Shown here: one piece after another, positions 1-64,000 of the stretch | Layout: the number at the start of each line of letters is the position of its first letter | Position numbering within the stretch: position 1 is the stretch's first letter | DNA from: Clostridia bacterium | GTDB lineage: Bacteria; Bacillota; Clostridia; Acetivibrionales; DSM-27016 | Reading direction: 5' to 3' | NCBI GenBank assembly: GCA_026414765.1 | Contig: JAOAIJ010000027.1 | Coordinates: forward strand, 1 to 64,000 | DNA length: 64,000 nucleotides | Position numbers and translations under genes: made by a program | The notes under the pieces: model-generated | Seen by the model: only the letters and a program-made list of their open reading frames with translations | The model's database searches: none | What the model was told of the DNA's origin: nothing

Positions 1-57
1 TAGAGCATGCGGCTGTTAACCGCAGGGTCGTAGGTTCGAGTCCTACTTGAGGAGCCA
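1..57 (+). tRNA. tRNA-Asn (GTT), 5' truncated by window edge
   Basis: The window opens inside this tRNA. The anticodon arm TGCGG-CTGTTAA-CCGCA gives anticodon GTT (Asn). It is followed by a normal T arm (GGTTCGAGTCC) and an encoded CCA at 55-57. The acceptor 5' strand and most of the D arm lie before the window. Only three bases separate it from the next tRNA, so both belong to one tRNA transcript. Confidence 0.9.
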
Positions 58-60
58 TTT

Positions 61-137
61 GGGCCTTTAGCTCAGTTGGTTAGAGCAACCGGCTCATAAC
101 CGGTTGGTCCGGGGTTCGAGTCCCTGAAGGCCCACCA
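61..137 (+). tRNA. tRNA with CAT anticodon (tRNA-Met or lysidine-type tRNA-Ile2)
   Basis: A complete cloverleaf. The acceptor GGGCCTT pairs with AAGGCCC at 127-133, the anticodon arm is ACCGG-CTCATAA-CCGGT, the T arm contains GGTTCGAGTCC, and CCA is encoded at 135-137. The base pair at the top of the acceptor is G-C, so this is not initiator tRNA. The loop CTCATAA and general body resemble the tRNA-Ile2 that needs TilS lysidine modification in Bacillus at least as much as elongator tRNA-Met. Sequence alone does not settle Met versus Ile2. Confidence 0.9.
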
Positions 138-140
138 TAA

Positions 141-178
141 AAGAACAAGGAGTTATTTAAGCTCCTTGTTCTTTTTTT
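141..178. terminator. bidirectional terminator after the tRNAs
   Basis: A perfect 12-bp stem (141-152 with 162-173, AAGAACAAGGAG/CTCCTTGTTCTT) with a 9-nt loop, followed on the plus strand by a T run (172-178). The complementary A-rich side lets it also stop the small reverse gene, whose TAA at 153-155 lies inside the hairpin. Confidence 0.85.
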
Positions 179-347
179 CTATATAGTTATCAAATGTATC
201 ACTGCCGACTTGTTGAAAAATTACACCTAAAGAATTGTTTGATTTGTCTTTGTGTCTGATGCTTGAAGTAAAATCTGAATTATGCATTATAGTGTCTGAT
301 GCAGTTTCAATATCTTTAATATATTTACCTCTAAAGTTTTGAATCAT
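153..347 (-). CDS. small hypothetical protein, 64 aa
   Basis: I do not recognise this protein. The start at 347 is chosen because CAGGAGG lies at good spacing before ATG; an upstream in-frame Met at 428 has no such site. The protein is hydrophilic, lysine- and asparagine-rich, has no cysteine and no membrane segment, and ends in a charged tail (IEKKNKELK). It runs toward the tRNAs and ends in the shared terminator. The strong ribosome-binding site makes it likely to be translated, but no function can be given. Confidence 0.5.
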   Translation of the reverse strand: MIQNFRGKYIKDIETASDTIMHNSDFTSSIRHKDKSNNSLGVIFQQVGSDTFDNYIEKKNKELK

Positions 348-613
348 TATTTGCCTCCTGTTTACTGGGAATTTTATCTGACAAAGGATATTTTTTGTGA
401 TACAATCATTAATATGTTTATCTCTCACAAATTTTGAATAAAAGAAATTTGTTAAATATTAAACATGTTTTTCAACAAACTGTATTTTCAACTCTATATT
501 GGTATATGATACTTTTGAGAACTTAATCATTAATATTATTATGCTCATTTACTTATGAAAAAATTATTAAGTTGCTGTATATTTGAATTTAGGAAAGTAA
601 CTCGGAGGCATTA

Positions 614-1312
614 ATGGAGCTAAAAGGGAGACTTAAGCTGATAGCAGATAAAATCCCCGTATGTAGAACAGCATGTGATATTGGAACGGATCATGCATAT
701 ATACCTATTTATCTGGTACAGAAAAATATATGTGAAAAAGTAATAGCCTCGGATGTCAGGATTGGCCCGGTAGAAGCAGCACGGAAAAATACATGTCATT
801 ATGGACTCAATGGAAAAATAGAAGTCAGACTTGGAAATGGTCTGGATACAATCGCTGAAGAAGAAGCTGAAGCTATTATTATAGCTGGTATGGGTGGAAC
901 ACTTATATCGGAAATAATACTAAGAGGAATAAAGCTGGCAAGGAAAGCAAAGTATCTGGTAATACAGCCCATGAATGATCTTGAAATAGTGAGAAAAATG
1001 CTTTTGGATAACGGATTCGAAATATATGATGAGGAACTGACGGAAGAAGGTACAAAGCTTTATAATGTAATTTGTGCCCGCTGGACAGGGGAAAAGGCTA
1101 TTGTTGAAGAAAATATTTATTATCATATAGGCAGACGGTTGATAGAAAAAAATGACCCTTTACTAAAGTTTCTTATTTCACGAAAGATTGTACAGTTAGA
1201 CAGGGCATTAGAAGAGCTACGGAATGCAAAAGAAATGAATAGGGGAGTTGTTGATATTTATAGTGCTCTGTTAAAGGATTTGAGAAAACTTAAACAGGGT
1301 TATTTAGTATAA
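614..1312 (+). CDS. trmK: tRNA (adenine-22-N1)-methyltransferase TrmK
   Basis: An SAM-dependent methyltransferase expected to make m1A at position 22 of tRNA. The class I fold starts early: motif I is DIGTDHAYIP near residues 22-31, followed by IIIAGMGGTLI near 88-98, which is typical of the TrmK/YqfN family. The 232-aa length fits the family. GGAGG lies five bases before ATG. The next gene is a Nif3/YqfO protein, the same pairing as yqfN-yqfO in Bacillus. The 266 bp upstream are AT-rich and presumably hold its promoter; no clear consensus was picked. Confidence 0.92.
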   Translation: MELKGRLKLIADKIPVCRTACDIGTDHAYIPIYLVQKNICEKVIASDVRIGPVEAARKNTCHYGLNGKIEVRLGNGLDTIAEEEAEAIIIAGMGGTLISEIILRGIKLARKAKYLVIQPMNDLEIVRKMLLDNGFEIYDEELTEEGTKLYNVICARWTGEKAIVEENIYYHIGRRLIEKNDPLLKFLISRKIVQLDRALEELRNAKEMNRGVVDIYSALLKDLRKLKQGYLV

Positions 1313-1355
1313 AGTTTTTAGTGGAATGAATAGGGACAGCCGTTTATCAAACTCT

Positions 1356-1394
1356 ACGCACTCTTAAGGCTGAACTACGGATTCTGGAGTGCGT
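1356..1394 (+). other. intergenic stem-loop between trmK and the Nif3 gene
   Basis: ACGCACTC (1356-1363) pairs perfectly with GAGTGCGT (1387-1394) across a 23-nt loop, ending 12 nt before the ribosome-binding site of the next gene. There is no T run, so it is not a standard terminator. It could affect mRNA processing or translation; no known family was recognised. Confidence 0.35.
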
Positions 1395-1418
1395 TGACTA
1401 TACCTAGGAGGATACATA

Positions 1419-2525
1419 ATGAAAATAAAGTGTAAGGACATAGTAAGCTTTCTTGAAAAATTAGCTCCGCCAGATCTTGCTGAAGATTGGGATAATGTAG
1501 GACTTATTCTTGGAAGTAGCAGACAGGTAGTGGAAAAAGTATTGGTATGCCTGGATGTAACTGATAAGGTTGCTGAAGAGGCAGTAAGTAACGGAATTGA
1601 TCTGATCGTCTCCCATCATCCTCTTATATTTAAGGAAATGAAAAGAATTACAGAGGATGATTTTAAAGGGAAATTAATATATAATCTGATAAAAAACAAT
1701 ATAAGCGTATACAGTGCCCATACAAATCTTGATGTGGCAGATGGTGGGATAAATGAATGTCTTGCTGAGATTATTGGCTTGAGGGAAGTTAAAAACCTAA
1801 ATAAGTATAAGAGTGAAAAGCTATATAAAATAGTAGTATTTGTACCTGCAGATAGCATTGAAAGAGTCAGAGAGGCTATGTGCAATGCTGGAGCGGGTTG
1901 GATTGGAAATTACAGCGATTGTTCATTCAGTATAAAAGGAACTGGAACTTTCAAGCCTTTAGAAGGAACCAACCCTTATATGGGCAAAAAAGGGATTTTG
2001 GAAAAGGTTGATGAATACAGACTGGAAACAATTGTGCCCCAAAGCCTCCTAAACAATGTTATAGATGCAATGCTAAATATACATCCATATGAAGAAGTGG
2101 CTTATGACGTATATGAGCTGGCAAGAAAGGGAAAAGAGAATGGCTTGGGAAAAGTAGGCCTACTAAGTAAGCCTATGAAACTGGAAGAGTTTTTGATGCA
2201 TATTAAGAAAGTCCTTAATGCAGAAAATGTAAGACTAATCGGAAACAGTCAAAAGGAAATCAAAAAAGTAGCTGTTTTTTGTGGCAGCTTTGATCAGGAG
2301 TATTCCGGTATAGAAAAGTCGGGTGCAGATATTTTGGTAACAGGCGATATAAAATACCATACAGCTTTAGAAATGATTGAAAAAGGTTTATGTGTAATAG
2401 ATGCCGGGCACTATAACACTGAAAGAATTATTGTACCAAAGCTGGTCAGTCTCATAAATGATAAATTTAAAGGTATAAAAGTTGCTGCCAGCGACATGGA
2501 AGAAGACCCAATAAAATTCAGTTGA
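1419..2525 (+). CDS. Nif3-like dinuclear metal centre protein (YqfO type)
   Basis: A member of the Nif3/YqfO (formerly GTP cyclohydrolase type 2-like) family, a conserved hexameric protein with a two-metal site and a poorly defined reaction. Visible marks are WDNVGLILG near residues 24-32, the metal-binding SHHPLIF near 65-71, and a C-terminal GDIKYHTA and DAGHYNTE that supply more metal ligands. At 368 aa it is the long form with the CutA/PII-like insert, recognised by HPYEEVAYDVYEL near 223-235. AGGAGG lies nine bases before ATG. It follows trmK and its stop codon overlaps the -35 box of the RNase P RNA promoter. Confidence 0.9.
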   Translation: MKIKCKDIVSFLEKLAPPDLAEDWDNVGLILGSSRQVVEKVLVCLDVTDKVAEEAVSNGIDLIVSHHPLIFKEMKRITEDDFKGKLIYNLIKNNISVYSAHTNLDVADGGINECLAEIIGLREVKNLNKYKSEKLYKIVVFVPADSIERVREAMCNAGAGWIGNYSDCSFSIKGTGTFKPLEGTNPYMGKKGILEKVDEYRLETIVPQSLLNNVIDAMLNIHPYEEVAYDVYELARKGKENGLGKVGLLSKPMKLEEFLMHIKKVLNAENVRLIGNSQKEIKKVAVFCGSFDQEYSGIEKSGADILVTGDIKYHTALEMIEKGLCVIDAGHYNTERIIVPKLVSLINDKFKGIKVAASDMEEDPIKFS

Positions 2526-2550
2526 CATCAAAATAATAAGAGTGTAAAAT
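2522..2550 (+). promoter_or_regulatory. sigma-A promoter of the RNase P RNA gene
   Basis: TTGACA (2522-2527), a 17-bp spacer and TAAAAT (2545-2550), 28 bp before the start of the P1 helix of RNase P RNA. The -35 box contains the TGA stop codon of the preceding gene. Confidence 0.8.
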
Positions 2551-2578
2551 AATAAATCTGATAAAGATAAAAACATGA

Positions 2579-2992
2579 GTAAGCCAGATGATCGCATGTA
2601 CAGTACCGAAAGGTCGTATATGAGGAAAGTCCGGGCTCCAAAGGGCAGGGTGCCGGGTAACTCCCGGTGAAGGCGACTTTAAGGAAAGTGCAACAGAGAT
2701 ATACCGCATTCTGGAGACTTGAGACTGGAGACTTGAGGCTGGAATAAGAGTAGCTAAAAAGAAATTTTATTTCGGTTTCAAGTATCCGGTCTCTGGAAAC
2801 TGGTTTGTAAGGGTGGAAAGGTGAGGTAAGAGCTTACCAGCGACATGGCGACTTGTCGGTCTATGTAAACCCCACCTGGAGCAACACCGTAGAGGGACAT
2901 ATTGGTTGCCCGCCAGTCCCGTGTAGGTGGCTTGAACTTTGCAGAAATGTAAGGTCTAGATAGATGATCATCAAATACAGAACCCGGCTTAC
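2579..2992 (+). ncRNA. rnpB: RNase P RNA, catalytic RNA of tRNA 5' processing
   Basis: The universal 5' core GAGGAAAGTCCGGGCTCC is present near 2619-2636, followed by the CAACAGAGATA region near 2691 and a 3' core near 2965-2985. The ends close in the P1 helix: GTAAGCC at 2579-2585 pairs with GGCTTAC at 2986-2992. At about 414 nt it is slightly longer than many bacterial forms. The extra length sits in a peripheral arm between 2700 and 2815 that contains a short tandem repeat. It has its own strong promoter and ends ahead of a terminator. Confidence 0.95.
2711..2750 (+). repeat. 14-bp tandem repeat inside a peripheral arm of RNase P RNA
   Basis: CTGGAGACTTGAGA (2711-2724) is followed by CTGGAGACTTGAGG (2725-2738) and a decayed third copy starting CTGGAATAAGAG. 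The opposite side of the arm (about 2790-2811) contains CCGGTCTCTGGAAACTGG, which can pair with a repeat unit, so the arm seems to have grown by duplication. Confidence 0.7.
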
Positions 2993-3014
2993 AGACTTAC
3001 TCATATTAAATATT

Positions 3015-3050
3015 AAAAGCACCCGCTTTAATGACGGGTGCTTTTGTTTT
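3015..3050. terminator. bidirectional terminator between rnpB and the chemoreceptor gene
   Basis: A perfect 11-bp stem AAAAGCACCCG/CGGGTGCTTTT (3015-3025 with 3035-3045), 9-nt loop, T-rich on the plus-strand side and A/T-rich on the other. It serves the convergent rnpB and chemoreceptor transcripts. Confidence 0.85.
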
Positions 3051-5082
3051 ATATCTTGAATATTTTGATATTTTCAGAAAGCTTTCTTATCAGGGTATTC
3101 AGAGTGTTTATCGAATCGACAACTTCTTCTATGGAAGCAGCTTGCTGTTCTGTAGAAGCACTGATTTCCTCAGAGCCTGCTGAAGATTCTTCGGTAATAG
3201 CTGATATGTTCTCAATTGCATTCAACACCTTGTCTTTTGCGGCATCTATATCAGCTACATCGTTGTTTAAAGCTTCAATTTCCTTTATTACCATGTCTGA
3301 TGCAGACCTAATATCACTAAACACCTGGACTGTATCATTAAGTGATACATTTGCTTCAAGTACTATCTGTTCTGCAAATTTCATGGTTGAATCGGTTTCA
3401 GATATAACATTTCGTATTTCGTTTATTATGTTATAAATTTCCTTTGTTGCTGTTGCTGATTCATCTGCCAGTTTCCTTATTTCTTCTGCCACTACGGCAA
3501 AACCTTTACCGGCTTCTCCAGCTCTGGCTGCTTCAATTGCTGCATTTAAAGCCAGCAGGTTTGTCTGATTTGCGATAGTACTTATAGTGGAAATTATATT
3601 TACGATTGATTTAGATTTCTGAGAGATTTCCTGAATGCTGCTGCCAACCTTTGAAGCAGCTTCCGTATTCTTCCCAAACTTGTATTCAAGTTCCCTGATC
3701 ACATCTATCCCTGTTTCATTTTTCTTCTGTAAAGCCAAAGTATTTTCTATGGTAGCTCTGGATTTAAATGTTATCTCTTCTATTTTATCAGATAGTATTT
3801 TAGCTGTGCTTACACAATCCTGAGCCTCGGAAGCCTGAGTTGATATACCGGAAGCTATCTCCTGTATAGTAACGGAGATTTGCTCACTCGCTGCTGCAAC
3901 CTGTTTTGAAGAGGTTAAAACAACATCTGATAGATTTTCTGATTTTTCAGAAACCTGCTGCAAATCTTCTATAAGCTTACGGATAGTATTCACGGCAGTG
4001 TTGAGTGATTTTTCCGTTTGTCCGAATTCATCCTTGCGGGTGCTTATTAAGTCTTTAGAAAGATCACAATTTGATAATTGAAAAGCATAATCATTGATTT
4101 TCCCAAGAGGTTTTCTGATATATATGGCAAAAATTATTGATATAGCAATACCTGCAATGATAAAAATCAATGTAAGTACTACAGACTTAATTCTTAGCGA
4201 CAGTATTTCCTTGAAAAATTCATCCTTTGGTGCAGACATAGCTAACGACCAATCAGTGCCTTCTATAGGAACATACGTCATGTATTTTGTAATGCCCTCA
4301 AACTTATAAGTAGTAAATTCAGACTTTCCAGCAATCATATTTTTTATACCATTTGCAAGTTCTAAATAAGAAGAATCCTTTTCTGATTCCTTAATAAAAT
4401 TCTTCTTATTGATTACAAAATCTATTTTAGGATGTGCTATAATTTCACCTGCACCGTTAACCATGTATGCATATCCGGTATCTGCAATTTTTATATTCTT
4501 CATTGCATTATAAATCGTTGTAGGTTCAAGAGTCGCGGTAATCACGCCGACTATGTTTCCACCTGAGGGAGACAGAATAGGAGCAGCACATACCATAACA
4601 AGCTTATTATCTATCTTACTGATAAGAGGAGAGGTGATTACAGTTTTTCCCTGCTTGGCTTGCTTGAAATAATCTCTTTCCGAAAGGTCGGTAGTGGTAC
4701 CGTTTGTTGATTTTGCCATTCCCTGAAGGTCTAAGATCTGAAATCTTTGTATCCCCAATCTCTCCACTTCCTGTTTTAGAACAGGCAACTGTTCGTCCCA
4801 GACCATAGACTGTATTTCACTCCTAAAAGCTACACCCTCAACAGAAGTTTTAATACTACTAACTTCTTTCTCAAGCAAATAGGCATTGTCAGTAACCCTT
4901 TCTTGAAGAAATTGCTTGACATTGTTCTCTAGTGCCCTTGTGCCATTTGAAACATAAATGAAACCGCTTATAAATGAAATAAGTAATAAAATCAAAGACA
5001 AAAGGATAATTATTTTTAAACCGATACCTTTGAATAATCCTGAAAGCATGCTATCACTACGTACTTTGAAAATAGATTCCAT
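3049..5082 (-). CDS. methyl-accepting chemotaxis protein with extracellular Cache sensor
   Basis: A chemoreceptor that senses a small molecule outside the cell and signals to CheA through CheW. It has a cytoplasmic N-terminus, a first membrane helix at about residues 22-46, a double-Cache type sensor (about 50-295; [13 protein letters not shown] and [16 protein letters not shown] are typical), and a second helix at about 298-322. HAMP and the signalling domain follow, with the conserved hairpin tip [19 protein letters not shown] near residue 515. The 677-aa length is normal. The start is supported by AGGGGGG upstream (5093-5099), about ten bases from ATG. It is a single-gene unit on the minus strand. 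The ligand cannot be predicted. Confidence 0.92.
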
Positions 5083-5414
5083 AAGCTGGCTGCCCCCCTA
5101 AATATTGATGTTATGCTTGATATTGGCTATAGAAGCAAAATAGAAAAAATAAAGCTTTTTGATCGTTACCCAAAATTGAAATGAAAAATTACAATAAATA
5201 TTATATCTCAATATCCAAAAAAAGACAATAGAAACCTCAAAATTACATAACATAACAATATACAACACTATTTTTATATAATACACAGGTTTAAAAGAAA
5301 AAGAAAGCAGCAAGTAATATTTTGTATTCAAAAAATAAATACTAAGCTTGAATATGAATAATTAATAGATGACTACAGGCATATTTATTCTGCATAAAAT
5401 AAGGATGTGATTAA
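5083..5414. other. AT-rich divergent intergenic region
   Basis: This 332-bp gap separates the reverse chemoreceptor gene from tepA. It is very AT-rich and must contain both divergent promoters, but I see no clear consensus -35/-10 pair, no hairpin with a T run and no convincing coding region. Confidence 0.5.
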
Positions 5415-6173
5415 TTGAATCAACAAAACAAAGTAACATTTGGAAGGGCATCAATTGAAGAAGCCTGTGAAGAGAAAGAAAAATGCAAAGATATTGAAAA
5501 CATTAAAGATACGGGAACAGCAGCAATAACAAACCCAAGGGGGAATATCCACTGTCTGACGATAATCGGACAGATAGAAGGGCATATTATACTACCGCCT
5601 CAAAACAAGACTACAAAATATGAACATGTAATACCTCAGTTGGTAGCTATAGAAGAAAATCAGGATATTGACGGACTACTTCTGATACTGAATACGGTAG
5701 GAGGAGATGTAGAAGCAGGTCTTGCCATAGCCGAAATGGTGGCAAGCATGGCAAAACCGAATGTTTCACTTGTTTTAGGCGGTGGACACAGCATAGGAGT
5801 GCCTATGGCAGTCTCAACAAATTATTCGTTTATAGCGCCATCAGCAACGATGACAATACATCCTCTGAGGTTGAATGGTATGATTATCGGAGTGCCACAG
5901 ACATATGAGTACTTTGATAAAATGCAGGACAGAGTTGTACAATTTGTTTCAAAGAATTCAAAAATCTCAAGAGAAAAATTCAGAGATCTGATGTTGAAAA
6001 CAGGGGAATTGGCTAATGATGTAGGTACGGTACTGTTTGGTGAAGAAGCGGTAAGAAATGGTCTTATAGACGAAGTTGGAGGTTTGTCGGAAGCATTGAA
6101 CAAGCTTTACGAGATGATAAAAATAGAAAGAGAAAACAAACTAAATAAGGAGCCGGGAGGTAATCTTCAGTGA
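5415..6173 (+). CDS. tepA: ClpP-like serine protease TepA (translocation-enhancing protein)
   Basis: A cytoplasmic ClpP-family peptidase found in spore formers. The fold runs from about residue 44 to 235. The nucleophile is Ser126 in [11 protein letters not shown] and the likely catalytic His is 149 in TMTIHP; the N-terminal 40 residues are a poorly conserved extension. It starts with TTG, preceded by AAGGA nine bases upstream. Its last four bases overlap the next gene, ylzJ, and spoIIIE follows. The order tepA-ylzJ-spoIIIE matches Bacillus and supports the orthology. Its role in sporulation or protein export is known only broadly in the family. Confidence 0.9.
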
Positions 6174-6385
6174 TATTTCACTCTGTGATCCCTATTGATG
6201 TGGTGATGGGAAATGGCTACAATAATTCTATAGAAAACAGTTATGTAGAAATGGATTATCTGGGTGAGAAAATACAGGTTTCTCCGTTAGAAAACAACAG
6301 GTACATGATAAACAGGCTTATAAGCACCTCACCTAAAGCTTATCTGAATCCGAAACTTCAGCCTGGAACCGTAATTGAAAAATAA
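6170..6385 (+). CDS. ylzJ: YlzJ-like small protein
   Basis: A 71-aa protein of the YlzJ-like family, of unknown function and conserved between tepA and spoIIIE in spore formers. It opens with [14 protein letters not shown] and has the family's [18 protein letters not shown] core and PKLQPGTVI ending. GTG start overlapping the tepA stop (GTGA), with GGGAGG nine bases upstream, so translation is coupled to tepA. It lacks membrane segments. No biochemical role can be stated. Confidence 0.85.
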
Positions 6386-6523
6386 AGGAGTACGCTATAT
6401 AGGCAAAAAGACAAGTTTGTATAACATGATGCTGTAAGAGTACAAAAGAATACTTTACTGAGTATAAAATACTATAGTAAATATATATGAAATATGATAT
6501 ATTTAATGCTGAAACTAGATTAG

Positions 6524-6561
6524 GGCTAAGGATAGCAAACTAAGAATCCTCAGCCTTTTTT
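6524..6561 (+). terminator. terminator or attenuator immediately before spoIIIE
   Basis: GGCTAAGGAT (6524-6533) pairs with ATCCTCAGCC (6546-6555), one mismatch, followed by six T residues (6556-6561). The spoIIIE ribosome-binding site begins two bases later, so no promoter fits between them. It either ends the tepA-ylzJ transcript with partial read-through or acts as an attenuator for spoIIIE. Confidence 0.75.
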
Positions 6562-6574
6562 CGGGGGTCTTAGA

Positions 6575-9025
6575 GTGAAGGCGAAAAAAACACAAAAGAA
6601 GAGATATAAGCGAAAGGAAAGCGGTTTTGTTCAATACAACCAGGAAATTATAGGGATACTGGTGCTAACTTTTGGTGTACTTGTATCACTAAGCTTCTAC
6701 TATAAAAATTCGGTAGGAATGTTTGGAAGGTTTATAAAAGAGCTTCTTCTGGGTTTTATAGGTATTCCTGCTTATGTATTACCTGTATTGATAATCGTTT
6801 ACGCATTTTTTATCATATTTAAAAAGAACAGCAGGAATTTTAATCTTAGGGTACTATATTCAATTATTCTAATAGTGATCATATCATCAATGATTCACAC
6901 AGGATTTTATAGTGAAAAGGATTATGAAAATCTGACTCCTGTGAGAAGCATATATAAGTTTTACGACAGTGGTCTGAGCTTGAGCGGTGGAGGAATTCTG
7001 GGAGGATTGATAAGTGCACCTTTTTTGATGATGTTCCAGGTATTGGGCACTATCATTATACTCACTACTCTTTCGATTATAGATATAATTTTATTAACCA
7101 ACATATCCATAGCAAACTTTATAAGGAATATAAAAGGACTTTTTGTAAAAATATTTAGGAAATCTGTAACTACGTTGAAGGAAGCAGCTGAAAGAAGGAA
7201 AGAAGATAATAAATATGAGGAAGAGATGGAGATTGTCGGCGATGAAGATGATTTGAGTTTGCAGTTCAAGCCGGTTTCTAACGTTATAGATTTCAAAATT
7301 GAAAAAACTTCAAGGGAACTAAAAGAAAAAACAGGCAATAAATCCGGAAAAGTAGAAAAAGAGGATAATCAGACAGAAATTGAACCTATCGAGTTTATAA
7401 TGAAGGATTTGAAAGAGAGTACTGCGGTAGAAATCAATAAGATAAAAGAAAAGGCAGCAGCACCAAAAATAGAAGCGTCAATAAATATTTATGATGGGAA
7501 GAAGGAAGCTGCACAGCCCCCTGTAAGTGAAAAGCTGATTGAAAAGGAAGTTGCCCAACATAACCATATTCATAATAGTGAATATAATTATCCTCCTTTT
7601 GAACTGCTGAGTGAGAATTCCGCTGACGGACAGGATTTGAAGGCATTAAAAAGCAGTGCGCTTGAAGGAGCACGTAAACTGGAAGATACGCTAAAGAGCT
7701 TTGGGGTGGAAGCAAAAGTTATAAATATCAGCCGTGGACCTGCTGTCACAAGGTATGAACTACAGCCAAGTCCTGGTGTAAAGGTCAGTAAAATAGTTAA
7801 CCTCTCGGATGATATATCTCTAAATCTTGCTGCATCAGGGGTAAGAATAGAAGCTCCTATACCCGGAAAAGCAGCTATAGGTATAGAAGTTCCTAACAAA
7901 GAAGTGACACCTGTTTTCCTTAGAGAGGTAATAGAGTCCGATGAGTTTTCCAAATTCCAGTCAAAGCTTGCGTTTGCCGTTGGTAAGGATATATCAGGAG
8001 AAAACATTGTCGCTGATATAGCAAAAATGCCACATTTATTGATTGCAGGTGCAACTGGTGCAGGAAAAAGTGTATGCATAAACAGCCTTATAATAAGCTT
8101 GCTCTACAAAGCATCCCCTGATGAAGTGAAGCTTCTTATGGTAGACCCAAAAGTTGTTGAGCTTGGAGTTTATAATGGGATACCTCATCTTCTGATTCCT
8201 GTAGTAACCGACCCGAGAAAAGCTGCAGGTGCTTTAAACTGGGCTGTACAGGAAATGGTAAACAGATATAAGTTATTTGCGGAAAAAGGTGTAAGAGATA
8301 TAAAAGGATACAATGCTATGCTCAGAGCTTCCGGAGAAATGGGAGGATTGCCGCAGATTGTCATTATTATCGACGAGCTTGCAGACTTGATGATGGTTGC
8401 ACCGAATGATGTAGAGGATGCTATTTGCAGGCTTGCACAGATGGCAAGAGCTGCAGGAATGCACCTTGTTATAGCAACACAGAGGCCTTCTGTGGATGTC
8501 ATAACAGGTATTATAAAGGCTAATATTCCATCCAGGATTTCTTTTGCAGTTACATCCCAGGTAGATTCAAGAACGATTCTCGACATGGCAGGGGCTGAAA
8601 AGTTGTTGGGAAAAGGGGATATGCTTTTTTATCCTGTTGGGGAACCAAAACCGATAAGGGTTAAAGGGGCATTTGTAACTGAAAAGGAAGTAGAGAATGT
8701 AGTAGAGCATATAAAGTCTCTTGGAAATGCAGAATATGACGAAAATATTATAGAAGAAATAAACAGTGAAAACGTTCCCGAAGAAAAAGATCCGGGTGAT
8801 AACGACGAACTTTTACCTCAAGCTATTGAACTTGTTGTTGAGTCTGGCCAGGCTTCAGTTTCACTTATTCAAAGGAAATTCAAAGTGGGATATGCAAGAG
8901 CTGCAAGAATTATAGATCAGATGGAGGAAAGAGGAGTAGTAGGAGGATATGAGGGAAGCAAACCCAGACAGGTACTGATGACCAGGCTGCAATGGCAGGA
9001 AATGCAAATGGCAAACAATCAGTAA
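6575..9025 (+). CDS. spoIIIE: DNA translocase SpoIIIE/FtsK
   Basis: A septal DNA pump that moves chromosomal DNA through the division or sporulation septum. The N-terminal 190 residues hold about four membrane helices. A charged linker (about 200-340) leads to the motor: Walker A GATGAGKS near residue 492, Walker B IVIIIDELADLM near 595, and a C-terminal gamma winged helix (AIELVVESGQ to the end) that reads orienting DNA sequences. 816 aa is usual. GTG start with GGGGG eight bases upstream. Location after tepA-ylzJ supports SpoIIIE rather than a second FtsK, but the sequence alone does not separate a sporulation role from a division role. Confidence 0.93.
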   Translation: MKAKKTQKKRYKRKESGFVQYNQEIIGILVLTFGVLVSLSFYYKNSVGMFGRFIKELLLGFIGIPAYVLPVLIIVYAFFIIFKKNSRNFNLRVLYSIILIVIISSMIHTGFYSEKDYENLTPVRSIYKFYDSGLSLSGGGILGGLISAPFLMMFQVLGTIIILTTLSIIDIILLTNISIANFIRNIKGLFVKIFRKSVTTLKEAAERRKEDNKYEEEMEIVGDEDDLSLQFKPVSNVIDFKIEKTSRELKEKTGNKSGKVEKEDNQTEIEPIEFIMKDLKESTAVEINKIKEKAAAPKIEASINIYDGKKEAAQPPVSEKLIEKEVAQHNHIHNSEYNYPPFELLSENSADGQDLKALKSSALEGARKLEDTLKSFGVEAKVINISRGPAVTRYELQPSPGVKVSKIVNLSDDISLNLAASGVRIEAPIPGKAAIGIEVPNKEVTPVFLREVIESDEFSKFQSKLAFAVGKDISGENIVADIAKMPHLLIAGATGAGKSVCINSLIISLLYKASPDEVKLLMVDPKVVELGVYNGIPHLLIPVVTDPRKAAGALNWAVQEMVNRYKLFAEKGVRDIKGYNAMLRASGEMGGLPQIVIIIDELADLMMVAPNDVEDAICRLAQMARAAGMHLVIATQRPSVDVITGIIKANIPSRISFAVTSQVDSRTILDMAGAEKLLGKGDMLFYPVGEPKPIRVKGAFVTEKEVENVVEHIKSLGNAEYDENIIEEINSENVPEEKDPGDNDELLPQAIELVVESGQASVSLIQRKFKVGYARAARIIDQMEERGVVGGYEGSKPRQVLMTRLQWQEMQMANNQ

Positions 9026-9033
9026 GCATACAG

Positions 9034-9073
9034 ATGCATTATAAATATGACCTGGGTTATATTTATAATGCAT
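9034..9073. repeat. perfect 15-bp AT-rich inverted repeat after spoIIIE
   Basis: ATGCATTATAAATAT (9034-9048) and its exact reverse complement (9059-9073) enclose a 10-nt loop GACCTGGGTT. No T run follows, so it is not a typical terminator. It begins nine bases after the spoIIIE stop. A hairpin with a similar core, also with a 10-nt loop beginning GAC, lies on the other side of the next gene. Confidence 0.8.
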
Positions 9074-9184
9074 TTACTTATACAGCTATGATGATTACAG
9101 ATGACAAACAATTTATTTCAGTTTTTTCTCAATTTTATTTCTACTTGTCAAGTTCCTACTGTCTATTTATAATGGAGGGGTTGT

Positions 9185-11014
9185 ATGTCGATTATTGTAG
9201 CATTTACCATATTGATGATGATATTACTCATCGGATATATGGCCTACCGGCTTTATTTACGAAGAAAGCCACTTGTTCTCATATTTCTTTGTTTTCAGAT
9301 TTTTTCCACAACTCTGGCGGTTTTCAGCTTTATTAATGACATAGACGTACTAAAAACATACTATATAGAGGCTACATTTATATTAATGGGAATTATCATA
9401 CCGGCTATGTTTTTTATTTATGATTATAGAAAAATGGTAAACAAGATAAGAAGCCATGGTATATTTGAAGGTTTTATAGAAGCTGTACCGAGAGAGCTTT
9501 TGCCGGATCAAAATATAAATACCGATAAAAGGTATATAAATCCTATCATTAAAGAACGCCAGATACCTGATCTAATGAACGACATTTCACTTAATAAGGA
9601 CGATATCCTGAGAAATACAAAAAAAAGTCTTACACAGGCTCAATTATATATAAACAATAAAGATTATGAAAATGCATATGAAATATACAATACTCTGATT
9701 AAGCTGATAAGCAGCAATCCGGGTTTGCACTATAATTTAGCCAATATATGCTACTTGAAAGGGAATTATTCTGATGCGGTAAATAGCTATAAGAAAGTAC
9801 TTGATATTAATGAGAACTTAATAAAAGGAACGGATGCATCCGGTGACTGGCGGACAGCAGATAAAAACAAAAGAGAGGCCGGAAGCGCAAAATCGGAATC
9901 AGAAATAAGATATGAAGAATATATGGTGTATTATAATCTCGGTAATGCACAGTTTAAGCTTAATAAATTTGAACAGGCAATAGATTCATACAAAAAAGCT
10001 CTTGATATCAATCCAGGGCTTGAAGACGCAAATGAAAACATAGCCAGAGCATTGATTTCACTTAATAAGATAAATGAAGCAATAGATTTTTATAAAAAAG
10101 TGGTAGAAGGCGACAGTAACAATTACAGGGTTCATTATGTAATAGGTAAGCTTTACAACGAAATCAGGAATTATGATGAAGCAATAATCGAATTGCAGGA
10201 AGCGCACAGGATTAAGCCGTCATGCAAGGAAACCTGTGAACTTATGGGGCAGGTATTTGCAAAAGTAGGAAGACATTCTGATTCAATAGCAATATTTCAT
10301 AAGCTGATAAAACTGGCTCCTGAAGACTATAAAGCATATTACAGCATTGGTACCTCATATTACAGAACAGGAGAAAAAGAAAAGGCTATAGAGTATTTCA
10401 AAAAGTCAATAGAGATCAAACCTGATAGCTATAAAAGCTATTATAACCTTGCTGTGGCATTAGATGAGACAGGAATGCAGGATGAGGCTATAACCGCATT
10501 TAAGAAGGTAATAGATATAAAAGTTGACTTTATTGATGCATATAATAACCTTGGAATAATACTTTCTACTATGGGAAGACATCTTGAAGCGCTTGATATA
10601 TATGTAAAAGGTTTGAATAAGAATCCTGAGGAATACAGTCTTTTTTACAATATGGGAATAACACTGTCAGAAATGGGAAGATACTCAGAGGCTGTAGAAG
10701 CTTATAGAAATGCGCTTGAAATAAAGCCGGACGAATTTGAAATAAATTATCATTTGGGTGCGGCATTAATCGAAATAAAGAAGTACGATGACGCTGTAGA
10801 AGTGTATAAAGATGCCATAAAGATAAAGCCTTCGGAAAGTGATTTGTTTTATAATATTTCTATTGCATATTCTTTATTGAAAAAACATGATATTGCTATT
10901 GATAATCTGAAAAAGGCTATTGAACTGAATCCGGGTATAAAAAGTGAAGCAAAAGAAAACAAAGCATTTGAAAGCTTGAAAGGTAAAAATGAGTTTCTGG
11001 AATTGGTTTCTTAG
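9185..11014 (+). CDS. membrane-anchored tetratricopeptide repeat protein
   Basis: A 609-aa protein with three hydrophobic segments at its N-terminus (about residues 2-22, 27-48 and 57-77), followed from about residue 150 to the end by roughly a dozen TPR units of 34 residues. Examples are YNLGNAQFKLNKFEQAIDSY and YYNLAVALDETGMQDEAITA. TPR arrays bind partner proteins, so it is probably a membrane scaffold. GGAGG lies before ATG at good spacing. It stands alone between two AT-rich hairpins and ends in a strong terminator. No specific family function was recognised. Confidence 0.85.
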   Translation: MSIIVAFTILMMILLIGYMAYRLYLRRKPLVLIFLCFQIFSTTLAVFSFINDIDVLKTYYIEATFILMGIIIPAMFFIYDYRKMVNKIRSHGIFEGFIEAVPRELLPDQNINTDKRYINPIIKERQIPDLMNDISLNKDDILRNTKKSLTQAQLYINNKDYENAYEIYNTLIKLISSNPGLHYNLANICYLKGNYSDAVNSYKKVLDINENLIKGTDASGDWRTADKNKREAGSAKSESEIRYEEYMVYYNLGNAQFKLNKFEQAIDSYKKALDINPGLEDANENIARALISLNKINEAIDFYKKVVEGDSNNYRVHYVIGKLYNEIRNYDEAIIELQEAHRIKPSCKETCELMGQVFAKVGRHSDSIAIFHKLIKLAPEDYKAYYSIGTSYYRTGEKEKAIEYFKKSIEIKPDSYKSYYNLAVALDETGMQDEAITAFKKVIDIKVDFIDAYNNLGIILSTMGRHLEALDIYVKGLNKNPEEYSLFYNMGITLSEMGRYSEAVEAYRNALEIKPDEFEINYHLGAALIEIKKYDDAVEVYKDAIKIKPSESDLFYNISIAYSLLKKHDIAIDNLKKAIELNPGIKSEAKENKAFESLKGKNEFLELVS

Positions 11015-11042
11015 AAAGTAGGAGATGATATTAGCGTAAATG

Positions 11043-11095
11043 AAAAATACTAAGATTCGGTATGAAAAAACGGGAATCTTAGTATTTTTGTTTAT
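11043..11095 (+). terminator. terminator of the TPR gene
   Basis: A perfect 16-bp stem (11043-11058 with 11074-11089) around a 15-nt loop, followed by a T-rich tract (TTTTTGTTTATTTTG). Confidence 0.85.
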
Positions 11096-11132
11096 TTTGT
11101 AGCATTTTGTGTTAAAATTACTAATATTGCGA

Positions 11133-11170
11133 AATATAAATATACCGACAAAGATAGGTATATTTATATT
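11133..11170. repeat. perfect 14-bp AT-rich inverted repeat before ygiQ
   Basis: AATATAAATATACC (11133-11146) and GGTATATTTATATT (11157-11170) enclose a 10-nt loop GACAAAGATA. It lies between the TPR-gene terminator and ygiQ and shares the core TATAAATAT and loop size with the hairpin at 9034-9073. Confidence 0.75.
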
Positions 11171-11226
11171 GTTTTACGCTTTACGCTTGTATTCTAAAAT
11201 TGTGTATTATGATTGGAGTGCTATAA

Positions 11227-13206
11227 ATGAGTTTTTTACCGGTTACAAAGGATGATATGCAAAAAAGGGGTTGGGATGAACTCGACTTTCTATATATTAG
11301 CGGAGACGCATATGTTGACCATCCAAGTTTTGGTCATGCTATAATTACTAGATTATTGGAAAGTGAAGGATTCAGGGTAGGAATAATTCCCCAACCAAAT
11401 TGGAGAAATGTTAATGACTTTATGACGTTAGGACGACCTAAATACGCTGCACTTATATCTTCTGGAGTAATTGATTCCATGGTAAACCATTATACAGCCA
11501 GCAAAAAAACTAGAAGCAGCGATGTTTATTCACCTGGAGGAAAAGCAGGCTACCGCCCTGATAGAGCTGTAATTTCTTATGCAAATAAAGTGAGAGAAGC
11601 TTTTAAGGATATACCTGTATTAATTGGAGGAATTGAAGCAAGTCTCAGGAGATTTGCCCATTATGATTACTGGGATAACAGAGTCAGAAGGTCGATTCTT
11701 CAAGATTCTAAAGCTGATTTACTTTTATACGGCATGGGTGAAAAATCCATATTGGAAATAGCAAAGTTACTTAAGCAGGGTGTGCCTGTAAGTGAAATGC
11801 GGAGTATCAGAGGGACCTGCTACTTGGCAGGGATTGACAAAATACCGGAGGAAGTGGCATATGCAATCAAAAACGGTATATCAGAAGGAAATATACTTCT
11901 ACCTTCATTTGAAGAGGTGTCGGAAAGCAGGGAAAAATATGCAGAGGCTTTTAAAATTCAATACGATGAACAGGATGCAATGACAGGTAAAACACTGATA
12001 CAGAAACATGGAGACAGATATCTGGTGCAGAATCCGCCTGTCTTCTCCATGAGTGTAAAGGAAATGGACAGAGTGTATGCTTTGCCTTATGAAAGGACTT
12101 ATCATCCAATGTACGAAAAAGATGGAGGTATACCTGCCATTAGGGAAGTAGAGTTCAGCATAACAAGTCATAGGGGTTGTTATGGCGGTTGTTCCTTTTG
12201 TGCTCTCAACTTTCATCAGGGACGTGTTATACAAAGCAGAAGTCAGGAATCCATATTGAATGAAGCCAGGAAGCTTACATGGTTGCCCGGCTTTAAAGGA
12301 TATATTCACGATATAGGCGGTCCGACAGCTAATTTTAGACATGCAGCATGTAAAAAGCAGGTGAAAAGCGGTGTATGTAAGGGAAAACAGTGTCTGCATC
12401 CTGAACCGTGTAAAAACCTGATTGTTGACCATACTGAATACTTAAGCCTCTTAAGAAAATTAAGGGAACTTCCTGAAGTAAAAAAGGTATTTATCAGATC
12501 AGGCATAAGATATGACTATCTAATGCTGGACAAAAATGATGACTTTTTTACTGAACTTTGTGAACATCATGTTAGTGGGCAACTAAAGGTTGCACCGGAA
12601 CATATAGCAGACAGAGTACTTGAAAAGATGGGAAAGCCGGGCAGAAAGGTCTATGACAGGTTTGTAAAGAAATTTTATGAAATAAACAAAAAGCTGCACA
12701 AAGAACAGTATCTCGTACCGTATATGATATCAAGCCATCCGGGAAGTGATTTGAAAGCTGCAATAGAGCTTGCGGAATATCTGAGGGATTTGGGGTATAT
12801 GCCTGAGCAGGTACAGGATTTTTATCCTACGCCGGGAACCTTGTCTACTTGTATGTTCTATACAGGCTTGGACCCTAGAGATATGAAGAAGGTCTATGTA
12901 CCGAAATCAACAAGGGAAAAAGAAATGCAAAGAGCTTTGCTGCAATATCGGAAGCCTGAAAACTACAACCTTGTATACGAGGCTCTGAAAATCGCCGGGA
13001 GGGATGATCTGATAGGATTCGGTCCCAAAACACTTTTAAGACCGAGAAGGGTAATAAGGCGTGCAGAAGAGAGAAAAACCGAACTAAAAACAGGGGATAG
13101 AAGAAAACTTCAGAAAAATTGTAAAAATAAACCGGAAAAACAGAGTAATAAGACTAAAAATAAAAGTTCTTCAAAAATGAAAAAATTGACAAGAGAAAGG
13201 TATTAA
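11227..13206 (+). CDS. ygiQ: YgiQ-family radical SAM protein
   Basis: A large radical SAM enzyme of the YgiQ family, whose substrate is unknown. The N-terminal third contains the family segment [20 protein letters not shown] and [18 protein letters not shown]. The [4Fe-4S] cysteines are in [11 protein letters not shown] (CxxxCxxC) near residues 318-328. The last 50 residues are very lysine/arginine-rich and low-complexity, perhaps an RNA-binding tail. 659 aa is within the family range. GGAG precedes the ATG. It is monocistronic or leads into folD. Confidence 0.92.
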
Positions 13207-13292
13207 AATAAAATTAAGATTGCTTGGTGAAGGAGAAATCATATAAAGATAATATGATTTTAAATATTAATTTCAGAAAGGTTTGATACATA

Positions 13293-14147
13293 ATGGGCGC
13301 TAAAGTATTAAGTGGTACGGATTTAGCAAAGAAGATCAAAGAAAGCTTAAAGGAAGAGGTCGGACAACTAAAACAGAATGGAGTTAATACAGGATTGGCT
13401 GTTGTTATAGTGGGAAATGACCCGGCTTCCAGGCTATACGTTGATTTTAAGAAAAAGGATTGTGAAGAGGTGGGGATTCAGTCCTTTGAGTATGCTTTGG
13501 CAGAAGAAACAACGGAAGAAGAGCTTATAAATTTGATAGAAAGGCTAAACAAAGATCCTAAGGTTAACGGTATTCTGGTACAAAGTCCGCTACCCCCACA
13601 CATCAACGAGGATAACGTAATATTCGCAATAAACCCTTTAAAGGATGCAGACTGTTTCCACCCTGTAAACGTAGGAAAGCTCATGATCGGAAAACCAGAT
13701 TTTCTGCCTTGTACTCCAGCGGGAGTAATAGAGCTTCTGGAGGAACATAATATCGAGATAAGTGGAAAGGAATGTGTAGTAGTAGGCAGGAGCAATATTG
13801 TAGGAAAGCCTCAGGCTATTATGTTATTGAATAAAAACGGAACAGTAACCGTATGCCATTCAAGAACTAAAGACCTTGATGAGGTATGCCGCAGGGCGGA
13901 TATATTGGTAGTTGCAGTAGGTAAGGCAGAGATAGTAAAGGCAAATGCAGTTAAACCCGGTGCAGTAGTGATCGATGTAGGCGTTAGCAGGCTCGAGAAT
14001 AATAAACTTGTAGGGGATGTAGAATTTTCAACCGTTTCGGAAAAAGCATCAGCAATAACACGTGTTACAGGCGGTGTTGGGCCTATGACAAGAGCTATTC
14101 TTCTCAAAAACACTGTGAAAGCTGCAAGATTACAAAGTAAAGTGTAA
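13293..14147 (+). CDS. folD: methylenetetrahydrofolate dehydrogenase/cyclohydrolase FolD
   Basis: A bifunctional enzyme that interconverts 5,10-methylene- and 10-formyl-tetrahydrofolate with NADP. Active-site Lys is in YVDFKKKD (about residues 49-56), the folate loop is VQSPLPPHIN, and the nucleotide site is VVGRSNIVGKP near 160-170. The C-terminal PGGVGPMT-type motif is present as TGGVGPMTRA. 284 aa is standard. GAAAGG precedes the ATG. It supplies one-carbon units that link with glyA at the end of the window. The following ATPase gene starts 14 bases after its stop, so they are probably co-transcribed. Confidence 0.95.
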   Translation: MGAKVLSGTDLAKKIKESLKEEVGQLKQNGVNTGLAVVIVGNDPASRLYVDFKKKDCEEVGIQSFEYALAEETTEEELINLIERLNKDPKVNGILVQSPLPPHINEDNVIFAINPLKDADCFHPVNVGKLMIGKPDFLPCTPAGVIELLEEHNIEISGKECVVVGRSNIVGKPQAIMLLNKNGTVTVCHSRTKDLDEVCRRADILVVAVGKAEIVKANAVKPGAVVIDVGVSRLENNKLVGDVEFSTVSEKASAITRVTGGVGPMTRAILLKNTVKAARLQSKV

Positions 14148-14161
14148 AGAAGTGTATTATA

Positions 14162-14848
14162 ATGGAATATTCGACTCAAATGCATGATATTACATCCTTT
14201 CAGGATAGAATTAGAAGCTTGAAGGAAAAATATGAAAAAGTAAAGGTATACTATTATAATGAAAGTGGGAAAAAGGAACAGCTTCAGGAGCAAAAAAGCA
14301 AACTGGAGACTTCGCTTCAAAAAATACTGGAAAATATAGATACTCTTGAAAAAGTACGTATTTTACTTCAAAAAGTATCCGAATATGCAAGAGAGCAATC
14401 GAGACAGCAAATAGAAGCATTAGTTACAAACTGTCTTCAGTATATATTTGATTCAAACCTTGAATTTAAAATTGAAATTGAAGAAGTAAGAGGCAGACCG
14501 GAAGCAGAATTCTATGTAGTAAGTAATATAAATGGTGACGCTATCAGGACAAAACCCCAGGAAGCAAGGGGAGGTGGGGTAATTGATATTATTTCCCTAG
14601 CTGTCAGGATAGCTATGCTCCAATGCAGCAATCTTGATATTAAAGGTCCGGTCATTTTGGATGAACCAGCTAAACACGTAAGCGATGAATACATTACTCA
14701 AGTGGCTGAATTTCTGAAACAAGTAAGTACCATGTTTGGAAGACAGGTAATAATGGTTACCCACAACAGACATCTGAGTGAAATTGCAGATAAATGGTAT
14801 AGGATAGAAATGAAGGATGGAGTAAGCCGTATTACAAATGATTCTTGA
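14162..14848 (+). CDS. SMC/RecN-like half-ATPase lacking Walker A
   Basis: A 228-aa protein resembling only the C-terminal half of an SMC/Rad50/RecN-type ATPase. Residues 12-85 look like a coiled coil. An ABC-signature-like segment (ARGGGVIDIISLAVRIA, about 136-152) is followed by Walker B PVILDEP (163-169) and the switch histidine in VTHNRH (199-204). There is no Walker A anywhere in the reading frame. No lost N-terminal half lies upstream, because folD ends 14 bases before. It therefore either needs a partner with a P-loop or has lost ATPase activity. The ribosome-binding site is weak. Family function not recognised. Confidence 0.75.
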   Translation: MEYSTQMHDITSFQDRIRSLKEKYEKVKVYYYNESGKKEQLQEQKSKLETSLQKILENIDTLEKVRILLQKVSEYAREQSRQQIEALVTNCLQYIFDSNLEFKIEIEEVRGRPEAEFYVVSNINGDAIRTKPQEARGGGVIDIISLAVRIAMLQCSNLDIKGPVILDEPAKHVSDEYITQVAEFLKQVSTMFGRQVIMVTHNRHLSEIADKWYRIEMKDGVSRITNDS

Positions 14849-14873
14849 CATAAAATTTAAAAAAGTTTAAAAT
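14845..14873 (+). promoter_or_regulatory. sigma-A promoter upstream of rny
   Basis: TTGACA (14845-14850), 17-bp spacer, TAAAAT (14868-14873). The -35 box overlaps the TGA stop of the preceding ATPase gene. It would give rny a leader of about 420 nt. A second, weaker -10-like pair (TATAAT at 15181 and 15190) lies closer to the gene. Confidence 0.75.
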
Positions 14874-15297
14874 TATGCTGAGTGGACGTAAGTGATAGTC
14901 AAACAACTCTAAAGTTCGGAATAGTTTTTTATAGTAGTTTTGGCTTTGAGTTGCTAGAATATTTCGATTGAACAACAGTTTATGTCAATTTAGCGGTTGT
15001 TTATCAATATGTTCATCATACAATGATAATATATTTTACTTTCTTGGGTTTTCAAAAGAAGGTTATACCAGGGGATTTATAGATTTCACGCTGTCCGACC
15101 GGATAAATCGGATAGAGATCTATTTGGAGATGGAGTGTAATGTCTATATTTTTTTACGCGTTATTTATCGCTAAGTTGGGTATAATTTCTATAATGGGAA
15201 AATTTTTTTGAACCAGGATATATAGTTTAATATTATTATCTTTTCCTACAATAATAAAAATGGCAGGACTGAGCATTGAAAACTGAATATCGAGGAG
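14874..15297 (+). other. long untranslated leader of rny
   Basis: About 420 bp without a supported gene. An open frame at 14968-15174 has no ribosome-binding site and a TTG start. The region contains a short hairpin (TCCGA...TCGGA near 15098-15116) and two TATAAT sequences near 15181-15195, but no recognised riboswitch and no T-run terminator. RNase Y is often self-regulated in other species; whether this leader is its target is unknown. Confidence 0.4.
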
Positions 15298-16872
15298 GTG
15301 TGTGCTATTACTTTTGTAGGCGGATTACTGATAGGTATTGGTATTGCAGTAATTAGTGTAATTATTGCTTCAAAAATAATGTTTAATAAGGGTATCGAAT
15401 TCAGAAAGAAAAAGGCTGAAGCCGAGATTGGAAGTGCAGAACAGGAGAAGGTCAGAATAATTAGTGAAGCGCAGAAAATAGGCGAAGGCAAAAAGAGAGA
15501 GGTACTTCTTGAAGCAAAAGAAGAAATCCACAGGAGTAGAGTAGAGCTTGACAGGGAAATCAAGGACAGACGTAATGAAATCCAGAGAAATGAAAGAAGA
15601 TTGGTACAGAAGGAAGAAACTCTGGACAAAAAGATGGAGTCTCTTGAACAAAAAGAAGAAGTACTTAGCAAGAAAAGCAAGGAAACTCAAGCTATGCAGG
15701 ATAAGATCAATGAGCTTTACAAGAAACAAATGGAAGAGCTCGAGAGAATATCCGGACTCTCTGTTGAAGATGCAAAGGAATATTTGTTAAGAAATATTGA
15801 AAATGAAGTAAAACACGAAGCAGCGATTCTTATCAAGGAAATTGAGACCAGAACCAAAGAAGAAGCAGACAGAAAAGCCCGTGATATTATTGCAACCGCA
15901 ATTCAGAAATGTGCAGCAGATCATGTATCTGAAGCTACTGTTTCTGTTGTTCCTCTTCCAAATGATGAAATGAAAGGGAGAATAATAGGTCGTGAGGGTA
16001 GGAATATAAGAACTTTGGAAACTCTCACCGGAATTGATCTGATTATTGATGATACTCCGGAAGCTGTTATACTTTCTGGATTTGATCCAATAAGAAGAGA
16101 AGTTGCAAGAATAACACTTGAAAAATTGATAATTGACGGAAGAATTCATCCGGCAAGGATCGAAGAAATGGTTGAAAAAGCTAAGAAGGAAGTAGAAAAC
16201 ACAATAAGGCAAGAAGGCGATCATGCTACATTTGAAACAGGAGTACATGGACTACATCCTGAGCTTATAAGACTTATAGGTAAGTTGAAGTTTAGGACTA
16301 GCTATGGGCAAAATGTATTGAATCACTCAATAGAAGTTTCGCATCTTGCTGGATTGATGGCTGCAGAGTTAGGTGCAGATGTAATGATCGCAAAAAGGGC
16401 CGGTTTACTGCATGATATAGGTAAGGCTGTTGACCATGAAGTTGAAGGTTCGCATGTCACTATAGGTGGAGATCTTGCTAAAAAGTATAAGGAAAGCAAT
16501 GAAGTGATAAATGCCATAATGGCTCATCATGGTGATGTAGAAGCGTCATCAATTGTTGCAGTACTTGTACAGGCTGCTGACTCTATTTCAGCTGCCAGAC
16601 CTGGTGCACGAAGAGAAACACTTGAATCCTACATTAAGCGTATTGAAAAGCTTGAAGAGATTGCAAACTCCTTCCCAGGGGTAGAAAAATCGTATGCAAT
16701 TCAGGCTGGTAGAGAAATCAGGATTATAGTTAAACCTGAAGATGTAGCTGACGATGAGATTATAATGAAAGCTCGTGAAATAGTAAAAATGATCGAAAGC
16801 GAGCTTGAATATCCCGGTCAGATAAAGGTAAACGTAATCAGAGAAACTAGAGCAATTGAGTATGCTAAATAG
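15298..16872 (+). CDS. rny: ribonuclease Y
   Basis: A membrane-anchored endoribonuclease that starts mRNA decay. One N-terminal membrane helix ([19 protein letters not shown]) leads into a long coiled coil (about residues 30-165), then a KH RNA-binding domain ([15 protein letters not shown]) and an HD catalytic domain ([12 protein letters not shown] near 370). About 521-524 aa is standard. The drawn start is GTG 15298, the first ordinary start codon in frame, but that codon overlaps the strong GAGGAGG site. The spacing fits ATT at 15307 (8 nt) much better, so translation may begin at a non-canonical ATT. It has its own promoter and terminator. Confidence 0.93.
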
Positions 16873-16922
16873 AGTGTCGCAAAAAGTTTATTCAGGTTTT
16901 GAAGCTTAATAAAGTAAAATTG

Positions 16923-16967
16923 ATAAAAGCGTGCTAACATTATTGAATGTCAGCACGCTTTTATTAT
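16923..16967 (+). terminator. terminator of rny
   Basis: A long stem with AAAAGCGTGCT on the 5' side and AGCACGCTTTT on the 3' side, extended by ACATT/AATGT with one mismatch, short loop, then a T-rich end. Confidence 0.85.
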
Positions 16968-17030
16968 ATAATACGCATAGGTCAGGTCATAAGACAAAGA
17001 TGTATGTAGCATATGAATGGAGGACAGGTA

Positions 17031-17810
17031 TTGAATATTTTATTTATTGGTGACATTGTTGGCAATCCGGGAAGAAAAGCTGCAAAGGAAATTATTCCCC
17101 AACTGAAAAAAAGCATGTCGATTGATTTTTGTATCGCAAATTGCGAGAATTCTGCAGGTGGAAGAGGAATAACCTATGTAGTAGCGCAGGAGATTTATAA
17201 ATTAGGTATAGATGGTATAACGATGGGTAACCATGTATGGGCAAAAAGTGAAATATTGAACTTTATAGAAACTGACGGAAAATTAGTGAGACCAGCGAAT
17301 TACCCACAGGATTTACCAGGAAGAGGTTCAGCAATACTCAGCAATGAAAAAGGTAAAATAGGAATACTGAATCTACTTGGAAGAGTATATATGGATAACA
17401 TTGACTGTCCTTTCAAGGCGGCAGACAGGGAATTGGAATATTTAAAGAGCTTTACAAAAGTAGTACTGGTGGATATTCATGCTGAAGCATCATCAGAAAA
17501 AAATGCACTTGCATGGTATCTGGATGGAAGAGTCAGCTGTGTATTAGGAACTCACACCCATGTACAAACGGCCGACGAAAGAATATTTCCCTGCGGAACG
17601 GCTTATATAACAGACGTGGGTATGACGGGTCCATATGAAGGAATAATCGGTGTTGATAAAGATATTATTCTTGAGAAGTTCTTGAAGCATATGCCTGTAA
17701 AATTTGAAGTTGCAAAAGGTGTAGTGCAATTTAACGCGGTAGCTTTGGAAGTTGATGAAAAGACAGGTAAAACTATAAAAATTGAAAGAATTACCAAAAT
17801 CCTGGACTAG
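17031..17810 (+). CDS. ymdB: YmdB-family metallophosphoesterase
   Basis: A dinuclear-metal phosphodiesterase of the YmdB (TIGR00282) family, active on 2',3'-cyclic nucleotides in Bacillus. Metal-binding motifs are FIGDIVGNPGR at the N-terminus, NCENSAGGRG, GNHVW, VDIHAEASSEK and GTHTHVQTADE. The start is set at TTG 17031 because GGAGG (17019-17023) lies seven bases before it and family members begin with this ILFIGD strand; an ATG at 17013 precedes that site and has none of its own. The rny-ymdB neighbourhood is conserved in Firmicutes. About 259 aa. Confidence 0.93.
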   Translation: MNILFIGDIVGNPGRKAAKEIIPQLKKSMSIDFCIANCENSAGGRGITYVVAQEIYKLGIDGITMGNHVWAKSEILNFIETDGKLVRPANYPQDLPGRGSAILSNEKGKIGILNLLGRVYMDNIDCPFKAADRELEYLKSFTKVVLVDIHAEASSEKNALAWYLDGRVSCVLGTHTHVQTADERIFPCGTAYITDVGMTGPYEGIIGVDKDIILEKFLKHMPVKFEVAKGVVQFNAVALEVDEKTGKTIKIERITKILD

Positions 17811-17864
17811 TTTACTTTAATATTTATCCTAATAAAGTTTTTTTTGCTAAAATTTAACTAAAAA

Positions 17865-17893
17865 GAAGGATTTTCTAAATTTTTGTAGAATAA
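17865..17893 (+). promoter_or_regulatory. sigma-H-type promoter of spoVS
   Basis: GAAGGATTT (17865-17873) matches the sigma-H -35 consensus RnAGGAwww, and GTAGAATAA (17885-17893) matches the -10 consensus RnnGAAT, with an 11-bp gap. It sits 30 bp before spoVS, which is sigma-H dependent in Bacillus. Confidence 0.75.
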
Positions 17894-17923
17894 TATATCC
17901 ATATTAAGTTAGGGGGTTGTATT

Positions 17924-18187
17924 ATGGATGTGTTAAAAGTCTCAGCAAAATCCAATCCAAATTCCATTGCAGGAGCTTTAGCAGGGGTAATAAGAGAGAG
18001 AGGAACTGCCGAGATTCAAGCAATAGGTGCAGGAGCATTAAACCAGGCAGTAAAAGCAGTTGCTATAGCACGTGGTTTTGTTGCTCCATCAGGGCTTGAG
18101 CTGATTTGTATACCGGCTTTTACCGATATACAGATTGATGGTGAGGAAAGAACTGCAATCAAATTGATTGTTGAGCCAAGAAGGTAG
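17924..18187 (+). CDS. spoVS: stage V sporulation protein S
   Basis: A small Alba-like protein needed at a late stage of sporulation and at septation in Bacillus. The 87-aa sequence is nearly invariant in the family: MDVLKVSAKSNPNSIAGALA at the start, AIGAGALNQAVKAVAIARG in the middle and IKLIVEPRR at the end. AGGGGG lies well placed before ATG. It has a single-gene layout with its own sigma-H-like promoter and a terminator at 18232. Confidence 0.97.
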   Translation: MDVLKVSAKSNPNSIAGALAGVIRERGTAEIQAIGAGALNQAVKAVAIARGFVAPSGLELICIPAFTDIQIDGEERTAIKLIVEPRR

Positions 18188-18231
18188 GAATTATAAAAAT
18201 TCATATAAACGGAAGATATATAATGGTAAAT

Positions 18232-18278
18232 AAGGCATAGAAAGTGTGATTATACACATTTTTATATGCCTTTTTTTT
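18232..18278 (+). terminator. terminator of spoVS
   Basis: AAGGCATA (18232-18239) pairs with TATGCCTT (18265-18272). An inner GTGT/ACAC helix can form. Followed by a run of eight T residues. Confidence 0.8.
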
Positions 18279-18332
18279 ATTATAGTTTTATATTATACTA
18301 TAGTAGAGACTCGTAAATATTGGAGGTAAGCT

Positions 18333-19172
18333 TTGTTAGACAGAATTAATGATAATGAAAAAATAAGCTTTAAGGAAAAAAACGGTGTAGTACTAATTCA
18401 GTTCAAAAACCTGAAGAAGTATGAGGATATTCTTATACACGGTTTTACAACAAGGTTTGGCGGAGTTAGTACGGGCGAGTGCCGGACTATGAATCTAGGA
18501 TTTAACAGAAATGATATAAGAGAAAATGTACTGGAAAATTATAAAAGGGTTGCTGAGACTTTAGAAATAAATTATGAGCATATGGTGTTTTCAAATCAGG
18601 TTCATGACAGTAAGGTCAAGGTAGTCTGTGAAAGTGATAGAGGAAAGGGAATAATAAGGAGCAGCGACATAATAGGCTACGACGGCTTGGTTACAAATAT
18701 TAATGAAGTTGCTATAGTTACTTTTTATGCAGACTGTGTACCGCTTCTGTTTTTTGATCCTGTTAAAAGAGTGATAGCTGAATCGCATTCGGGATGGAGA
18801 GGAACAGTAAAAGAAATTGCTTCAGTTACTATAAGAAGAATGGAAGAAGAATACGCAAGCAGTATAAACGATATTGAAGTTGCTATCGGACCCTCTATAG
18901 GAAAATGTTGTTTTGAGGTAGGAGAGGAAGTAATCAGTGAGTTTTCTGAAAAATTACCCTGGAGTTATGAATTCTGTCACAAAACAGGTACCGATAAGTG
19001 GCATATAGATTTACAGTCAATTATTCACAAGTCATTAATAAACACAGGTATCAATAAAAATAACATTGTAAGTTCGAATGTGTGTACCAAATGCAATAAG
19101 GATGTTTTCTTTTCACACAGAGGAGACTGTGGGAAAACCGGTAGTATGGCTGCTATAATGCAGCTGAAATAA
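18333..19172 (+). CDS. pgeF: peptidoglycan editing factor PgeF (YlmD/YfiH, laccase-domain family)
   Basis: A laccase-domain (DUF152) family protein. Members are purine-nucleoside-acting or remove wrong amino acids from peptidoglycan precursors (PgeF). The conserved pieces are TRFGGVSTG, NQVHDSKV, YADCVPLLFFDP with the active Cys, and HSGWRGT with the active His. 279 aa is usual. TTG start with GGAGG six bases upstream. The peptide-binding lipoprotein gene follows after a short gap. The precise substrate in this organism is not shown by the sequence. Confidence 0.9.
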   Translation: MLDRINDNEKISFKEKNGVVLIQFKNLKKYEDILIHGFTTRFGGVSTGECRTMNLGFNRNDIRENVLENYKRVAETLEINYEHMVFSNQVHDSKVKVVCESDRGKGIIRSSDIIGYDGLVTNINEVAIVTFYADCVPLLFFDPVKRVIAESHSGWRGTVKEIASVTIRRMEEEYASSINDIEVAIGPSIGKCCFEVGEEVISEFSEKLPWSYEFCHKTGTDKWHIDLQSIIHKSLINTGINKNNIVSSNVCTKCNKDVFFSHRGDCGKTGSMAAIMQLK

Positions 19173-19203
19173 AAATATCTTTGTTTTGAAAAAAGGTGAA
19201 AAA

Positions 19204-20886
19204 ATGCATAAATTGAAGTTTATTTCAATTATTATTACGATTTCTATATTTATGACTTCATGTTCAATATATGGCGAATATAAGAATGAAGAAGAGCAGA
19301 AAAACCAAAAAATATCTGCGGAAAATGATTATGATGTAATGGATCAGGGGCCGGTAAAAGGGGGAGTTCTTAAGCTCTTCAGTACAAAACCTGATATTCT
19401 GAATCCCATTCTTACAAATAACCTTTACGTTCATAGTTTTTTAGGGTTGGTTTTTGAGGGAATGGTAAAACTGGGAAAAGACCAAAGGCCGGTAAGCGCA
19501 TTGGCAGACAGGTGGGAGGTATCGCCTGACGGGTTGGTGTGGACCTTTCATATCCGCGAAAATGCAATGTGGCACAACAATATGCCTGTAACTGCGGATG
19601 ATGTAAAATTTACTCTTGAAACTATTCAAAACAGCAAAATAAATAATATATATAAAAAAAATACTCAAAATATTTCATTGTTTACAGCTGTAGACAAAAA
19701 CAATTTTAAAATATTCTTAAGAAAGCCAAATTCTTTTACGGCTGAGACCATGACATTCCCAATCATACCGAGACACTACTTCATGGGTGAGGATGTCACA
19801 AAGCTTGACGCAAGAGGAAACACGGAGCCTGTGGGAACAGGCCCTTACAAGTTTGTGAAATCAAATGATCCAAATATTATCAAGCTTATTGAAAATAATA
19901 AATGGTGGGGCTTGGAAGAAAAAGAGGATTCAAATGAAAGTAATTCTCCTTATATCGGTGAAATTGATGTGAGGATTTATGGGAGCGGTAAAGATGAAAT
20001 AAATGCTTTGCAAATAAATGATATTGATGTTGCTTTCATCCAATCGGGAGATTTCGGCAAGTACAGCGGCAGGCCGGATTTGTCGCTTCGCAAGTTTATC
20101 AGTAAGAATTATGAGTTTATAGCTTATAATCTGGAAAATCCAATACTGTCGGATAAGCTCGTACGACAGGCAATTGCGTATGCGATAGATCGTTCAAAGA
20201 TAATCAATGATTATCTTGCAGGTCAGGCTGTAGTTTCGGAAATTCCTGTGATGCCAAATACATGGCTATATGATACAAGTATCATAACCTATAACAGTAA
20301 TAAGGCAAAAGCTAAGGAAATGCTGATACAGGGTGGCTGGGAGGAAGACGAGGGCGGGTTATTCAAAACTATAAAAGGAGTCAAGCGGTATTTAAATCTA
20401 GAGCTGATGGTTAACGACTATAATATAAACAGAAGTAAAATAGCAGATGAAATAAGCGCACAACTAAAAGAAATAGGAATAAATCTCAGTATTCGGAAAA
20501 TAAAATGGGAAGATGAATTCAAACAAATAAGATCAAAAAGGTATGATATGGTTTTATTGGGGTACAGGGTAAGTTCAGTACCGGATATTTCTTTTGCATA
20601 TTCATCAGCTGAGGCTTCTGGCGGCTTTAATATATCGGGATACAAAAATACAACTGTAGATCGATTACTTGAACAAATAGGTACTGAAAGCGATGAAAAC
20701 AGGAGGAAATTATTGTTCACACAAATGAAGGGTATAATAATGGATGACATGCCTTATTTAGGATTATTCTTTTATAATAACGCAGCTCTTTTCAGTAAAA
20801 GAGTAAAAGGAGAGATAAGCCCGTCTATCTGGGATAGGTTTAACGGAATATCAGAGTGGTATATTGCGAATACACATAAAAAATAA
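19204..20886 (+). CDS. peptide ABC-transporter substrate-binding lipoprotein
   Basis: A family 5 extracellular solute-binding protein (oligopeptide/nickel type). It has a lipoprotein signal peptide with lipobox FMTSC, so Cys20 is lipidated after signal peptidase II cleavage; lspA is the next gene. Conserved parts include VKGGVLKLFSTKPDILNPI near the mature N-terminus, ALADRWEVSPDGLVWTFHIR, and VRQAIAYAIDRSKI. The start is set at ATG 19204 because AAAGGTG lies five bases before it; a TTG 18 bases upstream has no site. No permease or ATPase gene is next to it, so it is an orphan binding protein. Confidence 0.88.
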   Translation: MHKLKFISIIITISIFMTSCSIYGEYKNEEEQKNQKISAENDYDVMDQGPVKGGVLKLFSTKPDILNPILTNNLYVHSFLGLVFEGMVKLGKDQRPVSALADRWEVSPDGLVWTFHIRENAMWHNNMPVTADDVKFTLETIQNSKINNIYKKNTQNISLFTAVDKNNFKIFLRKPNSFTAETMTFPIIPRHYFMGEDVTKLDARGNTEPVGTGPYKFVKSNDPNIIKLIENNKWWGLEEKEDSNESNSPYIGEIDVRIYGSGKDEINALQINDIDVAFIQSGDFGKYSGRPDLSLRKFISKNYEFIAYNLENPILSDKLVRQAIAYAIDRSKIINDYLAGQAVVSEIPVMPNTWLYDTSIITYNSNKAKAKEMLIQGGWEEDEGGLFKTIKGVKRYLNLELMVNDYNINRSKIADEISAQLKEIGINLSIRKIKWEDEFKQIRSKRYDMVLLGYRVSSVPDISFAYSSAEASGGFNISGYKNTTVDRLLEQIGTESDENRRKLLFTQMKGIIMDDMPYLGLFFYNNAALFSKRVKGEISPSIWDRFNGISEWYIANTHKK

Positions 20887-20956
20887 GCAAATCTGTCTGA
20901 AAAACAGTGTGATAGCCTGATAAACTTGGGAGTATACGCTTTAAAACAAATTTAGC

Positions 20957-20986
20957 TTTACAAAATAAAGTATATGAATGTATAAT
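20957..20986 (+). promoter_or_regulatory. sigma-A promoter of lspA
   Basis: TTTACA (20957-20962), an 18-bp spacer and TATAAT (20981-20986), 45 bp before the lspA start. Confidence 0.6.
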
Positions 20987-21031
20987 TTGCATGATATCGC
21001 TTGACTATAAACTACAGGGAGAGTTTTATTA

Positions 21032-21502
21032 ATGATTTGGATAATTATAATAATTATTGCATTGATTTTAGATCAATTAAGCAAATTTCTGGTAATAAAC
21101 AACATAGGCCTGGGAGTATCAAATGCGGTGATAGAAAACTTCTTCTACCTGACATATGTAAGGAATAAAGGAGCAGCCTGGAGCATCCTTCAAAACGGAA
21201 GATATTTTTTTCTGATTATTACACCGATAATTCTAGCTGTATTGGGCTTTTATTTGACCAAGTCAAAAAACAAGCTCCTGAATATTTCAATTTCTTTTAT
21301 AATTGGCGGTGCAATCGGAAATTATATTGACAGGTTGTTCAGAGTGAGTGTAGTGGACTTTTTAGAGTTTCATTTCGGATCATACATATTCCCGATTTTT
21401 AATATTGCAGATTGCTTTATAGTTGTAGGTACTTTTTTACTGGGATATTACCTGATCTTTTTGCACAAGGATAATAATGAAGAAAAGATAGAGGCGGAAT
21501 AA
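21032..21502 (+). CDS. lspA: lipoprotein signal peptidase (signal peptidase II)
   Basis: A membrane aspartic protease that removes signal peptides from lipidated prolipoproteins. Four membrane helices. The catalytic aspartates lie in GGAIGNYIDRLFR and FNIADCFIVVG. The N-terminal LILDQLSKFLVI and RNKGAAWSIL are family marks. 156 aa is standard. GGGAG precedes the ATG. The pseudouridine synthase gene follows after six bases, the same pair seen widely in Firmicutes (lspA-rluD), so the two are co-transcribed. Confidence 0.96.
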   Translation: MIWIIIIIIALILDQLSKFLVINNIGLGVSNAVIENFFYLTYVRNKGAAWSILQNGRYFFLIITPIILAVLGFYLTKSKNKLLNISISFIIGGAIGNYIDRLFRVSVVDFLEFHFGSYIFPIFNIADCFIVVGTFLLGYYLIFLHKDNNEEKIEAE

Positions 21503-21507
21503 AAGCA

Positions 21508-22434
21508 ATGGATGACTTAAAACTATTTTCCGATCAAGAGAACATGAGGATAGACGCCTGGCTTTCGGTAAAGCTTGAAAATCATTCGCGGACATATGTA
21601 CAGAAGCTCATAGATGATGGATTTGTAAAAGTGAATGGGAAAGACATAAAAACAAATTATAAAGTAAAAATTAACGATGAAATATCGGTTAATATTCCAA
21701 AACCGGAGAAGCTGGACGTTAAGCCGGAAAAAATCGATCTTGATATTGTATATGAAGATGAAGATATTATTGTTGTAAATAAACCCAAAGGTATGGTTGT
21801 ACACCCGGCAGCAGGCAATCACACAGGCACTCTTGTAAATGCACTAATGGAATATTGCAAAGAGGGTTTGTCTGATATAAACGGGGTTATACGTCCGGGA
21901 ATAGTACATCGTATTGATAAGGATACTTCTGGGGTATTGGTGATTGCGAAAAATAACTTGGCACATGAAAGATTATCCGAAAAACTGAAAATCCATGATA
22001 TAAAGCGTGTCTATGTTGCAATAGTTGATGGTATTATAAGGGAAGAATCAGGAAAAATTGATGCTCCCATAGGAAGGCACCCTGTAGAAAGAAAAGAGAT
22101 GTGTGTAAATACAAAAAACGGGCGTAGGGCAGTCACTTACTTCAAGGTGTTGGAAAGATTCAAAGATGCAACACTTATTGAAGTGACATTGGAAACCGGA
22201 AGAACTCATCAGATAAGAGTTCATATGTCATATATAGGGCACCCTGTAACAGGGGACAAAGTATACGGTAAGAAAAAGCAGAAACTAAACATAGACGGAC
22301 AGGCTCTTCATGCGAAGATATTAGGGTTTGAACATCCTGTAAGTAAAAAGTATTTGGAGTTTGAAGCACCCATACCGGGCTATTTTCAGAACCTTTTAGA
22401 AGATTTAAGAAAACCTATGGACAAAGATAAGTGA
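21508..22434 (+). CDS. RluA-family 23S rRNA pseudouridine synthase (RluD/YlyB type)
   Basis: Converts uridine to pseudouridine in ribosomal RNA. An N-terminal S4 RNA-binding domain (about residues 12-75; RIDAWLSVKLENHSRTYVQK) precedes the catalytic domain. The catalytic Asp is in PGIVHRIDKDTSGVLVIAK, and RTHQIRVHMSYIGHPVTGD is the other conserved motif. 308 aa fits RluD. It lies directly after lspA. The exact target uridines are not predictable here. Confidence 0.92.
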   Translation: MDDLKLFSDQENMRIDAWLSVKLENHSRTYVQKLIDDGFVKVNGKDIKTNYKVKINDEISVNIPKPEKLDVKPEKIDLDIVYEDEDIIVVNKPKGMVVHPAAGNHTGTLVNALMEYCKEGLSDINGVIRPGIVHRIDKDTSGVLVIAKNNLAHERLSEKLKIHDIKRVYVAIVDGIIREESGKIDAPIGRHPVERKEMCVNTKNGRRAVTYFKVLERFKDATLIEVTLETGRTHQIRVHMSYIGHPVTGDKVYGKKKQKLNIDGQALHAKILGFEHPVSKKYLEFEAPIPGYFQNLLEDLRKPMDKDK

Positions 22435-22463
22435 TTGTGATAATATTAATAAGAAATAAAAAT

Positions 22464-22600
22464 ATACCTTTTAAAAAGTCCAGAGAGGCTGCAAGGGTGC
22501 AATAACGTTTAATGAAATCTATTCAGTTTGTCTAATTGAGTATGATAAATCATTTTTGAGCGTATACAAGCTTCTTGCTATCTGGCGGGAAGCTTTATTA
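22464..22600 (+). promoter_or_regulatory. PyrR-binding attenuator leader of the pyr cluster
   Basis: AGTCCAGAGAGGCT (22477-22490) matches the PyrR RNA-binding loop consensus, flanked by ACCTT/AAGGGT arms that close the anti-antiterminator stem. A terminator-like hairpin follows at 22568-22595 (11 bp, loop TATCTG, two G-U pairs) but its T tract is poor (TTTATTAATTT). It ends about 15 bases before the pyrR ribosome-binding site. PyrR with UMP would favour the hairpin and lower expression. Confidence 0.85.
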
Positions 22601-22601
22601 A

Positions 22602-23171
<570 letters not shown>

Positions 23172-23203
23172 TACAAAGACTGTAAAATGAGAGGATAATC
23201 ACT

Positions 23204-23320
23204 ATGAAAAGAGAAATGAAAATCCTGAAAATTAATAGTTGTAAGTATTATTCGGATAATTACTCGTTATTCATTTTCTCTTTTAAGTTAATTAATAAAT
23301 TTGTGAATAGTAAGGAGTAA
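23204..23320 (+). CDS. putative 38-aa leader peptide of pyrB
   Basis: A short open frame with a good ribosome-binding site (AGAGGA, eight bases before ATG 23204). It begins MKREMKILKINSC and stops with TAA at 23318-23320, inside the loop of the terminator that precedes pyrB. A ribosome translating it would cover the 5' arm of that terminator. The second half is a U-rich stretch (23270-23284 is TTCATTTTCTCTTTT). This is the layout of the enterobacterial pyrBI leader, where ribosome-polymerase coupling senses UTP. Existence as a translated peptide is inferred; no homologue was recognised. Confidence 0.55.
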   Translation: MKREMKILKINSCKYYSDNYSLFIFSFKLINKFVNSKE

Positions 23321-23339
23321 GTGTCCTTGCTATTTTTTT
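23306..23339 (+). terminator. attenuator terminator between pyrR and pyrB
   Basis: An 11-bp stem AATAGTAAGGA/TCCTTGCTATT (23306-23316 with 23324-23334, one G-U pair), 7-nt loop, then a run of seven T residues. The leader-peptide stop lies in the loop. No PyrR-type AGTCC...GAGG loop is visible before it. Confidence 0.85.
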
Positions 23340-23441
23340 AATATATAGGGAAATATGGTTTTATATACCAGTGACTTATTGATAGTTTATATCTAAAGAA
23401 AAATAACTCTTAATTAAGATGACAGGGGTGGGGTAAAAGTG

Positions 23442-24377
23442 ATGCTAAAGTCAAAAGACCTGCTTGGACTGAAAGATATCACAGCAGAAGAAATCGATCA
23501 TATTCTGAATACTGCAAAAACGATGAAGTATATTTTAACGGCAAATAATAAAAAAACGCCGCATTTACAGGGAAAGTCCATAATTACTCTTTTCTATGAA
23601 AATAGTACTAGGACAAGACTATCATTTGAACTTGCATCAAAGTACATGAGTGCAAGCGCGGCAAATATCTCTGCTTCAAGCAGTAGCGTTTCAAAGGGAG
23701 AAACACTTATAGATACCGGAAAGACAATAGATATGATGGGTACGGATGTAATAATTATCAGGCATCCGATGTCCGGAGCACCTCATTTACTGGCAAAGCA
23801 TGTAAATGCTTCTGTTATTAATGCGGGAGACGGGATGAACGAGCATCCTACACAGGCTCTTTTGGACATGTTTACAATAGTTGAAAAGAAAGGCAGTCTC
23901 AAAGGGCTTAAAATAGCTATTATTGGAGATATATTCCACAGTAGGGTAGCAAGAAGTAACATCTGGGGTATGCTGAAAATGGGTGCAGAAGTCAGTGTTG
24001 CAGGTCCGTCTACACTAATGCCTCCAGGCATAGAACAAACAGGCGTAAAGGTGTACAGCACAATACAGGAAGCTTTGATTGATGCTGATGTGGTAATGGG
24101 TTTACGAATCCAGCTCGAAAGGCAAAAGAAGGGATTATTTCCTACTGCGAGAGAATATGCAAGGTTTTTCGGTCTGGATGACAAGAGACTTAAATTTGCA
24201 AAGGAAGATGCGCTTCTAATGCATCCAGGACCTGTAAACAGAGGGCTTGAGCTTTCAAGCAGTGTAGTTGATTGTGACCAATCTGTCATAAATGAACAGG
24301 TTATGAACGGTGTAGCTGTAAGAATGGCGCTCTTGTATCTTTTGACTAGGAGGGGTATCAGTGAGAATAATAATTAA
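23442..24377 (+). CDS. pyrB: aspartate carbamoyltransferase catalytic chain
   Basis: Joins carbamoyl phosphate and aspartate, the second step of UMP synthesis. The carbamoyl-phosphate motif [11 protein letters not shown] is near residue 52, HPTQALLDM near 131 and the C-terminal HPGPVNRG is present. About 311 aa. ATG 23442 is preferred over the GTG directly before it because of spacing from the GGGGTGGGG site. No regulatory pyrI gene follows; pyrC overlaps its end by 17 bases. It lies behind a separate attenuator. Confidence 0.96.
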
Positions 24378-25650
24378 GAATGGACATGTTATAGACACTA
24401 AATCCGGCAGAAATGGAAAATACGATATAGTCATTGAGAACGGCAAAGTAGTTGAAATAGATAATGATATTGAAGTAACGCCAACTTGCGATCTTATTGA
24501 TGCTTCAGGAAAGTATGTTATACCCGGACTAGTGGATGCACATTGTCATTTGAGAGATCCAGGATATGAGTATAAGGAAGATATAGAAACAGGAACAAGG
24601 AGTGCAGCAATGGGTGGTTTTACTTCAATAGCCTGTATGCCTAATACAAATCCTGTTATAGACAACCAGAGTGTAGTAAGGTACTTAATAAATAAAGGCA
24701 AACATGAAGGTATAGTTAATGTTTACCCTATAGGAGCTATTTCTAAAGGGCAAAAGGGTGAGGAATTATCGGAAATAGGAGAGTTGAAATTTGCAGGAGC
24801 GGTTGCAATCTCTGATGATGGTAAGCCTGTAAGAAATCCTTCATTGATGAAGAAAGCACTTATGTATGCCTCAATGTTTGACATGACTGTAATATCTCAC
24901 TGTGAAGATATGGAGCTGGCAGAAGACGGTGTGATGAACGAAGGATATCAATCCACGGTTTTGGGACTAAAAGGAATACCTTCAGCAGCGGAAGAAATAA
25001 TGGTATCCAGGGACCTGATCATTGCTGAATATACAAAGACACCAATCCATATAGCACATGTAAGTACAGAGCTTTCTGTTGATTTGATCAGAAACGCCAA
25101 AAAACGCGGAGTCAAAGTAACGGCAGAAACCTGTCCGCACTATTTTACACTTACTGAAGAGGCCTGTACAGATTTTAATACATTTGCAAAGGTTAATCCT
25201 CCTCTCAGGACAAAAAAAGATGTAGAAGCAATTATAGAGGGCTTGAAAGATGGTACCATAGACATAATTGCGACAGATCATGCTCCTCATCATATAGACG
25301 AAAAACGTGTTGAATTCAGCGTTGCTGCAAACGGAATTGTTGGTTTTGAAACAGCACTGCCGCTGGCAATTACGTACCTTGTACAACCTGGACATTTGAC
25401 AATGGAACAGCTGGTAGAAAAAATGTGTGTAAACCCTTCAAAAATATTAGGATTGAATAAAGGGTCTATAGACGTAGGAAGAAGTGCAGATATTGCAATA
25501 ATTGACACTGAAGAAGAATATGTCGTTGATATAGAAAAGTTTCAATCAAAAAGTAAAAACTCACCGTTTGACGGTTTTAAGTTGAAGGGTACAGTAAATT
25601 GTACAATTGTAAATGGAAAAGTAGTAGTACGTGAAAAAGTGTTATTATAA
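24361..25650 (+). CDS. pyrC: dihydroorotase
   Basis: Cyclises carbamoyl-aspartate to dihydroorotate with two zinc ions. The metal site is [10 protein letters not shown] near residues 59-68; further ligands are SHCEDM, IAHVST and ATDHAPHH. The class I form of 429 aa. GTG start inside the end of pyrB with AGGAGGGG well placed upstream, so it is translationally coupled to pyrB. pyrF follows after 11 bases. Confidence 0.96.
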
Positions 25651-25661
25651 GGAGTTGAAGT

Positions 25662-26612
25662 ATGTTTATTGACAGTCTTATAGAAAACATTAAGGCGAAG
25701 AACAATCCGACTGTTGTTGGGTTGGATCCAAGGATTGAGTATGTTCCACAGTATATAAAAAATAAAGCCTTTGAAGAGTATGGAAACAACCTGAACGGTG
25801 TTGCCGAGGCCATATGGGAGTTTAACAAGGGAATAATAGATGCAGTTTGCGATATAGTACCCGCTGTAAAGCCGCAGTTAGCCTACTATGAAATGTATGG
25901 ACTTGACGGTATAGAAGTTTTTGAACGGACAATAAGGTATGCCAGAGAAAACGGTATGCTTGTTATAGCTGACGGAAAGAGAAATGATATTGGAAGTACT
26001 GCTGAAGCATACTCTACTGCATACCTTGGGAAAACAAAACTTGAGGGTGATAACTATACAGCAGCATTTGAGACTGATGCATTGACAGTAAGTCCGTATC
26101 TTGGTGTAGATGGGGTAAAGCCTTTTATAGATGATTGTAAAAACTACGGAAAGGGCATTTTCATACTGGTCAAGACTTCAAACAAATCATCAGGACAGCT
26201 ACAGGATTTGATTACACAGGATGGTAAGCATATTTATGAAATAATGGCTGCATTGGTCAATGAATGGGGTAATGATGTGAAAGGAAAGTATGGATATAGC
26301 AGCGTAGGTGCTGTTGTAGGTGCTACTTATCCCGAACAGGCAAAAGTCTTAAGAAAGATAATGAAGAATGCATATATTCTTGTACCAGGATACGGAGCAC
26401 AGGGTGGAACGGCGCAGGATATAGTAAGCTCATTTAATGAGGATGGGCTGGGCGCAATAGTAAATGCATCCAGAAGCATCATGTGTGCCTATAAGGCGGA
26501 TTTATGGAAGAGCAATTTCAGTGAGGAAAGATATAGTGAGGCTTGCAGAGCAGAAGCATTAAGAATGAAAGATGACATAAACGCTGCGATAAAAGCGGCC
26601 TATGGAAAGTAA
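25662..26612 (+). CDS. pyrF: orotidine 5'-phosphate decarboxylase, long (type 2) form
   Basis: Decarboxylates OMP to UMP, the last step of the pathway. The longer bacterial subfamily (316 aa). The start VGLDPRIEYVP and the catalytic ADGKRNDIGST segment (Lys near residue 105) are clear, as is LVPGYGAQGGT near the end. GGAG precedes the ATG. It sits between pyrC and carA, unlike Bacillus, where pyrF comes late. Confidence 0.95.
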   Translation: MFIDSLIENIKAKNNPTVVGLDPRIEYVPQYIKNKAFEEYGNNLNGVAEAIWEFNKGIIDAVCDIVPAVKPQLAYYEMYGLDGIEVFERTIRYARENGMLVIADGKRNDIGSTAEAYSTAYLGKTKLEGDNYTAAFETDALTVSPYLGVDGVKPFIDDCKNYGKGIFILVKTSNKSSGQLQDLITQDGKHIYEIMAALVNEWGNDVKGKYGYSSVGAVVGATYPEQAKVLRKIMKNAYILVPGYGAQGGTAQDIVSSFNEDGLGAIVNASRSIMCAYKADLWKSNFSEERYSEACRAEALRMKDDINAAIKAAYGK

Positions 26613-26695
26613 CCGCACAGGTCACAGAAATACTCATGTAAAAAAGGCAATTAATTAGTAATTAGCCTATAATATAGATTTAAGGGGTGTAATAA

Positions 26696-27772
26696 ATGAA
26701 GGCGATATTGGCGCTTGAAGATGGTACGGTTTTTCATGGTAACAGCTTTGGGATAGAAGGCGAAATAATTGGAGAAATAGTATTTAATACAGGAATGACA
26801 GGATACCAGGAGGTTCTGACAGATCCATCGTACTGTGGTCAGATTGTTACGATGACATATCCACTTATAGGCAACTACGGTGTTAATCTGGAAGACATAG
26901 AATCAAGTAAACCGCAGGTAAGAGGGTTTATTGTAAGAGAGCTTTGCAAAACACCCAGTAACTGGAGATCGATAGAATCCTTGAATGAATACCTGAAGAG
27001 ACATAATATAATAGGAATTGAGGGTATTGATACAAGAGCTCTTACAAGAATTTTAAGGGATAAGGGCACTATGAAAGGAATTATCTCTACTAACCCTGAC
27101 TTCAAGCTTGAAGAAAGGCTGGAAGAGATAAAAGCTTACGCTATAAAGGAACCTGTACACCAGGTAACTACAAAGGAAGTTGCACACTATAAAGGTACAG
27201 GATTTAAAGTTGCGCTTATTGATTATGGAATAAAACAAAATATAATAAGGTCACTAATTAAAAGAGGTTGTGATGTACATGTGTTTCCGGCATGGACAAG
27301 TGCAGAAGAGATATTGGACATAGATCCTGACGGCATAATGCTTTCAAACGGACCTGGTGATCCAAAGGATTGTCAGGATGAAATAAATACACTGAAAAAA
27401 CTTATCGGTAAGAAACCAATATTTGGAATATGCCTTGGACATCAGCTGACAGCATTAGCAAATAATGCAAATACACAAAAACTCAAATACGGCCACCGTG
27501 GGTGTAACCACCCTGTAAAGGATCTGAACAAGGATTTGACTTATATTACTTCACAGAATCACGGATATACAATCATTGAGGATTCACTGGATACGGAAAG
27601 AATGGAAGTAAGCCATAGGAATATGAATGACGGCACTATTGAAGGTGTAAGATATAAGGATGTGCCTGTATTCACTGTTCAGTTCCATCCGGAAGCTTCG
27701 CCCGGACCAACAGATACGGCATACCTTTTTGATGAATTCATAGAACTGATGAAAAAACATAAGAGCATTTAA
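26696..27772 (+). CDS. carA: carbamoyl-phosphate synthase small (glutaminase) chain
   Basis: Supplies ammonia from glutamine to CarB. The N-terminal domain begins ALEDGTVFHGNSFG. The C-terminal class I glutaminase has the nucleophile Cys in FGICLGHQ near residue 246 and the histidine/glutamate pair in VQFHPEASPGP. 358 aa is typical. The 83-bp gap before it has a TATAAT near 26669 that might be a weak internal promoter. A short hairpin (AATTGGC/GCCGATT) lies between carA and carB. Confidence 0.96.
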   Translation: MKAILALEDGTVFHGNSFGIEGEIIGEIVFNTGMTGYQEVLTDPSYCGQIVTMTYPLIGNYGVNLEDIESSKPQVRGFIVRELCKTPSNWRSIESLNEYLKRHNIIGIEGIDTRALTRILRDKGTMKGIISTNPDFKLEERLEEIKAYAIKEPVHQVTTKEVAHYKGTGFKVALIDYGIKQNIIRSLIKRGCDVHVFPAWTSAEEILDIDPDGIMLSNGPGDPKDCQDEINTLKKLIGKKPIFGICLGHQLTALANNANTQKLKYGHRGCNHPVKDLNKDLTYITSQNHGYTIIEDSLDTERMEVSHRNMNDGTIEGVRYKDVPVFTVQFHPEASPGPTDTAYLFDEFIELMKKHKSI

Positions 27773-27818
27773 TTGGCGGCTATTGGTTGCCGATTGATTT
27801 GAATGGGGGATAGAGATA

Positions 27819-30800
27819 ATGCCTAAACGAAATGATGTTAAGAAAGTACTAGTTATAGGTTCGGGACCGATTATCATAGGACAAGCTGCAGAGTTTGATT
27901 ATGCAGGTACTCAAGCCTGTCAGGCCTTAAAGGAAGAAGGTATTGAAGTTGTTCTTGTAAATAGTAACCCGGCTACAATAATGACAGATACAAATATAGC
28001 TGATAAGGTTTATATAGAACCACTAAATGTTGAGGTAGTAAAAAACATTATTTTAGAAGAAAAACCTGACAGCATACTGCCTACATTGGGTGGCCAAACA
28101 GGATTGAATCTGGCTATGGAACTTGCAGAATCAGGATTTCTTGAAGAAAACGGTGTAAAGCTGCTCGGTACTAAGACAGATGCTATAAAAATGGCTGAAG
28201 ACAGGCAAGACTTCAAGGATACAATGGAGAGGATAGGCGAACCATGTATTGCCAGTAAGGTAGTAAATACTATTGAAGATGCAATGGCTTTTGCGGCAGA
28301 GATAGGATACCCTGTTATTGTAAGGCCTGCGTATACGCTTGGGGGTACGGGCGGCGGTATCGCATACAGCAAGGATGAACTGCATGAAATCGGTTCAAAT
28401 GGATTGCGTTTAAGTAGAGTAAATCAGGTTTTGATAGAAAAATGTATTGCAGGTTGGAAGGAAATAGAGTATGAAGTAATGAGAGACGGAAAGGGCAATG
28501 TTATTACTGTATGTAATATGGAAAATATTGACCCTGTAGGCGTGCATACCGGAGACAGTATTGTTGTGGCTCCCTCACAGACACTTGCAGATAAGGAATA
28601 TCAGATGCTGAGAACAGCATCCTTAAAGATAATCTCGGCACTGGGTATAGAAGGAGGATGTAACTGCCAGTTTGCCCTTCATCCTACCAGCTTCGAGTAT
28701 GCTGTAATAGAAGTTAATCCTAGAGTTAGCCGTTCGTCTGCTTTAGCTTCAAAGGCAACAGGCTATCCTATTGCTAAGGTTGCAACAAAAATTGCCATAG
28801 GGTATGGGCTTGATGAGATAAAAAACGCCGTCACAGGAAAGACGTATGCATGCTTTGAACCAACACTGGACTATGTTGTTGTAAAGATACCAAAGTGGCC
28901 GTTTGACAAATTTGTAAAGGCAAAAAGAACACTGGGTACACAGATGAAGGCTACTGGAGAAGTAATGGCTATAAGCAGCTCTTTTGAGGGTGCTCTTATG
29001 AAGGCAATCCGTTCTCTGGAGCTGGGGTTGTTTACTCTTGAGCAGGATATCTATAAGCAATACGATGCAAACCAGATATTGGAGAAATTAAAGGATATAA
29101 ATGACGAAAGAATTTTTGTTATAGCTGAGGCCATAAGAAGGAGCATTTCGGTAGAGGAAATAAACGATATTACAAAGATTGATGATTTCTTCCTTTGTAA
29201 GATTAAAGAATTGGTACTGATGGAAGAAAAACTTAAGTCCTTGGAGATAGACAGCCTGACAAAGGAAATATTGAGAAAAGCAAAGAAAATGGGCTTTACA
29301 GATGCGATAATTGCGAAGTATATAGGCTGTGAGAAGAAAGATATCAAAAACCTTAGAAAAGAACTGGGCATAAAAGCTGTATATAAAATGGTTGATACAT
29401 GCGCTGCTGAGTTTGAAGCAGTCACACCATATTATTATTCAACCTTCGATGAAAGATGCGAAGTAAAGGAATCTGATAATAAAAAGGTATTGGTAATCGG
29501 CTCCGGACCTATTAGAATCGGTCAGGGTATCGAATTTGACTACTGTTCGGTGCATTCAGTATGGGCACTTAAGGAAGAGGGCTATGAAACTATCATAGCT
29601 AACAATAATCCGGAAACAGTAAGTACTGACTTTGATACCTCAGACAGGCTTTACTTTGAACCTTTGACGCCTGAAGACGTAGAAAACATAGTGGAAACCG
29701 AAAAACCTGCAGGTGCAATAGTTCAGTTTGGAGGACAGACGGCTATAAAGCTGACAAAGGCCCTAAATGAAATGGGAGTTAAGATTTTCGGTACTGAACC
29801 TAAATATGTAGATGCTGCTGAAGACAGGGAAAAGTTTGATGCTATCCTTGAGGAAGTAGGAATTCCAAGACCTAAAGGTAGAACCGTATTTACTTTGGAA
29901 CAGGCACTGGAGACAGCGAATGATCTGGGTTATCCTGTACTGGTAAGACCTTCCTATGTCCTTGGCGGACAAGGAATGGAGATAGCATACAGTGATAAGG
30001 ATGTCACTGAGTTTATGGAAATAATAAATAGGGTAAAACAGGAACATCCTATTTTGATAGATAAATATATGATGGGTAAGGAAATAGAAGTTGATGCAAT
30101 ATGTGACGGGGAAGATATACTTATTCCGGGTATAATGGAGCATCTTGAAAGAGCCGGAGTACATTCTGGAGACAGTATTTCTGTATATCCTACTCAGACT
30201 ATAGACGAAAAAACGAAAGAGCAGATAATAGATTATACAAGAAAGCTGGCAAAAGCGCTGCATGTAGTTGGGTTGGTTAATATCCAGTATGTGCAGTATA
30301 ACAACGTGCTGTATGTAATTGAAGTAAATCCACGTTCAAGCCGTACTGTCCCGTATATAAGCAAGGTGACAGGAATACCTATGGTAAATATAGCAACAAA
30401 ACTGATGATGGGTAAGAAACTCAGTGATTTCCGCTACGGAACAGGACTATATAAAGAAGCGGATTATGTAGCTGTGAAAGTTCCGGTATTCTCATTTGAA
30501 AAACTGCACGATGTAGATACGAGCCTTGGACCTGAAATGAAATCTACAGGTGAGGTACTGGGAATAGCAAGGAGTGTAACGGAGGCACTGTATAAAGGTA
30601 TAGTAGCTTCAGGTATAAAACTTCCAAAGAAAGGCGGCGGTATACTGATGACTGTAAGGGATACCGATAAGCCTGAACTTATAGGGATTGCAGAAGATTT
30701 TGAAAAACTGGGCTTTGAATTATGGGCTACAGGTAAAACTGCGAAAATGTTAAACAGTCAGGGTATTGCTACAAATGCAGTTAAAAAGATAGATGAAGGA

Positions 30801-31031
30801 TCTCCGAATCTCATAGACTTGATACAATCGGGAAAGATAAGCATGGTTATTAATACTCCTACAAAAGGTCGTAAACCTGAAAGAGACGGTTTCAAAATAA
30901 GGAGAAAATCTGTAGAAATTCAGATACCTTGTCTTACATCACTGGATACTGCAAAGGCTGTAATTCAATGTCTAAAGCTGGGCAAAGATGTAGGGGAGCT
31001 GGATATAATCAACTTGAGCGTGTTTGACTAA
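27819..31031 (+). CDS. carB: carbamoyl-phosphate synthase large chain
   Basis: Makes carbamoyl phosphate from bicarbonate, ammonia and two ATP. Two homologous ATP-grasp halves are visible. The first starts [20 protein letters not shown] and the second [20 protein letters not shown] near residue 555, each with VRPxYxLGG motifs. A C-terminal MGS-like domain from about residue 935 usually binds allosteric nucleotides. 1070 aa is the normal full length, with no frameshift. Follows carA by 46 bases. Confidence 0.97.
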
Positions 31032-31056
31032 ACAGTATTATTAGCGGAGGAAGTCC

Positions 31057-31839
31057 ATGGCAAAGGTTTTGAAAGAAAAAATACAGTCTGTGGAAAGACT
31101 GGCTCCGGATATTTATAAAATGATAATCAGCTCTGAGTATATAGCAAAAAATGCGGAGCCTGGACAATTTGTGAACATTAAATGCAGTGAAGGAATAAAT
31201 GCACTGCTGAGAAGACCTATTAGTATCTGTAATATTGACAGAGAGCGGAATCTACTTGATATTGTTTTCCAAGTCAAGGGTATAGGAACGGAATATCTGG
31301 CACAAAAACAAGCCGGAATGGAAGTTGATATAATAGCTCCTTTAGGAAAACCGTTTATGGTTTCAGAGAGCTGTGAAAGAATTGCTGTAGTAGGCGGAGG
31401 GATAGGCGTTTTCCCTCTGCTTTATCTGCTTAAAAATATTAAAAGTGCCAAAAAACATGCCTATTTGGGATTTAGAAGCAAGGAATTCATAGTATTAAGA
31501 GATGAGTTTGAAAATGCTTCAGATAAACTAACCATATCAACTGATGACGGAAGTGAAGGCCATAAAGGGCTGGTTACGGAATTGTTGGAAAAGGATCTCA
31601 TGGAAGATAAGTTTGATATTATATATACTTGTGGACCAACTCCCATGATAAGGAAAGTAGTTGATATAGCAGACAGATTTCAAGTTAAGTGTCAGGTATC
31701 TTTAGAGCAAAGAATGGGATGCGGAATAGGTGCATGCCTTGTATGTGCATGCAAAACCAGATTGGGTGATGAGTGGGAGTATAGCCATGTATGTAAAGAC
31801 GGACCCGTATTCTGGAGTGATGAAGTAATATTTGATTAA
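31057..31839 (+). CDS. pyrK: dihydroorotate dehydrogenase electron-transfer subunit PyrK
   Basis: The FAD and [2Fe-2S] subunit that passes electrons from PyrD to NAD. The FAD part contains RRPISICNID; the NAD part has AVVGGGIGVFPLLYL and TCGPTPM. The C-terminal iron-sulfur cysteines are in CQVSLEQRMGCGIGACLVC plus a final VCKDGPVF. 260 aa. It marks PyrD as type 1B. Start ATG with GCGGAGG upstream. A structured 116-bp spacer separates it from pyrD. Confidence 0.96.
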   Translation: MAKVLKEKIQSVERLAPDIYKMIISSEYIAKNAEPGQFVNIKCSEGINALLRRPISICNIDRERNLLDIVFQVKGIGTEYLAQKQAGMEVDIIAPLGKPFMVSESCERIAVVGGGIGVFPLLYLLKNIKSAKKHAYLGFRSKEFIVLRDEFENASDKLTISTDDGSEGHKGLVTELLEKDLMEDKFDIIYTCGPTPMIRKVVDIADRFQVKCQVSLEQRMGCGIGACLVCACKTRLGDEWEYSHVCKDGPVFWSDEVIFD

Positions 31840-31864
31840 AGGATTCATTCGGATTGGGGACATG

Positions 31865-31925
31865 GAGCATATAGCTCGAAAGGCAATGGCCTGGAAAGCT
31901 ATTGCATACCTGCCGTATGGCAGGT
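31865..31925 (+). other. three consecutive small hairpins between pyrK and pyrD
   Basis: GAGC/GCTC (31865-31877), GCAATGGC/GCTATTGC (31883-31905, one G-U pair) and ACCTGCC-GTAT-GGCAGGT (31908-31925, perfect with a tetraloop) stand side by side in the only long gap within the cluster. No T run follows. It may be a processing or stability element; no known family was recognised. Confidence 0.5.
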
Positions 31926-31955
31926 GCGATAAAATAAATAAAGAGGTTAAAGAGT

Positions 31956-32870
31956 ATGATTGATTTAAGTGTTAACATAGCAGGTATTGAGCTAAAGAAT
32001 CCTGTTATAGCTGCTTCGGGAACCTTCGGGTTTGGACGGGAGTATGCAGAATTCGTGGATTTGAATCAAATAGGCGGTATTTCCGTTAAAGGGCTCAAAC
32101 TAAAACCTACTTTGGGTAACAAACCTCCCAGAATAGCGGAAACACCTGCAGGTATTTTGAACAGTGTGGGACTCCAGAATCCGGGAGTAGAGGTATTTAT
32201 TAAAGAAGAGATTCCATATCTGAGACAGTTTAATACAGCGGTAATAGCTAATATTGCAGGAAATACAATAGAAGATTATGTCGAAATGGCAGAGATTTTA
32301 AGTGACACAGATATAGACGCTATTGAACTTAATATTTCATGTCCCAATGTTAAAGAAGGATGCCTAGCCTTCGGAACCAGCACAGGTGGTACAACTCTTC
32401 TTACAAAGAGAGTCAGAGAAGCATGTAAAAAACCTCTTATAGTTAAGCTTTCACCAAATGTAACGGATATTAAGGAAATTGCAGCAGCAGCAGAAGCGGC
32501 AGGTGCAGATGCAATCTCATTGATTAATACTATTCTGGGTATGGCTATCGATATTCACAAAAGACGTCCTATACTTGCAAATAATGTCGGCGGTCTGTCA
32601 GGTCCTGCAGTAAAGCCTGTAGCGGTAAGAATGACATATGAGGTTTCAAAGATGGTGAAAGTGCCTGTAATCGGGATGGGAGGTATTTCAACAGGTGATG
32701 ATGCAGTCGAATTCATGCTTGCCGGAGCAAGTGCAGTGATGGTCGGCACAGCAAACTTTGTAAATCCCGCTGCATGTATTGATGTAGTAAAGGGAATAGA
32801 ATCCTATCTTTCAAGGCATAACTATAAAAGTGTAAATGACATAGTGGGGAAGCTGGAACTGAATTTATAA
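31956..32870 (+). CDS. pyrD: dihydroorotate dehydrogenase, type 1B catalytic subunit
   Basis: Oxidises dihydroorotate to orotate using FMN. Key parts are NPVIAASGTFGFG, the catalytic-loop Cys in NISCPNVKEG, and the FMN-phosphate motif GMGGISTGDDAVEFM near the end. 304 aa fits type 1B, and PyrK is encoded just upstream. A purine-rich site (AAGAGG) precedes the ATG. A histidine phosphatase gene follows after about 30 bases. Confidence 0.96.
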   Translation: MIDLSVNIAGIELKNPVIAASGTFGFGREYAEFVDLNQIGGISVKGLKLKPTLGNKPPRIAETPAGILNSVGLQNPGVEVFIKEEIPYLRQFNTAVIANIAGNTIEDYVEMAEILSDTDIDAIELNISCPNVKEGCLAFGTSTGGTTLLTKRVREACKKPLIVKLSPNVTDIKEIAAAAEAAGADAISLINTILGMAIDIHKRRPILANNVGGLSGPAVKPVAVRMTYEVSKMVKVPVIGMGGISTGDDAVEFMLAGASAVMVGTANFVNPAACIDVVKGIESYLSRHNYKSVNDIVGKLELNL

Positions 32871-32902
32871 TGACTTGTTCAAAATAGAGGAGGCGGTTTG
32901 AT

Positions 32903-33589
32903 TTGAAAACTCGTCTTATTTTTGTACGACATGCTGAAGCGGAAGGAAACGTTATCCGGAGATTTCATGGCTGGACAGATAGCCCTATTACAGAAAAAGG
33001 GCATATACAGGCCCAAAAGGTAGCAGAACGCCTTAAGGACATACCGATAGATATTATCTACTCAAGTTCATTGAAAAGAACATTGCAGACTTGTGAGTAT
33101 ATTGCAAAAGCAAAAAATCTTCCTATTATAAGAACAGATCAGATGAAAGAAATAAACGGTGGAGACTGGGAAGGCAGGCGATGGGATGAACTTCCGGGAT
33201 TATGGCCTGAAGAGTATGATACCTGGGAAAACAAGCCACATGCACATAAAATGCCAAACGGTGAGAATATGGAAGAATTCCAGAGAAGGCTGCTTAACGA
33301 GGTAAAAAGAATAATAAAAGAAAATAAAGGAAAAAATATCTGCATTGTAACCCATGGAACTGCTATAAGATCAATGATGTGCAGCTTTCATAATTGCAGT
33401 CTGGAAAAAATGATAGATATTCCGTGGTATGACAATACTTCCGTAACAATAATAGATTATGAAGATGATAATTTCAATGTTGTACTGGAAGGGGATGCAG
33501 GCCATCTTGGTAAAGAGCTCAGTACGCTACAGAATCAGGAGTGGTGGGCAGAATATATGGAAAGTTATAATTCAAAAAACAAAGAATAA
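32903..33589 (+). CDS. histidine phosphatase family protein
   Basis: A phosphoglycerate-mutase-like phosphatase. The phospho-acceptor motif is RHAEAEGN at residues 8-15, and the second catalytic histidine is in VTHGTAIRSM near residue 152. 228 aa. TTG start with GAGGAGG nine bases upstream. It lies between pyrD and the orotate phosphoribosyltransferase-like gene and reads the same way, so it is probably in the pyr transcript. Its substrate is unknown; a nucleotide or sugar phosphate is possible. Confidence 0.85.
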   Translation: MKTRLIFVRHAEAEGNVIRRFHGWTDSPITEKGHIQAQKVAERLKDIPIDIIYSSSLKRTLQTCEYIAKAKNLPIIRTDQMKEINGGDWEGRRWDELPGLWPEEYDTWENKPHAHKMPNGENMEEFQRRLLNEVKRIIKENKGKNICIVTHGTAIRSMMCSFHNCSLEKMIDIPWYDNTSVTIIDYEDDNFNVVLEGDAGHLGKELSTLQNQEWWAEYMESYNSKNKE

Positions 33590-33606
33590 GATTGGGGGTA
33601 TATGGT

Positions 33607-34461
33607 ATGAGTGCAAATGAAAAACTGGTTACATGGCTGTTTGAAACAGACGCAGTCAGGGTGTGCCCTGAGAATAAGCCGTTTTGGTATACATCTGGTA
33701 CTATAGGTCCATATTATATAAATACACATTTCTTGTATGGAAGTGAATCAAAAGCAAACGACTTACTTAAAAAAATAGATTCAGAAAAGAATGACATTGT
33801 GAATTGTCCCGGGAGAATTCTGGACGCAACCAGGGAAAACTATAAGAGTGATAGGATATTTAAAGGTTTAATCGAGGAGATGTGCAGCTATATCAGGGAA
33901 AATATAGATATATCTGAGATTGACTGCATATCAGGTGGAGAAAGACGTGACTGGTTTTTCTCTCTTATTATAGCGGAAATTCTAGGAAAACCACATATCA
34001 CGATTTATAAAGATATGAAAGCTGTTATTTCCGAAAATGGCAACACAACACCAGTCGGAAATTTAAGTGGTAAGAAGGTATTACATATAGCTGACTTGAT
34101 AACTGAAGCATCAAGTTATGAAAGGGCATGGATTCCAGCTATAAAAAATATTAGCGGAGAGATGTTATGGAGTGTTGTTGTAGTTGATAGAAAACAAGGG
34201 GGAGAAGCATTGCTGGCAAAGGAAGGAGTAAAATCATTTTCAATGGTCAGCATAGATAAGGAGCTGTTTGACAAAGTCCTTGACATGAAATTGATTAACG
34301 TAGAGCAGTATGAAATGATAGTAAGATATATAAAAAACCCTAAGGATTCTATGAAGGAATTCCTCGAAACACACCCTGAATTCCTTGAGAACGCACTAAA
34401 TGCAGACGAAAAGACAAAGGAACGGGCAAAGCTTTGTATAGATAAAAAAATATACGGTTAA
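33607..34461 (+). CDS. divergent orotate phosphoribosyltransferase-like protein
   Basis: A type I phosphoribosyltransferase fold in the place where pyrE would be. Family-like parts are WYTSGTIGPYYINTHF (about 28-43), GERRDWFFSLIIAEILGKP (111-129) and VVDRKQGGEALLAKEG. The PRPP-binding loop, usually like EDVITTGGS, reads ADLITEASS (162-170): one of two acidic residues and the TTG turn are missing. At 284 aa it is longer than ordinary PyrE (about 190-230), with an extra C-terminal helical segment. Start ATG 33607 follows GGGGG at eight bases. It may be the real OPRT of this organism or a regulatory relative. Confidence 0.7.
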   Translation: MSANEKLVTWLFETDAVRVCPENKPFWYTSGTIGPYYINTHFLYGSESKANDLLKKIDSEKNDIVNCPGRILDATRENYKSDRIFKGLIEEMCSYIRENIDISEIDCISGGERRDWFFSLIIAEILGKPHITIYKDMKAVISENGNTTPVGNLSGKKVLHIADLITEASSYERAWIPAIKNISGEMLWSVVVVDRKQGGEALLAKEGVKSFSMVSIDKELFDKVLDMKLINVEQYEMIVRYIKNPKDSMKEFLETHPEFLENALNADEKTKERAKLCIDKKIYG

Positions 34462-34479
34462 TAAAACAAGAAGTTAGAG

Positions 34480-34530
34480 AAACCTCAAGATAATGTCTAA
34501 CGATTAAACTGACATTATCCTGAGGTTTTA
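34480..34530. terminator. bidirectional terminator at the end of the pyr cluster
   Basis: AAACCTCA plus GATAATGTC pair with GACATTATC plus TGAGGTTT (34480-34497 with 34511-34528, one internal mismatch), loop of 13 nt. It ends the pyr cluster and the convergent small membrane-protein gene. Confidence 0.85.
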
Positions 34531-34533
34531 TAC

Positions 34534-35088
34534 TTAATTAAGGCTAAAATCCAGGGTTTTCAATAACTTATCAGTATTACCCTCAAAATTGTAAAACAAT
34601 GGTCTGAATTTATAGTCCAAAACCAATAAATAAGGTTTTTCACCATTAGGAAATATCAGAAAGACTTCATTCACTAGTTGACTTAGCCACTGAGTCTTTA
34701 TTTCTATAGAAGGATTTAATGGAATTCTTACTATAAAACCGTTCTTAGGTAAGGCGCTTGCTTTAATAAATACACCTGTTATTCCGTTTAGATAACTTTC
34801 GGCCAAATCCTGAATTTTTGTATTCCGCTTAACCTTTTTTATAACAGCCCCTTTAGAAACATCGAAAATTTCAATTTGCTTTTCCTCCTGAACCGATATA
34901 TTTGGCGAGGCCAAGAATGAAAGTAAGTAATCTTTATCAGGATGACTATTTTCATAAACAGTCATTTCAAGTGAATCCGGATTTCTGCTATTCTGTGAAT
35001 AAGTGAAAATACCAATACCCAATGCTAATAATAGAATTGATACTGTTACAATTTTAAGAAGTTTTTTCTTTATAATAATAATTGTCAT
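34534..35088 (-). CDS. membrane-anchored hypothetical protein
   Basis: A 184-aa protein with one N-terminal membrane helix (about residues 9-30) and an otherwise soluble, presumably extracytoplasmic domain. I do not recognise the domain. The start is set at ATG 35088, about ten bases after GGGGG; a GTG nine bases upstream is too close to that site. The start of the mature part is polar (SQNSRNPDS). It stands alone on the minus strand between the pyr cluster and miaB. Confidence 0.65.
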   Translation of the reverse strand: MTIIIIKKKLLKIVTVSILLLALGIGIFTYSQNSRNPDSLEMTVYENSHPDKDYLLSFLASPNISVQEEKQIEIFDVSKGAVIKKVKRNTKIQDLAESYLNGITGVFIKASALPKNGFIVRIPLNPSIEIKTQWLSQLVNEVFLIFPNGEKPYLLVLDYKFRPLFYNFEGNTDKLLKTLDFSLN

Positions 35089-35286
35089 AAAATACACACC
35101 CCCTAATCATTTATGATTAGACAAGAATATATATTACAAAAATTTTAAAATAACATATCCGATTCAGAATTTCTGCTGATCAATTTATTGTTGAATTTTA
35201 CTTATCCATGGATTATGATATGTTATAGCATTCTTAGTATTTAAAAAGATAATAATAATTACAAATACAACTTGGAGGAAACAAGA

Positions 35287-36708
35287 TTGAGCAAGAGAGA
35301 AACAATATGTATACCTCAGGAAGATATATTAAAGCAAAAAGAGTTTATTCATAACGTAAAGGAAATTAATCTTGGAAAGCTTAAAAGGTATTGTATTCAG
35401 ACATTTGGCTGCCAGATGAATGAAAACGATTCGGAAAAACTGGCCGGTATGCTTGCTGAAATGGGTTATCTAGAGACTGATAATGTTAATGAGAGTGACA
35501 TAATCATATATAACACCTGTTGTGTAAGAGAAAATGCAGAATTGAAAGTATATGGGCATTTGGGCGCCCTTAAAAAATTGAAGAAGGAAAAGCCTGATCT
35601 AGTGATAGCGGTATGTGGCTGCATGATGCAGCAAAAGGAAGTTGTTGAGCATATAAAGAAGAAGTACAGGCATGTAAATCTTGTATTTGGTACACATAAT
35701 CTGTATAAGTTTCCGGAATTACTATATAGTTCAATTCATTCAGAACAAAATGTAATCGATATTTGGGAGACAACCGGGGCAGTTGCCGAGGGAATGCCTA
35801 TACAAAGAAAATATGATATAAAAGCATATGTGACGGTTATGTACGGCTGCAATAATTTTTGTTCATACTGTATTGTGCCGTATGTGAGGGGTAGGGAGAG
35901 AAGCAGAAGTATTAATGATATAGTTAATGAGGTAAGGACATTAGGTCAACATGGCTGCAAAGAAGTTACACTTCTCGGCCAAAATGTAAATTCATATGGA
36001 AAAGACCTTGATGGAGATATAAGCTTTGCAATGCTGCTGAAAGAGGTTGACAAAATTGAAGGCATTGAAAGGATAAGATTCATGACTTCACATCCGAAGG
36101 ATTTGACTGAAGATTTGATTTATGCAGTAAGGGATTGTAAAAAGGTTTGTGAGCATATTCATCTGCCAGTTCAAGCTGGAAGCACAAAAATTCTTGAGCA
36201 AATGAATAGAAAATATACAAAAGACCAGTATCTCGGTTTAGTTGCAAAAATCAGGGAAAGTATTCCGGGAGCTGCTCTTACTACAGATATAATAGTAGGA
36301 TTTCCAGGAGAGACAGATGAGGACTTTGACGAAACAATCGATATCATGGAAGAAGTAAGATTTGATTCTGCTTTTACTTTTCTGTACTCAAAAAGGACAG
36401 GCACACCTGCTGCAAAAAATCCGGACCAGGTTAGTGAAGATGAAAAGAAGAGAAGGTTTGAGAAACTTCTGGAGGTACAGAATAAAATCAGTAAAGCGCT
36501 AAATGATGATTATCTTGGAAAAGAAGAAGAAGTTCTGGTGGAAGGACTGAGCAAAAATAGGAAGACTACCTATACAGGCAGAACAAGAACTAACAAAATA
36601 GTTAATTTCAGAGGAAAAAAGGAAATGGTAGGCAAGTTGGTAACGGTAAGAATAACCGGAATACAGACCTGGTCGTTAGAAGGGGATGTTATAGCAATAA
36701 AGGATTAG
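35287..36708 (+). CDS. miaB: tRNA-2-methylthio-N6-dimethylallyladenosine synthase MiaB
   Basis: A radical SAM methylthiotransferase that adds the 2-methylthio group to i6A37 of tRNAs, after MiaA (encoded downstream). The N-terminal domain with cluster cysteines ([28 protein letters not shown]) is followed by the radical SAM motif [17 protein letters not shown] and a C-terminal TRAM domain. TTG 35287 is chosen: GGAGG is eight bases before it, while the earlier TTG at 35272 overlaps that site. 473 aa. The miaB-ylbF/ymcA-mutS-mutL order is usual in Firmicutes. Confidence 0.96.
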
Positions 36709-36772
36709 TAACTTTTTTGCTAGCAAAGTTTTTTTATGATAAAATACTTAAAAAGGATAAAAGGAGAAAAAG

Positions 36773-37156
36773 ATGGACGTAATTGCAAAAGCTAGAGAAT
36801 TAGGCCAGTTGATTGCAGAATCACCTGAGATGAATAGATTGAGTAGAGCCGAAGAAAGTATAGAAAGAGATGATACGGCTAAGAGACTTCTTGAGGATTA
36901 TAAACTTTTACAGATAGAGCTTGTGAGGGCGACAAAAGAAGGCCGGGACAAAGATATAGTCGATAGCATAAAACAAAGGCTTATGGATAAGCAAAAGGAA
37001 GTCAATGAATATGAGGTGACAAAAAACTATCTGGAATCAAAATCTGATTTTGATAAGATGATGAAGGATATAAATAATGTAATCATTCACACAATAACCG
37101 GGGAGGAGCCTTGTTCGCCAAATAAGTGTGGTTCCTGCGGGGGCGGATGCAAGTAG
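36773..37156 (+). CDS. YlbF/YmcA-family protein with cysteine-rich tail
   Basis: A small helical protein of the YlbF/YmcA family. In Bacillus these join YaaT in the Y-complex, which carries Fe-S clusters and guides RNase Y in mRNA processing and development. The helical domain covers about residues 1-108. The C-terminus ends in CSPNKCGSCGGGCK, giving four closely spaced cysteines that could bind a cluster or metal. AAGGAG is well placed before ATG. It lies between miaB and mutS, the ymcA position in Bacillus. Function is inferred from family and position. Confidence 0.85.
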   Translation: MDVIAKARELGQLIAESPEMNRLSRAEESIERDDTAKRLLEDYKLLQIELVRATKEGRDKDIVDSIKQRLMDKQKEVNEYEVTKNYLESKSDFDKMMKDINNVIIHTITGEEPCSPNKCGSCGGGCK

Positions 37157-37220
37157 TAAGGAATACGGTTATAGTGAAAAATTAAGCTTATATAAATATT
37201 GCGTTTCAGTGAGGTAAAAA

Positions 37221-39863
37221 ATGGCGGCACTTACACCTATGATGCAGCAGTATCTGGACATAAAAGAGCAATACAAGGACTGCATACTTTTCTTCAGGCT
37301 CGGTGATTTTTATGAAATGTTTTTTAGTGATGCCGAGACTGCGTCCAAAGAGTTAGAAATTACGCTGACAGGCAGAGATTGCGGACTTGAACAAAGAGCT
37401 CCCATGTGTGGAGTTCCTTTTCATTCTGCTGATTCATATATATCAAAACTGATAAATAAAGGCTTTAAGGTAGCTATATGTGAACAGGTGGAGGATCCTG
37501 CACTTGCAAAGGGTATTGTAAAAAGAGATGTGATAAGAGTCATTACACCAGGTACTGTAACTGATTCATCCATGCTTGATGAAAAGAAAAACAACTATCT
37601 GATGTCTGTATACCGAAATAAGTTCTACTTTGGAATAGCGGTAGTTGATATTTCTACAGGCGAATTTATATCTTCCCAGATTAACTGGGGTAATACAACA
37701 AGTAAGCTGATGGATGAAATAGCAAAGTTCTCTCCTACAGAAATCATAGTGAACAGTGAGTTCTATAATGACAAGGAAATAATGGAATTGGTAGGAAAGA
37801 GATTTAGCTCATACACCTCAGGCTTTGATGATAAGTATTTTGAAGATGGAAATGCAGCTGACATTATACGGAAAAAATTTTCAGAGTGTGAATTGTTAAG
37901 CAGGGGATACGATTTATCAATAAATGCTGCCGGTGCACTTCTTGAATATCTGGAGCAAACGCAGAAAGTTAATTTGAATCATATTCAGGGAATAAGCTCA
38001 TACAAAATAGAAGAATTTATGGTACTTGACATATCAACAAGAAGGAATCTTGAGCTGACTGAGACTATGAGGGAAAAATCCAGAAAAGGAACACTCCTTT
38101 GGGTTCTTGACCGGACAATGACTTCAATGGGTGGAAGGACAATAAGGAAATGGATAGAGCAGCCATTGATAAACCTCTCAGATATTAATGAAAGGCTTGA
38201 AGCAGTAAATGAACTGAAAGAAAAGTTTATGGTACGTATGGAAATCCGCGATCTTTTAAAGAGGGTGTATGATGTTGAAAGGTTGATGGGAAAGATCATA
38301 TTGGGAAACGTAAATTGCAGGGACATGGTAGCTTTAAAAAATTCTCTTGGGCAGATTCCGTTCATAAAAAACATACTAGAGCAATGTTCATCAGAACTCA
38401 ACAAGAGAAATTATAAACAGCTTGATACAATGGAAGACATCTATAAACTTATTGAAGAATCAATAATTGAAGAACCTCCTGTTTCAGTTAAGGAAGGCGG
38501 GATTATTAAAACTGGTTATAATCCTGAAGTGGATAAGTACAGAAAGGCAACTACAGAAGGGAAAGACTGGGTTGCAATGCTTGAAAACAAGGAAAGAGAA
38601 CGTACTGGCATAAAAAATCTGAAAGTAGGCTTCAACAAGGTATTCGGGTATTATATAGAAGTAACTAAATCATATTACTCTTTGGTTCCTGATTCATATA
38701 TTAGAAAGCAAACACTTGCAAATTGCGAACGATTTATTACGCAAGAGCTGAAAGAAATCGAGGATACCATACTGGGAGCGGAACAAAAAGTAATAGAGCT
38801 GGAGTATCAGCTGTTTCTGGAAATAAAAAATAAAATAGCTGAAGAAGTGGGAAGGATAAAAAACACAGCAAGAAGTATAGCTGAAGTAGACGTAATATGC
38901 TCTTTGGCAGAAGTAGCAGACAGGGAAAATTATACCATGCCTGAGATGTCGGTCGAAGACAGGATAGAAATAATTGACGGACGACATCCCGTAGTAGAAA
39001 AAATGATAAATCATACATCGTATGGAGAACAGATTTCCTTCGTGCCCAATGACACACTTCTCGATATGGACGAAAACAGACTTGCAATAATTACAGGCCC
39101 AAACATGGCGGGTAAATCTACTTATATGAGACAGGTGGCTTTAATCATACTTATGGCTCAGATAGGCAGCTTTGTGCCTGCATCAGGTGCAAGGATCGGT
39201 ATTGTTGACAGGATATTTACGAGAGTAGGGGCCTCCGACGATCTGGCTGCAGGGCAAAGCACATTTATGGTTGAAATGTCCGAGGTAGCAAACATTTTAA
39301 ATAATGCCACTTCTAGGAGTTTGCTAATTCTTGATGAAATAGGTAGAGGGACAAGCACTTTTGACGGGTTAAGTATTGCATGGTCTGTAATTGAGTTTAT
39401 CGGAGATAAGGAAAAATTGGGATGCAGAACACTGTTTGCCACTCATTATCATGAACTTACAGAGCTCGAAGGTAAACTTACAGGGATAAAGAATTACTGC
39501 ATTTCAGTAAAAGAAAAGGGTGAAGACATAATATTCCTGAGAAAAATTATCCGTGGAGGGGCAGACGACAGCTATGGTATACAAGTTGCGAGACTTGCAG
39601 GTGTACCACAGCCGGTAATAGACAGAGCAAAAGAAATACTATGTGAGCTTGAAGATGCAGATATAAGCAAGAAGGAAATCAAAATAAGGAAAAACAGGAT
39701 TCCTATTGACGGACAGATAGACCTTTTTTCATTCGGCAATACATCAAAATCGAAAGATGAAATAATGGATGAACTAAAAAGTGTGGATATTTCAGCGCTT
39801 ACACCCTTGGATGCAATTAATGTGCTGTATAAGCTTCAGCAAAAAGCCAGGAAAGGATGCTAA
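37221..39863 (+). CDS. mutS: DNA mismatch repair protein MutS
   Basis: Recognises mismatched bases. The N-terminal mismatch-binding domain has the Phe-X-Glu motif in LGDFYEMFF. The C-terminal ATPase has Walker A ITGPNMAGKSTYMRQ near residue 622 and Walker B ILDEIGRGTSTFDG. A helix-hairpin end follows. 880 aa is normal. The start is ATG after GAGGT. mutL begins 11 bases after its stop, so the two are co-transcribed. Confidence 0.97.
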   Translation: MAALTPMMQQYLDIKEQYKDCILFFRLGDFYEMFFSDAETASKELEITLTGRDCGLEQRAPMCGVPFHSADSYISKLINKGFKVAICEQVEDPALAKGIVKRDVIRVITPGTVTDSSMLDEKKNNYLMSVYRNKFYFGIAVVDISTGEFISSQINWGNTTSKLMDEIAKFSPTEIIVNSEFYNDKEIMELVGKRFSSYTSGFDDKYFEDGNAADIIRKKFSECELLSRGYDLSINAAGALLEYLEQTQKVNLNHIQGISSYKIEEFMVLDISTRRNLELTETMREKSRKGTLLWVLDRTMTSMGGRTIRKWIEQPLINLSDINERLEAVNELKEKFMVRMEIRDLLKRVYDVERLMGKIILGNVNCRDMVALKNSLGQIPFIKNILEQCSSELNKRNYKQLDTMEDIYKLIEESIIEEPPVSVKEGGIIKTGYNPEVDKYRKATTEGKDWVAMLENKERERTGIKNLKVGFNKVFGYYIEVTKSYYSLVPDSYIRKQTLANCERFITQELKEIEDTILGAEQKVIELEYQLFLEIKNKIAEEVGRIKNTARSIAEVDVICSLAEVADRENYTMPEMSVEDRIEIIDGRHPVVEKMINHTSYGEQISFVPNDTLLDMDENRLAIITGPNMAGKSTYMRQVALIILMAQIGSFVPASGARIGIVDRIFTRVGASDDLAAGQSTFMVEMSEVANILNNATSRSLLILDEIGRGTSTFDGLSIAWSVIEFIGDKEKLGCRTLFATHYHELTELEGKLTGIKNYCISVKEKGEDIIFLRKIIRGGADDSYGIQVARLAGVPQPVIDRAKEILCELEDADISKKEIKIRKNRIPIDGQIDLFSFGNTSKSKDEIMDELKSVDISALTPLDAINVLYKLQQKARKGC

Positions 39864-39873
39864 GGTTTATATT

Positions 39874-41949
39874 ATGGGAAAGATTATTGTATTGGATGAA
39901 AATACTTCAAATAAGATTGCAGCCGGAGAAGTAATCGAAAGGCCTGCTTCCGTGATAAAAGAACTGGTTGAAAACTCTATAGATGCAGGTGCAAGTAGTA
40001 TAACTGTAGAAATCAAAAATGGTGGTATTTCTTATATCAGAGTTACGGACAACGGCTCCGGTATAGACGAAGATGATGTTGAAATTGCATTTGAAAGACA
40101 TGCAACCAGTAAGATTAAAAGTGCAAACGACCTTGATTCAATAAGCACATTAGGATTCAGAGGTGAAGCTCTTGCAAGTATAGCAGCTGTTTCGCGTGTA
40201 GAATTATCTTCAAGGGTACAAAAAAATGCACATGGTATGTATATAAGCATTCAGGGGGGAAATGTAAAAGAATCCAAACCTGTGGGATGTCCGGTCGGGA
40301 CAACCTTTATTATACGCGATCTTTTTTATAATACACCTGCGAGATTTAAGTTTTTAAAAAAAGATAGTACAGAAACAGGTTATATTTCTGATATAATAAG
40401 CAGAATCGCTCTGGCTAAGCCGCATATTTCCTTCAAGCTTATCAGCAATAATGCAACTATTATCCATACTCCGGGAAATAATGAACTGCTAAGTGCGGTT
40501 TTCAGCATATACGGCAAGGAAACAGCAAAGGAAGTAGCAGAAATCAGCTATCAAGATAATAAGGTAAGAATTACAGGATATGCAGGAAAACCGGAAATAT
40601 CAAGAGCGACACGGAATCACCAGTCTGTTTTTGTAAATGGAAGATATGTAAAAAGCAAATTGATTACATCTGCCATAGATGAGGCATACAAGACATTTCT
40701 TATGAAAAATAAATTTGCTTTTATTGTGATGAATTTAGAAGTAAATCCTCTTATTGTTGATGTAAATGTACACCCTACGAAGATGGAAATAAGATTTTCA
40801 GAAGAGCAAGAAATATTCAGAAGTGTATATCATTCAATAAATAATGCACTTCTGGGAAAAGTAACAGCAAAAACGGCACATTTTGAAGAGAAGGATAATA
40901 ATATTTCCTATAAATTTGAAAACAAGCCAGCCTACAAAGAAAACTACATTCAGCAAAACTTTAGTACCGGGTTTCAATATATAAAAGAAAAACCTGAAAC
41001 ATTTACCCGTAAAAATACTTTTTCAACAAGTACATTGAACAATTACACAAATAGTGCTAAGAGAGATGAAATCAATGTAAGCAGAGAGATTCGTAAAGAA
41101 AGTTTGCCGGAAAAACCGGTTGAGGAAAAAAAATCATTGCATACTTATACTGACATAGTTTCACCAGTAAGAAAAGAAAATAATGAACAAACTGCTAAGA
41201 ATGAAAATACTACTCAAAAAAGCAGTATTGCTGAAATTAATACTATATTGAATGAAATATCTGAGGATAGTAGGGAATTGAAAAATCAAAACGAGCATAC
41301 TGAAACATCTTTGGAACAAAAGTGTCAAAACGTTCAGGAACTAAAGAATGAGTTTCTTGTAAATTCTAAAATCATCGGACAGGCATTTTCTACTTATATA
41401 CTGCTTCAGCATGAAAATGAGCTGTTAATGATTGATCAGCATGCAGCCCATGAAAGAATAATGTATGAAAGACTACGGACAAAATTTATAAATAACGAGT
41501 CAATGTCTCAGGAGCTGATATCCCCTGTAGTAATAGAGCTTGCAAACCATGAGATTAAGTTTCTGGAGGAGGAACAAGAATTTTTACAAAGATTAGGTTT
41601 TAATTATGAAAGCTTTGGTAATAATACTATAATGCTTAGATCAATTCCATATTTGGATAATGGGGGTTCAATAAAGGAAATATTTACAGAGATTCTTGAT
41701 TATGTAATCGGAGCAGTAAAAAACGGTTATAAAAAGGATTCATTTTCAAGCATTGCAGACGAAGCGATTTATACCCTTGCGTGTAAATCAGCAGTAAAAG
41801 CTAACAAAAAATTAGATGACATGGAGATACAGAGTATAATAAACGAGCTGACAAAGCTTGAAAATCCCTTTACTTGTCCCCATGGCCGTCCTACAATAGT
41901 CAGGCTTAGAAAATATGAACTGGAAAAAATGTTTAAAAGAATAGTGTAA
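39874..41949 (+). CDS. mutL: DNA mismatch repair protein MutL with endonuclease motif
   Basis: A mismatch-repair endonuclease. The GHKL ATPase domain has IAAGEVIERPASV, DNGSGI and LGFRGEALASI. The C-terminal domain has the metal-binding nuclease motif DQHAAHERIMYE near residue 519, so this is the nicking type found in bacteria without MutH. The start is set at ATG 39874 (MGKIIVLD), with AAGG upstream; the open frame continues upstream into mutS but family proteins start here. The middle linker (about 350-500) is charged and low in conservation. 691 aa. Confidence 0.96.
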   Translation: MGKIIVLDENTSNKIAAGEVIERPASVIKELVENSIDAGASSITVEIKNGGISYIRVTDNGSGIDEDDVEIAFERHATSKIKSANDLDSISTLGFRGEALASIAAVSRVELSSRVQKNAHGMYISIQGGNVKESKPVGCPVGTTFIIRDLFYNTPARFKFLKKDSTETGYISDIISRIALAKPHISFKLISNNATIIHTPGNNELLSAVFSIYGKETAKEVAEISYQDNKVRITGYAGKPEISRATRNHQSVFVNGRYVKSKLITSAIDEAYKTFLMKNKFAFIVMNLEVNPLIVDVNVHPTKMEIRFSEEQEIFRSVYHSINNALLGKVTAKTAHFEEKDNNISYKFENKPAYKENYIQQNFSTGFQYIKEKPETFTRKNTFSTSTLNNYTNSAKRDEINVSREIRKESLPEKPVEEKKSLHTYTDIVSPVRKENNEQTAKNENTTQKSSIAEINTILNEISEDSRELKNQNEHTETSLEQKCQNVQELKNEFLVNSKIIGQAFSTYILLQHENELLMIDQHAAHERIMYERLRTKFINNESMSQELISPVVIELANHEIKFLEEEQEFLQRLGFNYESFGNNTIMLRSIPYLDNGGSIKEIFTEILDYVIGAVKNGYKKDSFSSIADEAIYTLACKSAVKANKKLDDMEIQSIINELTKLENPFTCPHGRPTIVRLRKYELEKMFKRIV

Positions 41950-42012
41950 AAATGGTTAGAGAAATATAGGTTTTTATTTACAAAGTGGAATGTGATATAT
42001 TTGGAGGTCAGC

Positions 42013-42954
42013 GTGAAGACTGTAATAGTGATAGTAGGGCCTACTGCATCAGGGAAAACCAAATTATCTATAGATATAGCGAAAATACTGGACGGAGAAA
42101 TTATTTCTGCAGATTCGATGCAGGTTTATAAATACATGGACATAGGTACAGCCAAGCCTGATACTGAAGAAATGTCCGGAATAAAACATTACTTAATCGA
42201 TGAAATCTATCCTGATGAGGAGTACAATGTTGCAAAGTTTCAACAGTTAGCCCTCGAATATATAGATGAAATCATTCAAAAAAACAAAGTTCCAATTATA
42301 GTGGGTGGTACAGGATTATATATAAATTCGCTCATATATAATCTGAACTTTTCTGAAACTATAAGTGATTGGGGATTAAGAGAAAATTTGAAAAAAGTTG
42401 CAGAGGAGAAAGGAAACAAGTATCTTCATGAAAGGTTGAGGGAGGTAGATCCCGAAGCTGCAGAAAGTATACACGAAAACAACGTAAAAAGAGTAATCAG
42501 GGCTCTGGAGGTTTATGAACATACAAAAAAGCCTATTTCCTATCACCAAGAGATCTCTAGAGCAGTGCCACCAAAATACAGATTTGCCGTTATTGGCCTT
42601 CGTATGGAAAGACAAAGGCTTTATGACAGAATAAACAAAAGAGTTGATATTATGATGGAAAAAGGCCTGGTGGAAGAAGTCAGAAATCTCGTAAAAATGG
42701 GGTACGATAGTAGTACTATTGCAATGCAGGGTATAGGGTATAAAGAAATTCTTTCATACATAAGAGGAGAAGTAACACTAGAGGACGCAGTTTATATAAT
42801 AAAAAGAGATTCAAGGCACTATGCAAAAAGACAGATAACATGGTTTAAAAAAATAGAGTATATACATTGGATTGATGTGGACAAATACAGTGAAGAGGCT
42901 GGTATTCTAGAAAATATCAAATATTATATTGCATCATTTGGAATTTTCTTGTAG
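42013..42954 (+). CDS. miaA: tRNA dimethylallyltransferase MiaA
   Basis: Adds the dimethylallyl group to A37 of UNN-reading tRNAs, making the substrate for MiaB. The P-loop is VGPTASGKT at residues 7-15, followed by DSMQVYKYMDIGTAKP and the HYLIDE motif. GTG 42013 is chosen because GGAGG lies five bases upstream and family members begin at this strand. 313 aa. It is followed by hfq, as in many bacteria. Confidence 0.96.
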   Translation: MKTVIVIVGPTASGKTKLSIDIAKILDGEIISADSMQVYKYMDIGTAKPDTEEMSGIKHYLIDEIYPDEEYNVAKFQQLALEYIDEIIQKNKVPIIVGGTGLYINSLIYNLNFSETISDWGLRENLKKVAEEKGNKYLHERLREVDPEAAESIHENNVKRVIRALEVYEHTKKPISYHQEISRAVPPKYRFAVIGLRMERQRLYDRINKRVDIMMEKGLVEEVRNLVKMGYDSSTIAMQGIGYKEILSYIRGEVTLEDAVYIIKRDSRHYAKRQITWFKKIEYIHWIDVDKYSEEAGILENIKYYIASFGIFL

Positions 42955-43093
42955 AATATGTGTAGACAAATAATGGTTTATAGATATAAATGCTTATATA
43001 AAATATAAGTATATTTCTCAATAATTTTTAATTATTGTAGAAGCTAATGTATTTCACTTTTAGATAAAAGACGAGAATAGAGGAGGATTTCCA

Positions 43094-43339
43094 GTGGTTA
43101 AGAACAATATTAATTTACAGGATGTATTTTTAAATCAGGTAAGAAAGGAACATATAGGTGTTACAATATACCTGACAAACGGCTTTCAACTAAAAGGAAT
43201 GGTAAAAGGGTTTGATAATTTTACCGTAGTACTTGACAGCGAAGGCAGGCAGCAACTGGTTTATAAACATGCAATATCAACTATAAGTCCAATGAAAGCT
43301 GTAAATTTGATATTTAATGATAATAATAACAGAGAATAA
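43094..43339 (+). CDS. hfq: RNA chaperone Hfq
   Basis: A small Sm-like ring protein that helps RNA-RNA pairing. The Sm1 motif ([22 protein letters not shown]) and the Sm2-like [10 protein letters not shown] motif, equivalent to YKHAIS in other Hfq proteins, are clear. 81 aa. GTG start with AGGAGG well placed. It ends at the shared perfect terminator with lexA. miaA lies 139 bases upstream; that gap is AT-rich and has a weak hairpin (ATGCTTATA/TATAAGTAT near 42989-43011). Confidence 0.97.
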
Positions 43340-43391
43340 CTACATAAAAAAAGATAGCTACCTTTATAGCTATCTTTTTTTATGTAGTTAT
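43336..43391. terminator. perfect 25-bp bidirectional terminator between hfq and lexA
   Basis: A perfect 25-bp inverted repeat (43336-43360 with 43367-43391) around a 6-nt loop CCTTTA. Both strands have a seven-base T run within the arm. It covers the hfq stop codon and ends one base before the lexA stop, filling the whole gap. Confidence 0.92.
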
Positions 43392-44033
43392 TTATAATTT
43401 TCTGAATACACCTATAACTTTTCCTAAAATAGAAAGATTGTCTGTTACTATTATAGGATCGAGGTACTGATTTTCCGGCTGCAACCGTACATAGCCCTTT
43501 TCTTTATAGAAGGTTTTTACTGTAGCTTCATCACCTATAAGAGCAACAACTATGTCGCCGTTATTAGCTATGGATTGCTGTTTTACTAGTACAAAATCTT
43601 TATCGAATATACCTGCTTCAATCATACTGTCACCTTGTACTCTAAGCATAAATGCTGTGGAATTCTGGACAAAGTCCACAGGCAGAGGAAAAGTATCTTC
43701 TATATTCTCTACGGCAAGAATCGGCTGCCCAGCAGTTACTTTCCCAACAATAGGCACCTCCACAAGCTCTTTCCTAGGATAAAAATTTTCTTCATTTCTT
43801 ATGGGTTTATTATTTTTAGAACTGACCACTTTAAGTGCTCTTGGCTTGGTGGGATCTTTAAGTATCATGCCGTCCTTTTCAAGCCTTTCCAAATAACCGT
43901 GTACGGTAGAAGTAGATTTAAAACCTACTGCGCTGCATATTTCTCTGACAGATGGAGGGTAACCTTTTTCCTCAACCTGTTTATTGACAAAGTCTAATAT
44001 TCTTTGCTGCTTTTCATTTAACTTTTTTTGCAT
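43392..44033 (-). CDS. lexA: LexA repressor of the SOS response
   Basis: An SOS repressor that cleaves itself when RecA filaments form on damaged DNA. The N-terminal winged helix (residues 1-70) contains [20 protein letters not shown]. The cleavage bond is Ala101-Gly102 in KVTAGQP. The catalytic pair is Ser136 (QGDSM) and Lys173 (ATVKTF). 213 aa. AGAGGTG lies five bases before ATG. It faces a divergent LysM-protein gene across a 284-bp region containing LexA boxes. Confidence 0.97.
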
Positions 44034-44192
44034 AGTAGCACCTCTTCTTATTTATATACGCTCATAACCTCATACCTGAAACATAGGATATCAAGTGTCC
44101 ATAATGTGTTTTGAAGATAATTTGGAAACCTGTAATACAAATCATCTTTATGCTGTTTTGTACAGTCAAACAAATTAATACTATATGATTGT

Positions 44193-44230
44193 ATTATATC
44201 ATAAATTTTACAAAAATCAAACTTATGTTC
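44193..44230 (-). promoter_or_regulatory. lexA promoter with overlapping degenerate LexA box
   Basis: On the minus strand: -35 TTTGAT (44216-44221), 17-bp spacer, -10 TATAAT (44193-44198). A box GAACATAAGTTT (44219-44230), matching GAACnnnnGTTC at 7 of 8 positions, overlaps the -35. This fits LexA self-repression. Confidence 0.7.
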
Positions 44231-44249
44231 GAAATTTTCTTACAAAATA

Positions 44250-44301
44250 TTGACAAAGAACAAACGTTCGAATATAATGTTTTCATAAAGAACATCTGTT
44301 C
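44250..44301 (+). promoter_or_regulatory. SOS promoter with two LexA boxes before the yneA-like gene
   Basis: TTGACA (44250-44255), exactly 17 bp, TATAAT (44273-44278). A perfect LexA box GAACAAACGTTC (44258-44269) lies within the spacer, and a second perfect box GAACATCTGTTC (44290-44301) lies just after the likely start site. Strong promoter, tightly repressed without damage. Confidence 0.92.
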
Positions 44302-44317
44302 CGTATGAGGTGAATTT

Positions 44318-44605
44318 ATGAAAAAGAAGTATGTTTTAAAAAATAAGACGAGATTTACAACAGTAATAATGATAATGATAATAACCATAACTACAACTTT
44401 TTTGGCAACGACAGTATATGGATATAAGGAATCTTCCTATAAAACAATAATTGTCAGACAAGGTGACACATTATGGGACATAGCAAATAAAAACAATAAA
44501 GAAAGTGATATAAGAAAGTATATCTATGAAATAAAAAAAGTAAATAACCTTAACGATGGTAACATAATCTCAGGACAGGAACTAAAAATACCTGTTTTAG
44601 AATAG
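44318..44605 (+). CDS. LysM-domain SOS cell-division inhibitor (YneA-like)
   Basis: A 95-aa protein with one membrane helix or signal (about residues 14-36) and a C-terminal LysM domain (about 43-93; IIVRQGDTLWDIANK to GQELKIPV). The divergent position to lexA and the two LexA boxes match yneA of Bacillus, an SOS-induced protein that delays division. Sequence similarity outside LysM is low, so the name is by position, size and domain. GAGGTG precedes the ATG. Confidence 0.82.
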   Translation: MKKKYVLKNKTRFTTVIMIMIITITTTFLATTVYGYKESSYKTIIVRQGDTLWDIANKNNKESDIRKYIYEIKKVNNLNDGNIISGQELKIPVLE

Positions 44606-44666
44606 TATAAAAATAATTGACATAAACAGTGGTGTTTACTCGTGTTCGACAAAATTCAATGTTCAT

Positions 44667-44695
44667 TTGACAACCCATTCTAAAAGGAGTATCAT
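44667..44695 (+). promoter_or_regulatory. promoter of the hydrogenase-related complex operon
   Basis: TTGACA (44667-44672), 17-bp spacer and TATCAT (44690-44695), about 65 bp before the first gene. It would give one transcript for the seven same-strand genes to 52750. Confidence 0.55.
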
Positions 44696-44760
44696 AATAC
44701 CTAGTTTAATTTCCTTTTAAAAGAAGTTTGAAAAAACAGGTTTTATTGGGGGGTCAATAA

Positions 44761-46824
44761 ATGTATTTGGAAAAGGTTTTCCTTTCTGAAGATTTAAAAT
44801 ACATATTTCTATTCATGTTGGTAATATACATATCAGGTGCATTAATATCCTTAATTCTACACAAAAGACAAAAAACAGCTTTAATAATATCAAATTCTGC
44901 AGTAATAGCTGCTTCTGTAGTAGGTAGCTTTTTTTCTTTAATGATATTATCTTCAGAAAACAAAAACATTTTGGAGTTTTCATTTGCAAGTAACATCAAA
45001 AATATTTCAATTGATTTCAGAATTGATAATCTTTCAGCTTTATTTATACTGATTATTTCTTTAATTTCCCTTACAGTTTCATTATATTCATATGGATACT
45101 TGAGGCATTACTTACATAAAAGAAATTTAAGCTTATTTGGATTTCTATATAATTTTTTTGTTTTATCAATGGTACTGGTTGTTTCATCCGGACATCTATT
45201 CTTTTTCCTTATAGTCTGGGAGTTAATGTCCTTGATTTCATACTTCCTGGTTGTTTTTGAGAACGAAAAGGCTGAAACGCAAAAAGCGGGTGTTATGTAC
45301 ATAATAATGACACATATAGGAACAGCGTTTATTATAGCTGCTTTTGTATTAATATTTAAATACTCTGGAACAGCTTATTTTTCCTCAATAAACCTCGAAA
45401 AAACACCTTTAGCTGTAAAAAACATAATATTCTTATTTAGTTTGATAGGCTTTGGCACCAAGGCCGGTCTGATCCCATTACATGTGTGGCTGCCTAAAGC
45501 ACATCCGGCGGCACCAAGTAATATTTCTGCTTTGATGTCTGGCGTCATGATAAAAACTGCTGTATATGGTATTATCAGAGTATGTTTTGGTTTTTTGGAC
45601 CCCCAGTATCTTTGGTGGGGAACGCTGGTACTTGTAATCGGAGGTATCACAACAATACTGGGAATAGCGTTTGCCTTAATGGAAAATAATATCAAGAGGT
45701 TGCTTGCTTACTCTAGTGTAGAAAATATCGGTATCATAATGATAGGTGTAGGGATAGCCTTAACATCCTATTCAAAAGGGTATACGGGAATAGCTGTATT
45801 TGCCATAAGTGCTGCACTCCTACATACATTGAACCATTCAATATTTAAAAGTATGCTTTTCTTAGGTGCTGGAGCTATACATTATTCGACTGATACAAAA
45901 AATATGGAAAAGCTGGGCGGCTTGATAAAACGTATGCCATTTACAGCTTTGTTTTTTTTGTGTGGAACTTTATCCATATCTTCGATTCCGCCTTTTAATG
46001 GATTTACCAGTGAATGGCTTATATATCAGTCACTTTTTGCAGGTATCGGAATAACCGGAAGCTGGTATAAGATCATACTTATATTAATAGTTGCATTATT
46101 AGGAATGGCAGGAGTATTGGTAGCAGCAAGCTTTATTAAGACATTTGGTATTGCATTTCTTGCTCTTCCAAGGACAAGCAGCGCAAAATCAGCCGAGGAA
46201 GTTCCTAAGTCAATGCTTGCAGGTATGGGAATTTTATCGTTCCTGTGCATATTGTTTGGCATACTGCCTGGAATAACTCTCAGACTGATTGAAAATGTGA
46301 GCAATGATTTTTTTGGTAATTCAATAAGCAGTGTAATCACTGGAAAGTCCAGCTTCCTAATGTTTTCTGATAAGAGTAGTACATCAATTTCTCTAGCTGC
46401 ACTTGTCATAGCTTTTTTGATTTTGATTCCCGTCTTATTGCTAATAGTAAATCTACTTAAAGGAAAAGCACAAAAAAGAGTGTATAAAACGTGGGATTGC
46501 GGGTACAGGGCTTTAGATTCAAGAATGCAGTATTCTGCAACAGGTTTCTCTAAACCGTTACGAATTGTATTTAGAGCATTATACAGGCCAAATAGAGAAT
46601 TTGAGGTAGAAAGCGGAGCTACGGAGTATTTTTTCAAATCAGCCCAATATAAAGTTTCAACTCAATCAATATTTGAAAAATACATGTATGAACCAATTAT
46701 TAAAAATGTCATAAATTTTGCAAGGAGAACCAGATTTCTTATACAGACAGGGAGTATACATACTTACCTCATTTATATATTTGTAGTTATTGTTGTAATG
46801 TTCATTTATTATGCAAAATCCTAA
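44761..46824 (+). CDS. hydrogenase-4 component B-like proton-channel subunit (Ehr complex)
   Basis: A large NuoL/MrpA-type membrane subunit (687 aa, about 16 helices) like HyfB/HycC. The conserved channel segment GTKAGLIPLHVWLPKAHPAAP with following SGVMIK is near residues 238-264, and the family's cytoplasmic KTWDCGYRALDS is near 577-588. It should form one of two ion-pumping modules. GGGGGG precedes the ATG. First gene of the operon. Confidence 0.88.
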   Translation: MYLEKVFLSEDLKYIFLFMLVIYISGALISLILHKRQKTALIISNSAVIAASVVGSFFSLMILSSENKNILEFSFASNIKNISIDFRIDNLSALFILIISLISLTVSLYSYGYLRHYLHKRNLSLFGFLYNFFVLSMVLVVSSGHLFFFLIVWELMSLISYFLVVFENEKAETQKAGVMYIIMTHIGTAFIIAAFVLIFKYSGTAYFSSINLEKTPLAVKNIIFLFSLIGFGTKAGLIPLHVWLPKAHPAAPSNISALMSGVMIKTAVYGIIRVCFGFLDPQYLWWGTLVLVIGGITTILGIAFALMENNIKRLLAYSSVENIGIIMIGVGIALTSYSKGYTGIAVFAISAALLHTLNHSIFKSMLFLGAGAIHYSTDTKNMEKLGGLIKRMPFTALFFLCGTLSISSIPPFNGFTSEWLIYQSLFAGIGITGSWYKIILILIVALLGMAGVLVAASFIKTFGIAFLALPRTSSAKSAEEVPKSMLAGMGILSFLCILFGILPGITLRLIENVSNDFFGNSISSVITGKSSFLMFSDKSSTSISLAALVIAFLILIPVLLLIVNLLKGKAQKRVYKTWDCGYRALDSRMQYSATGFSKPLRIVFRALYRPNREFEVESGATEYFFKSAQYKVSTQSIFEKYMYEPIIKNVINFARRTRFLIQTGSIHTYLIYIFVVIVVMFIYYAKS

Positions 46825-46839
46825 TATCGGGGTGAAAAA

Positions 46840-47790
46840 ATGTTTATAGATTTAGCAAAATGCATTTTGCAAATATCAGTCATTATAATATTTGCTCCTC
46901 TAGTAAACGGGATAATAAGGAAAATCAAGGCTAAAGTTCAACATAGAAAGGGAGCACCTGTCTTTCAGATGTATTATGATCTTCTCAAGCTTTTTAAGAA
47001 GGATGTAGTTATTCCTGAGAACTCATCATGGATTTTCTGGATAACCCCTTATGTTTATTTTATATCAATAATCATTGCGGCTCTGTTTGTACCGGTAATT
47101 CCACAAATGTTTTCATTTGGCTTTACGGGAGATATGGTACTTTTTGTATACCTTCTTGCAATAGGAAGACTTTTTATGGTTTTAGCAGGATTAGATACAG
47201 GAAGTACATTCGGAGGTATGGGCAGCAGTCGTGAAATGATGATTTCATCCCTTATTGAACCTTCGCTATTAATAACACTTTTTACTTTAGGACTTAACCC
47301 TAATAATTATTCAGCTAATTTTAAAGCTATTTATGCAGGCTCAATAAATGTGGGGGCTGGTATATTCAGCCCTGCATATATGCTGCTTTTAGCCGCAATG
47401 TTGATAGTGCTTATTGCCGAAACTGCAAGAATACCGGTAGATGATCCAGCAACTCATCTGGAGCTGACTATGGTACATGAAGCAATGATATTGGAATATT
47501 CGGGCAGATATCTGGCTTTAATGCAGATATCTGCTTCAATAAAGCAGCTTTTACTGATTACACTTGTAGTAAATGTATTTTTCCCTTTTAGTATTGAAGC
47601 AGAGCCGATAATAGGTCTTTTCATAACACTGATTTTATATGTTTTAAAAGTAGTTTTGACAACTGCTCTTATAGCATTTGTTGAGATCAATTCTGTAAAA
47701 CTAAGGTTGTTCAGTGTGCCAAATTATGCGGCACTTGCATTTATATTATCATTATTAGGTTTTATGGCGTCATTTGTATTCGGGAGGTAG
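46840..47790 (+). CDS. NuoH/HyfC-like membrane subunit (Ehr complex)
   Basis: A 316-aa membrane protein with about eight helices that joins the ion-pumping arm to the electron-transfer arm. NuoH-family marks are RKGAPVFQMYYDLLKLFKKD near residue 38 and AETARIPVDDPATHLELTMVHEA near 190, which is the group 4 hydrogenase version. Starts 15 bases after the preceding gene, with GGGGTG upstream. Clearly HyfC/HycD-like rather than respiratory complex I NuoH. Confidence 0.9.
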   Translation: MFIDLAKCILQISVIIIFAPLVNGIIRKIKAKVQHRKGAPVFQMYYDLLKLFKKDVVIPENSSWIFWITPYVYFISIIIAALFVPVIPQMFSFGFTGDMVLFVYLLAIGRLFMVLAGLDTGSTFGGMGSSREMMISSLIEPSLLITLFTLGLNPNNYSANFKAIYAGSINVGAGIFSPAYMLLLAAMLIVLIAETARIPVDDPATHLELTMVHEAMILEYSGRYLALMQISASIKQLLLITLVVNVFFPFSIEAEPIIGLFITLILYVLKVVLTTALIAFVEINSVKLRLFSVPNYAALAFILSLLGFMASFVFGR

Positions 47791-47794
47791 TGAG

Positions 47795-48463
47795 ATGAAT
47801 AAGTTTTTAGATATCTTGAATCTTTTTTCAATGTTTATTCTAATAACTACTTTTATACTTGTAGCAAATAAAAGAATCAATTCTTATATTAAGACATTCA
47901 GGCTTCAGTCGGCTCTTCTGGCTTTAGTAGCTGCTACATTTAGCCTTTACCACCTAATAGAAGAAGGGAAGTTTGACGGTATCATTATAATATGTCTGCT
48001 AATTATTGCTCTTAAGGTTATTTATATACCTAGTATGCTGAAAAGAATTACTAAAAGAGTTGAGTATAAAGTGGAAAAAGACTTTTTTATAAACATTCCG
48101 ATTTCCATTATCATTTGCTGTGGACTGGTAATATTAATCTGGTATGTTGTTTCGTTAATACCTGATATCAGAAACATGTACGAGCGTATATTCCTGACTA
48201 ATTCCGTAGCAGTAGTGCTTATAGGTCTTTTCTTTATGATCAGCAGGCGAAAGGCGATAGGACAGATAATAGGCTTTCTTGTAATAGAAAACGGTATGTT
48301 TATGGCTGCCATACTTACCACATTCGGAATGCCTATGATTGTAGAAATAGGTGTATTTTTCGATTTGCTCACAGCAGTTTTGATTATGGGAGTATTCGTG
48401 TTCAGAATAAATGAGAATTTTGATTCAATAGATATAAATAAGTTACGTAATCTAAAGGGATAA
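47795..48463 (+). CDS. HyfE-like membrane subunit (Ehr complex)
   Basis: A 222-aa protein with about six to seven membrane helices, like HyfE, with a NuoK-like half (IGFLVIENGMFMAAI near residue 155, conserved membrane glutamate). The start is set at ATG 47795, six bases after GGGAGG. An upstream ATG at 47774 overlaps the previous gene and lies before that site. Third gene of the operon. Confidence 0.87.
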   Translation: MNKFLDILNLFSMFILITTFILVANKRINSYIKTFRLQSALLALVAATFSLYHLIEEGKFDGIIIICLLIIALKVIYIPSMLKRITKRVEYKVEKDFFINIPISIIICCGLVILIWYVVSLIPDIRNMYERIFLTNSVAVVLIGLFFMISRRKAIGQIIGFLVIENGMFMAAILTTFGMPMIVEIGVFFDLLTAVLIMGVFVFRINENFDSIDINKLRNLKG

Positions 48464-48478
48464 GGTATAGGAGGTATT

Positions 48479-49960
48479 ATGATAGCATTGTTGCTGTTTA
48501 TTCCACTTATTACGTGTGGAATGTTCTGGTCTACAAAAAATAGGAATATATTGAATATCATAAATGCATCCGGAATAACATTACTGCTTGGGTTATCTGT
48601 GTATTGTGCATATGATGTCATACTGAATAAAAACATCACCCTCAAGCTTTTCAGTGATATCATATATATTGATTCTCTCAGCGCTTTGATGCTTTTAGTT
48701 ACTTCATCGGTTGCTTTTCTGGCTTCAGTTTATTCTATTGGCTATATGAATGAGGAGTTTGACAGAAAAATAATTAGCATTAAAAAGCTTCAGATTTATT
48801 ATACTCTTCTGCATGTATTCATTTTCACCATGATCCTTACAATTACTACGCAAAACATGGGACTTATGTGGATCGCAGTAGAAGCAACAACATTAGCCTC
48901 AGCTTTTCTGGTAGGTTTTTATAATGACAAGAAATCGATCGAAGCAGCCTGGAAGTATATCATAATATGTTCAGTCGGTATTGCTTTTGCCATGCTTGGC
49001 GTTGTCATGCTGTATTATTCCTCGATGCATTCATTAGGAGAATCTGTTTCAGGACTAAACTGGACATATCTTTTTGAAAATGCCGGGAAGCTGCAGGGGA
49101 GCATACTTAAGATAGCTTTTATATTTATACTGGTCGGATTTGGAACAAAGGTTGGATTAGCCCCTATGCATACGTGGCTCCCTGATGCACACAGTCAGGC
49201 ACCATCGCCAATAAGTGCCCTGCTTTCAGGAGTGCTGCTGAATACAGCCATGTACTGTATTATAAGGGTTATGATAATTGTCAATAAAAATGCCGGAAAC
49301 AATATTTATACAAGCAAACTTCTTGTAGCATTAGGAATAATATCTATTGGGACGGCTGCAATATTTATCCTGGTACAGCAGGATTTCAAGAGATTGCTTG
49401 CGTATTCAAGCATAGAGCATATGGGAATTATAGCTTTAAGCCTTGGTATATTCACACCGTTAAGTATTTTTGGGGCACTATATCATATAATAAATCACGC
49501 TTTTACAAAATCAATGCTTTTTATAGCTTCGGGTAATATATATTTAAAATATAACACAAAAAAGATAAGCAAGGTTCAAGGTATTTTAAAAACAATGCCC
49601 ATAACAGGTACTGCATTTATAATAGGACTTTTCGCAATAACAGGAATGCCTCCTTTCAGCGTTTTCAGCAGTGAACTGAACATAATTATTGCATCCTTTG
49701 AAAAGACAAGCTATATACCCGCTGCATTGATGCTTTTATTTCTAACATTTGTTTTTGCGGGTTTTGTTAAGCAAATGATGAAAATGTTTTATGGAAAACC
49801 TCAAATTAAAGAGTTGAGACCAGGCGAGATAAACCGGATAGGGTCAGTAATACTGATTACGTATATAATAATTATCACAATAACAGGCTTCTATATTCCT
49901 GGTCCAGTAAAAGAACTTATTGATTCTGCAGGAGAAATTGTCAGAGGTACTGTAAAGTGA
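48479..49960 (+). CDS. HyfF-like proton-channel subunit (Ehr complex)
   Basis: A second antiporter-like membrane subunit (493 aa, about 14 helices), of the NuoN/HyfF type. The conserved motif is GTKVGLAPMHTWLPDAHSQA near residues 222-241, followed by SGVLLNTA. TQNMGLMWIAVEATTLASA is characteristic of HyfF-type subunits. GGAGG is before the ATG. With the HyfB-like protein it gives two pumping modules. Confidence 0.88.
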   Translation: MIALLLFIPLITCGMFWSTKNRNILNIINASGITLLLGLSVYCAYDVILNKNITLKLFSDIIYIDSLSALMLLVTSSVAFLASVYSIGYMNEEFDRKIISIKKLQIYYTLLHVFIFTMILTITTQNMGLMWIAVEATTLASAFLVGFYNDKKSIEAAWKYIIICSVGIAFAMLGVVMLYYSSMHSLGESVSGLNWTYLFENAGKLQGSILKIAFIFILVGFGTKVGLAPMHTWLPDAHSQAPSPISALLSGVLLNTAMYCIIRVMIIVNKNAGNNIYTSKLLVALGIISIGTAAIFILVQQDFKRLLAYSSIEHMGIIALSLGIFTPLSIFGALYHIINHAFTKSMLFIASGNIYLKYNTKKISKVQGILKTMPITGTAFIIGLFAITGMPPFSVFSSELNIIIASFEKTSYIPAALMLLFLTFVFAGFVKQMMKMFYGKPQIKELRPGEINRIGSVILITYIIIITITGFYIPGPVKELIDSAGEIVRGTVK

Positions 49961-50012
49961 AAAGTATAAGGAAGAACTGTAAACTGATTATTGTCTAAAG
50001 GGGTACGGGACT

Positions 50013-51599
50013 ATGCTTGAAAAGATAATTGATGCGCTCAGGAGGAGCTTTCCTGGAGAAATTAAAAAATATGAAACAGTAAACAATAATGAAATATATA
50101 TAGAAATAACAACAGAAAGTGTAATGGAAATATGTAACTTTATCTATAAAAATATTGATTGTTCACTTGTTTCGCTTTTTGCAAATGATGATAGGACCCT
50201 TGATGAAAGCTATGCAGTATACTATACGTTTGCGATAAGGAAGGCGGGAGCTTTGCTTGTTGTAAAAACAAAGGTTTCTAATGATAAAGCTGTTTTGAAA
50301 TCAATTTCTTCTTCAATACCTGCTGCGTGTCTTTATGAAAGAGAAGTAAGTGATATGTATGGAATAAACTTTGAGGGAATCCCTGACAACAGAAAATTTG
50401 TATTTCATGAGAATTGGCCAGAAAAGTTGTATCCAATGAGAAAAGAAGTACCAGTTTCTGAAAAGCCTCCTTTTGAAGATAATGAACAGGAATTTATAAA
50501 AATAAACGGAACGGGAGTATTTGAGATTCCTGTAGGTCCTGTACACGCAGGCATAATAGAGCCGGGCCATTTCAGATTCAGTGTGGCAGGTGAGCCAATT
50601 ATCAACCTTGAAGCCAAACTATTTTATGTTCATAAAGGAATAGAAAAACTTTCTGAAAATCAGCATTTTGAAAAGGTATTGTTTTTATCCGAGAGAATCT
50701 CAGGAGATGAAACATTTTCAAACTCACTGGCTTACTGCATGGCTTTGGAGAAAATAGCCGGCTTTACGCAAATCCCTGAAAGGGCGGATTATACAAGAAC
50801 AATTCTTTGCGAATTGGAAAGGCTATATAACCATATTGGTGATATTGCCGGATTATGTGTTGATGTTGCCTATGTATTTGCAAATGGTCAATTTGCCATG
50901 ATGAGACGATGGTGTCAGATGCTTAATGAGGAATTGACCGGAAGCAGGTTTTTACGAAGTGCTAACAGGCCTGGTGGGCTAAGAAAGGATTTTATAAAGA
51001 ATAAAGAAAGTATTATTTTATCAAGTTTGCAAAAACTTGATAAAGAATTTAACGAGACTGTAAATATAATAAAATCAAATAGTATGTTTATAGACAGGGT
51101 GGAAAATACTGGTATAGTCAGGCACTCGGTGGCCGTAGATTTAAATGCTGTAGGTCCGGCGGCCCGTGCAGCGGGCATAAGGGAAGATGTGAGGGCAAAC
51201 TATCCATATGCAGCATATGATAGGATTCAATTTTCAATACCTGAACATCGAAATGGGGATGTAAACTGCAGAATGAACACAAAGATTGAAGAAGTAAACG
51301 AATCAATAAAAATAATACAAAAATCCATAGAAAGCATGCCTGTAGAAGGTAATTTTATTGAGCCGGTTACAGATATTGAGCCTTACAAATATGCATTTGG
51401 AATTACCGAATCGCCAAGGGGCGAGAACGTTCATTGGCTTATGTCAGGTGAAAAAAATACAATCTTCAGGTATAAAATAAGGACTCCGTCCTTCTGTAAT
51501 TGGCCTGTACTGTGTCATGCCGTAAAAGGGAACATAGTTCCTGATTTCCCTTTAATAAATAAAAGCTTTAATTTGTCATATTCAGGAAATGATTTATAA
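50013..51599 (+). CDS. HyfG-like fused NuoC-NuoD subunit without nickel ligands (Ehr complex)
   Basis: A 528-aa fusion of a NuoC-like domain (about 1-135; REVSDMYGINFEGIPDNRKF) and a large NuoD/hydrogenase domain. In true group 4 [NiFe] hydrogenases the first CGxC motif sits where this protein has ERISGDETFSNS (227-238). The second DPCxxC motif sits where it has SFNLSYSG at the very C-terminus (518-525). All four nickel cysteines are therefore absent, while nearby landmarks (ILCELERLYNHIGDIAGLC, NRPGGLRKDF) remain. It should not bind NiFe. It is a good fit to Ehr-type complexes, not to H2 evolution. Confidence 0.88.
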   Translation: MLEKIIDALRRSFPGEIKKYETVNNNEIYIEITTESVMEICNFIYKNIDCSLVSLFANDDRTLDESYAVYYTFAIRKAGALLVVKTKVSNDKAVLKSISSSIPAACLYEREVSDMYGINFEGIPDNRKFVFHENWPEKLYPMRKEVPVSEKPPFEDNEQEFIKINGTGVFEIPVGPVHAGIIEPGHFRFSVAGEPIINLEAKLFYVHKGIEKLSENQHFEKVLFLSERISGDETFSNSLAYCMALEKIAGFTQIPERADYTRTILCELERLYNHIGDIAGLCVDVAYVFANGQFAMMRRWCQMLNEELTGSRFLRSANRPGGLRKDFIKNKESIILSSLQKLDKEFNETVNIIKSNSMFIDRVENTGIVRHSVAVDLNAVGPAARAAGIREDVRANYPYAAYDRIQFSIPEHRNGDVNCRMNTKIEEVNESIKIIQKSIESMPVEGNFIEPVTDIEPYKYAFGITESPRGENVHWLMSGEKNTIFRYKIRTPSFCNWPVLCHAVKGNIVPDFPLINKSFNLSYSGNDL

Positions 51600-51647
51600 A
51601 TTAGATTGAATTATTCAGACTTAAGATAATAATTGAGGGATGGTAAT

Positions 51648-52472
51648 ATGTATAGCATAATAAAAAAGTTTATAAACCACGGTGTAGTAACAGTTGATTA
51701 CCCAAAAAAACCTGTTAACAGTAAATCTATCACAGGAAAGCCGGAAATAGATATGGGTAGATGTGATGCATGTGGAGAGTGTGTAAAAAGGTGTCCTTCG
51801 TCAGCACTACAGCTTGAGACTGATAAGAATAAGACAAAAAAGGTAACTGAAAATAATGCAATTTCAACTCTAAGTTTAAACTTAGATGAGTGCATTTTTT
51901 GTTCTTTGTGTAGCGATGTGTGTAATAAAAATGCAATTACAATGACAAACAATTTTGAACTGGCGGAGTATGACAGAGAGAGTTTGAGAAAAACTCCTGT
52001 AGTTGTAAAGGATAGAGACTTACCATCTGACGAGTATGAATTAATAGGGCAGCAGCTTAAGGAAAATATAAACAGATATTTCGGTAGAAGTCTTCAAATA
52101 AGAGAAGTAGATGCCGGATCTTGCAATGGATGCGATAACGAAATAAATGCACTAAACGGACCATATAATGATATTGAAAGGTTCGGTATTAGTTTTGTAG
52201 CCTCACCAAGGCATGCTGATATGCTTCTTGTCACAGGTCCTGCCAGCCGTAATATGGAACTTGCACTTATCAAAACGTATAATGCAACACCTGATCCAAA
52301 GCTGGTTGTTGCGGTTGGAGCCTGCGCATGCAGCGGTGGCATATTCAAGGATAGCTATGCTACAAGAAACGGGATAGATTGTATTGTTCCGGTAGACATA
52401 TATATACCTGGATGTCCGCCAAGGCCGCAAGCTATAATATATGGGCTACTAAAAGCTATAGAGAGGAAATAG
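51648..52472 (+). CDS. fused ferredoxin (HyfH-like) and NuoB/HyfI-like subunit (Ehr complex)
   Basis: A 274-aa protein joining two subunits that are usually separate. Residues 36-95 form a two-cluster ferredoxin (Cys39/42/45/49 and Cys82/85/88/92). The rest is NuoB/HyfI-like, with the proximal cluster ligands in GSCNGCDNE (159, 162), GACACSGG and IPGCPPRP (256). ATG 51648 is chosen from GAGGGATGG eight bases upstream. Thus electrons could enter through the ferredoxin part and reach the proximal cluster next to the large subunit. Confidence 0.9.
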   Translation: MYSIIKKFINHGVVTVDYPKKPVNSKSITGKPEIDMGRCDACGECVKRCPSSALQLETDKNKTKKVTENNAISTLSLNLDECIFCSLCSDVCNKNAITMTNNFELAEYDRESLRKTPVVVKDRDLPSDEYELIGQQLKENINRYFGRSLQIREVDAGSCNGCDNEINALNGPYNDIERFGISFVASPRHADMLLVTGPASRNMELALIKTYNATPDPKLVVAVGACACSGGIFKDSYATRNGIDCIVPVDIYIPGCPPRPQAIIYGLLKAIERK

Positions 52473-52552
52473 GTTGTTATATTAAGAGCAATAATATAAA
52501 ATGGTTGGTAAGAATTGCATATGATATATTAATAACAGGAAAGGGTATGAAA

Positions 52553-52750
52553 ATGAGTAAGGAATGCGTGTTGTATGATAGAGTATGCAGTAATTGCGGT
52601 GAATGTGAGATATGCGATCTGAATAATAATAAAATATGTAATAACTGCGGAAAATGCATAGATGAAATTAACCCATATAGGAGCATAGCTCTGGAAGATT
52701 TTATCAAAAAACAGGAGGATAAAGAAAAATTAGATAATACGAAAAAATAA
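52553..52750 (+). CDS. small cysteine-rich protein, last gene of the Ehr operon
   Basis: A 65-aa protein with eight cysteines, seven of them in a regular run at residues 12-35 (C-x2-C-x2-C-x2-C, then C-x2-C-x2-C). This could bind zinc or an Fe-S cluster. The rest is charged. ATG 52553 is preferred (AAGGG seven bases upstream); an ATG six bases earlier is possible. It lies 80 bases after the ferredoxin/NuoB gene. No known family was recognised; a small electron carrier or assembly factor is a guess. Confidence 0.7.
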   Translation: MSKECVLYDRVCSNCGECEICDLNNNKICNNCGKCIDEINPYRSIALEDFIKKQEDKEKLDNTKK

Positions 52751-52782
52751 GGAGAAATTTTTTCTACTTGTTTTTTCGTATT
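52736..52782. terminator. bidirectional terminator after the Ehr operon
   Basis: A perfect 12-bp outer stem AATACGAAAAAA/TTTTTTCGTATT (52736-52747 with 52771-52782), extended inside by AAGxAGAAA/TTTCTxCTT. It overlaps the 3' ends of both convergent genes. Confidence 0.8.
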
Positions 52783-54539
52783 TCCTCAAGCTTCTTTTTT
52801 ATTTCCTTGCTGTCGGAATAGTCATTATACTCTAAAAATTTCTCGTAATAGAATTCTGCATGTACAAAATCCTTTTTTACTTCGTATGCGTTCCCGAGTG
52901 CCTTTAAAATAAAAGTACATTTTCCATTTACCCAATAACCTGATAAGTATGAAGATAATGCTTTATCGGGCTGATTAAGCTTATCATATGCAAGACCTAT
53001 GTTGAAAAATGCATATTCCGATCTAGAAATTTTGTTGGTTTCATTTCCTTCGTCTATACATTTTTGGTAATCGCCTTTAAGGTAATAAACTTTTGCCAAA
53101 TTACAGTGAGCCGTATCATTTCTGGAGTTTAGCTCAATAGCTTTTTTGAACTCCTCTTCTGCTCTCAATAAATAATCTTTGTTATTTTTATTATCCTCAT
53201 AAGCATTCAGGTAATTGGTTGCTAGTATGCAATGACCCCTGTCGCTTAAAGGTGCCTTTTCAACTACATCGCTCCAGAGCCTTATATTATCACTGAAAAC
53301 ATAATTTCTTTTTAGTGTAAGTACAGAATTCATAACTATAATTATTGATATGAAAGTAACAAAAAACAATAATGGTTTTCTAAAAAGGTATGGTCTTCCG
53401 ACTATCCTGTAACCGGAGAAAATCATGCCAATAAGAAATATTGCAAAACCTACAATAGGGAAGTAAAGTCTATGTTCAAAATATACGTCTTTAATGGAAA
53501 TAAAAGATGATTCTACAGCCAACCCTATAAAAAACCACATTATGCCGAAGGATGTCAGTTTGTTCTTTTTCAGGTTAAGCAAGGAGAATAGCCCTATTAA
53601 GAGCAGTATTCCAAAGGAAATATATGATCCGTTTTCCCAAATATTATGCGAAATGGGGTAGTCGTTACTGTAATCAAAATTAAGCCTGTCCGGGATGAAA
53701 AGTAGTCTGATATAATGGACTATGACATTCATCTGAGTATAAAAATACCAGTCTCTCGGCATGGAAGTGCTGGCTTTAAAGCTTACACCGGGATCACTCT
53801 GGCTGTAGCCATGAAATACTACATTTGTAGCGGGAATAATAGGTAATGTAATTAATAATATTAATATGACAACAATGCGTTTTTTCCACGTCGTTCTTCC
53901 GTCTTTTAAAAAAAACAGAAACTCAATAAGTATGAGCATAAACGGGATAGTAATGGTATTCTCCTTCGTAAACATTGCAAGCACTATAAAAAGTAATGTT
54001 AACAGAATATTACGCACTTTATCAGTTAACCGGTATTTTATAAAGAAAAGTATAGCAAGAAAATAAAACATAGCAGCAAGAGATGCTGTACGTTGTACTA
54101 TATATGTAACTGCATTTACTTGTACGGGGTGTGTTGCGAAAACAAGTGCAGAGAAGAGACTTATAGTATTTCTGTACTTATAAACAAGCTTACCGAAAAA
54201 ATGCTTTAAACTTAAGATATTATTGATTATAAGGTATACAATAATACTATTCAAAATATGTATCAACACATTAACTATGTGATATCCGATTTCTTCCGTT
54301 TGATGGAAGAAATAGTTTATTGAGAAGGTAAAATAGATAATTACCCTGTTTGAATAGAATTTCCATAGTGAAGGGAAATCCCAGGGAAATCTTATGGAAC
54401 TATTGTTTACAATATTGCCGAAATCATCTAAAGTGAACTGAGCCATAAAGCTGTTTGAGTATATGATTAGTGTTATAATGGTCAGAGTCCCAAAGACTAT
54501 TAATTTTTTATTAAGCTTATTCTCTAATTTTTTCAGCAT
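52764..54539 (-). CDS. polytopic membrane protein with C-terminal TPR repeats (GT-C/TMTC-like)
   Basis: A 591-aa protein with about ten membrane helices and a C-terminal TPR part (about residues 425-585; AHCNLAKVYYLKGDYQKCID). The first loop has LDDFGNIVNN, resembling the DD motif of lipid-linked GT-C glycosyltransferases such as TMTC O-mannosyltransferases. A role in glycosylating exported proteins is inference. ATG 54539 is chosen: it lies just after the stop of the upstream gene with GGTGAGG before it. An earlier TTG lacks a site. Translationally coupled to the SLH/GH18 gene. Confidence 0.75.
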   Translation of the reverse strand: MLKKLENKLNKKLIVFGTLTIITLIIYSNSFMAQFTLDDFGNIVNNSSIRFPWDFPSLWKFYSNRVIIYFTFSINYFFHQTEEIGYHIVNVLIHILNSIIVYLIINNILSLKHFFGKLVYKYRNTISLFSALVFATHPVQVNAVTYIVQRTASLAAMFYFLAILFFIKYRLTDKVRNILLTLLFIVLAMFTKENTITIPFMLILIEFLFFLKDGRTTWKKRIVVILILLITLPIIPATNVVFHGYSQSDPGVSFKASTSMPRDWYFYTQMNVIVHYIRLLFIPDRLNFDYSNDYPISHNIWENGSYISFGILLLIGLFSLLNLKKNKLTSFGIMWFFIGLAVESSFISIKDVYFEHRLYFPIVGFAIFLIGMIFSGYRIVGRPYLFRKPLLFFVTFISIIIVMNSVLTLKRNYVFSDNIRLWSDVVEKAPLSDRGHCILATNYLNAYEDNKNNKDYLLRAEEEFKKAIELNSRNDTAHCNLAKVYYLKGDYQKCIDEGNETNKISRSEYAFFNIGLAYDKLNQPDKALSSYLSGYWVNGKCTFILKALGNAYEVKKDFVHAEFYYEKFLEYNDYSDSKEIKKKLEEIRKNK

Positions 54540-54544
54540 TGGCC

Positions 54545-56308
54545 TCACCGATATGTTTTTAGTATTTGCTGCCAAATATCAAGGTACATTGCCTTTCCTT
54601 TGACCTCTTCAAAGTCTGGTATATTTCCCAGCCTCCAGAGAGAAATGCCTTTTATCCCAAACATTTTTGCAAGTTTTATTTTTGCAATAACACTCCTGCT
54701 GTCCTCATACCATATTCTATTATGTATGTTTTCCTTTTCATTATAATATTTTACATAAGGATTTTCAAAGATTTTGCTATAACTTATGGTTACATTTTTC
54801 ATGTTATCCTTATTAATTATTCTGTCCCGTATTTGTTCATATGAAGGTGTTTTAGCATTCTTATTGATAACACTGTTGTCCTTGGATTGCCATTGAGCTG
54901 TTCCAAAGGATATTTGCAGCCAGATTTTATTAACGTCAGCAACTCCGTCCTTCTTATCCGTAATTGCTTTCAGTGCATAGTATATCTCATCTATAGGAGT
55001 GAGAGGCGTGAGAGTATAATTATTTTTCATGTCGGTTTCAGTCAGACTTGTTGCATTATAATCATGGGCCATAAGGATAACTTTATCTGATATATTTCCA
55101 ATAGTTTTATAGTCATATCCGTCGTAATATGATTGATTCTTTCTTTTAGGGTGAACGGCAACATAAAGTTTTTTGTTAAGTCTTTTCAGCTCTGGCTTCA
55201 ATTCGGTAATAAAACTGTTAAAGTTATCCCGTAATTTCTTCCCCTTTAAACATTCAAAATCTATAACTACGCCGTCAAAAGAAATACTGGCATTATCGTC
55301 TTTAGTAAGAACTATTTTTTCTATAATACTCTCGACAATTGATTTTCTTGATTCCTTATCAGACAAGGCCAATTCAAGCAGGCCTGTATAGCTGTTTTTT
55401 TCATCATTCCATACCAATGTCTCTTGAGAAGCATAAATGCTTAACTGAGTGGTAGCTGTATACTCCCTGGCCGTATTAAAAGGAATGGAAAATCCCTCCG
55501 GAAGATAAAAATCAGCATTATCGTTATCTTCCATATTAAGAAAAACCTTTTTATTATCTTTATCATATTCAAGTCTGCTCCAACCAAAGCTGACAGAGCT
55601 TAAACTTTTTATCATATCCTTTTGCCTGAAGGCATTGAGAGCATAAAAAGCATTCATTTCCTTTATTTTTGAATTAATTTTTTCATATGCAGAAAACAGA
55701 TAGAGAGCAGCATCTTCTTTTTTTACAGTTTCATTAGGTGCATAGGAAGTGCCGCTTTTTGCACCGACTATACCGAAATCCCGTGCTATTGATATATATC
55801 CGGCATTTCTCGTTATATCGCTAAAGGGCTTTTCGGAGGAAATCGATTTTTGAACTGCAAGTGTATCATAACCCATGTACCTTACAAGCATTACTGCCAT
55901 TTCTTCACGTGTAAGGTAAGAAACTGGCCGTACTGTAGGGGAATCCTTTTTGATTATTCCATACTTTAAAGCAGTTTCTATGTATGAAAAATATGCTTTG
56001 TTTTTGTTTTGATTATCGGAAAAGCTTCCTTTTTCAGGTTTATACAAAGGACATTTCATTAGTTTGACAATTATGGATATAAATTCACTTTTGGTTATTG
56101 GTTTACCATATCCAAATTTATTATTTGCAGCGGCCTCAAACACATTCATTGCTCTGAGGTTGTGTATTGCTTTATATGAAATACTGTTTTTCGGGACATC
56201 AGAAAATTTTTGTGTATCCGGAAGGGTTTCAGAAATTACCGGTAAAGAAGAAGTTAGTGAAATTATAATTATTATGGTAGCAATAATTCTCTTTATAGAA
56301 TTTGACAA
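54545..56308 (-). CDS. exported SLH-domain protein with GH18-type catalytic domain
   Basis: A secreted, cell-wall-attached protein of 587 aa. A signal peptide (about residues 6-26) is followed by three S-layer homology repeats (about 33-210; FSDVPKNSISYKAIHNL opens the first), which anchor to wall polymers. The C-terminal half (about 265-580) is glycoside hydrolase family 18-like, with the catalytic motif DGVVIDFE near residues 343-350, like spore cortex-lytic YaaH/SleL or chitinase-like hydrolases. TTG start, with AAAGG upstream. Substrate is probably a peptidoglycan or polysaccharide; not determinable here. Confidence 0.87.
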   Translation of the reverse strand: MSNSIKRIIATIIIIISLTSSLPVISETLPDTQKFSDVPKNSISYKAIHNLRAMNVFEAAANNKFGYGKPITKSEFISIIVKLMKCPLYKPEKGSFSDNQNKNKAYFSYIETALKYGIIKKDSPTVRPVSYLTREEMAVMLVRYMGYDTLAVQKSISSEKPFSDITRNAGYISIARDFGIVGAKSGTSYAPNETVKKEDAALYLFSAYEKINSKIKEMNAFYALNAFRQKDMIKSLSSVSFGWSRLEYDKDNKKVFLNMEDNDNADFYLPEGFSIPFNTAREYTATTQLSIYASQETLVWNDEKNSYTGLLELALSDKESRKSIVESIIEKIVLTKDDNASISFDGVVIDFECLKGKKLRDNFNSFITELKPELKRLNKKLYVAVHPKRKNQSYYDGYDYKTIGNISDKVILMAHDYNATSLTETDMKNNYTLTPLTPIDEIYYALKAITDKKDGVADVNKIWLQISFGTAQWQSKDNSVINKNAKTPSYEQIRDRIINKDNMKNVTISYSKIFENPYVKYYNEKENIHNRIWYEDSRSVIAKIKLAKMFGIKGISLWRLGNIPDFEEVKGKAMYLDIWQQILKTYR

Positions 56309-56331
56309 GTTAGGCTCAACCTTTCATAATC

Positions 56332-56349
56332 AAGTATTTCGAGATACTT
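56332..56349. promoter_or_regulatory. 18-bp operator-like dyad between divergent genes
   Basis: AAGTATTTCGAGATACTT is an 18-bp palindrome with 8 of 9 pairs matched, centred on TCGA. It lies 24 bp upstream of the SLH/GH18 start and 168 bp before the cysteine desulfurase. It could be a repressor site; the regulator is unknown. Confidence 0.35.
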
Positions 56350-56516
56350 ACAGTTTATCATATAGAGGGTTTAGTTACAAGAAATAAGACGGTTTAGATA
56401 GTGATTAAGTTCCACAGTATTGTAAAAAAAGCATAAATATAAAACATAATGGTTAAAAATTGTATAATATGTTAGAATAACTAATGCAGTTAGTATTTTT
56501 ACAAGGAAGGTTTATA

Positions 56517-57686
56517 ATGTACTCGGAAGTATATCTTGATAACAGTGCTACAACAAGGGCATTGGATGAAGTTATTGAATATATGGATATTATCTCTAAG
56601 GAATATTATGGTAACCCTTCTTCTCTCCATAGAAAGGGAATTGAAGCAGAAAGATTGATAAAGAAGTGGCGTGAAAGCATAGCAGCATCCTTAGGGGCAG
56701 AAAACAGGGAAATTTACTTTACTTCAGGAGGAACAGAATCAAATAACCTGGCTATCCGGGGATATCTTGATGCAAATCCTCGTAAGGGAAAGCATATTAT
56801 TTGCAGTAAAATCGAACACCCGTCAGTGTTGGAAGTATATAAATACCTGTGTGCAAACGGTTATCAGGCAGATTATGTTAATGTAAATACTGAAGGGATG
56901 ATAGATCTTGATGATTTACATAAAAAGATAAGAGATGATACCTCACTCATAAGTATTGTACTGGTGAATAACGAGATAGGTACCATACAGCCTGTCGAAA
57001 AAATATCAGAGATAAAAAATAATATAAACAAGGAGGCTGTATTACATATCGATGCAGTGCAAGCCTACGGCAAAATAAAAATATTGCCACAAAAATCCGG
57101 GATAGACATGATGTCATTCAGTTCCCATAAAATTCACGGTCCCAAAGGAGTAGGTGTTCTTTATGTAAATAAAAGCAAAAGGATTAAGCCGATACTCTTT
57201 GGGGGAGGTCAGGAAGCACTACTTAGATCCGGGACGGAAAATGTACCGGGAATATGCGGTTTTGGCCTTGCTTCCGAGATTGTGCATAGAGATTTGAAAC
57301 AGAACCAGGAAAAAGTAAACGGAATAAAAAGGATCTTTCTGGATGAACTAAAAACAAAAGATATAGAATATAAAGCAGTATCGCCTGAAAATGCATTGCC
57401 CAATATTATTAATATATCTTTCCCTAATGTTAAAGCAGAGGTATTGTTGCACCACCTGGAGGAAAGGAGTATTTTCGTCTCTACTGGTAGTGCATGTTCT
57501 TCAAGAAAGAATAAATACAGTCATGTATTGCAATCCATTGGCTTGGCAGCTTGTGATATCGAAGGAGCAATAAGATTCAGTTTTTCACACCTGAACACAG
57601 AGGAAGATGCGAGGATAACTGTAGAGGCACTAAAAGAAATATTACCGGTAATACAGATAAAAAAGAATAAAGGAGGCAGAAAATGA
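56517..57686 (+). CDS. cysteine desulfurase (NifS/IscS type) paired with ThiI
   Basis: A PLP enzyme that takes sulfur from cysteine for transfer. Family marks are VYLDNSATTRALDEV at the N-terminus, the PLP lysine in SSHKIHGPKG and the active Cys in STGSACSS near residue 330. 389 aa from ATG 56517, which follows AAGGAAGG by six bases; an earlier ATG at 56484 has no site. Its end overlaps thiI by four bases, like nifZ-thiI in Bacillus, so it is probably the sulfur donor for 4-thiouridine. Confidence 0.92.
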   Translation: MYSEVYLDNSATTRALDEVIEYMDIISKEYYGNPSSLHRKGIEAERLIKKWRESIAASLGAENREIYFTSGGTESNNLAIRGYLDANPRKGKHIICSKIEHPSVLEVYKYLCANGYQADYVNVNTEGMIDLDDLHKKIRDDTSLISIVLVNNEIGTIQPVEKISEIKNNINKEAVLHIDAVQAYGKIKILPQKSGIDMMSFSSHKIHGPKGVGVLYVNKSKRIKPILFGGGQEALLRSGTENVPGICGFGLASEIVHRDLKQNQEKVNGIKRIFLDELKTKDIEYKAVSPENALPNIINISFPNVKAEVLLHHLEERSIFVSTGSACSSRKNKYSHVLQSIGLAACDIEGAIRFSFSHLNTEEDARITVEALKEILPVIQIKKNKGGRK

Positions 57687-58864
57687 AAAACGTTATTCTG
57701 GTAAGATATGGAGAAATAATTCTAAAAGGCTTAAACAGACCTGTTTTTGAGGATAAACTGATAAATAATATTAAGAAGGTAATAAGCAGCCTGGGAAAAG
57801 TGAATATAATAAGATCTCAGGCAAGAATATTCATAGAGCCGGAATCAGATGACTATGATTTTGGAGCAGCCATGGAAAAACTGGTAAAAGTTTTTGGTAT
57901 AGTATCTGTGAGCCCTGTCCTAAAAATTGAAAGCGATTTCGATAAAATAAAAGAGCATTCGATTGTATTAGTTAAGGAAGTAGTCAGCAGTAAGAACTAT
58001 AAAACCTTCAAGGTTGAAACAAAAAGAGGAAATAAGAGATTCCCCATGGAATCCCCGGAGATCAGCAGGGAAATAGGTGCTCATATACTCGACAATATTC
58101 CTACCCTAAAGGTAGATGTAAACAATCCTGATTTTGTATTTTATATCGAAGTAAGAGAATCAACATATATATATTTGGAAAAAATTCCTGCATATGGTGG
58201 AATGCCTTTAGGTACAAACGGAAAAGCCATATTGCTTCTTTCAGGTGGAATTGACAGTCCCGTAGCAGGCTGGATGATGGCAAAAAGAGGCGTAGAAATT
58301 GAAGCAGTACATTTCTATAGTTATCCGTATACCAGCGAAAGAGCGAAAGAAAAAGTGCTTGATCTGGCTAAGATTCTGTCAGAGTTTTGTTACCAGTTGA
58401 ATGTACATATTGTTCCTTTTACAGATATTCAACTGGAAATTAATGATAAGTGTCCGGAAGAACAGAATACCATAATAATGCGTAGAGTTATGATGACAAT
58501 ATCAGAAAAAATAGCAAATAGAGTTGGTGCATTGGCGCTTATTACTGGTGAAAGTATGGGGCAGGTTGCAAGCCAGACCATACAAAGCCTTGCAGTGACA
58601 AATGCTGTAGTAGATATGCCGGTATTCAGACCTTTGATAGGTATGGATAAAAATGAAGTAATAGATATAGCCAGAAAGATAGGAACCTTCGAAACATCAA
58701 TACTACCTTATGAAGATTGCTGTACGGTTTTTGTTGCAAAACATCCCAAAACGAGACCACAGCTTGATAAAATCCTACTCTCCGAATCAAAGCTTGATAT
58801 TGAAGCAATGATTGAAAAAGCTATTGAAAACACTGAGATCATCAGGATTAAATCCTATCAATAA
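57683..58864 (+). CDS. thiI: tRNA 4-thiouridine synthase ThiI, short form without rhodanese domain
   Basis: Makes 4-thiouridine at position 8 of tRNA. An N-terminal ferredoxin-like/THUMP part is followed by the adenylation P-loop LLSGGIDSPVAGWMM near residue 185 and the EDCCTVF segment near the end. 393 aa; there is no C-terminal rhodanese domain, so sulfur must come directly from the cysteine desulfurase encoded just upstream. ATG overlaps the stop of that gene (ATGA), with GGAGG upstream. Clear operon. Confidence 0.95.
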   Translation: MKNVILVRYGEIILKGLNRPVFEDKLINNIKKVISSLGKVNIIRSQARIFIEPESDDYDFGAAMEKLVKVFGIVSVSPVLKIESDFDKIKEHSIVLVKEVVSSKNYKTFKVETKRGNKRFPMESPEISREIGAHILDNIPTLKVDVNNPDFVFYIEVRESTYIYLEKIPAYGGMPLGTNGKAILLLSGGIDSPVAGWMMAKRGVEIEAVHFYSYPYTSERAKEKVLDLAKILSEFCYQLNVHIVPFTDIQLEINDKCPEEQNTIIMRRVMMTISEKIANRVGALALITGESMGQVASQTIQSLAVTNAVVDMPVFRPLIGMDKNEVIDIARKIGTFETSILPYEDCCTVFVAKHPKTRPQLDKILLSESKLDIEAMIEKAIENTEIIRIKSYQ

Positions 58865-59040
58865 CATGGATAAAATATGAAATATACCCGTAAACAATCT
58901 CTAATACAAAAGATATTGTGATAAACCAGCTTGAATACAGGGAAAATTTTACAAAACGATAATATATGCCTGTCTGGTAATAATATTATTATAGTAGAGA
59001 ATAAATAAAAAACTGCTTTATGTAGTTTCGGGTAGATAAT

Positions 59041-60450
59041 ATGCTTTTTGCATCGTTAATAAATAGAAAGTTTTTTAAAATATCTGCAATTATAGTAATT
59101 GCTGTATTTATTACTTTGATAACTGCTTCTGTATTTATAACTTTTCCGAAAACCTATTATAAAGGTATTACAGTACATGGTATAGATATATCAGGGCTTA
59201 ACAGGGAAGATGCAAAAACTGCTGTAGAAAAAGTTATGCTGAAAAAACTGGAGAATGCCAGATTTATTCTAAAATATAGAAGTTCTATCTGGTCATTCAA
59301 ACCAAAAGATATCTCAATGAATTACCTGTTTGATGAAGCTCTTGAAGAAGCATATAAAACAGGGAGAAAAGGGAATATATTTAAAAGAGCATATGATGTA
59401 TTAAACTTGAGGTTTTCAGGAAAAAATATTGCTCTAAAAACAACATATGAACGTAAATCTCTTGTTAATATGCTTTCAGGAATAAAAGAACAGATAGACA
59501 AGAAAGGAAAGAATGCATCTGTAAATTTTATTAATGGAGATATAAAGATAAATAAAGAACAGCTAGGAAGACATCTTGATATTGACAAGAACGTAAAACT
59601 GATAGAAAATCATATAGTGAAAGGTATTTTTGCTAAAATTGATTTGATAGTTAAAGAAAAGAAGCCTGCCATTTTATATGAGAATATTAAAGATATAAAC
59701 TCTGTTTTATCATCATTTTCAACTGTATTCAATCCCAACGATGTAAATAGAACACAAAACCTTAAGATTTCATGCAGTAGGATAAACGGATTGATTCTCT
59801 TGCCGGGGGCAGCATTTTCTATGAATAAGGTACTTGGACCCAGGACAGTAGAAAATGGTTATAAAGAAGCAAAAGTCATTTTTAAAAGTGAATATGTCAA
59901 TGGAGTTGGCGGAGGAGTCTGTCAGATAACAACAACACTTTACGATGCTGTTTTGTTGTCCAGACTAAAGGTCGTAGAACGGGAACATCACACACTGCCG
60001 TCAGTATATGTCGGACCCGGCCAGGATGCAACAATTGCAGAAAATTATATAGATTTCAAATTTAAAAATGATAAGGATTATGCTATATGTATAAATGCAG
60101 AAATAGTAAAAAATAAAGTTCAAATAAGAATATTGGGTAAATCCGACGGATGGGACTATGAAGTAAAACTATCCTCAGACGTTGTAGAAGAATATCCTCC
60201 TGAAGAGGAAGAAATCATCATTGACGATACTGTAGAAGATGGTAAGGAAGTAATGGTGCAACACCCAAAAAACGGGTGCAGAGTAATTCTGTACAGAGAA
60301 CTGTACAATAGAAATGGTGATCTTGTAGAACGTGAAAAGATTTCTGATGATGTATACAAACCAATAAAAGCGCAGATTAAAGTAAACAGTAAACACTTAA
60401 AGGCGAAAAAAGGGCTGCTTACAGGTGAAGAAGATAATATACAGAATTAG
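59041..60450 (+). CDS. VanW-family membrane-anchored cell-wall protein
   Basis: One N-terminal membrane helix (about residues 12-34), then a YoaR-like putative peptidoglycan-binding domain (YKGITVHGIDISGLNREDA), then the VanW domain (LPGAAFSMNKVLGPRT, GVGGGVCQITTTLYDAVL). The C-terminal 90 residues look like a G5-type domain. 469 aa. VanW proteins are common in Firmicutes, and their reaction is unknown. Probably faces the cell wall. The ribosome-binding site is weak (GGGTAG). The 176-bp gap upstream has no clear promoter. Confidence 0.88.
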   Translation: MLFASLINRKFFKISAIIVIAVFITLITASVFITFPKTYYKGITVHGIDISGLNREDAKTAVEKVMLKKLENARFILKYRSSIWSFKPKDISMNYLFDEALEEAYKTGRKGNIFKRAYDVLNLRFSGKNIALKTTYERKSLVNMLSGIKEQIDKKGKNASVNFINGDIKINKEQLGRHLDIDKNVKLIENHIVKGIFAKIDLIVKEKKPAILYENIKDINSVLSSFSTVFNPNDVNRTQNLKISCSRINGLILLPGAAFSMNKVLGPRTVENGYKEAKVIFKSEYVNGVGGGVCQITTTLYDAVLLSRLKVVEREHHTLPSVYVGPGQDATIAENYIDFKFKNDKDYAICINAEIVKNKVQIRILGKSDGWDYEVKLSSDVVEEYPPEEEEIIIDDTVEDGKEVMVQHPKNGCRVILYRELYNRNGDLVEREKISDDVYKPIKAQIKVNSKHLKAKKGLLTGEEDNIQN

Positions 60451-60613
60451 TTTCTTGTATGAAGATACATTATTAATGTTGCCGGACTGGTTGACAGAGG
60501 GATCTAAACCGGCACAGATTATGGATTGGACTTTTCGTTTTTTTCTCTGGTTAGAACTGCTTTTATACAAAATTATAGAAATAAAAGCCAGAAAGGAGCG
60601 TATGGTTTAGTCG

Positions 60614-61324
60614 TTGACTATATCATACAAGGTCAAAATGGATAGCGGATTATATAACAAGGAGATAGAGTGTCCTGTATGCTCTATGAAGTTTGAGGTT
60701 ACAAAAGTTAAAACCAAAGCCTGCAAGGTTGCTAATAGGGACTCGGATTTTTGTGTACATTATGAAGGACTGAACCCTATTCTATATGATGTATGGGTAT
60801 GTGAAAACTGCGGATATGCAGCTCTTTCGGACCGATTTGAGGATATCAGTACAAAAGATGCCGGCATTATAAAACAATCAATTTCTCCGCGCTGGCATAA
60901 AAGAAGTTTTGCAGGGGAAAGAAACACAGAAATGGCTGTTGAAGCATTTAAACTAGCCTTGCTGAACCTTCAGGTAAGAAGCGCAAAAGCCAGTGAACTG
61001 GCTAAAATATGCTTAAGAATCGCCTGGTTATATAGATACGCTAATGACGAAAGAGAGAAGGATTTTTTGAAATTTGCATTAAGAAACTATGATGAAGCAT
61101 ATCAAAAGGAGCGTTTCCCTATAGATAAGCTGGATGAATTTACTTGCATGTTCATTATTGCCGAATTGTATAGAAGGATAGGCGATAAGGAAAATTCTAT
61201 TCTATGGTTCAGCAGGCTGATAAGTTCTCCTGATGCCAGACAAAACGCCAAACTTATTGAAAGTGCCAGAGAACAATTTCAGCTCGTAAAAGAACAGGGC
61301 GGAAACAATACTACTTCTGCCTGA
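60614..61324 (+). CDS. DUF2225 family protein
   Basis: A 228-236-aa cytoplasmic protein of DUF2225. The N-terminus has a zinc-ribbon-like pair, ECPVC and VCENCGYAA, and the rest is helical and TPR-like (AELYRRIGDKENSILWFSRL). The drawn start is TTG 60614. ATG 60638 is at least as likely, since AAGGT lies five bases before it, giving MDSGLYNKEIECPVC. Found near peptidoglycan and AIR-synthase-like genes in clostridia; role unknown. Confidence 0.8.
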   Translation: MTISYKVKMDSGLYNKEIECPVCSMKFEVTKVKTKACKVANRDSDFCVHYEGLNPILYDVWVCENCGYAALSDRFEDISTKDAGIIKQSISPRWHKRSFAGERNTEMAVEAFKLALLNLQVRSAKASELAKICLRIAWLYRYANDEREKDFLKFALRNYDEAYQKERFPIDKLDEFTCMFIIAELYRRIGDKENSILWFSRLISSPDARQNAKLIESAREQFQLVKEQGGNNTTSA

Positions 61325-61363
61325 TAAAATTGCTGTAAACCTGCATTTAAACTGGAGGTAAAA

Positions 61364-62344
61364 ATGGAAGTTGGCAAAGTACCAAATGATATACTGAAAA
61401 GTCTCATTCTCGAAAAGATAAAATATACGAGAAAAGAAGTCCTTCTCAGGCCGAAAATAGGTGAGGATTGCTGTGCTGTTGATTTTGGAGAATATGCTTG
61501 TGTGTTATCTACAGATCCGATAACCGGCGCTGTAAACGAAATAGGCAGGCTTGCAGTACATATTTCCTGTAATGATATAGCTTCATGTGGCGTAGAACCT
61601 ATTGGACTTCTTGTTACTATTCTGGCTCCGCCGGATACCACGGAAAAAGACCTGGATACTGTTATGACACAGATTTGCGATACTGCTTCTTTACTAAATG
61701 TAGATATACTTGGAGGACATACGGAAATAACAACAGCTGTAAACAGGTTTGTGATAACAAGTACTGCTATAGGCAGAGCTCCGAACGGAAAGATTATTTC
61801 TACCGCTGGGGCGAAACCCGGAGATGATATTATTATTACAAAAGCAGCAGGAATAGAGGGGACTGCAATTATAGCGCATGATAAGGAAGATTTGCTGATA
61901 AAAAACTTTGATAATAGAATGATTGATAAAGCCAAAGGTTATGTAAATAGTATAAGCGTTATAAAAGAAGGAATAATAGCAGGGGATTTCGGTGCTTCCT
62001 CCATGCATGATGTTACCGAAGGAGGTATTCTGGGTGCTGTATGGGAGGTTGGAGAGGCATCCCATGTAGGTGTTGTTATTGATAAAGATAAAATACCTGT
62101 AACAGAGGAAACAAAAATAATCTGTGAATACTTTGAAATTGACCCGTTGAAGCTGATTTCCAGCGGCTGTATGCTGATAACTGCAAAAAATGGTGAAGAA
62201 TTAGTTCAGAAACTGAATTCAAACGGAGTTGATGCCGCAATAATAGGAAAAGTGACTGATACTCGTGATAAACTGCTTGTTTCAAAGACAGGTACGACTG
62301 AAATATTACAACCTGAATCTGATGAACTTTATAAAGTGATATAG
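61364..62344 (+). CDS. AIR synthase-related (PurM/HypE superfamily) protein
   Basis: A 326-aa ATP-dependent enzyme fold of the PurM/HypE/SelD superfamily. The N-terminal domain has GEDCCAVDFG and LGGHTEITTAV; the nucleotide/metal residues DITEGG-like appear as HDVTEGGILGAVWEV. The HypE C-terminal cysteine needed for hydrogenase cyanide synthesis is missing (it ends SDELYKVI). So it is a HypE/AIR-synthase relative of unknown reaction. GGAGG is before ATG. It lies just before the glycine riboswitch of glyA, but the riboswitch has its own promoter. Confidence 0.82.
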   Translation: MEVGKVPNDILKSLILEKIKYTRKEVLLRPKIGEDCCAVDFGEYACVLSTDPITGAVNEIGRLAVHISCNDIASCGVEPIGLLVTILAPPDTTEKDLDTVMTQICDTASLLNVDILGGHTEITTAVNRFVITSTAIGRAPNGKIISTAGAKPGDDIIITKAAGIEGTAIIAHDKEDLLIKNFDNRMIDKAKGYVNSISVIKEGIIAGDFGASSMHDVTEGGILGAVWEVGEASHVGVVIDKDKIPVTEETKIICEYFEIDPLKLISSGCMLITAKNGEELVQKLNSNGVDAAIIGKVTDTRDKLLVSKTGTTEILQPESDELYKVI

Positions 62345-62388
62345 GAGGGTACTGTATCAGCAATATTTAGATAATTTTTTATATTTCA

Positions 62389-62417
62389 TTGACATAAATT
62401 TTATTTATTATTATAAT
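62389..62417 (+). promoter_or_regulatory. strong sigma-A promoter of the glycine riboswitch-glyA unit
   Basis: TTGACA (62389-62394), exactly 17 bp, TATAAT (62412-62417): perfect consensus, 40 bp before the first aptamer. Confidence 0.9.
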
Positions 62418-62457
62418 TTTTATGAAAAGTTAATTAAAATAAATTAAAAGCGGATGA

Positions 62458-62631
62458 GTGTCATGGGAGAGTGCCGATTACTGCGTTACGCATCGTAATC
62501 GGACACCGAAGGAGTTATACTCTCAGGTTAAGTGACTATGACAGGACGCACCTCTGGAGAGACCGAAAAGGCGCCGAAGGGGCAAGAACAGATGAAAATC
62601 CGTTCACATCTCTCAGGCAAAAGGACAGAGA
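62458..62631 (+). promoter_or_regulatory. tandem glycine riboswitch before glyA
   Basis: Two glycine aptamers in series. The first (about 62458-62544) is closed by TGTCAT/ATGACA and contains GGAGAGTGCC, a long CCGATTAC/GTAATCGG stem, ACACCGAAGGAG and ACTCTCAGG. The second (about 62551-62631) is closed by CTCT/AGAG and contains GGAGAGACC, GCGCCGAAGGGGCAA and CTCTCAGGCAAAAGGACAGAG. The last two are nearly the textbook consensus. A terminator hairpin follows at 62698, which suggests control of transcription. Whether glycine turns glyA on or off is not decided by the sequence. Confidence 0.95.
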
Positions 62632-62697
62632 TTATTTCGGGTATTTATTTACCTGATTGTAACACACGGTAATTTTATGTCACTTGGTTATTCAGGG

Positions 62698-62726
62698 GTC
62701 AAATCTTTAATAGGTTTGGCTTTTTA
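62698..62726 (+). terminator. expression-platform terminator of the glycine riboswitch
   Basis: GTCAAATC (62698-62705) pairs with GGTTTGGC (62713-62720), two G-U pairs, 7-nt loop, then TTTTTATATTTTT. It ends before the glyA ribosome-binding site. The remaining 62632-62697 is the likely switching region. Confidence 0.65.
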
Positions 62727-62755
62727 TATTTTTAGGTGATTTTAGGAGGATACTT

Positions 62756-63991
62756 ATGTACAGTATTGATGAAGTAAGAAAAATTGATCCGGAAGTAGCA
62801 TCAGCTATCGAAGAGGAGGTAAGCCGTCAGAGAAATAAAATTGAATTGATTGCATCTGAAAACTTTGTTAGCAAGGCAGTTATGGAAGCTTTGGGAACTC
62901 CATTGACCAATAAATATGCTGAAGGTTACCCTGGAAAGAGGTATTATGGGGGTTGCGAACATGTCGATGTAGTTGAAAAGCTTGCGATAGACAGGGCAAA
63001 AAGAATATTTGGTGCCGATCATGCAAATGTTCAGCCTCATTCAGGTGCACAGGCAAATATGGCTGTATTCTTTGCGGTATTGAATCCGGGTGATACGGTT
63101 CTTGGTATGAATTTGGCACATGGTGGACATTTGAGTCACGGAATGCCTAAAAACATATCCGGAAAATACTATAATGTTATTCCATATGGTGTTAGAAAAG
63201 ATGACTGCAGAATAGATTATGATGAAGTAAGAAAACTGGCATTGGAACATAAACCGAAATTGATAGTAGCAGGTGCGAGTGCATACCCAAGAGTAATAGA
63301 TTTTAAGTTGTTCAGGGATATAGCTGATGAGGCTGGTGCATACCTTATGGTTGACATGGCTCATATTGCAGGTCTTGTGGCAGCAGGTCTTCATCCAAAT
63401 CCTGTTCCTTACGCACATTTTGTCACTACTACTACACATAAAACCTTGCGTGGACCAAGGGGCGGTATGATTCTTTGCAAGGAAGAATTTGCAAAAATTA
63501 TTGATAGCGCTGTATTCCCTGGCTTGCAAGGTGGTCCTTTGATGCATGTAATAGCTGCAAAAGCTGTTAACTTCCAGGAAGTCCTTTCAAATGAATTCAA
63601 GCAGTACCAGTCACAAATAGTAAAAAATGCCAACACTTTAGCAAACACGTTGATCGAGAAGGGTTTTGATCTTGTATCAAACGGGACAGACAATCATCTT
63701 ATGCTTGTTGACCTTACAAACATGAATGTTACAGGTAAAGCTGCACAGCTTATGCTTGATGATGTATTGATAACTGTTAATAAAAACGGTATACCTTTTG
63801 ATACACAGAGTCCTTTTGTCACGAGTGGCATAAGAATAGGTACACCGGCTGTAACTGCAAGAGGGATGAAGGAAGATGACATGATAGTAATTGCAGATTT
63901 GATACACAAGGCGATAACAGATTTTGAGAATTCGAAAAACAGCATAATAGAAAGAGTTGGCGAACTCTGCGGCAAGTATCCTCTTTATTAA
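62756..63991 (+). CDS. glyA: serine hydroxymethyltransferase
   Basis: Interconverts serine and glycine with tetrahydrofolate, using PLP. It begins with family-typical [36 protein letters not shown] follows. The PLP lysine is in [14 protein letters not shown] near residue 227. The C-terminal [19 protein letters not shown] is present. 411 aa, full length, with the stop inside the window. AGGAGG precedes the ATG. Controlled by the tandem glycine riboswitch upstream, linking glycine level to one-carbon supply together with FolD. Confidence 0.97.
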
Positions 63992-64000
63992 CAAAACCGT

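Follow-up and report, generated by a model that had tools for sequence, protein, structure and literature searches.

A gene unit with the composition of a group 4 [NiFe] hydrogenase, whose large subunit carries no nickel ligand, raises the question of what such a complex does. It was found in the window, i.e., the whole analysed stretch of 64,000 nucleotides from a Clostridia bacterium, and is represented by six genes, all of them open (Table 1). The first-pass annotation had counted a seventh gene, encoding the 67-aa Cys-rich protein. This gene is an independent neighbour: it occurs in 104 of 391 Clostridia genomes, and at loci L180 and L184 it stands behind lexA-like and lysM-like genes with no genes of the complex between them, which rules the protein out as a seventh subunit. 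The HyfB-, HyfC-, HyfE-, HyfF-, HyfG- and HyfH/I-like content described there was otherwise matched, except that HyfH and HyfI are encoded by one fused gene (ORF 51633–52472); this ORF opens with TTG at 51633, and the ATG at 51648, the start of several homologues, was taken. Promoter-like sites number 40 across the region against a shuffle mean of 41.1, i.e., without excess.

Table 1. Features of the gene unit and its neighbour in the window
Feature	Position	Strand	Details
Promoter-like TTGACA-17-TATCAT ahead of the unit	44667..44695	+	11/12 consensus positions, consensus match only
HyfB-like antiporter-type membrane subunit	44761..46824	+	687 aa; NF005086 (hydrogenase 4 subunit B) 689.1 bits, cut-off 667
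HyfC/NuoH-like membrane anchor	46840..47790	+	316 aa; PF00146 131.7 bits
HyfE-like membrane subunit	47795..48463	+	222 aa; NF008556 94.3 bits, under cut-off 136
HyfF-like antiporter-type membrane subunit	48479..49960	+	493 aa; NF005044 (hydrogenase 4 subunit F) 513.3 bits, under cut-off 610
Ehr large subunit, NuoC+NuoD/HyfG type, without nickel ligands	50013..51599	+	528 aa
SGDET codons, residues 230–234, where CGxC is expected	50700..50714	+	alignment
SFNLSYSG codons, residues 518–525, where the DPCxxC region is expected	51564..51587	+	alignment
HyfH+HyfI fusion: 2x[4Fe-4S] ferredoxin domain and NuoB-type proximal-cluster subunit	51648..52472	+	PF01058 113.3 bits, Fer4 families
Cys-rich neighbour protein, not a complex member	52547..52750	+	67 aa, CxxCxxCxxC...CxxCxxC

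The large subunit matches Complex1_30kDa and Complex1_49kDa in a profile search, and its match to PF00374 (Ni hydrogenase), 20.6 bits, is under the cut-off of 25.8. In a MAFFT alignment of 100 rows, SGDET and SFNLSYSG, which lie at the residues given in the first-pass annotation, align with RVCGIC and DPCxxC of E. coli HyfG and HycE, Pantoea HycE and Ech of the host; Ser-Gly-Asp-Glu sits at the hydrogenase CGxC, and Ser522/Gly525 at CxxC. All four Cys positions are altered (C1 to Ser230, C2 to Glu233, C3 to Ser522, C4 to Gly525), leaving in this alignment none of the four nickel-ligand Cys of group 4 [NiFe] hydrogenases. Aligned independently by phmmer with HycE from the 7z0s structure of formate hydrogenlyase, the protein gives a concordant result over residues 6–527, again without four conserved Cys in the equivalent positions. 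The AlphaFold model, with an input alignment of 67 of the 93 available large subunits, has E. coli HycE as its best structural match. The C-terminus NDL is the natural protein end, being present in all eight closest homologues printed (L039–L046). The Cys motifs are intact in Ech of the host (RVCGIC and DPCISC) and in the large subunit of its second [NiFe] hydrogenase (RICGIC and DPCVSC), so such motifs are readable in this assembly. The absence of every nickel ligand, as originally proposed, is thus explained neither by misalignment nor by truncation.

The replacements are fixed in the pattern Ser, Glu/Ser/Thr/Asn, Ser, Gly. In the 79 Cys-less large subunits among the matches listed, Ser522 is present in all, Ser230 and Gly525 in 76 each, and Asp232 and Asn520 in 69 each; position 233 is variable (Ser in 29, Thr in 24, Glu in 21, Asn in 5). 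Glu183, the proton residue of hydrogenases, is retained in the large subunit. Strong purifying selection acts on the gene: dN/dS is 0.042–0.091 in four of seven homologue pairs, those unsaturated at synonymous sites. Since the residues that hold nickel are replaced in a fixed way, hydrogen production is probably not what the complex does. In L047 and L048, two loci scored as Cys-less, a Cys occupies column 231, outside the ligand columns.

Motif, gene content and phylogeny agree, at the level of sequence, that the complex is a member of Ehr (energy-converting-hydrogenase-related), a published family of unknown function to which it had been assigned in the first reading. The unit is group 4 hydrogenase-like with Hyf-type membrane subunits, HyfB scoring above and HyfE and HyfF below their respective curated cut-offs, and its large subunit lacks the CxxC nickel ligands. 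The named loci are the best 80 of 581 confirmed relatives; therefore, all counts describe the relatives nearest the window and not Ehr as a whole. In the large-subunit tree, the Cys-less rows and L103 form one group (SH-aLRT 96), which includes Nitrospira moscoviensis (L096) and rows from candidate phyla, Thaumarchaeota and Saganbacteria; passages of published papers report Ehr in the order of N. moscoviensis and in these other groups. L130 was left out of the large-subunit sets because its contig ends inside the gene, the host's second hydrogenase was left out of the trees, and NuoCD was left out of the ligand-column-free trees and the cluster-state tree; the partial matches G292 and G247 stand outside the classified set. 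With the ligand columns removed, an unconstrained tree fails to recover the Cys-less group, yet a tree constrained to it scores better by 6.26 log-likelihood units (p-AU 0.638); the wider group including four-Cys rows has a support of 100. These trees favour, without proving it, that the Cys-less state arose once.

The four-Cys sister group, with the motifs RICGxC and ELCYAC, has the same genes (38–48% identity, 11 rows compared) and the HyfH+HyfI fusion in 10 of 12 cases, but keeps the four Cys. At the threshold used, only columns 230, 522 and 525, three nickel-ligand positions, consistently separate the large subunits of the two groups. That these columns are the sole consistent difference is new here, and the comparison leaves only a few positions to account for the step between a four-Cys enzyme and Ehr, making the question testable in a strain that can be cultured in the laboratory.

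The ferredoxin-type input of the first-pass annotation was borne out at the sequence level: the fused small subunit carries two CxxCxxCxxxC motifs and retains the proximal-cluster ligands CNGC/GAC/PGC, as in Ech and Hyf. Such a fusion to a ferredoxin domain distinguishes the unit from other Ehr with the same HyfB-, C-, E-, F-, G- and I-like subunits and no Ni ligands; it is found in all 12 other members of the 13-row clade of the window. Among the matches listed, 19 of 69 Cys-less loci (the window and 18 others) have the four proximal ligands intact and, within the fetched stretch, an ORF with two complete ferredoxin motifs. Twelve of the 69 small subunits, belonging to two lineages, have at most one of the four proximal ligands left, and no ferredoxin domain was seen in the on-contig part of these operons. 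The large subunits of these cluster-free relatives retain Ser230, Asp232 and Ser522 in 12 of 12 cases, and all 11 relatives whose contig includes the HyfB gene keep its antiporter residues. Genes of F1 ATP synthase share the fetched stretch with four candidate-phyla loci. That the cluster-free state arose once was marginally rejected (p-AU 0.042) in a tree without Ech-type rows. The counts and this tree leave out 11 loci lacking a found small subunit (L088, L091, L099, L105, L108, L109, L110, L116, L121, L123 and L129). L117 was flagged for a ferredoxin motif; its sole listed Cys-rich ORF lies elsewhere on the contig, on the opposite strand.

The two antiporter modules noted initially are represented by the HyfB- and HyfF-like subunits. 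Their residues were assigned by the NuoL/NuoM numbering. Among the matches listed, Glu154, Lys234, Lys265, Lys363 and Glu418 of HyfB are each kept in 69–74 of 74 rows, and Glu135, Lys224 and Glu399 of HyfF in 82, 83 and 70 of 86 rows, respectively. The sole exception among the antiporter residues tested is Asn255 of HyfF, at the position of NuoM Lys265; otherwise the Glu/Lys residues of Mrp-type antiporter-like subunits are present in the complex.

The closest solved structure is that of formate hydrogenlyase (7z0s_E, 317 bits), to which the predicted large subunit is similar with a TM-score of 0.95 (Z 51.0, rmsd 1.7 over 521 residues); unlike this enzyme and hydrogenase-4, it lacks CGxC, DPCxxC and the C-terminal extension. 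The stretches fetched on either side of the Ehr loci, some of them short, gave no match to hyp genes, a HycI-type protease or FdhF. With complex I/NDH-1 the complex shares antiporter-type subunits and, in the model, the NuoCD fold (TM-score 0.90 to E. coli NuoCD by query length), but the unit contains no NADH module, and the proximal-cluster motif of the complex is CxxC instead of adjacent Cys. The quinone-headgroup residues of complex I, given as Nqo4 His38 and Tyr87 in the relevant passages of PMC7684303, correspond in the phmmer alignment to Ile182 and Gly231, found in 79 and 77 of the 79 large subunits among the matches listed.

The host genome also encodes Rnf, which together with Ech means that Ehr is not the sole possible outlet for ferredoxin. 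De novo menaquinone synthesis appears unlikely in the host, whose genome contains no match to MqnA/D and no MenB or UbiE over the cut-off. A MenA-like protein is encoded (372.7 bits, cut-off 289), its gene not adjacent to the Ehr unit, along with polyprenyl synthase and ApbE; G136-type genomes have an NADH-dehydrogenase-like protein near MenA, and the host encodes relatives of it. MenA-like matches (E<1e-69) were found in all nine genomes with closely related Ehr, two of them over the curated cut-off, and in 51 of 382 other genomes (E<1e-60, hand count). The nine genomes represent three lineages; one genus accounts for seven, and its MenA-like matches are under the curated cut-off. No MenA-like match was found in two genomes with distant Ehr. 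MenB over the cut-off is absent from all 10 other Ehr genomes; G069, G109 and G337 have MenB-type matches of 143–167 bits (cut-off 342.7).

For the six-gene complex we tentatively favour, at somewhat less than an even chance, a reading in which ferredoxin drives the translocation of ions and the electrons end on an acceptor other than protons, perhaps a naphthoquinone supplied via the orphan MenA. Reduced ferredoxin would pass electrons to the fused HyfH+HyfI subunit and, via two [4Fe-4S] clusters and the hydrogenase-type proximal cluster, to the chamber that formerly held Ni-Fe. With the four thiolates of the chamber replaced and the proton-relay residue Glu183 kept, protons would not be reduced at nickel; electrons and protons would instead be delivered to a different acceptor entering the chamber, and the reaction would drive cation translocation via HyfC, HyfB and HyfF. 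The likeliest acceptor in this host would be a prenylated naphthoquinone made by MenA from a scavenged precursor. The ferredoxin motifs, proximal ligands, antiporter residues, purifying selection and presence of MenA favour this reading, from which ferredoxin-driven ion pumping, as suggested in the first reading, appears plausible on sequence grounds; the donor, the direction of electron flow, the coupling and the acceptor are what we infer. Against this reading stand the absence of equivalents of Nqo4 His38 and Tyr87, the small number of lineages behind the MenA association, the 51 genomes having MenA without this Ehr, the distant-Ehr genomes without a match, the separate location of the MenA gene, the alternative ferredoxin outlets Rnf and Ech, and Asn255 of HyfF. 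The same chamber residues in the 12 cluster-free relatives indicate that the chamber may serve something that is not an electron acceptor.

These relatives are an argument for a reading that we regard as unlikely, though worth weighing: Ehr as a cation/proton antiporter of Mrp ancestry with a structural or regulatory peripheral arm, in which the Fe-S clusters of the present complex would control ion exchange by sensing the redox state of ferredoxin, and no terminal acceptor would be involved. The loss of proximal ligands and ferredoxin domain with retention of chamber and HyfB residues fits this reading, as do the F1 ATP synthase genes near the candidate-phyla loci and a passage of the Methylacidiphilum genome paper listing Ehr among possible pH-homeostasis proteins (PMC6688271). 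However, a mere antiporter would not need the proximal ligands and ferredoxin motifs kept in the window and 18 other Cys-less loci, and function may have changed in the cluster-free members. That the complex reduces sulfane sulfur with ferredoxin as archaeal MBS does, its catalytic site being an open iron in the proximal cluster, is very improbable. MBS shares the architecture, is ferredoxin-linked, contains no nickel and lacks His38/Tyr87, and has lost its Ni ligands in part; but according to the passages on MBS in PMC7684303 its proximal cluster is a three-Cys one, Glu21 is gone and two of the four Cys remain. The present complex has the hydrogenase CxxC spacing, all four proximal ligands and the Glu, and none of the Ni-site Cys, and the four-ligand motif with the kept Glu disfavours MBS-like catalysis. 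No MBH or MBS chain was among the 50 VIA-align matches listed, which is no argument against kinship.

Enzymatic activity at an oxygen-ligated metal, in a hydrogenase or another metal enzyme, with Ser230, Asp232, Glu233, Asn520 and Ser522 as ligands, can hardly be credited: the four other than Glu233 are conserved polar residues, but position 233 varies, thiolates are missing from all four ligand positions, the hyp genes were not found in the fetched flanks, and a passage of the Nitrospirales study PMC12342949 cites that in N. moscoviensis Ehr expression was not raised with H2. Equally slight is the chance that this is a dead hydrogenase subject to drift as selection relaxes, the assumption made for the Geobacter Ehr in a passage of a 2026 paper (PMC13194489). 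The loss of all catalytic ligands would agree with decay, but decay was rejected, given the low dN/dS in the four unsaturated pairs, the six open genes and replacements fixed in 76–79 of 79 large subunits among the matches listed.

As relatives without proximal ligands keep the scaffold, the redox reading is not transferable to all Ehr. It is quite possible, if a little short of probable, that Ehr shed redox centres piecewise, losing the nickel ligands and the ferredoxin domain and, in part of the family, also the proximal Fe-S cluster, and that at least two lineages, candidate-phyla-type and archaeal/Chloroflexi, are now complex I-like machines without a recognisable redox centre but with conserved chamber and antiporter residues. 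The common function of the scaffold would then be ion translocation controlled via the chamber, not electron transfer; the ferredoxin-wired clostridial Ehr would be a redox-controlled or redox-driven special case, and the way in which members of the complex I family couple ion pumping to redox chemistry would have to be reconsidered. Also new here are the purifying selection, the absence of the complex I quinone residues with Glu183 kept, and the loss of the proximal cluster in 12 of 69 small subunits among the matches listed.

The occurrence of Ehr in nitrifiers, ammonia-oxidising archaea and candidate phyla is described in passages of several papers, which call its function unknown. Table 6 of PMC3561251 lists Ccel_1686-1691 of Clostridium cellulolyticum as a ferredoxin-dependent Ech/Mbh hydrogenase, an assignment that would be wrong if the match of this locus to genome G136 is right. 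The host is related to cellulose-degrading clostridia, and the Ehr family is widespread.

The complex encoded in the window is a real, intact, selected and nickel-free energy-converting-hydrogenase-related (Ehr) complex. The known family to which it adds a member was reportedly defined in papers by Coppi in 2005 and Marreiros in 2013. Its large subunit contains SGDET (230–234) at the position of the hydrogenase motif CGxC and SFNLSYSG (518–525) at that of DPCxxC. This replacement of the nickel ligands, as well as membership in Ehr, had been proposed in the first-pass annotation; the former was placed identically by MAFFT alignment of 100 large subunits and by phmmer against solved structures, and the latter was borne out by phylogeny. 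In the 118-row tree, Cys-less rows (without Cys at the four nickel-ligand columns), the window's among them, form one group with the locus L103 (SH-aLRT 96, ligand columns included), beside a grade of four-Cys rows retaining all four ligands, and both together are sister to HyfG/HycE. The AlphaFold model of the large subunit, built from 67 rows (mean pLDDT 93.1), best matches HycE from E. coli formate hydrogenlyase (TM-score 0.95; Z 51.0, rmsd 1.7 over 521 residues); residues 177–183, the sole stretch with pLDDT below 50, align with the His38-bearing loop of Nqo4.

At least 581 relatives were confirmed when each species was scanned through a single genome; the best 80, which were fetched, range over Bacillota, Nitrospira, Brocadia, Acidobacteriota, Verrucomicrobiota, candidate phyla and archaea. 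These and other loci comprise 79 Cys-less large subunits, 12 of the four-Cys type (RICGxC and ELCYAC) and two mixed ones, L076 with two nickel Cys (SGIC, LSYAC) and L103 with one. If 90% or more of the Cys-less rows must share one residue and 8 or more of the 12 four-Cys rows must have another, only three of the 528 columns separate the groups: 230 (S in 76/79 vs C in 12/12), 522 (S in 79/79 vs C in 12/12) and 525 (G in 76/79 vs C in 12/12). At the fourth ligand column, 233, all 12 four-Cys rows have C and Cys-less rows have S, T, E or N, while columns 232 (D in 69/79 Cys-less rows) and 520 (N in 69/79) differ less strictly. The hydrogenase outgroup indicates loss, not gain, of the nickel Cys. 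With the ligand columns removed, a free quick tree breaks the Cys-less group, but a tree constrained to keep it intact has a log-likelihood higher by 6.26 (p-AU 0.638). A single loss is favoured, not proven. In L076, a Desulfosporosinus bin, the loss of two of the four Cys is apparently independent. The four-Cys group, in which ELCYAC replaces DPCxxC, consists of L054, L056, L059, L060, L062, L069, L077, L084, L112, L125, L127 and L128; no hyp genes were found within the fetched flanks of these 12 loci. In a Methanomassiliicoccus bin (L061, 176–13772), an Ehr unit adjoins a four-Cys Ech-like unit on the same contig.

According to the MBS structure paper (PMC7684303), the quinone-headgroup residues are Nqo4 His38 and Tyr87, and MbhL Glu21 has a key part in proton reduction. 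In phmmer alignments to solved structures, their equivalents in the window's large subunit are Ile182, Gly231 and Glu183, respectively, conserved in 79/79, 77/79 and 78/79 Cys-less rows among the best 80 of at least 581 relatives and other loci. The proximal cluster of the window's complex has all four ligands in the hydrogenase-type CxxC spacing, whereas MBS has a three-Cys cluster and complex I has adjacent Cys. The window's Ehr thus fits none of the three known types: it has neither nickel thiolates nor quinone residues and, judged by motif, lacks an open iron, yet it retains the proton residue.

For the large-subunit gene, four homologue pairs from the genus of G136, a genome which we take to be that of Clostridium (Ruminiclostridium) cellulolyticum H10, gave dN/dS values of 0.042, 0.062, 0.065 and 0.091; three more distant pairs were saturated. 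A 2026 paper (PMC13194489) describes Geobacter Ehr as nonfunctional and expects selection on it to be relaxed; the family pattern speaks against making this a general rule. In a Geobacter proteome study (PMC7894505), Ehr subunits reached higher levels with formate than they did with hydrogen. The six-gene Ehr unit of G136, near 2.03 Mb, fits Ccel_1686–1691, listed under ferredoxin-dependent ech and mbh in Table 6 of PMC3561251; if this match is right, the entry is not a nickel hydrogenase.

The window's own genome (G000, 4.56 Mb) contains an Ech hydrogenase with intact RVCGIC and DPCISC, a second [NiFe] large subunit, taken to be group 1, in which RICGIC and DPCVSC are intact, and ORFs resembling Pantoea HypA, HypB, HypC, HypD and HypF. 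By all appearance the host makes real [NiFe] enzymes, and the loss of nickel ligands is therefore confined to the Ehr complex. ORFs on the flanks of the second hydrogenase (L007, contig C43) read, from the sequence by eye, as cytochrome b5-like and multicopper-oxidase-like.

Ehr unit of the window and its neighbour
Feature	Position	Strand	Remark
Six consecutive genes: HyfB-, HyfC-, HyfE-, HyfF- and HyfG-like, and one HyfH+HyfI fusion	44761–52472	+	
Cys-rich protein, 67 aa, CxxCxxCxxC...CxxCxxC	52547–52750		neighbour of the unit

The unit consists of six genes rather than the seven initially described, the seventh, encoding the Cys-rich protein, occurring independently of Ehr. This protein has no Pfam or NCBIfam match at E ≤ 0.01. 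Of 391 Clostridia genomes, 104 have it (E ≤ 0.01), while close Ehr is present in just nine of the 391 (the own genome and eight at 59–62% identity) and distant Ehr in two (37–38%). In one Ehr genome, G109, the two lie on different contigs. The loci L180 and L184 have a lexA-like gene, then a lysM-like one (both named by likeness to the window's genes) and then the small Cys-rich gene, with Ehr genes absent between them. Most simply, these two sites suggest that the Ehr unit was inserted between the lysM-type and Cys-rich genes in the window's lineage. The first Ehr gene is preceded, at a distance of about 65 bases, by a promoter-like site matching 11 of 12 consensus positions, in a region without an excess of such sites.

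Regarding the electron acceptor, G000 encodes a MenA-like prenyltransferase (372.7 bits vs a cut-off of 289), polyprenyl synthase, ApbE, Rnf and relatives of a Pyr_redox_2 protein resembling type-II NADH dehydrogenase. MqnA/D had no match in G000, and MenB (best 79 bits vs 343) and UbiE/MenG (76.6 vs 158) were below cut-off; MenB was also below cut-off in 10/10 other Ehr genomes, three of them with matches of 143–167 bits. By hand count, MenA-like matches occur in 9/9 close-Ehr genomes (E < 1e-69; just G000 and G109 exceed the curated cut-off) vs 51/382 others (E < 1e-60). This co-occurrence is suggestive only, because the nine genomes represent three lineages and the distant-Ehr genomes G069 and G337 have no MenA match. 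MenA shares one gene run with a type-II NADH dehydrogenase-like protein in L160, L162 and L163, all from the G136 genus. The L160 run was confirmed to contain ApbE, and the L162 run polyprenyl synthase; two putative FMN-binding lipoproteins of these runs matched no Pfam family. The layout resembles the Listeria locus of flavin-based extracellular electron transfer. For such transfer, Lactiplantibacillus plantarum, without a complete DHNA pathway, requires added DHNA, a demethylmenaquinone precursor (PMC8837199). Our best guess for the acceptor of the window's Ehr is a scavenged naphthoquinone, a reading held back by the missing His38 and Tyr87. In the own genome, L193, L194 and L146 (contigs C36, C11 and C42) provide possible parts of a flavin/quinone extracellular electron transfer system: NADH-dehydrogenase-like proteins, ApbE, polyprenyl synthase and a MenA that is orphan, unaccompanied by MenB or MqnA/D. 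Rnf had no match in 7/7 genomes of the G136 genus, and each has a second, putatively Ech-like match; Ehr and Ech are therefore the candidate ferredoxin-linked pumps there.

The strongest new lead is provided by relatives stripped of every visible redox centre. Among 82 small subunits examined, from the best 80 of at least 581 relatives and other loci, 69 belong to Cys-less complexes (L103 included); all four proximal-cluster ligands are present in 56 of them, three in one, and none or one in 12 (L090, L095, L097, L098, L100, L104, L107, L114, L115, L117, L118 and L120). In the latter, SCNGC is changed to S[DTS]NA[CTE] or SDNST, GAC to GDD or GDG, and PGC to [PL]G[DN]; the N-terminal part of the L095 protein is missing, and masked bases lie close to it. 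The remainder is alignable (L114 is 51% identical to the window's HyfI), and the L114 model (pLDDT 90.7) retains the NuoB/MbhJ fold (e.g. 6cfw_J, rmsd 2.0, 136 columns). No ferredoxin domain was found in the on-contig operon part of the 12 loci, of which L104 and L117 end at a contig edge. Their large subunits retain Ser230, Gly231, Asp232, Ser522 and Glu183 in 12/12 and Gly525 in 11/12; antiporter residues are retained in 11/11 HyfB, and Glu135 and Lys224 in 12/12 HyfF. These features suggest complex I-like units in which no redox centre can be recognised. Cluster loss was found in none of the 12 four-Cys rows, and L076 likewise retains its cluster. The passages surveyed from published, largely open-access work on Ehr (PMC7304191 included) treat missing Ni ligands, expression or possible roles, and no mention of small-subunit cluster loss was found in them.

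Cluster-free rows fall into two groups: eight of candidate-phyla type (SH-aLRT 99), with a Thermoleophilia bin among them, and four archaeal/Chloroflexi ones (100). One common clade was marginally rejected (p-AU 0.042). In four candidate-phyla bins (L090, L095, L100 and L109, the last with no small subunit found), the F1 ATP synthase genes AtpD and AtpC are in the same fetched stretch as Ehr; in L095 and L100 they immediately precede the unit. A rokubacterial Ehr small subunit (L124) has SPNCC, with adjacent Cys resembling complex I, in place of CNGC.
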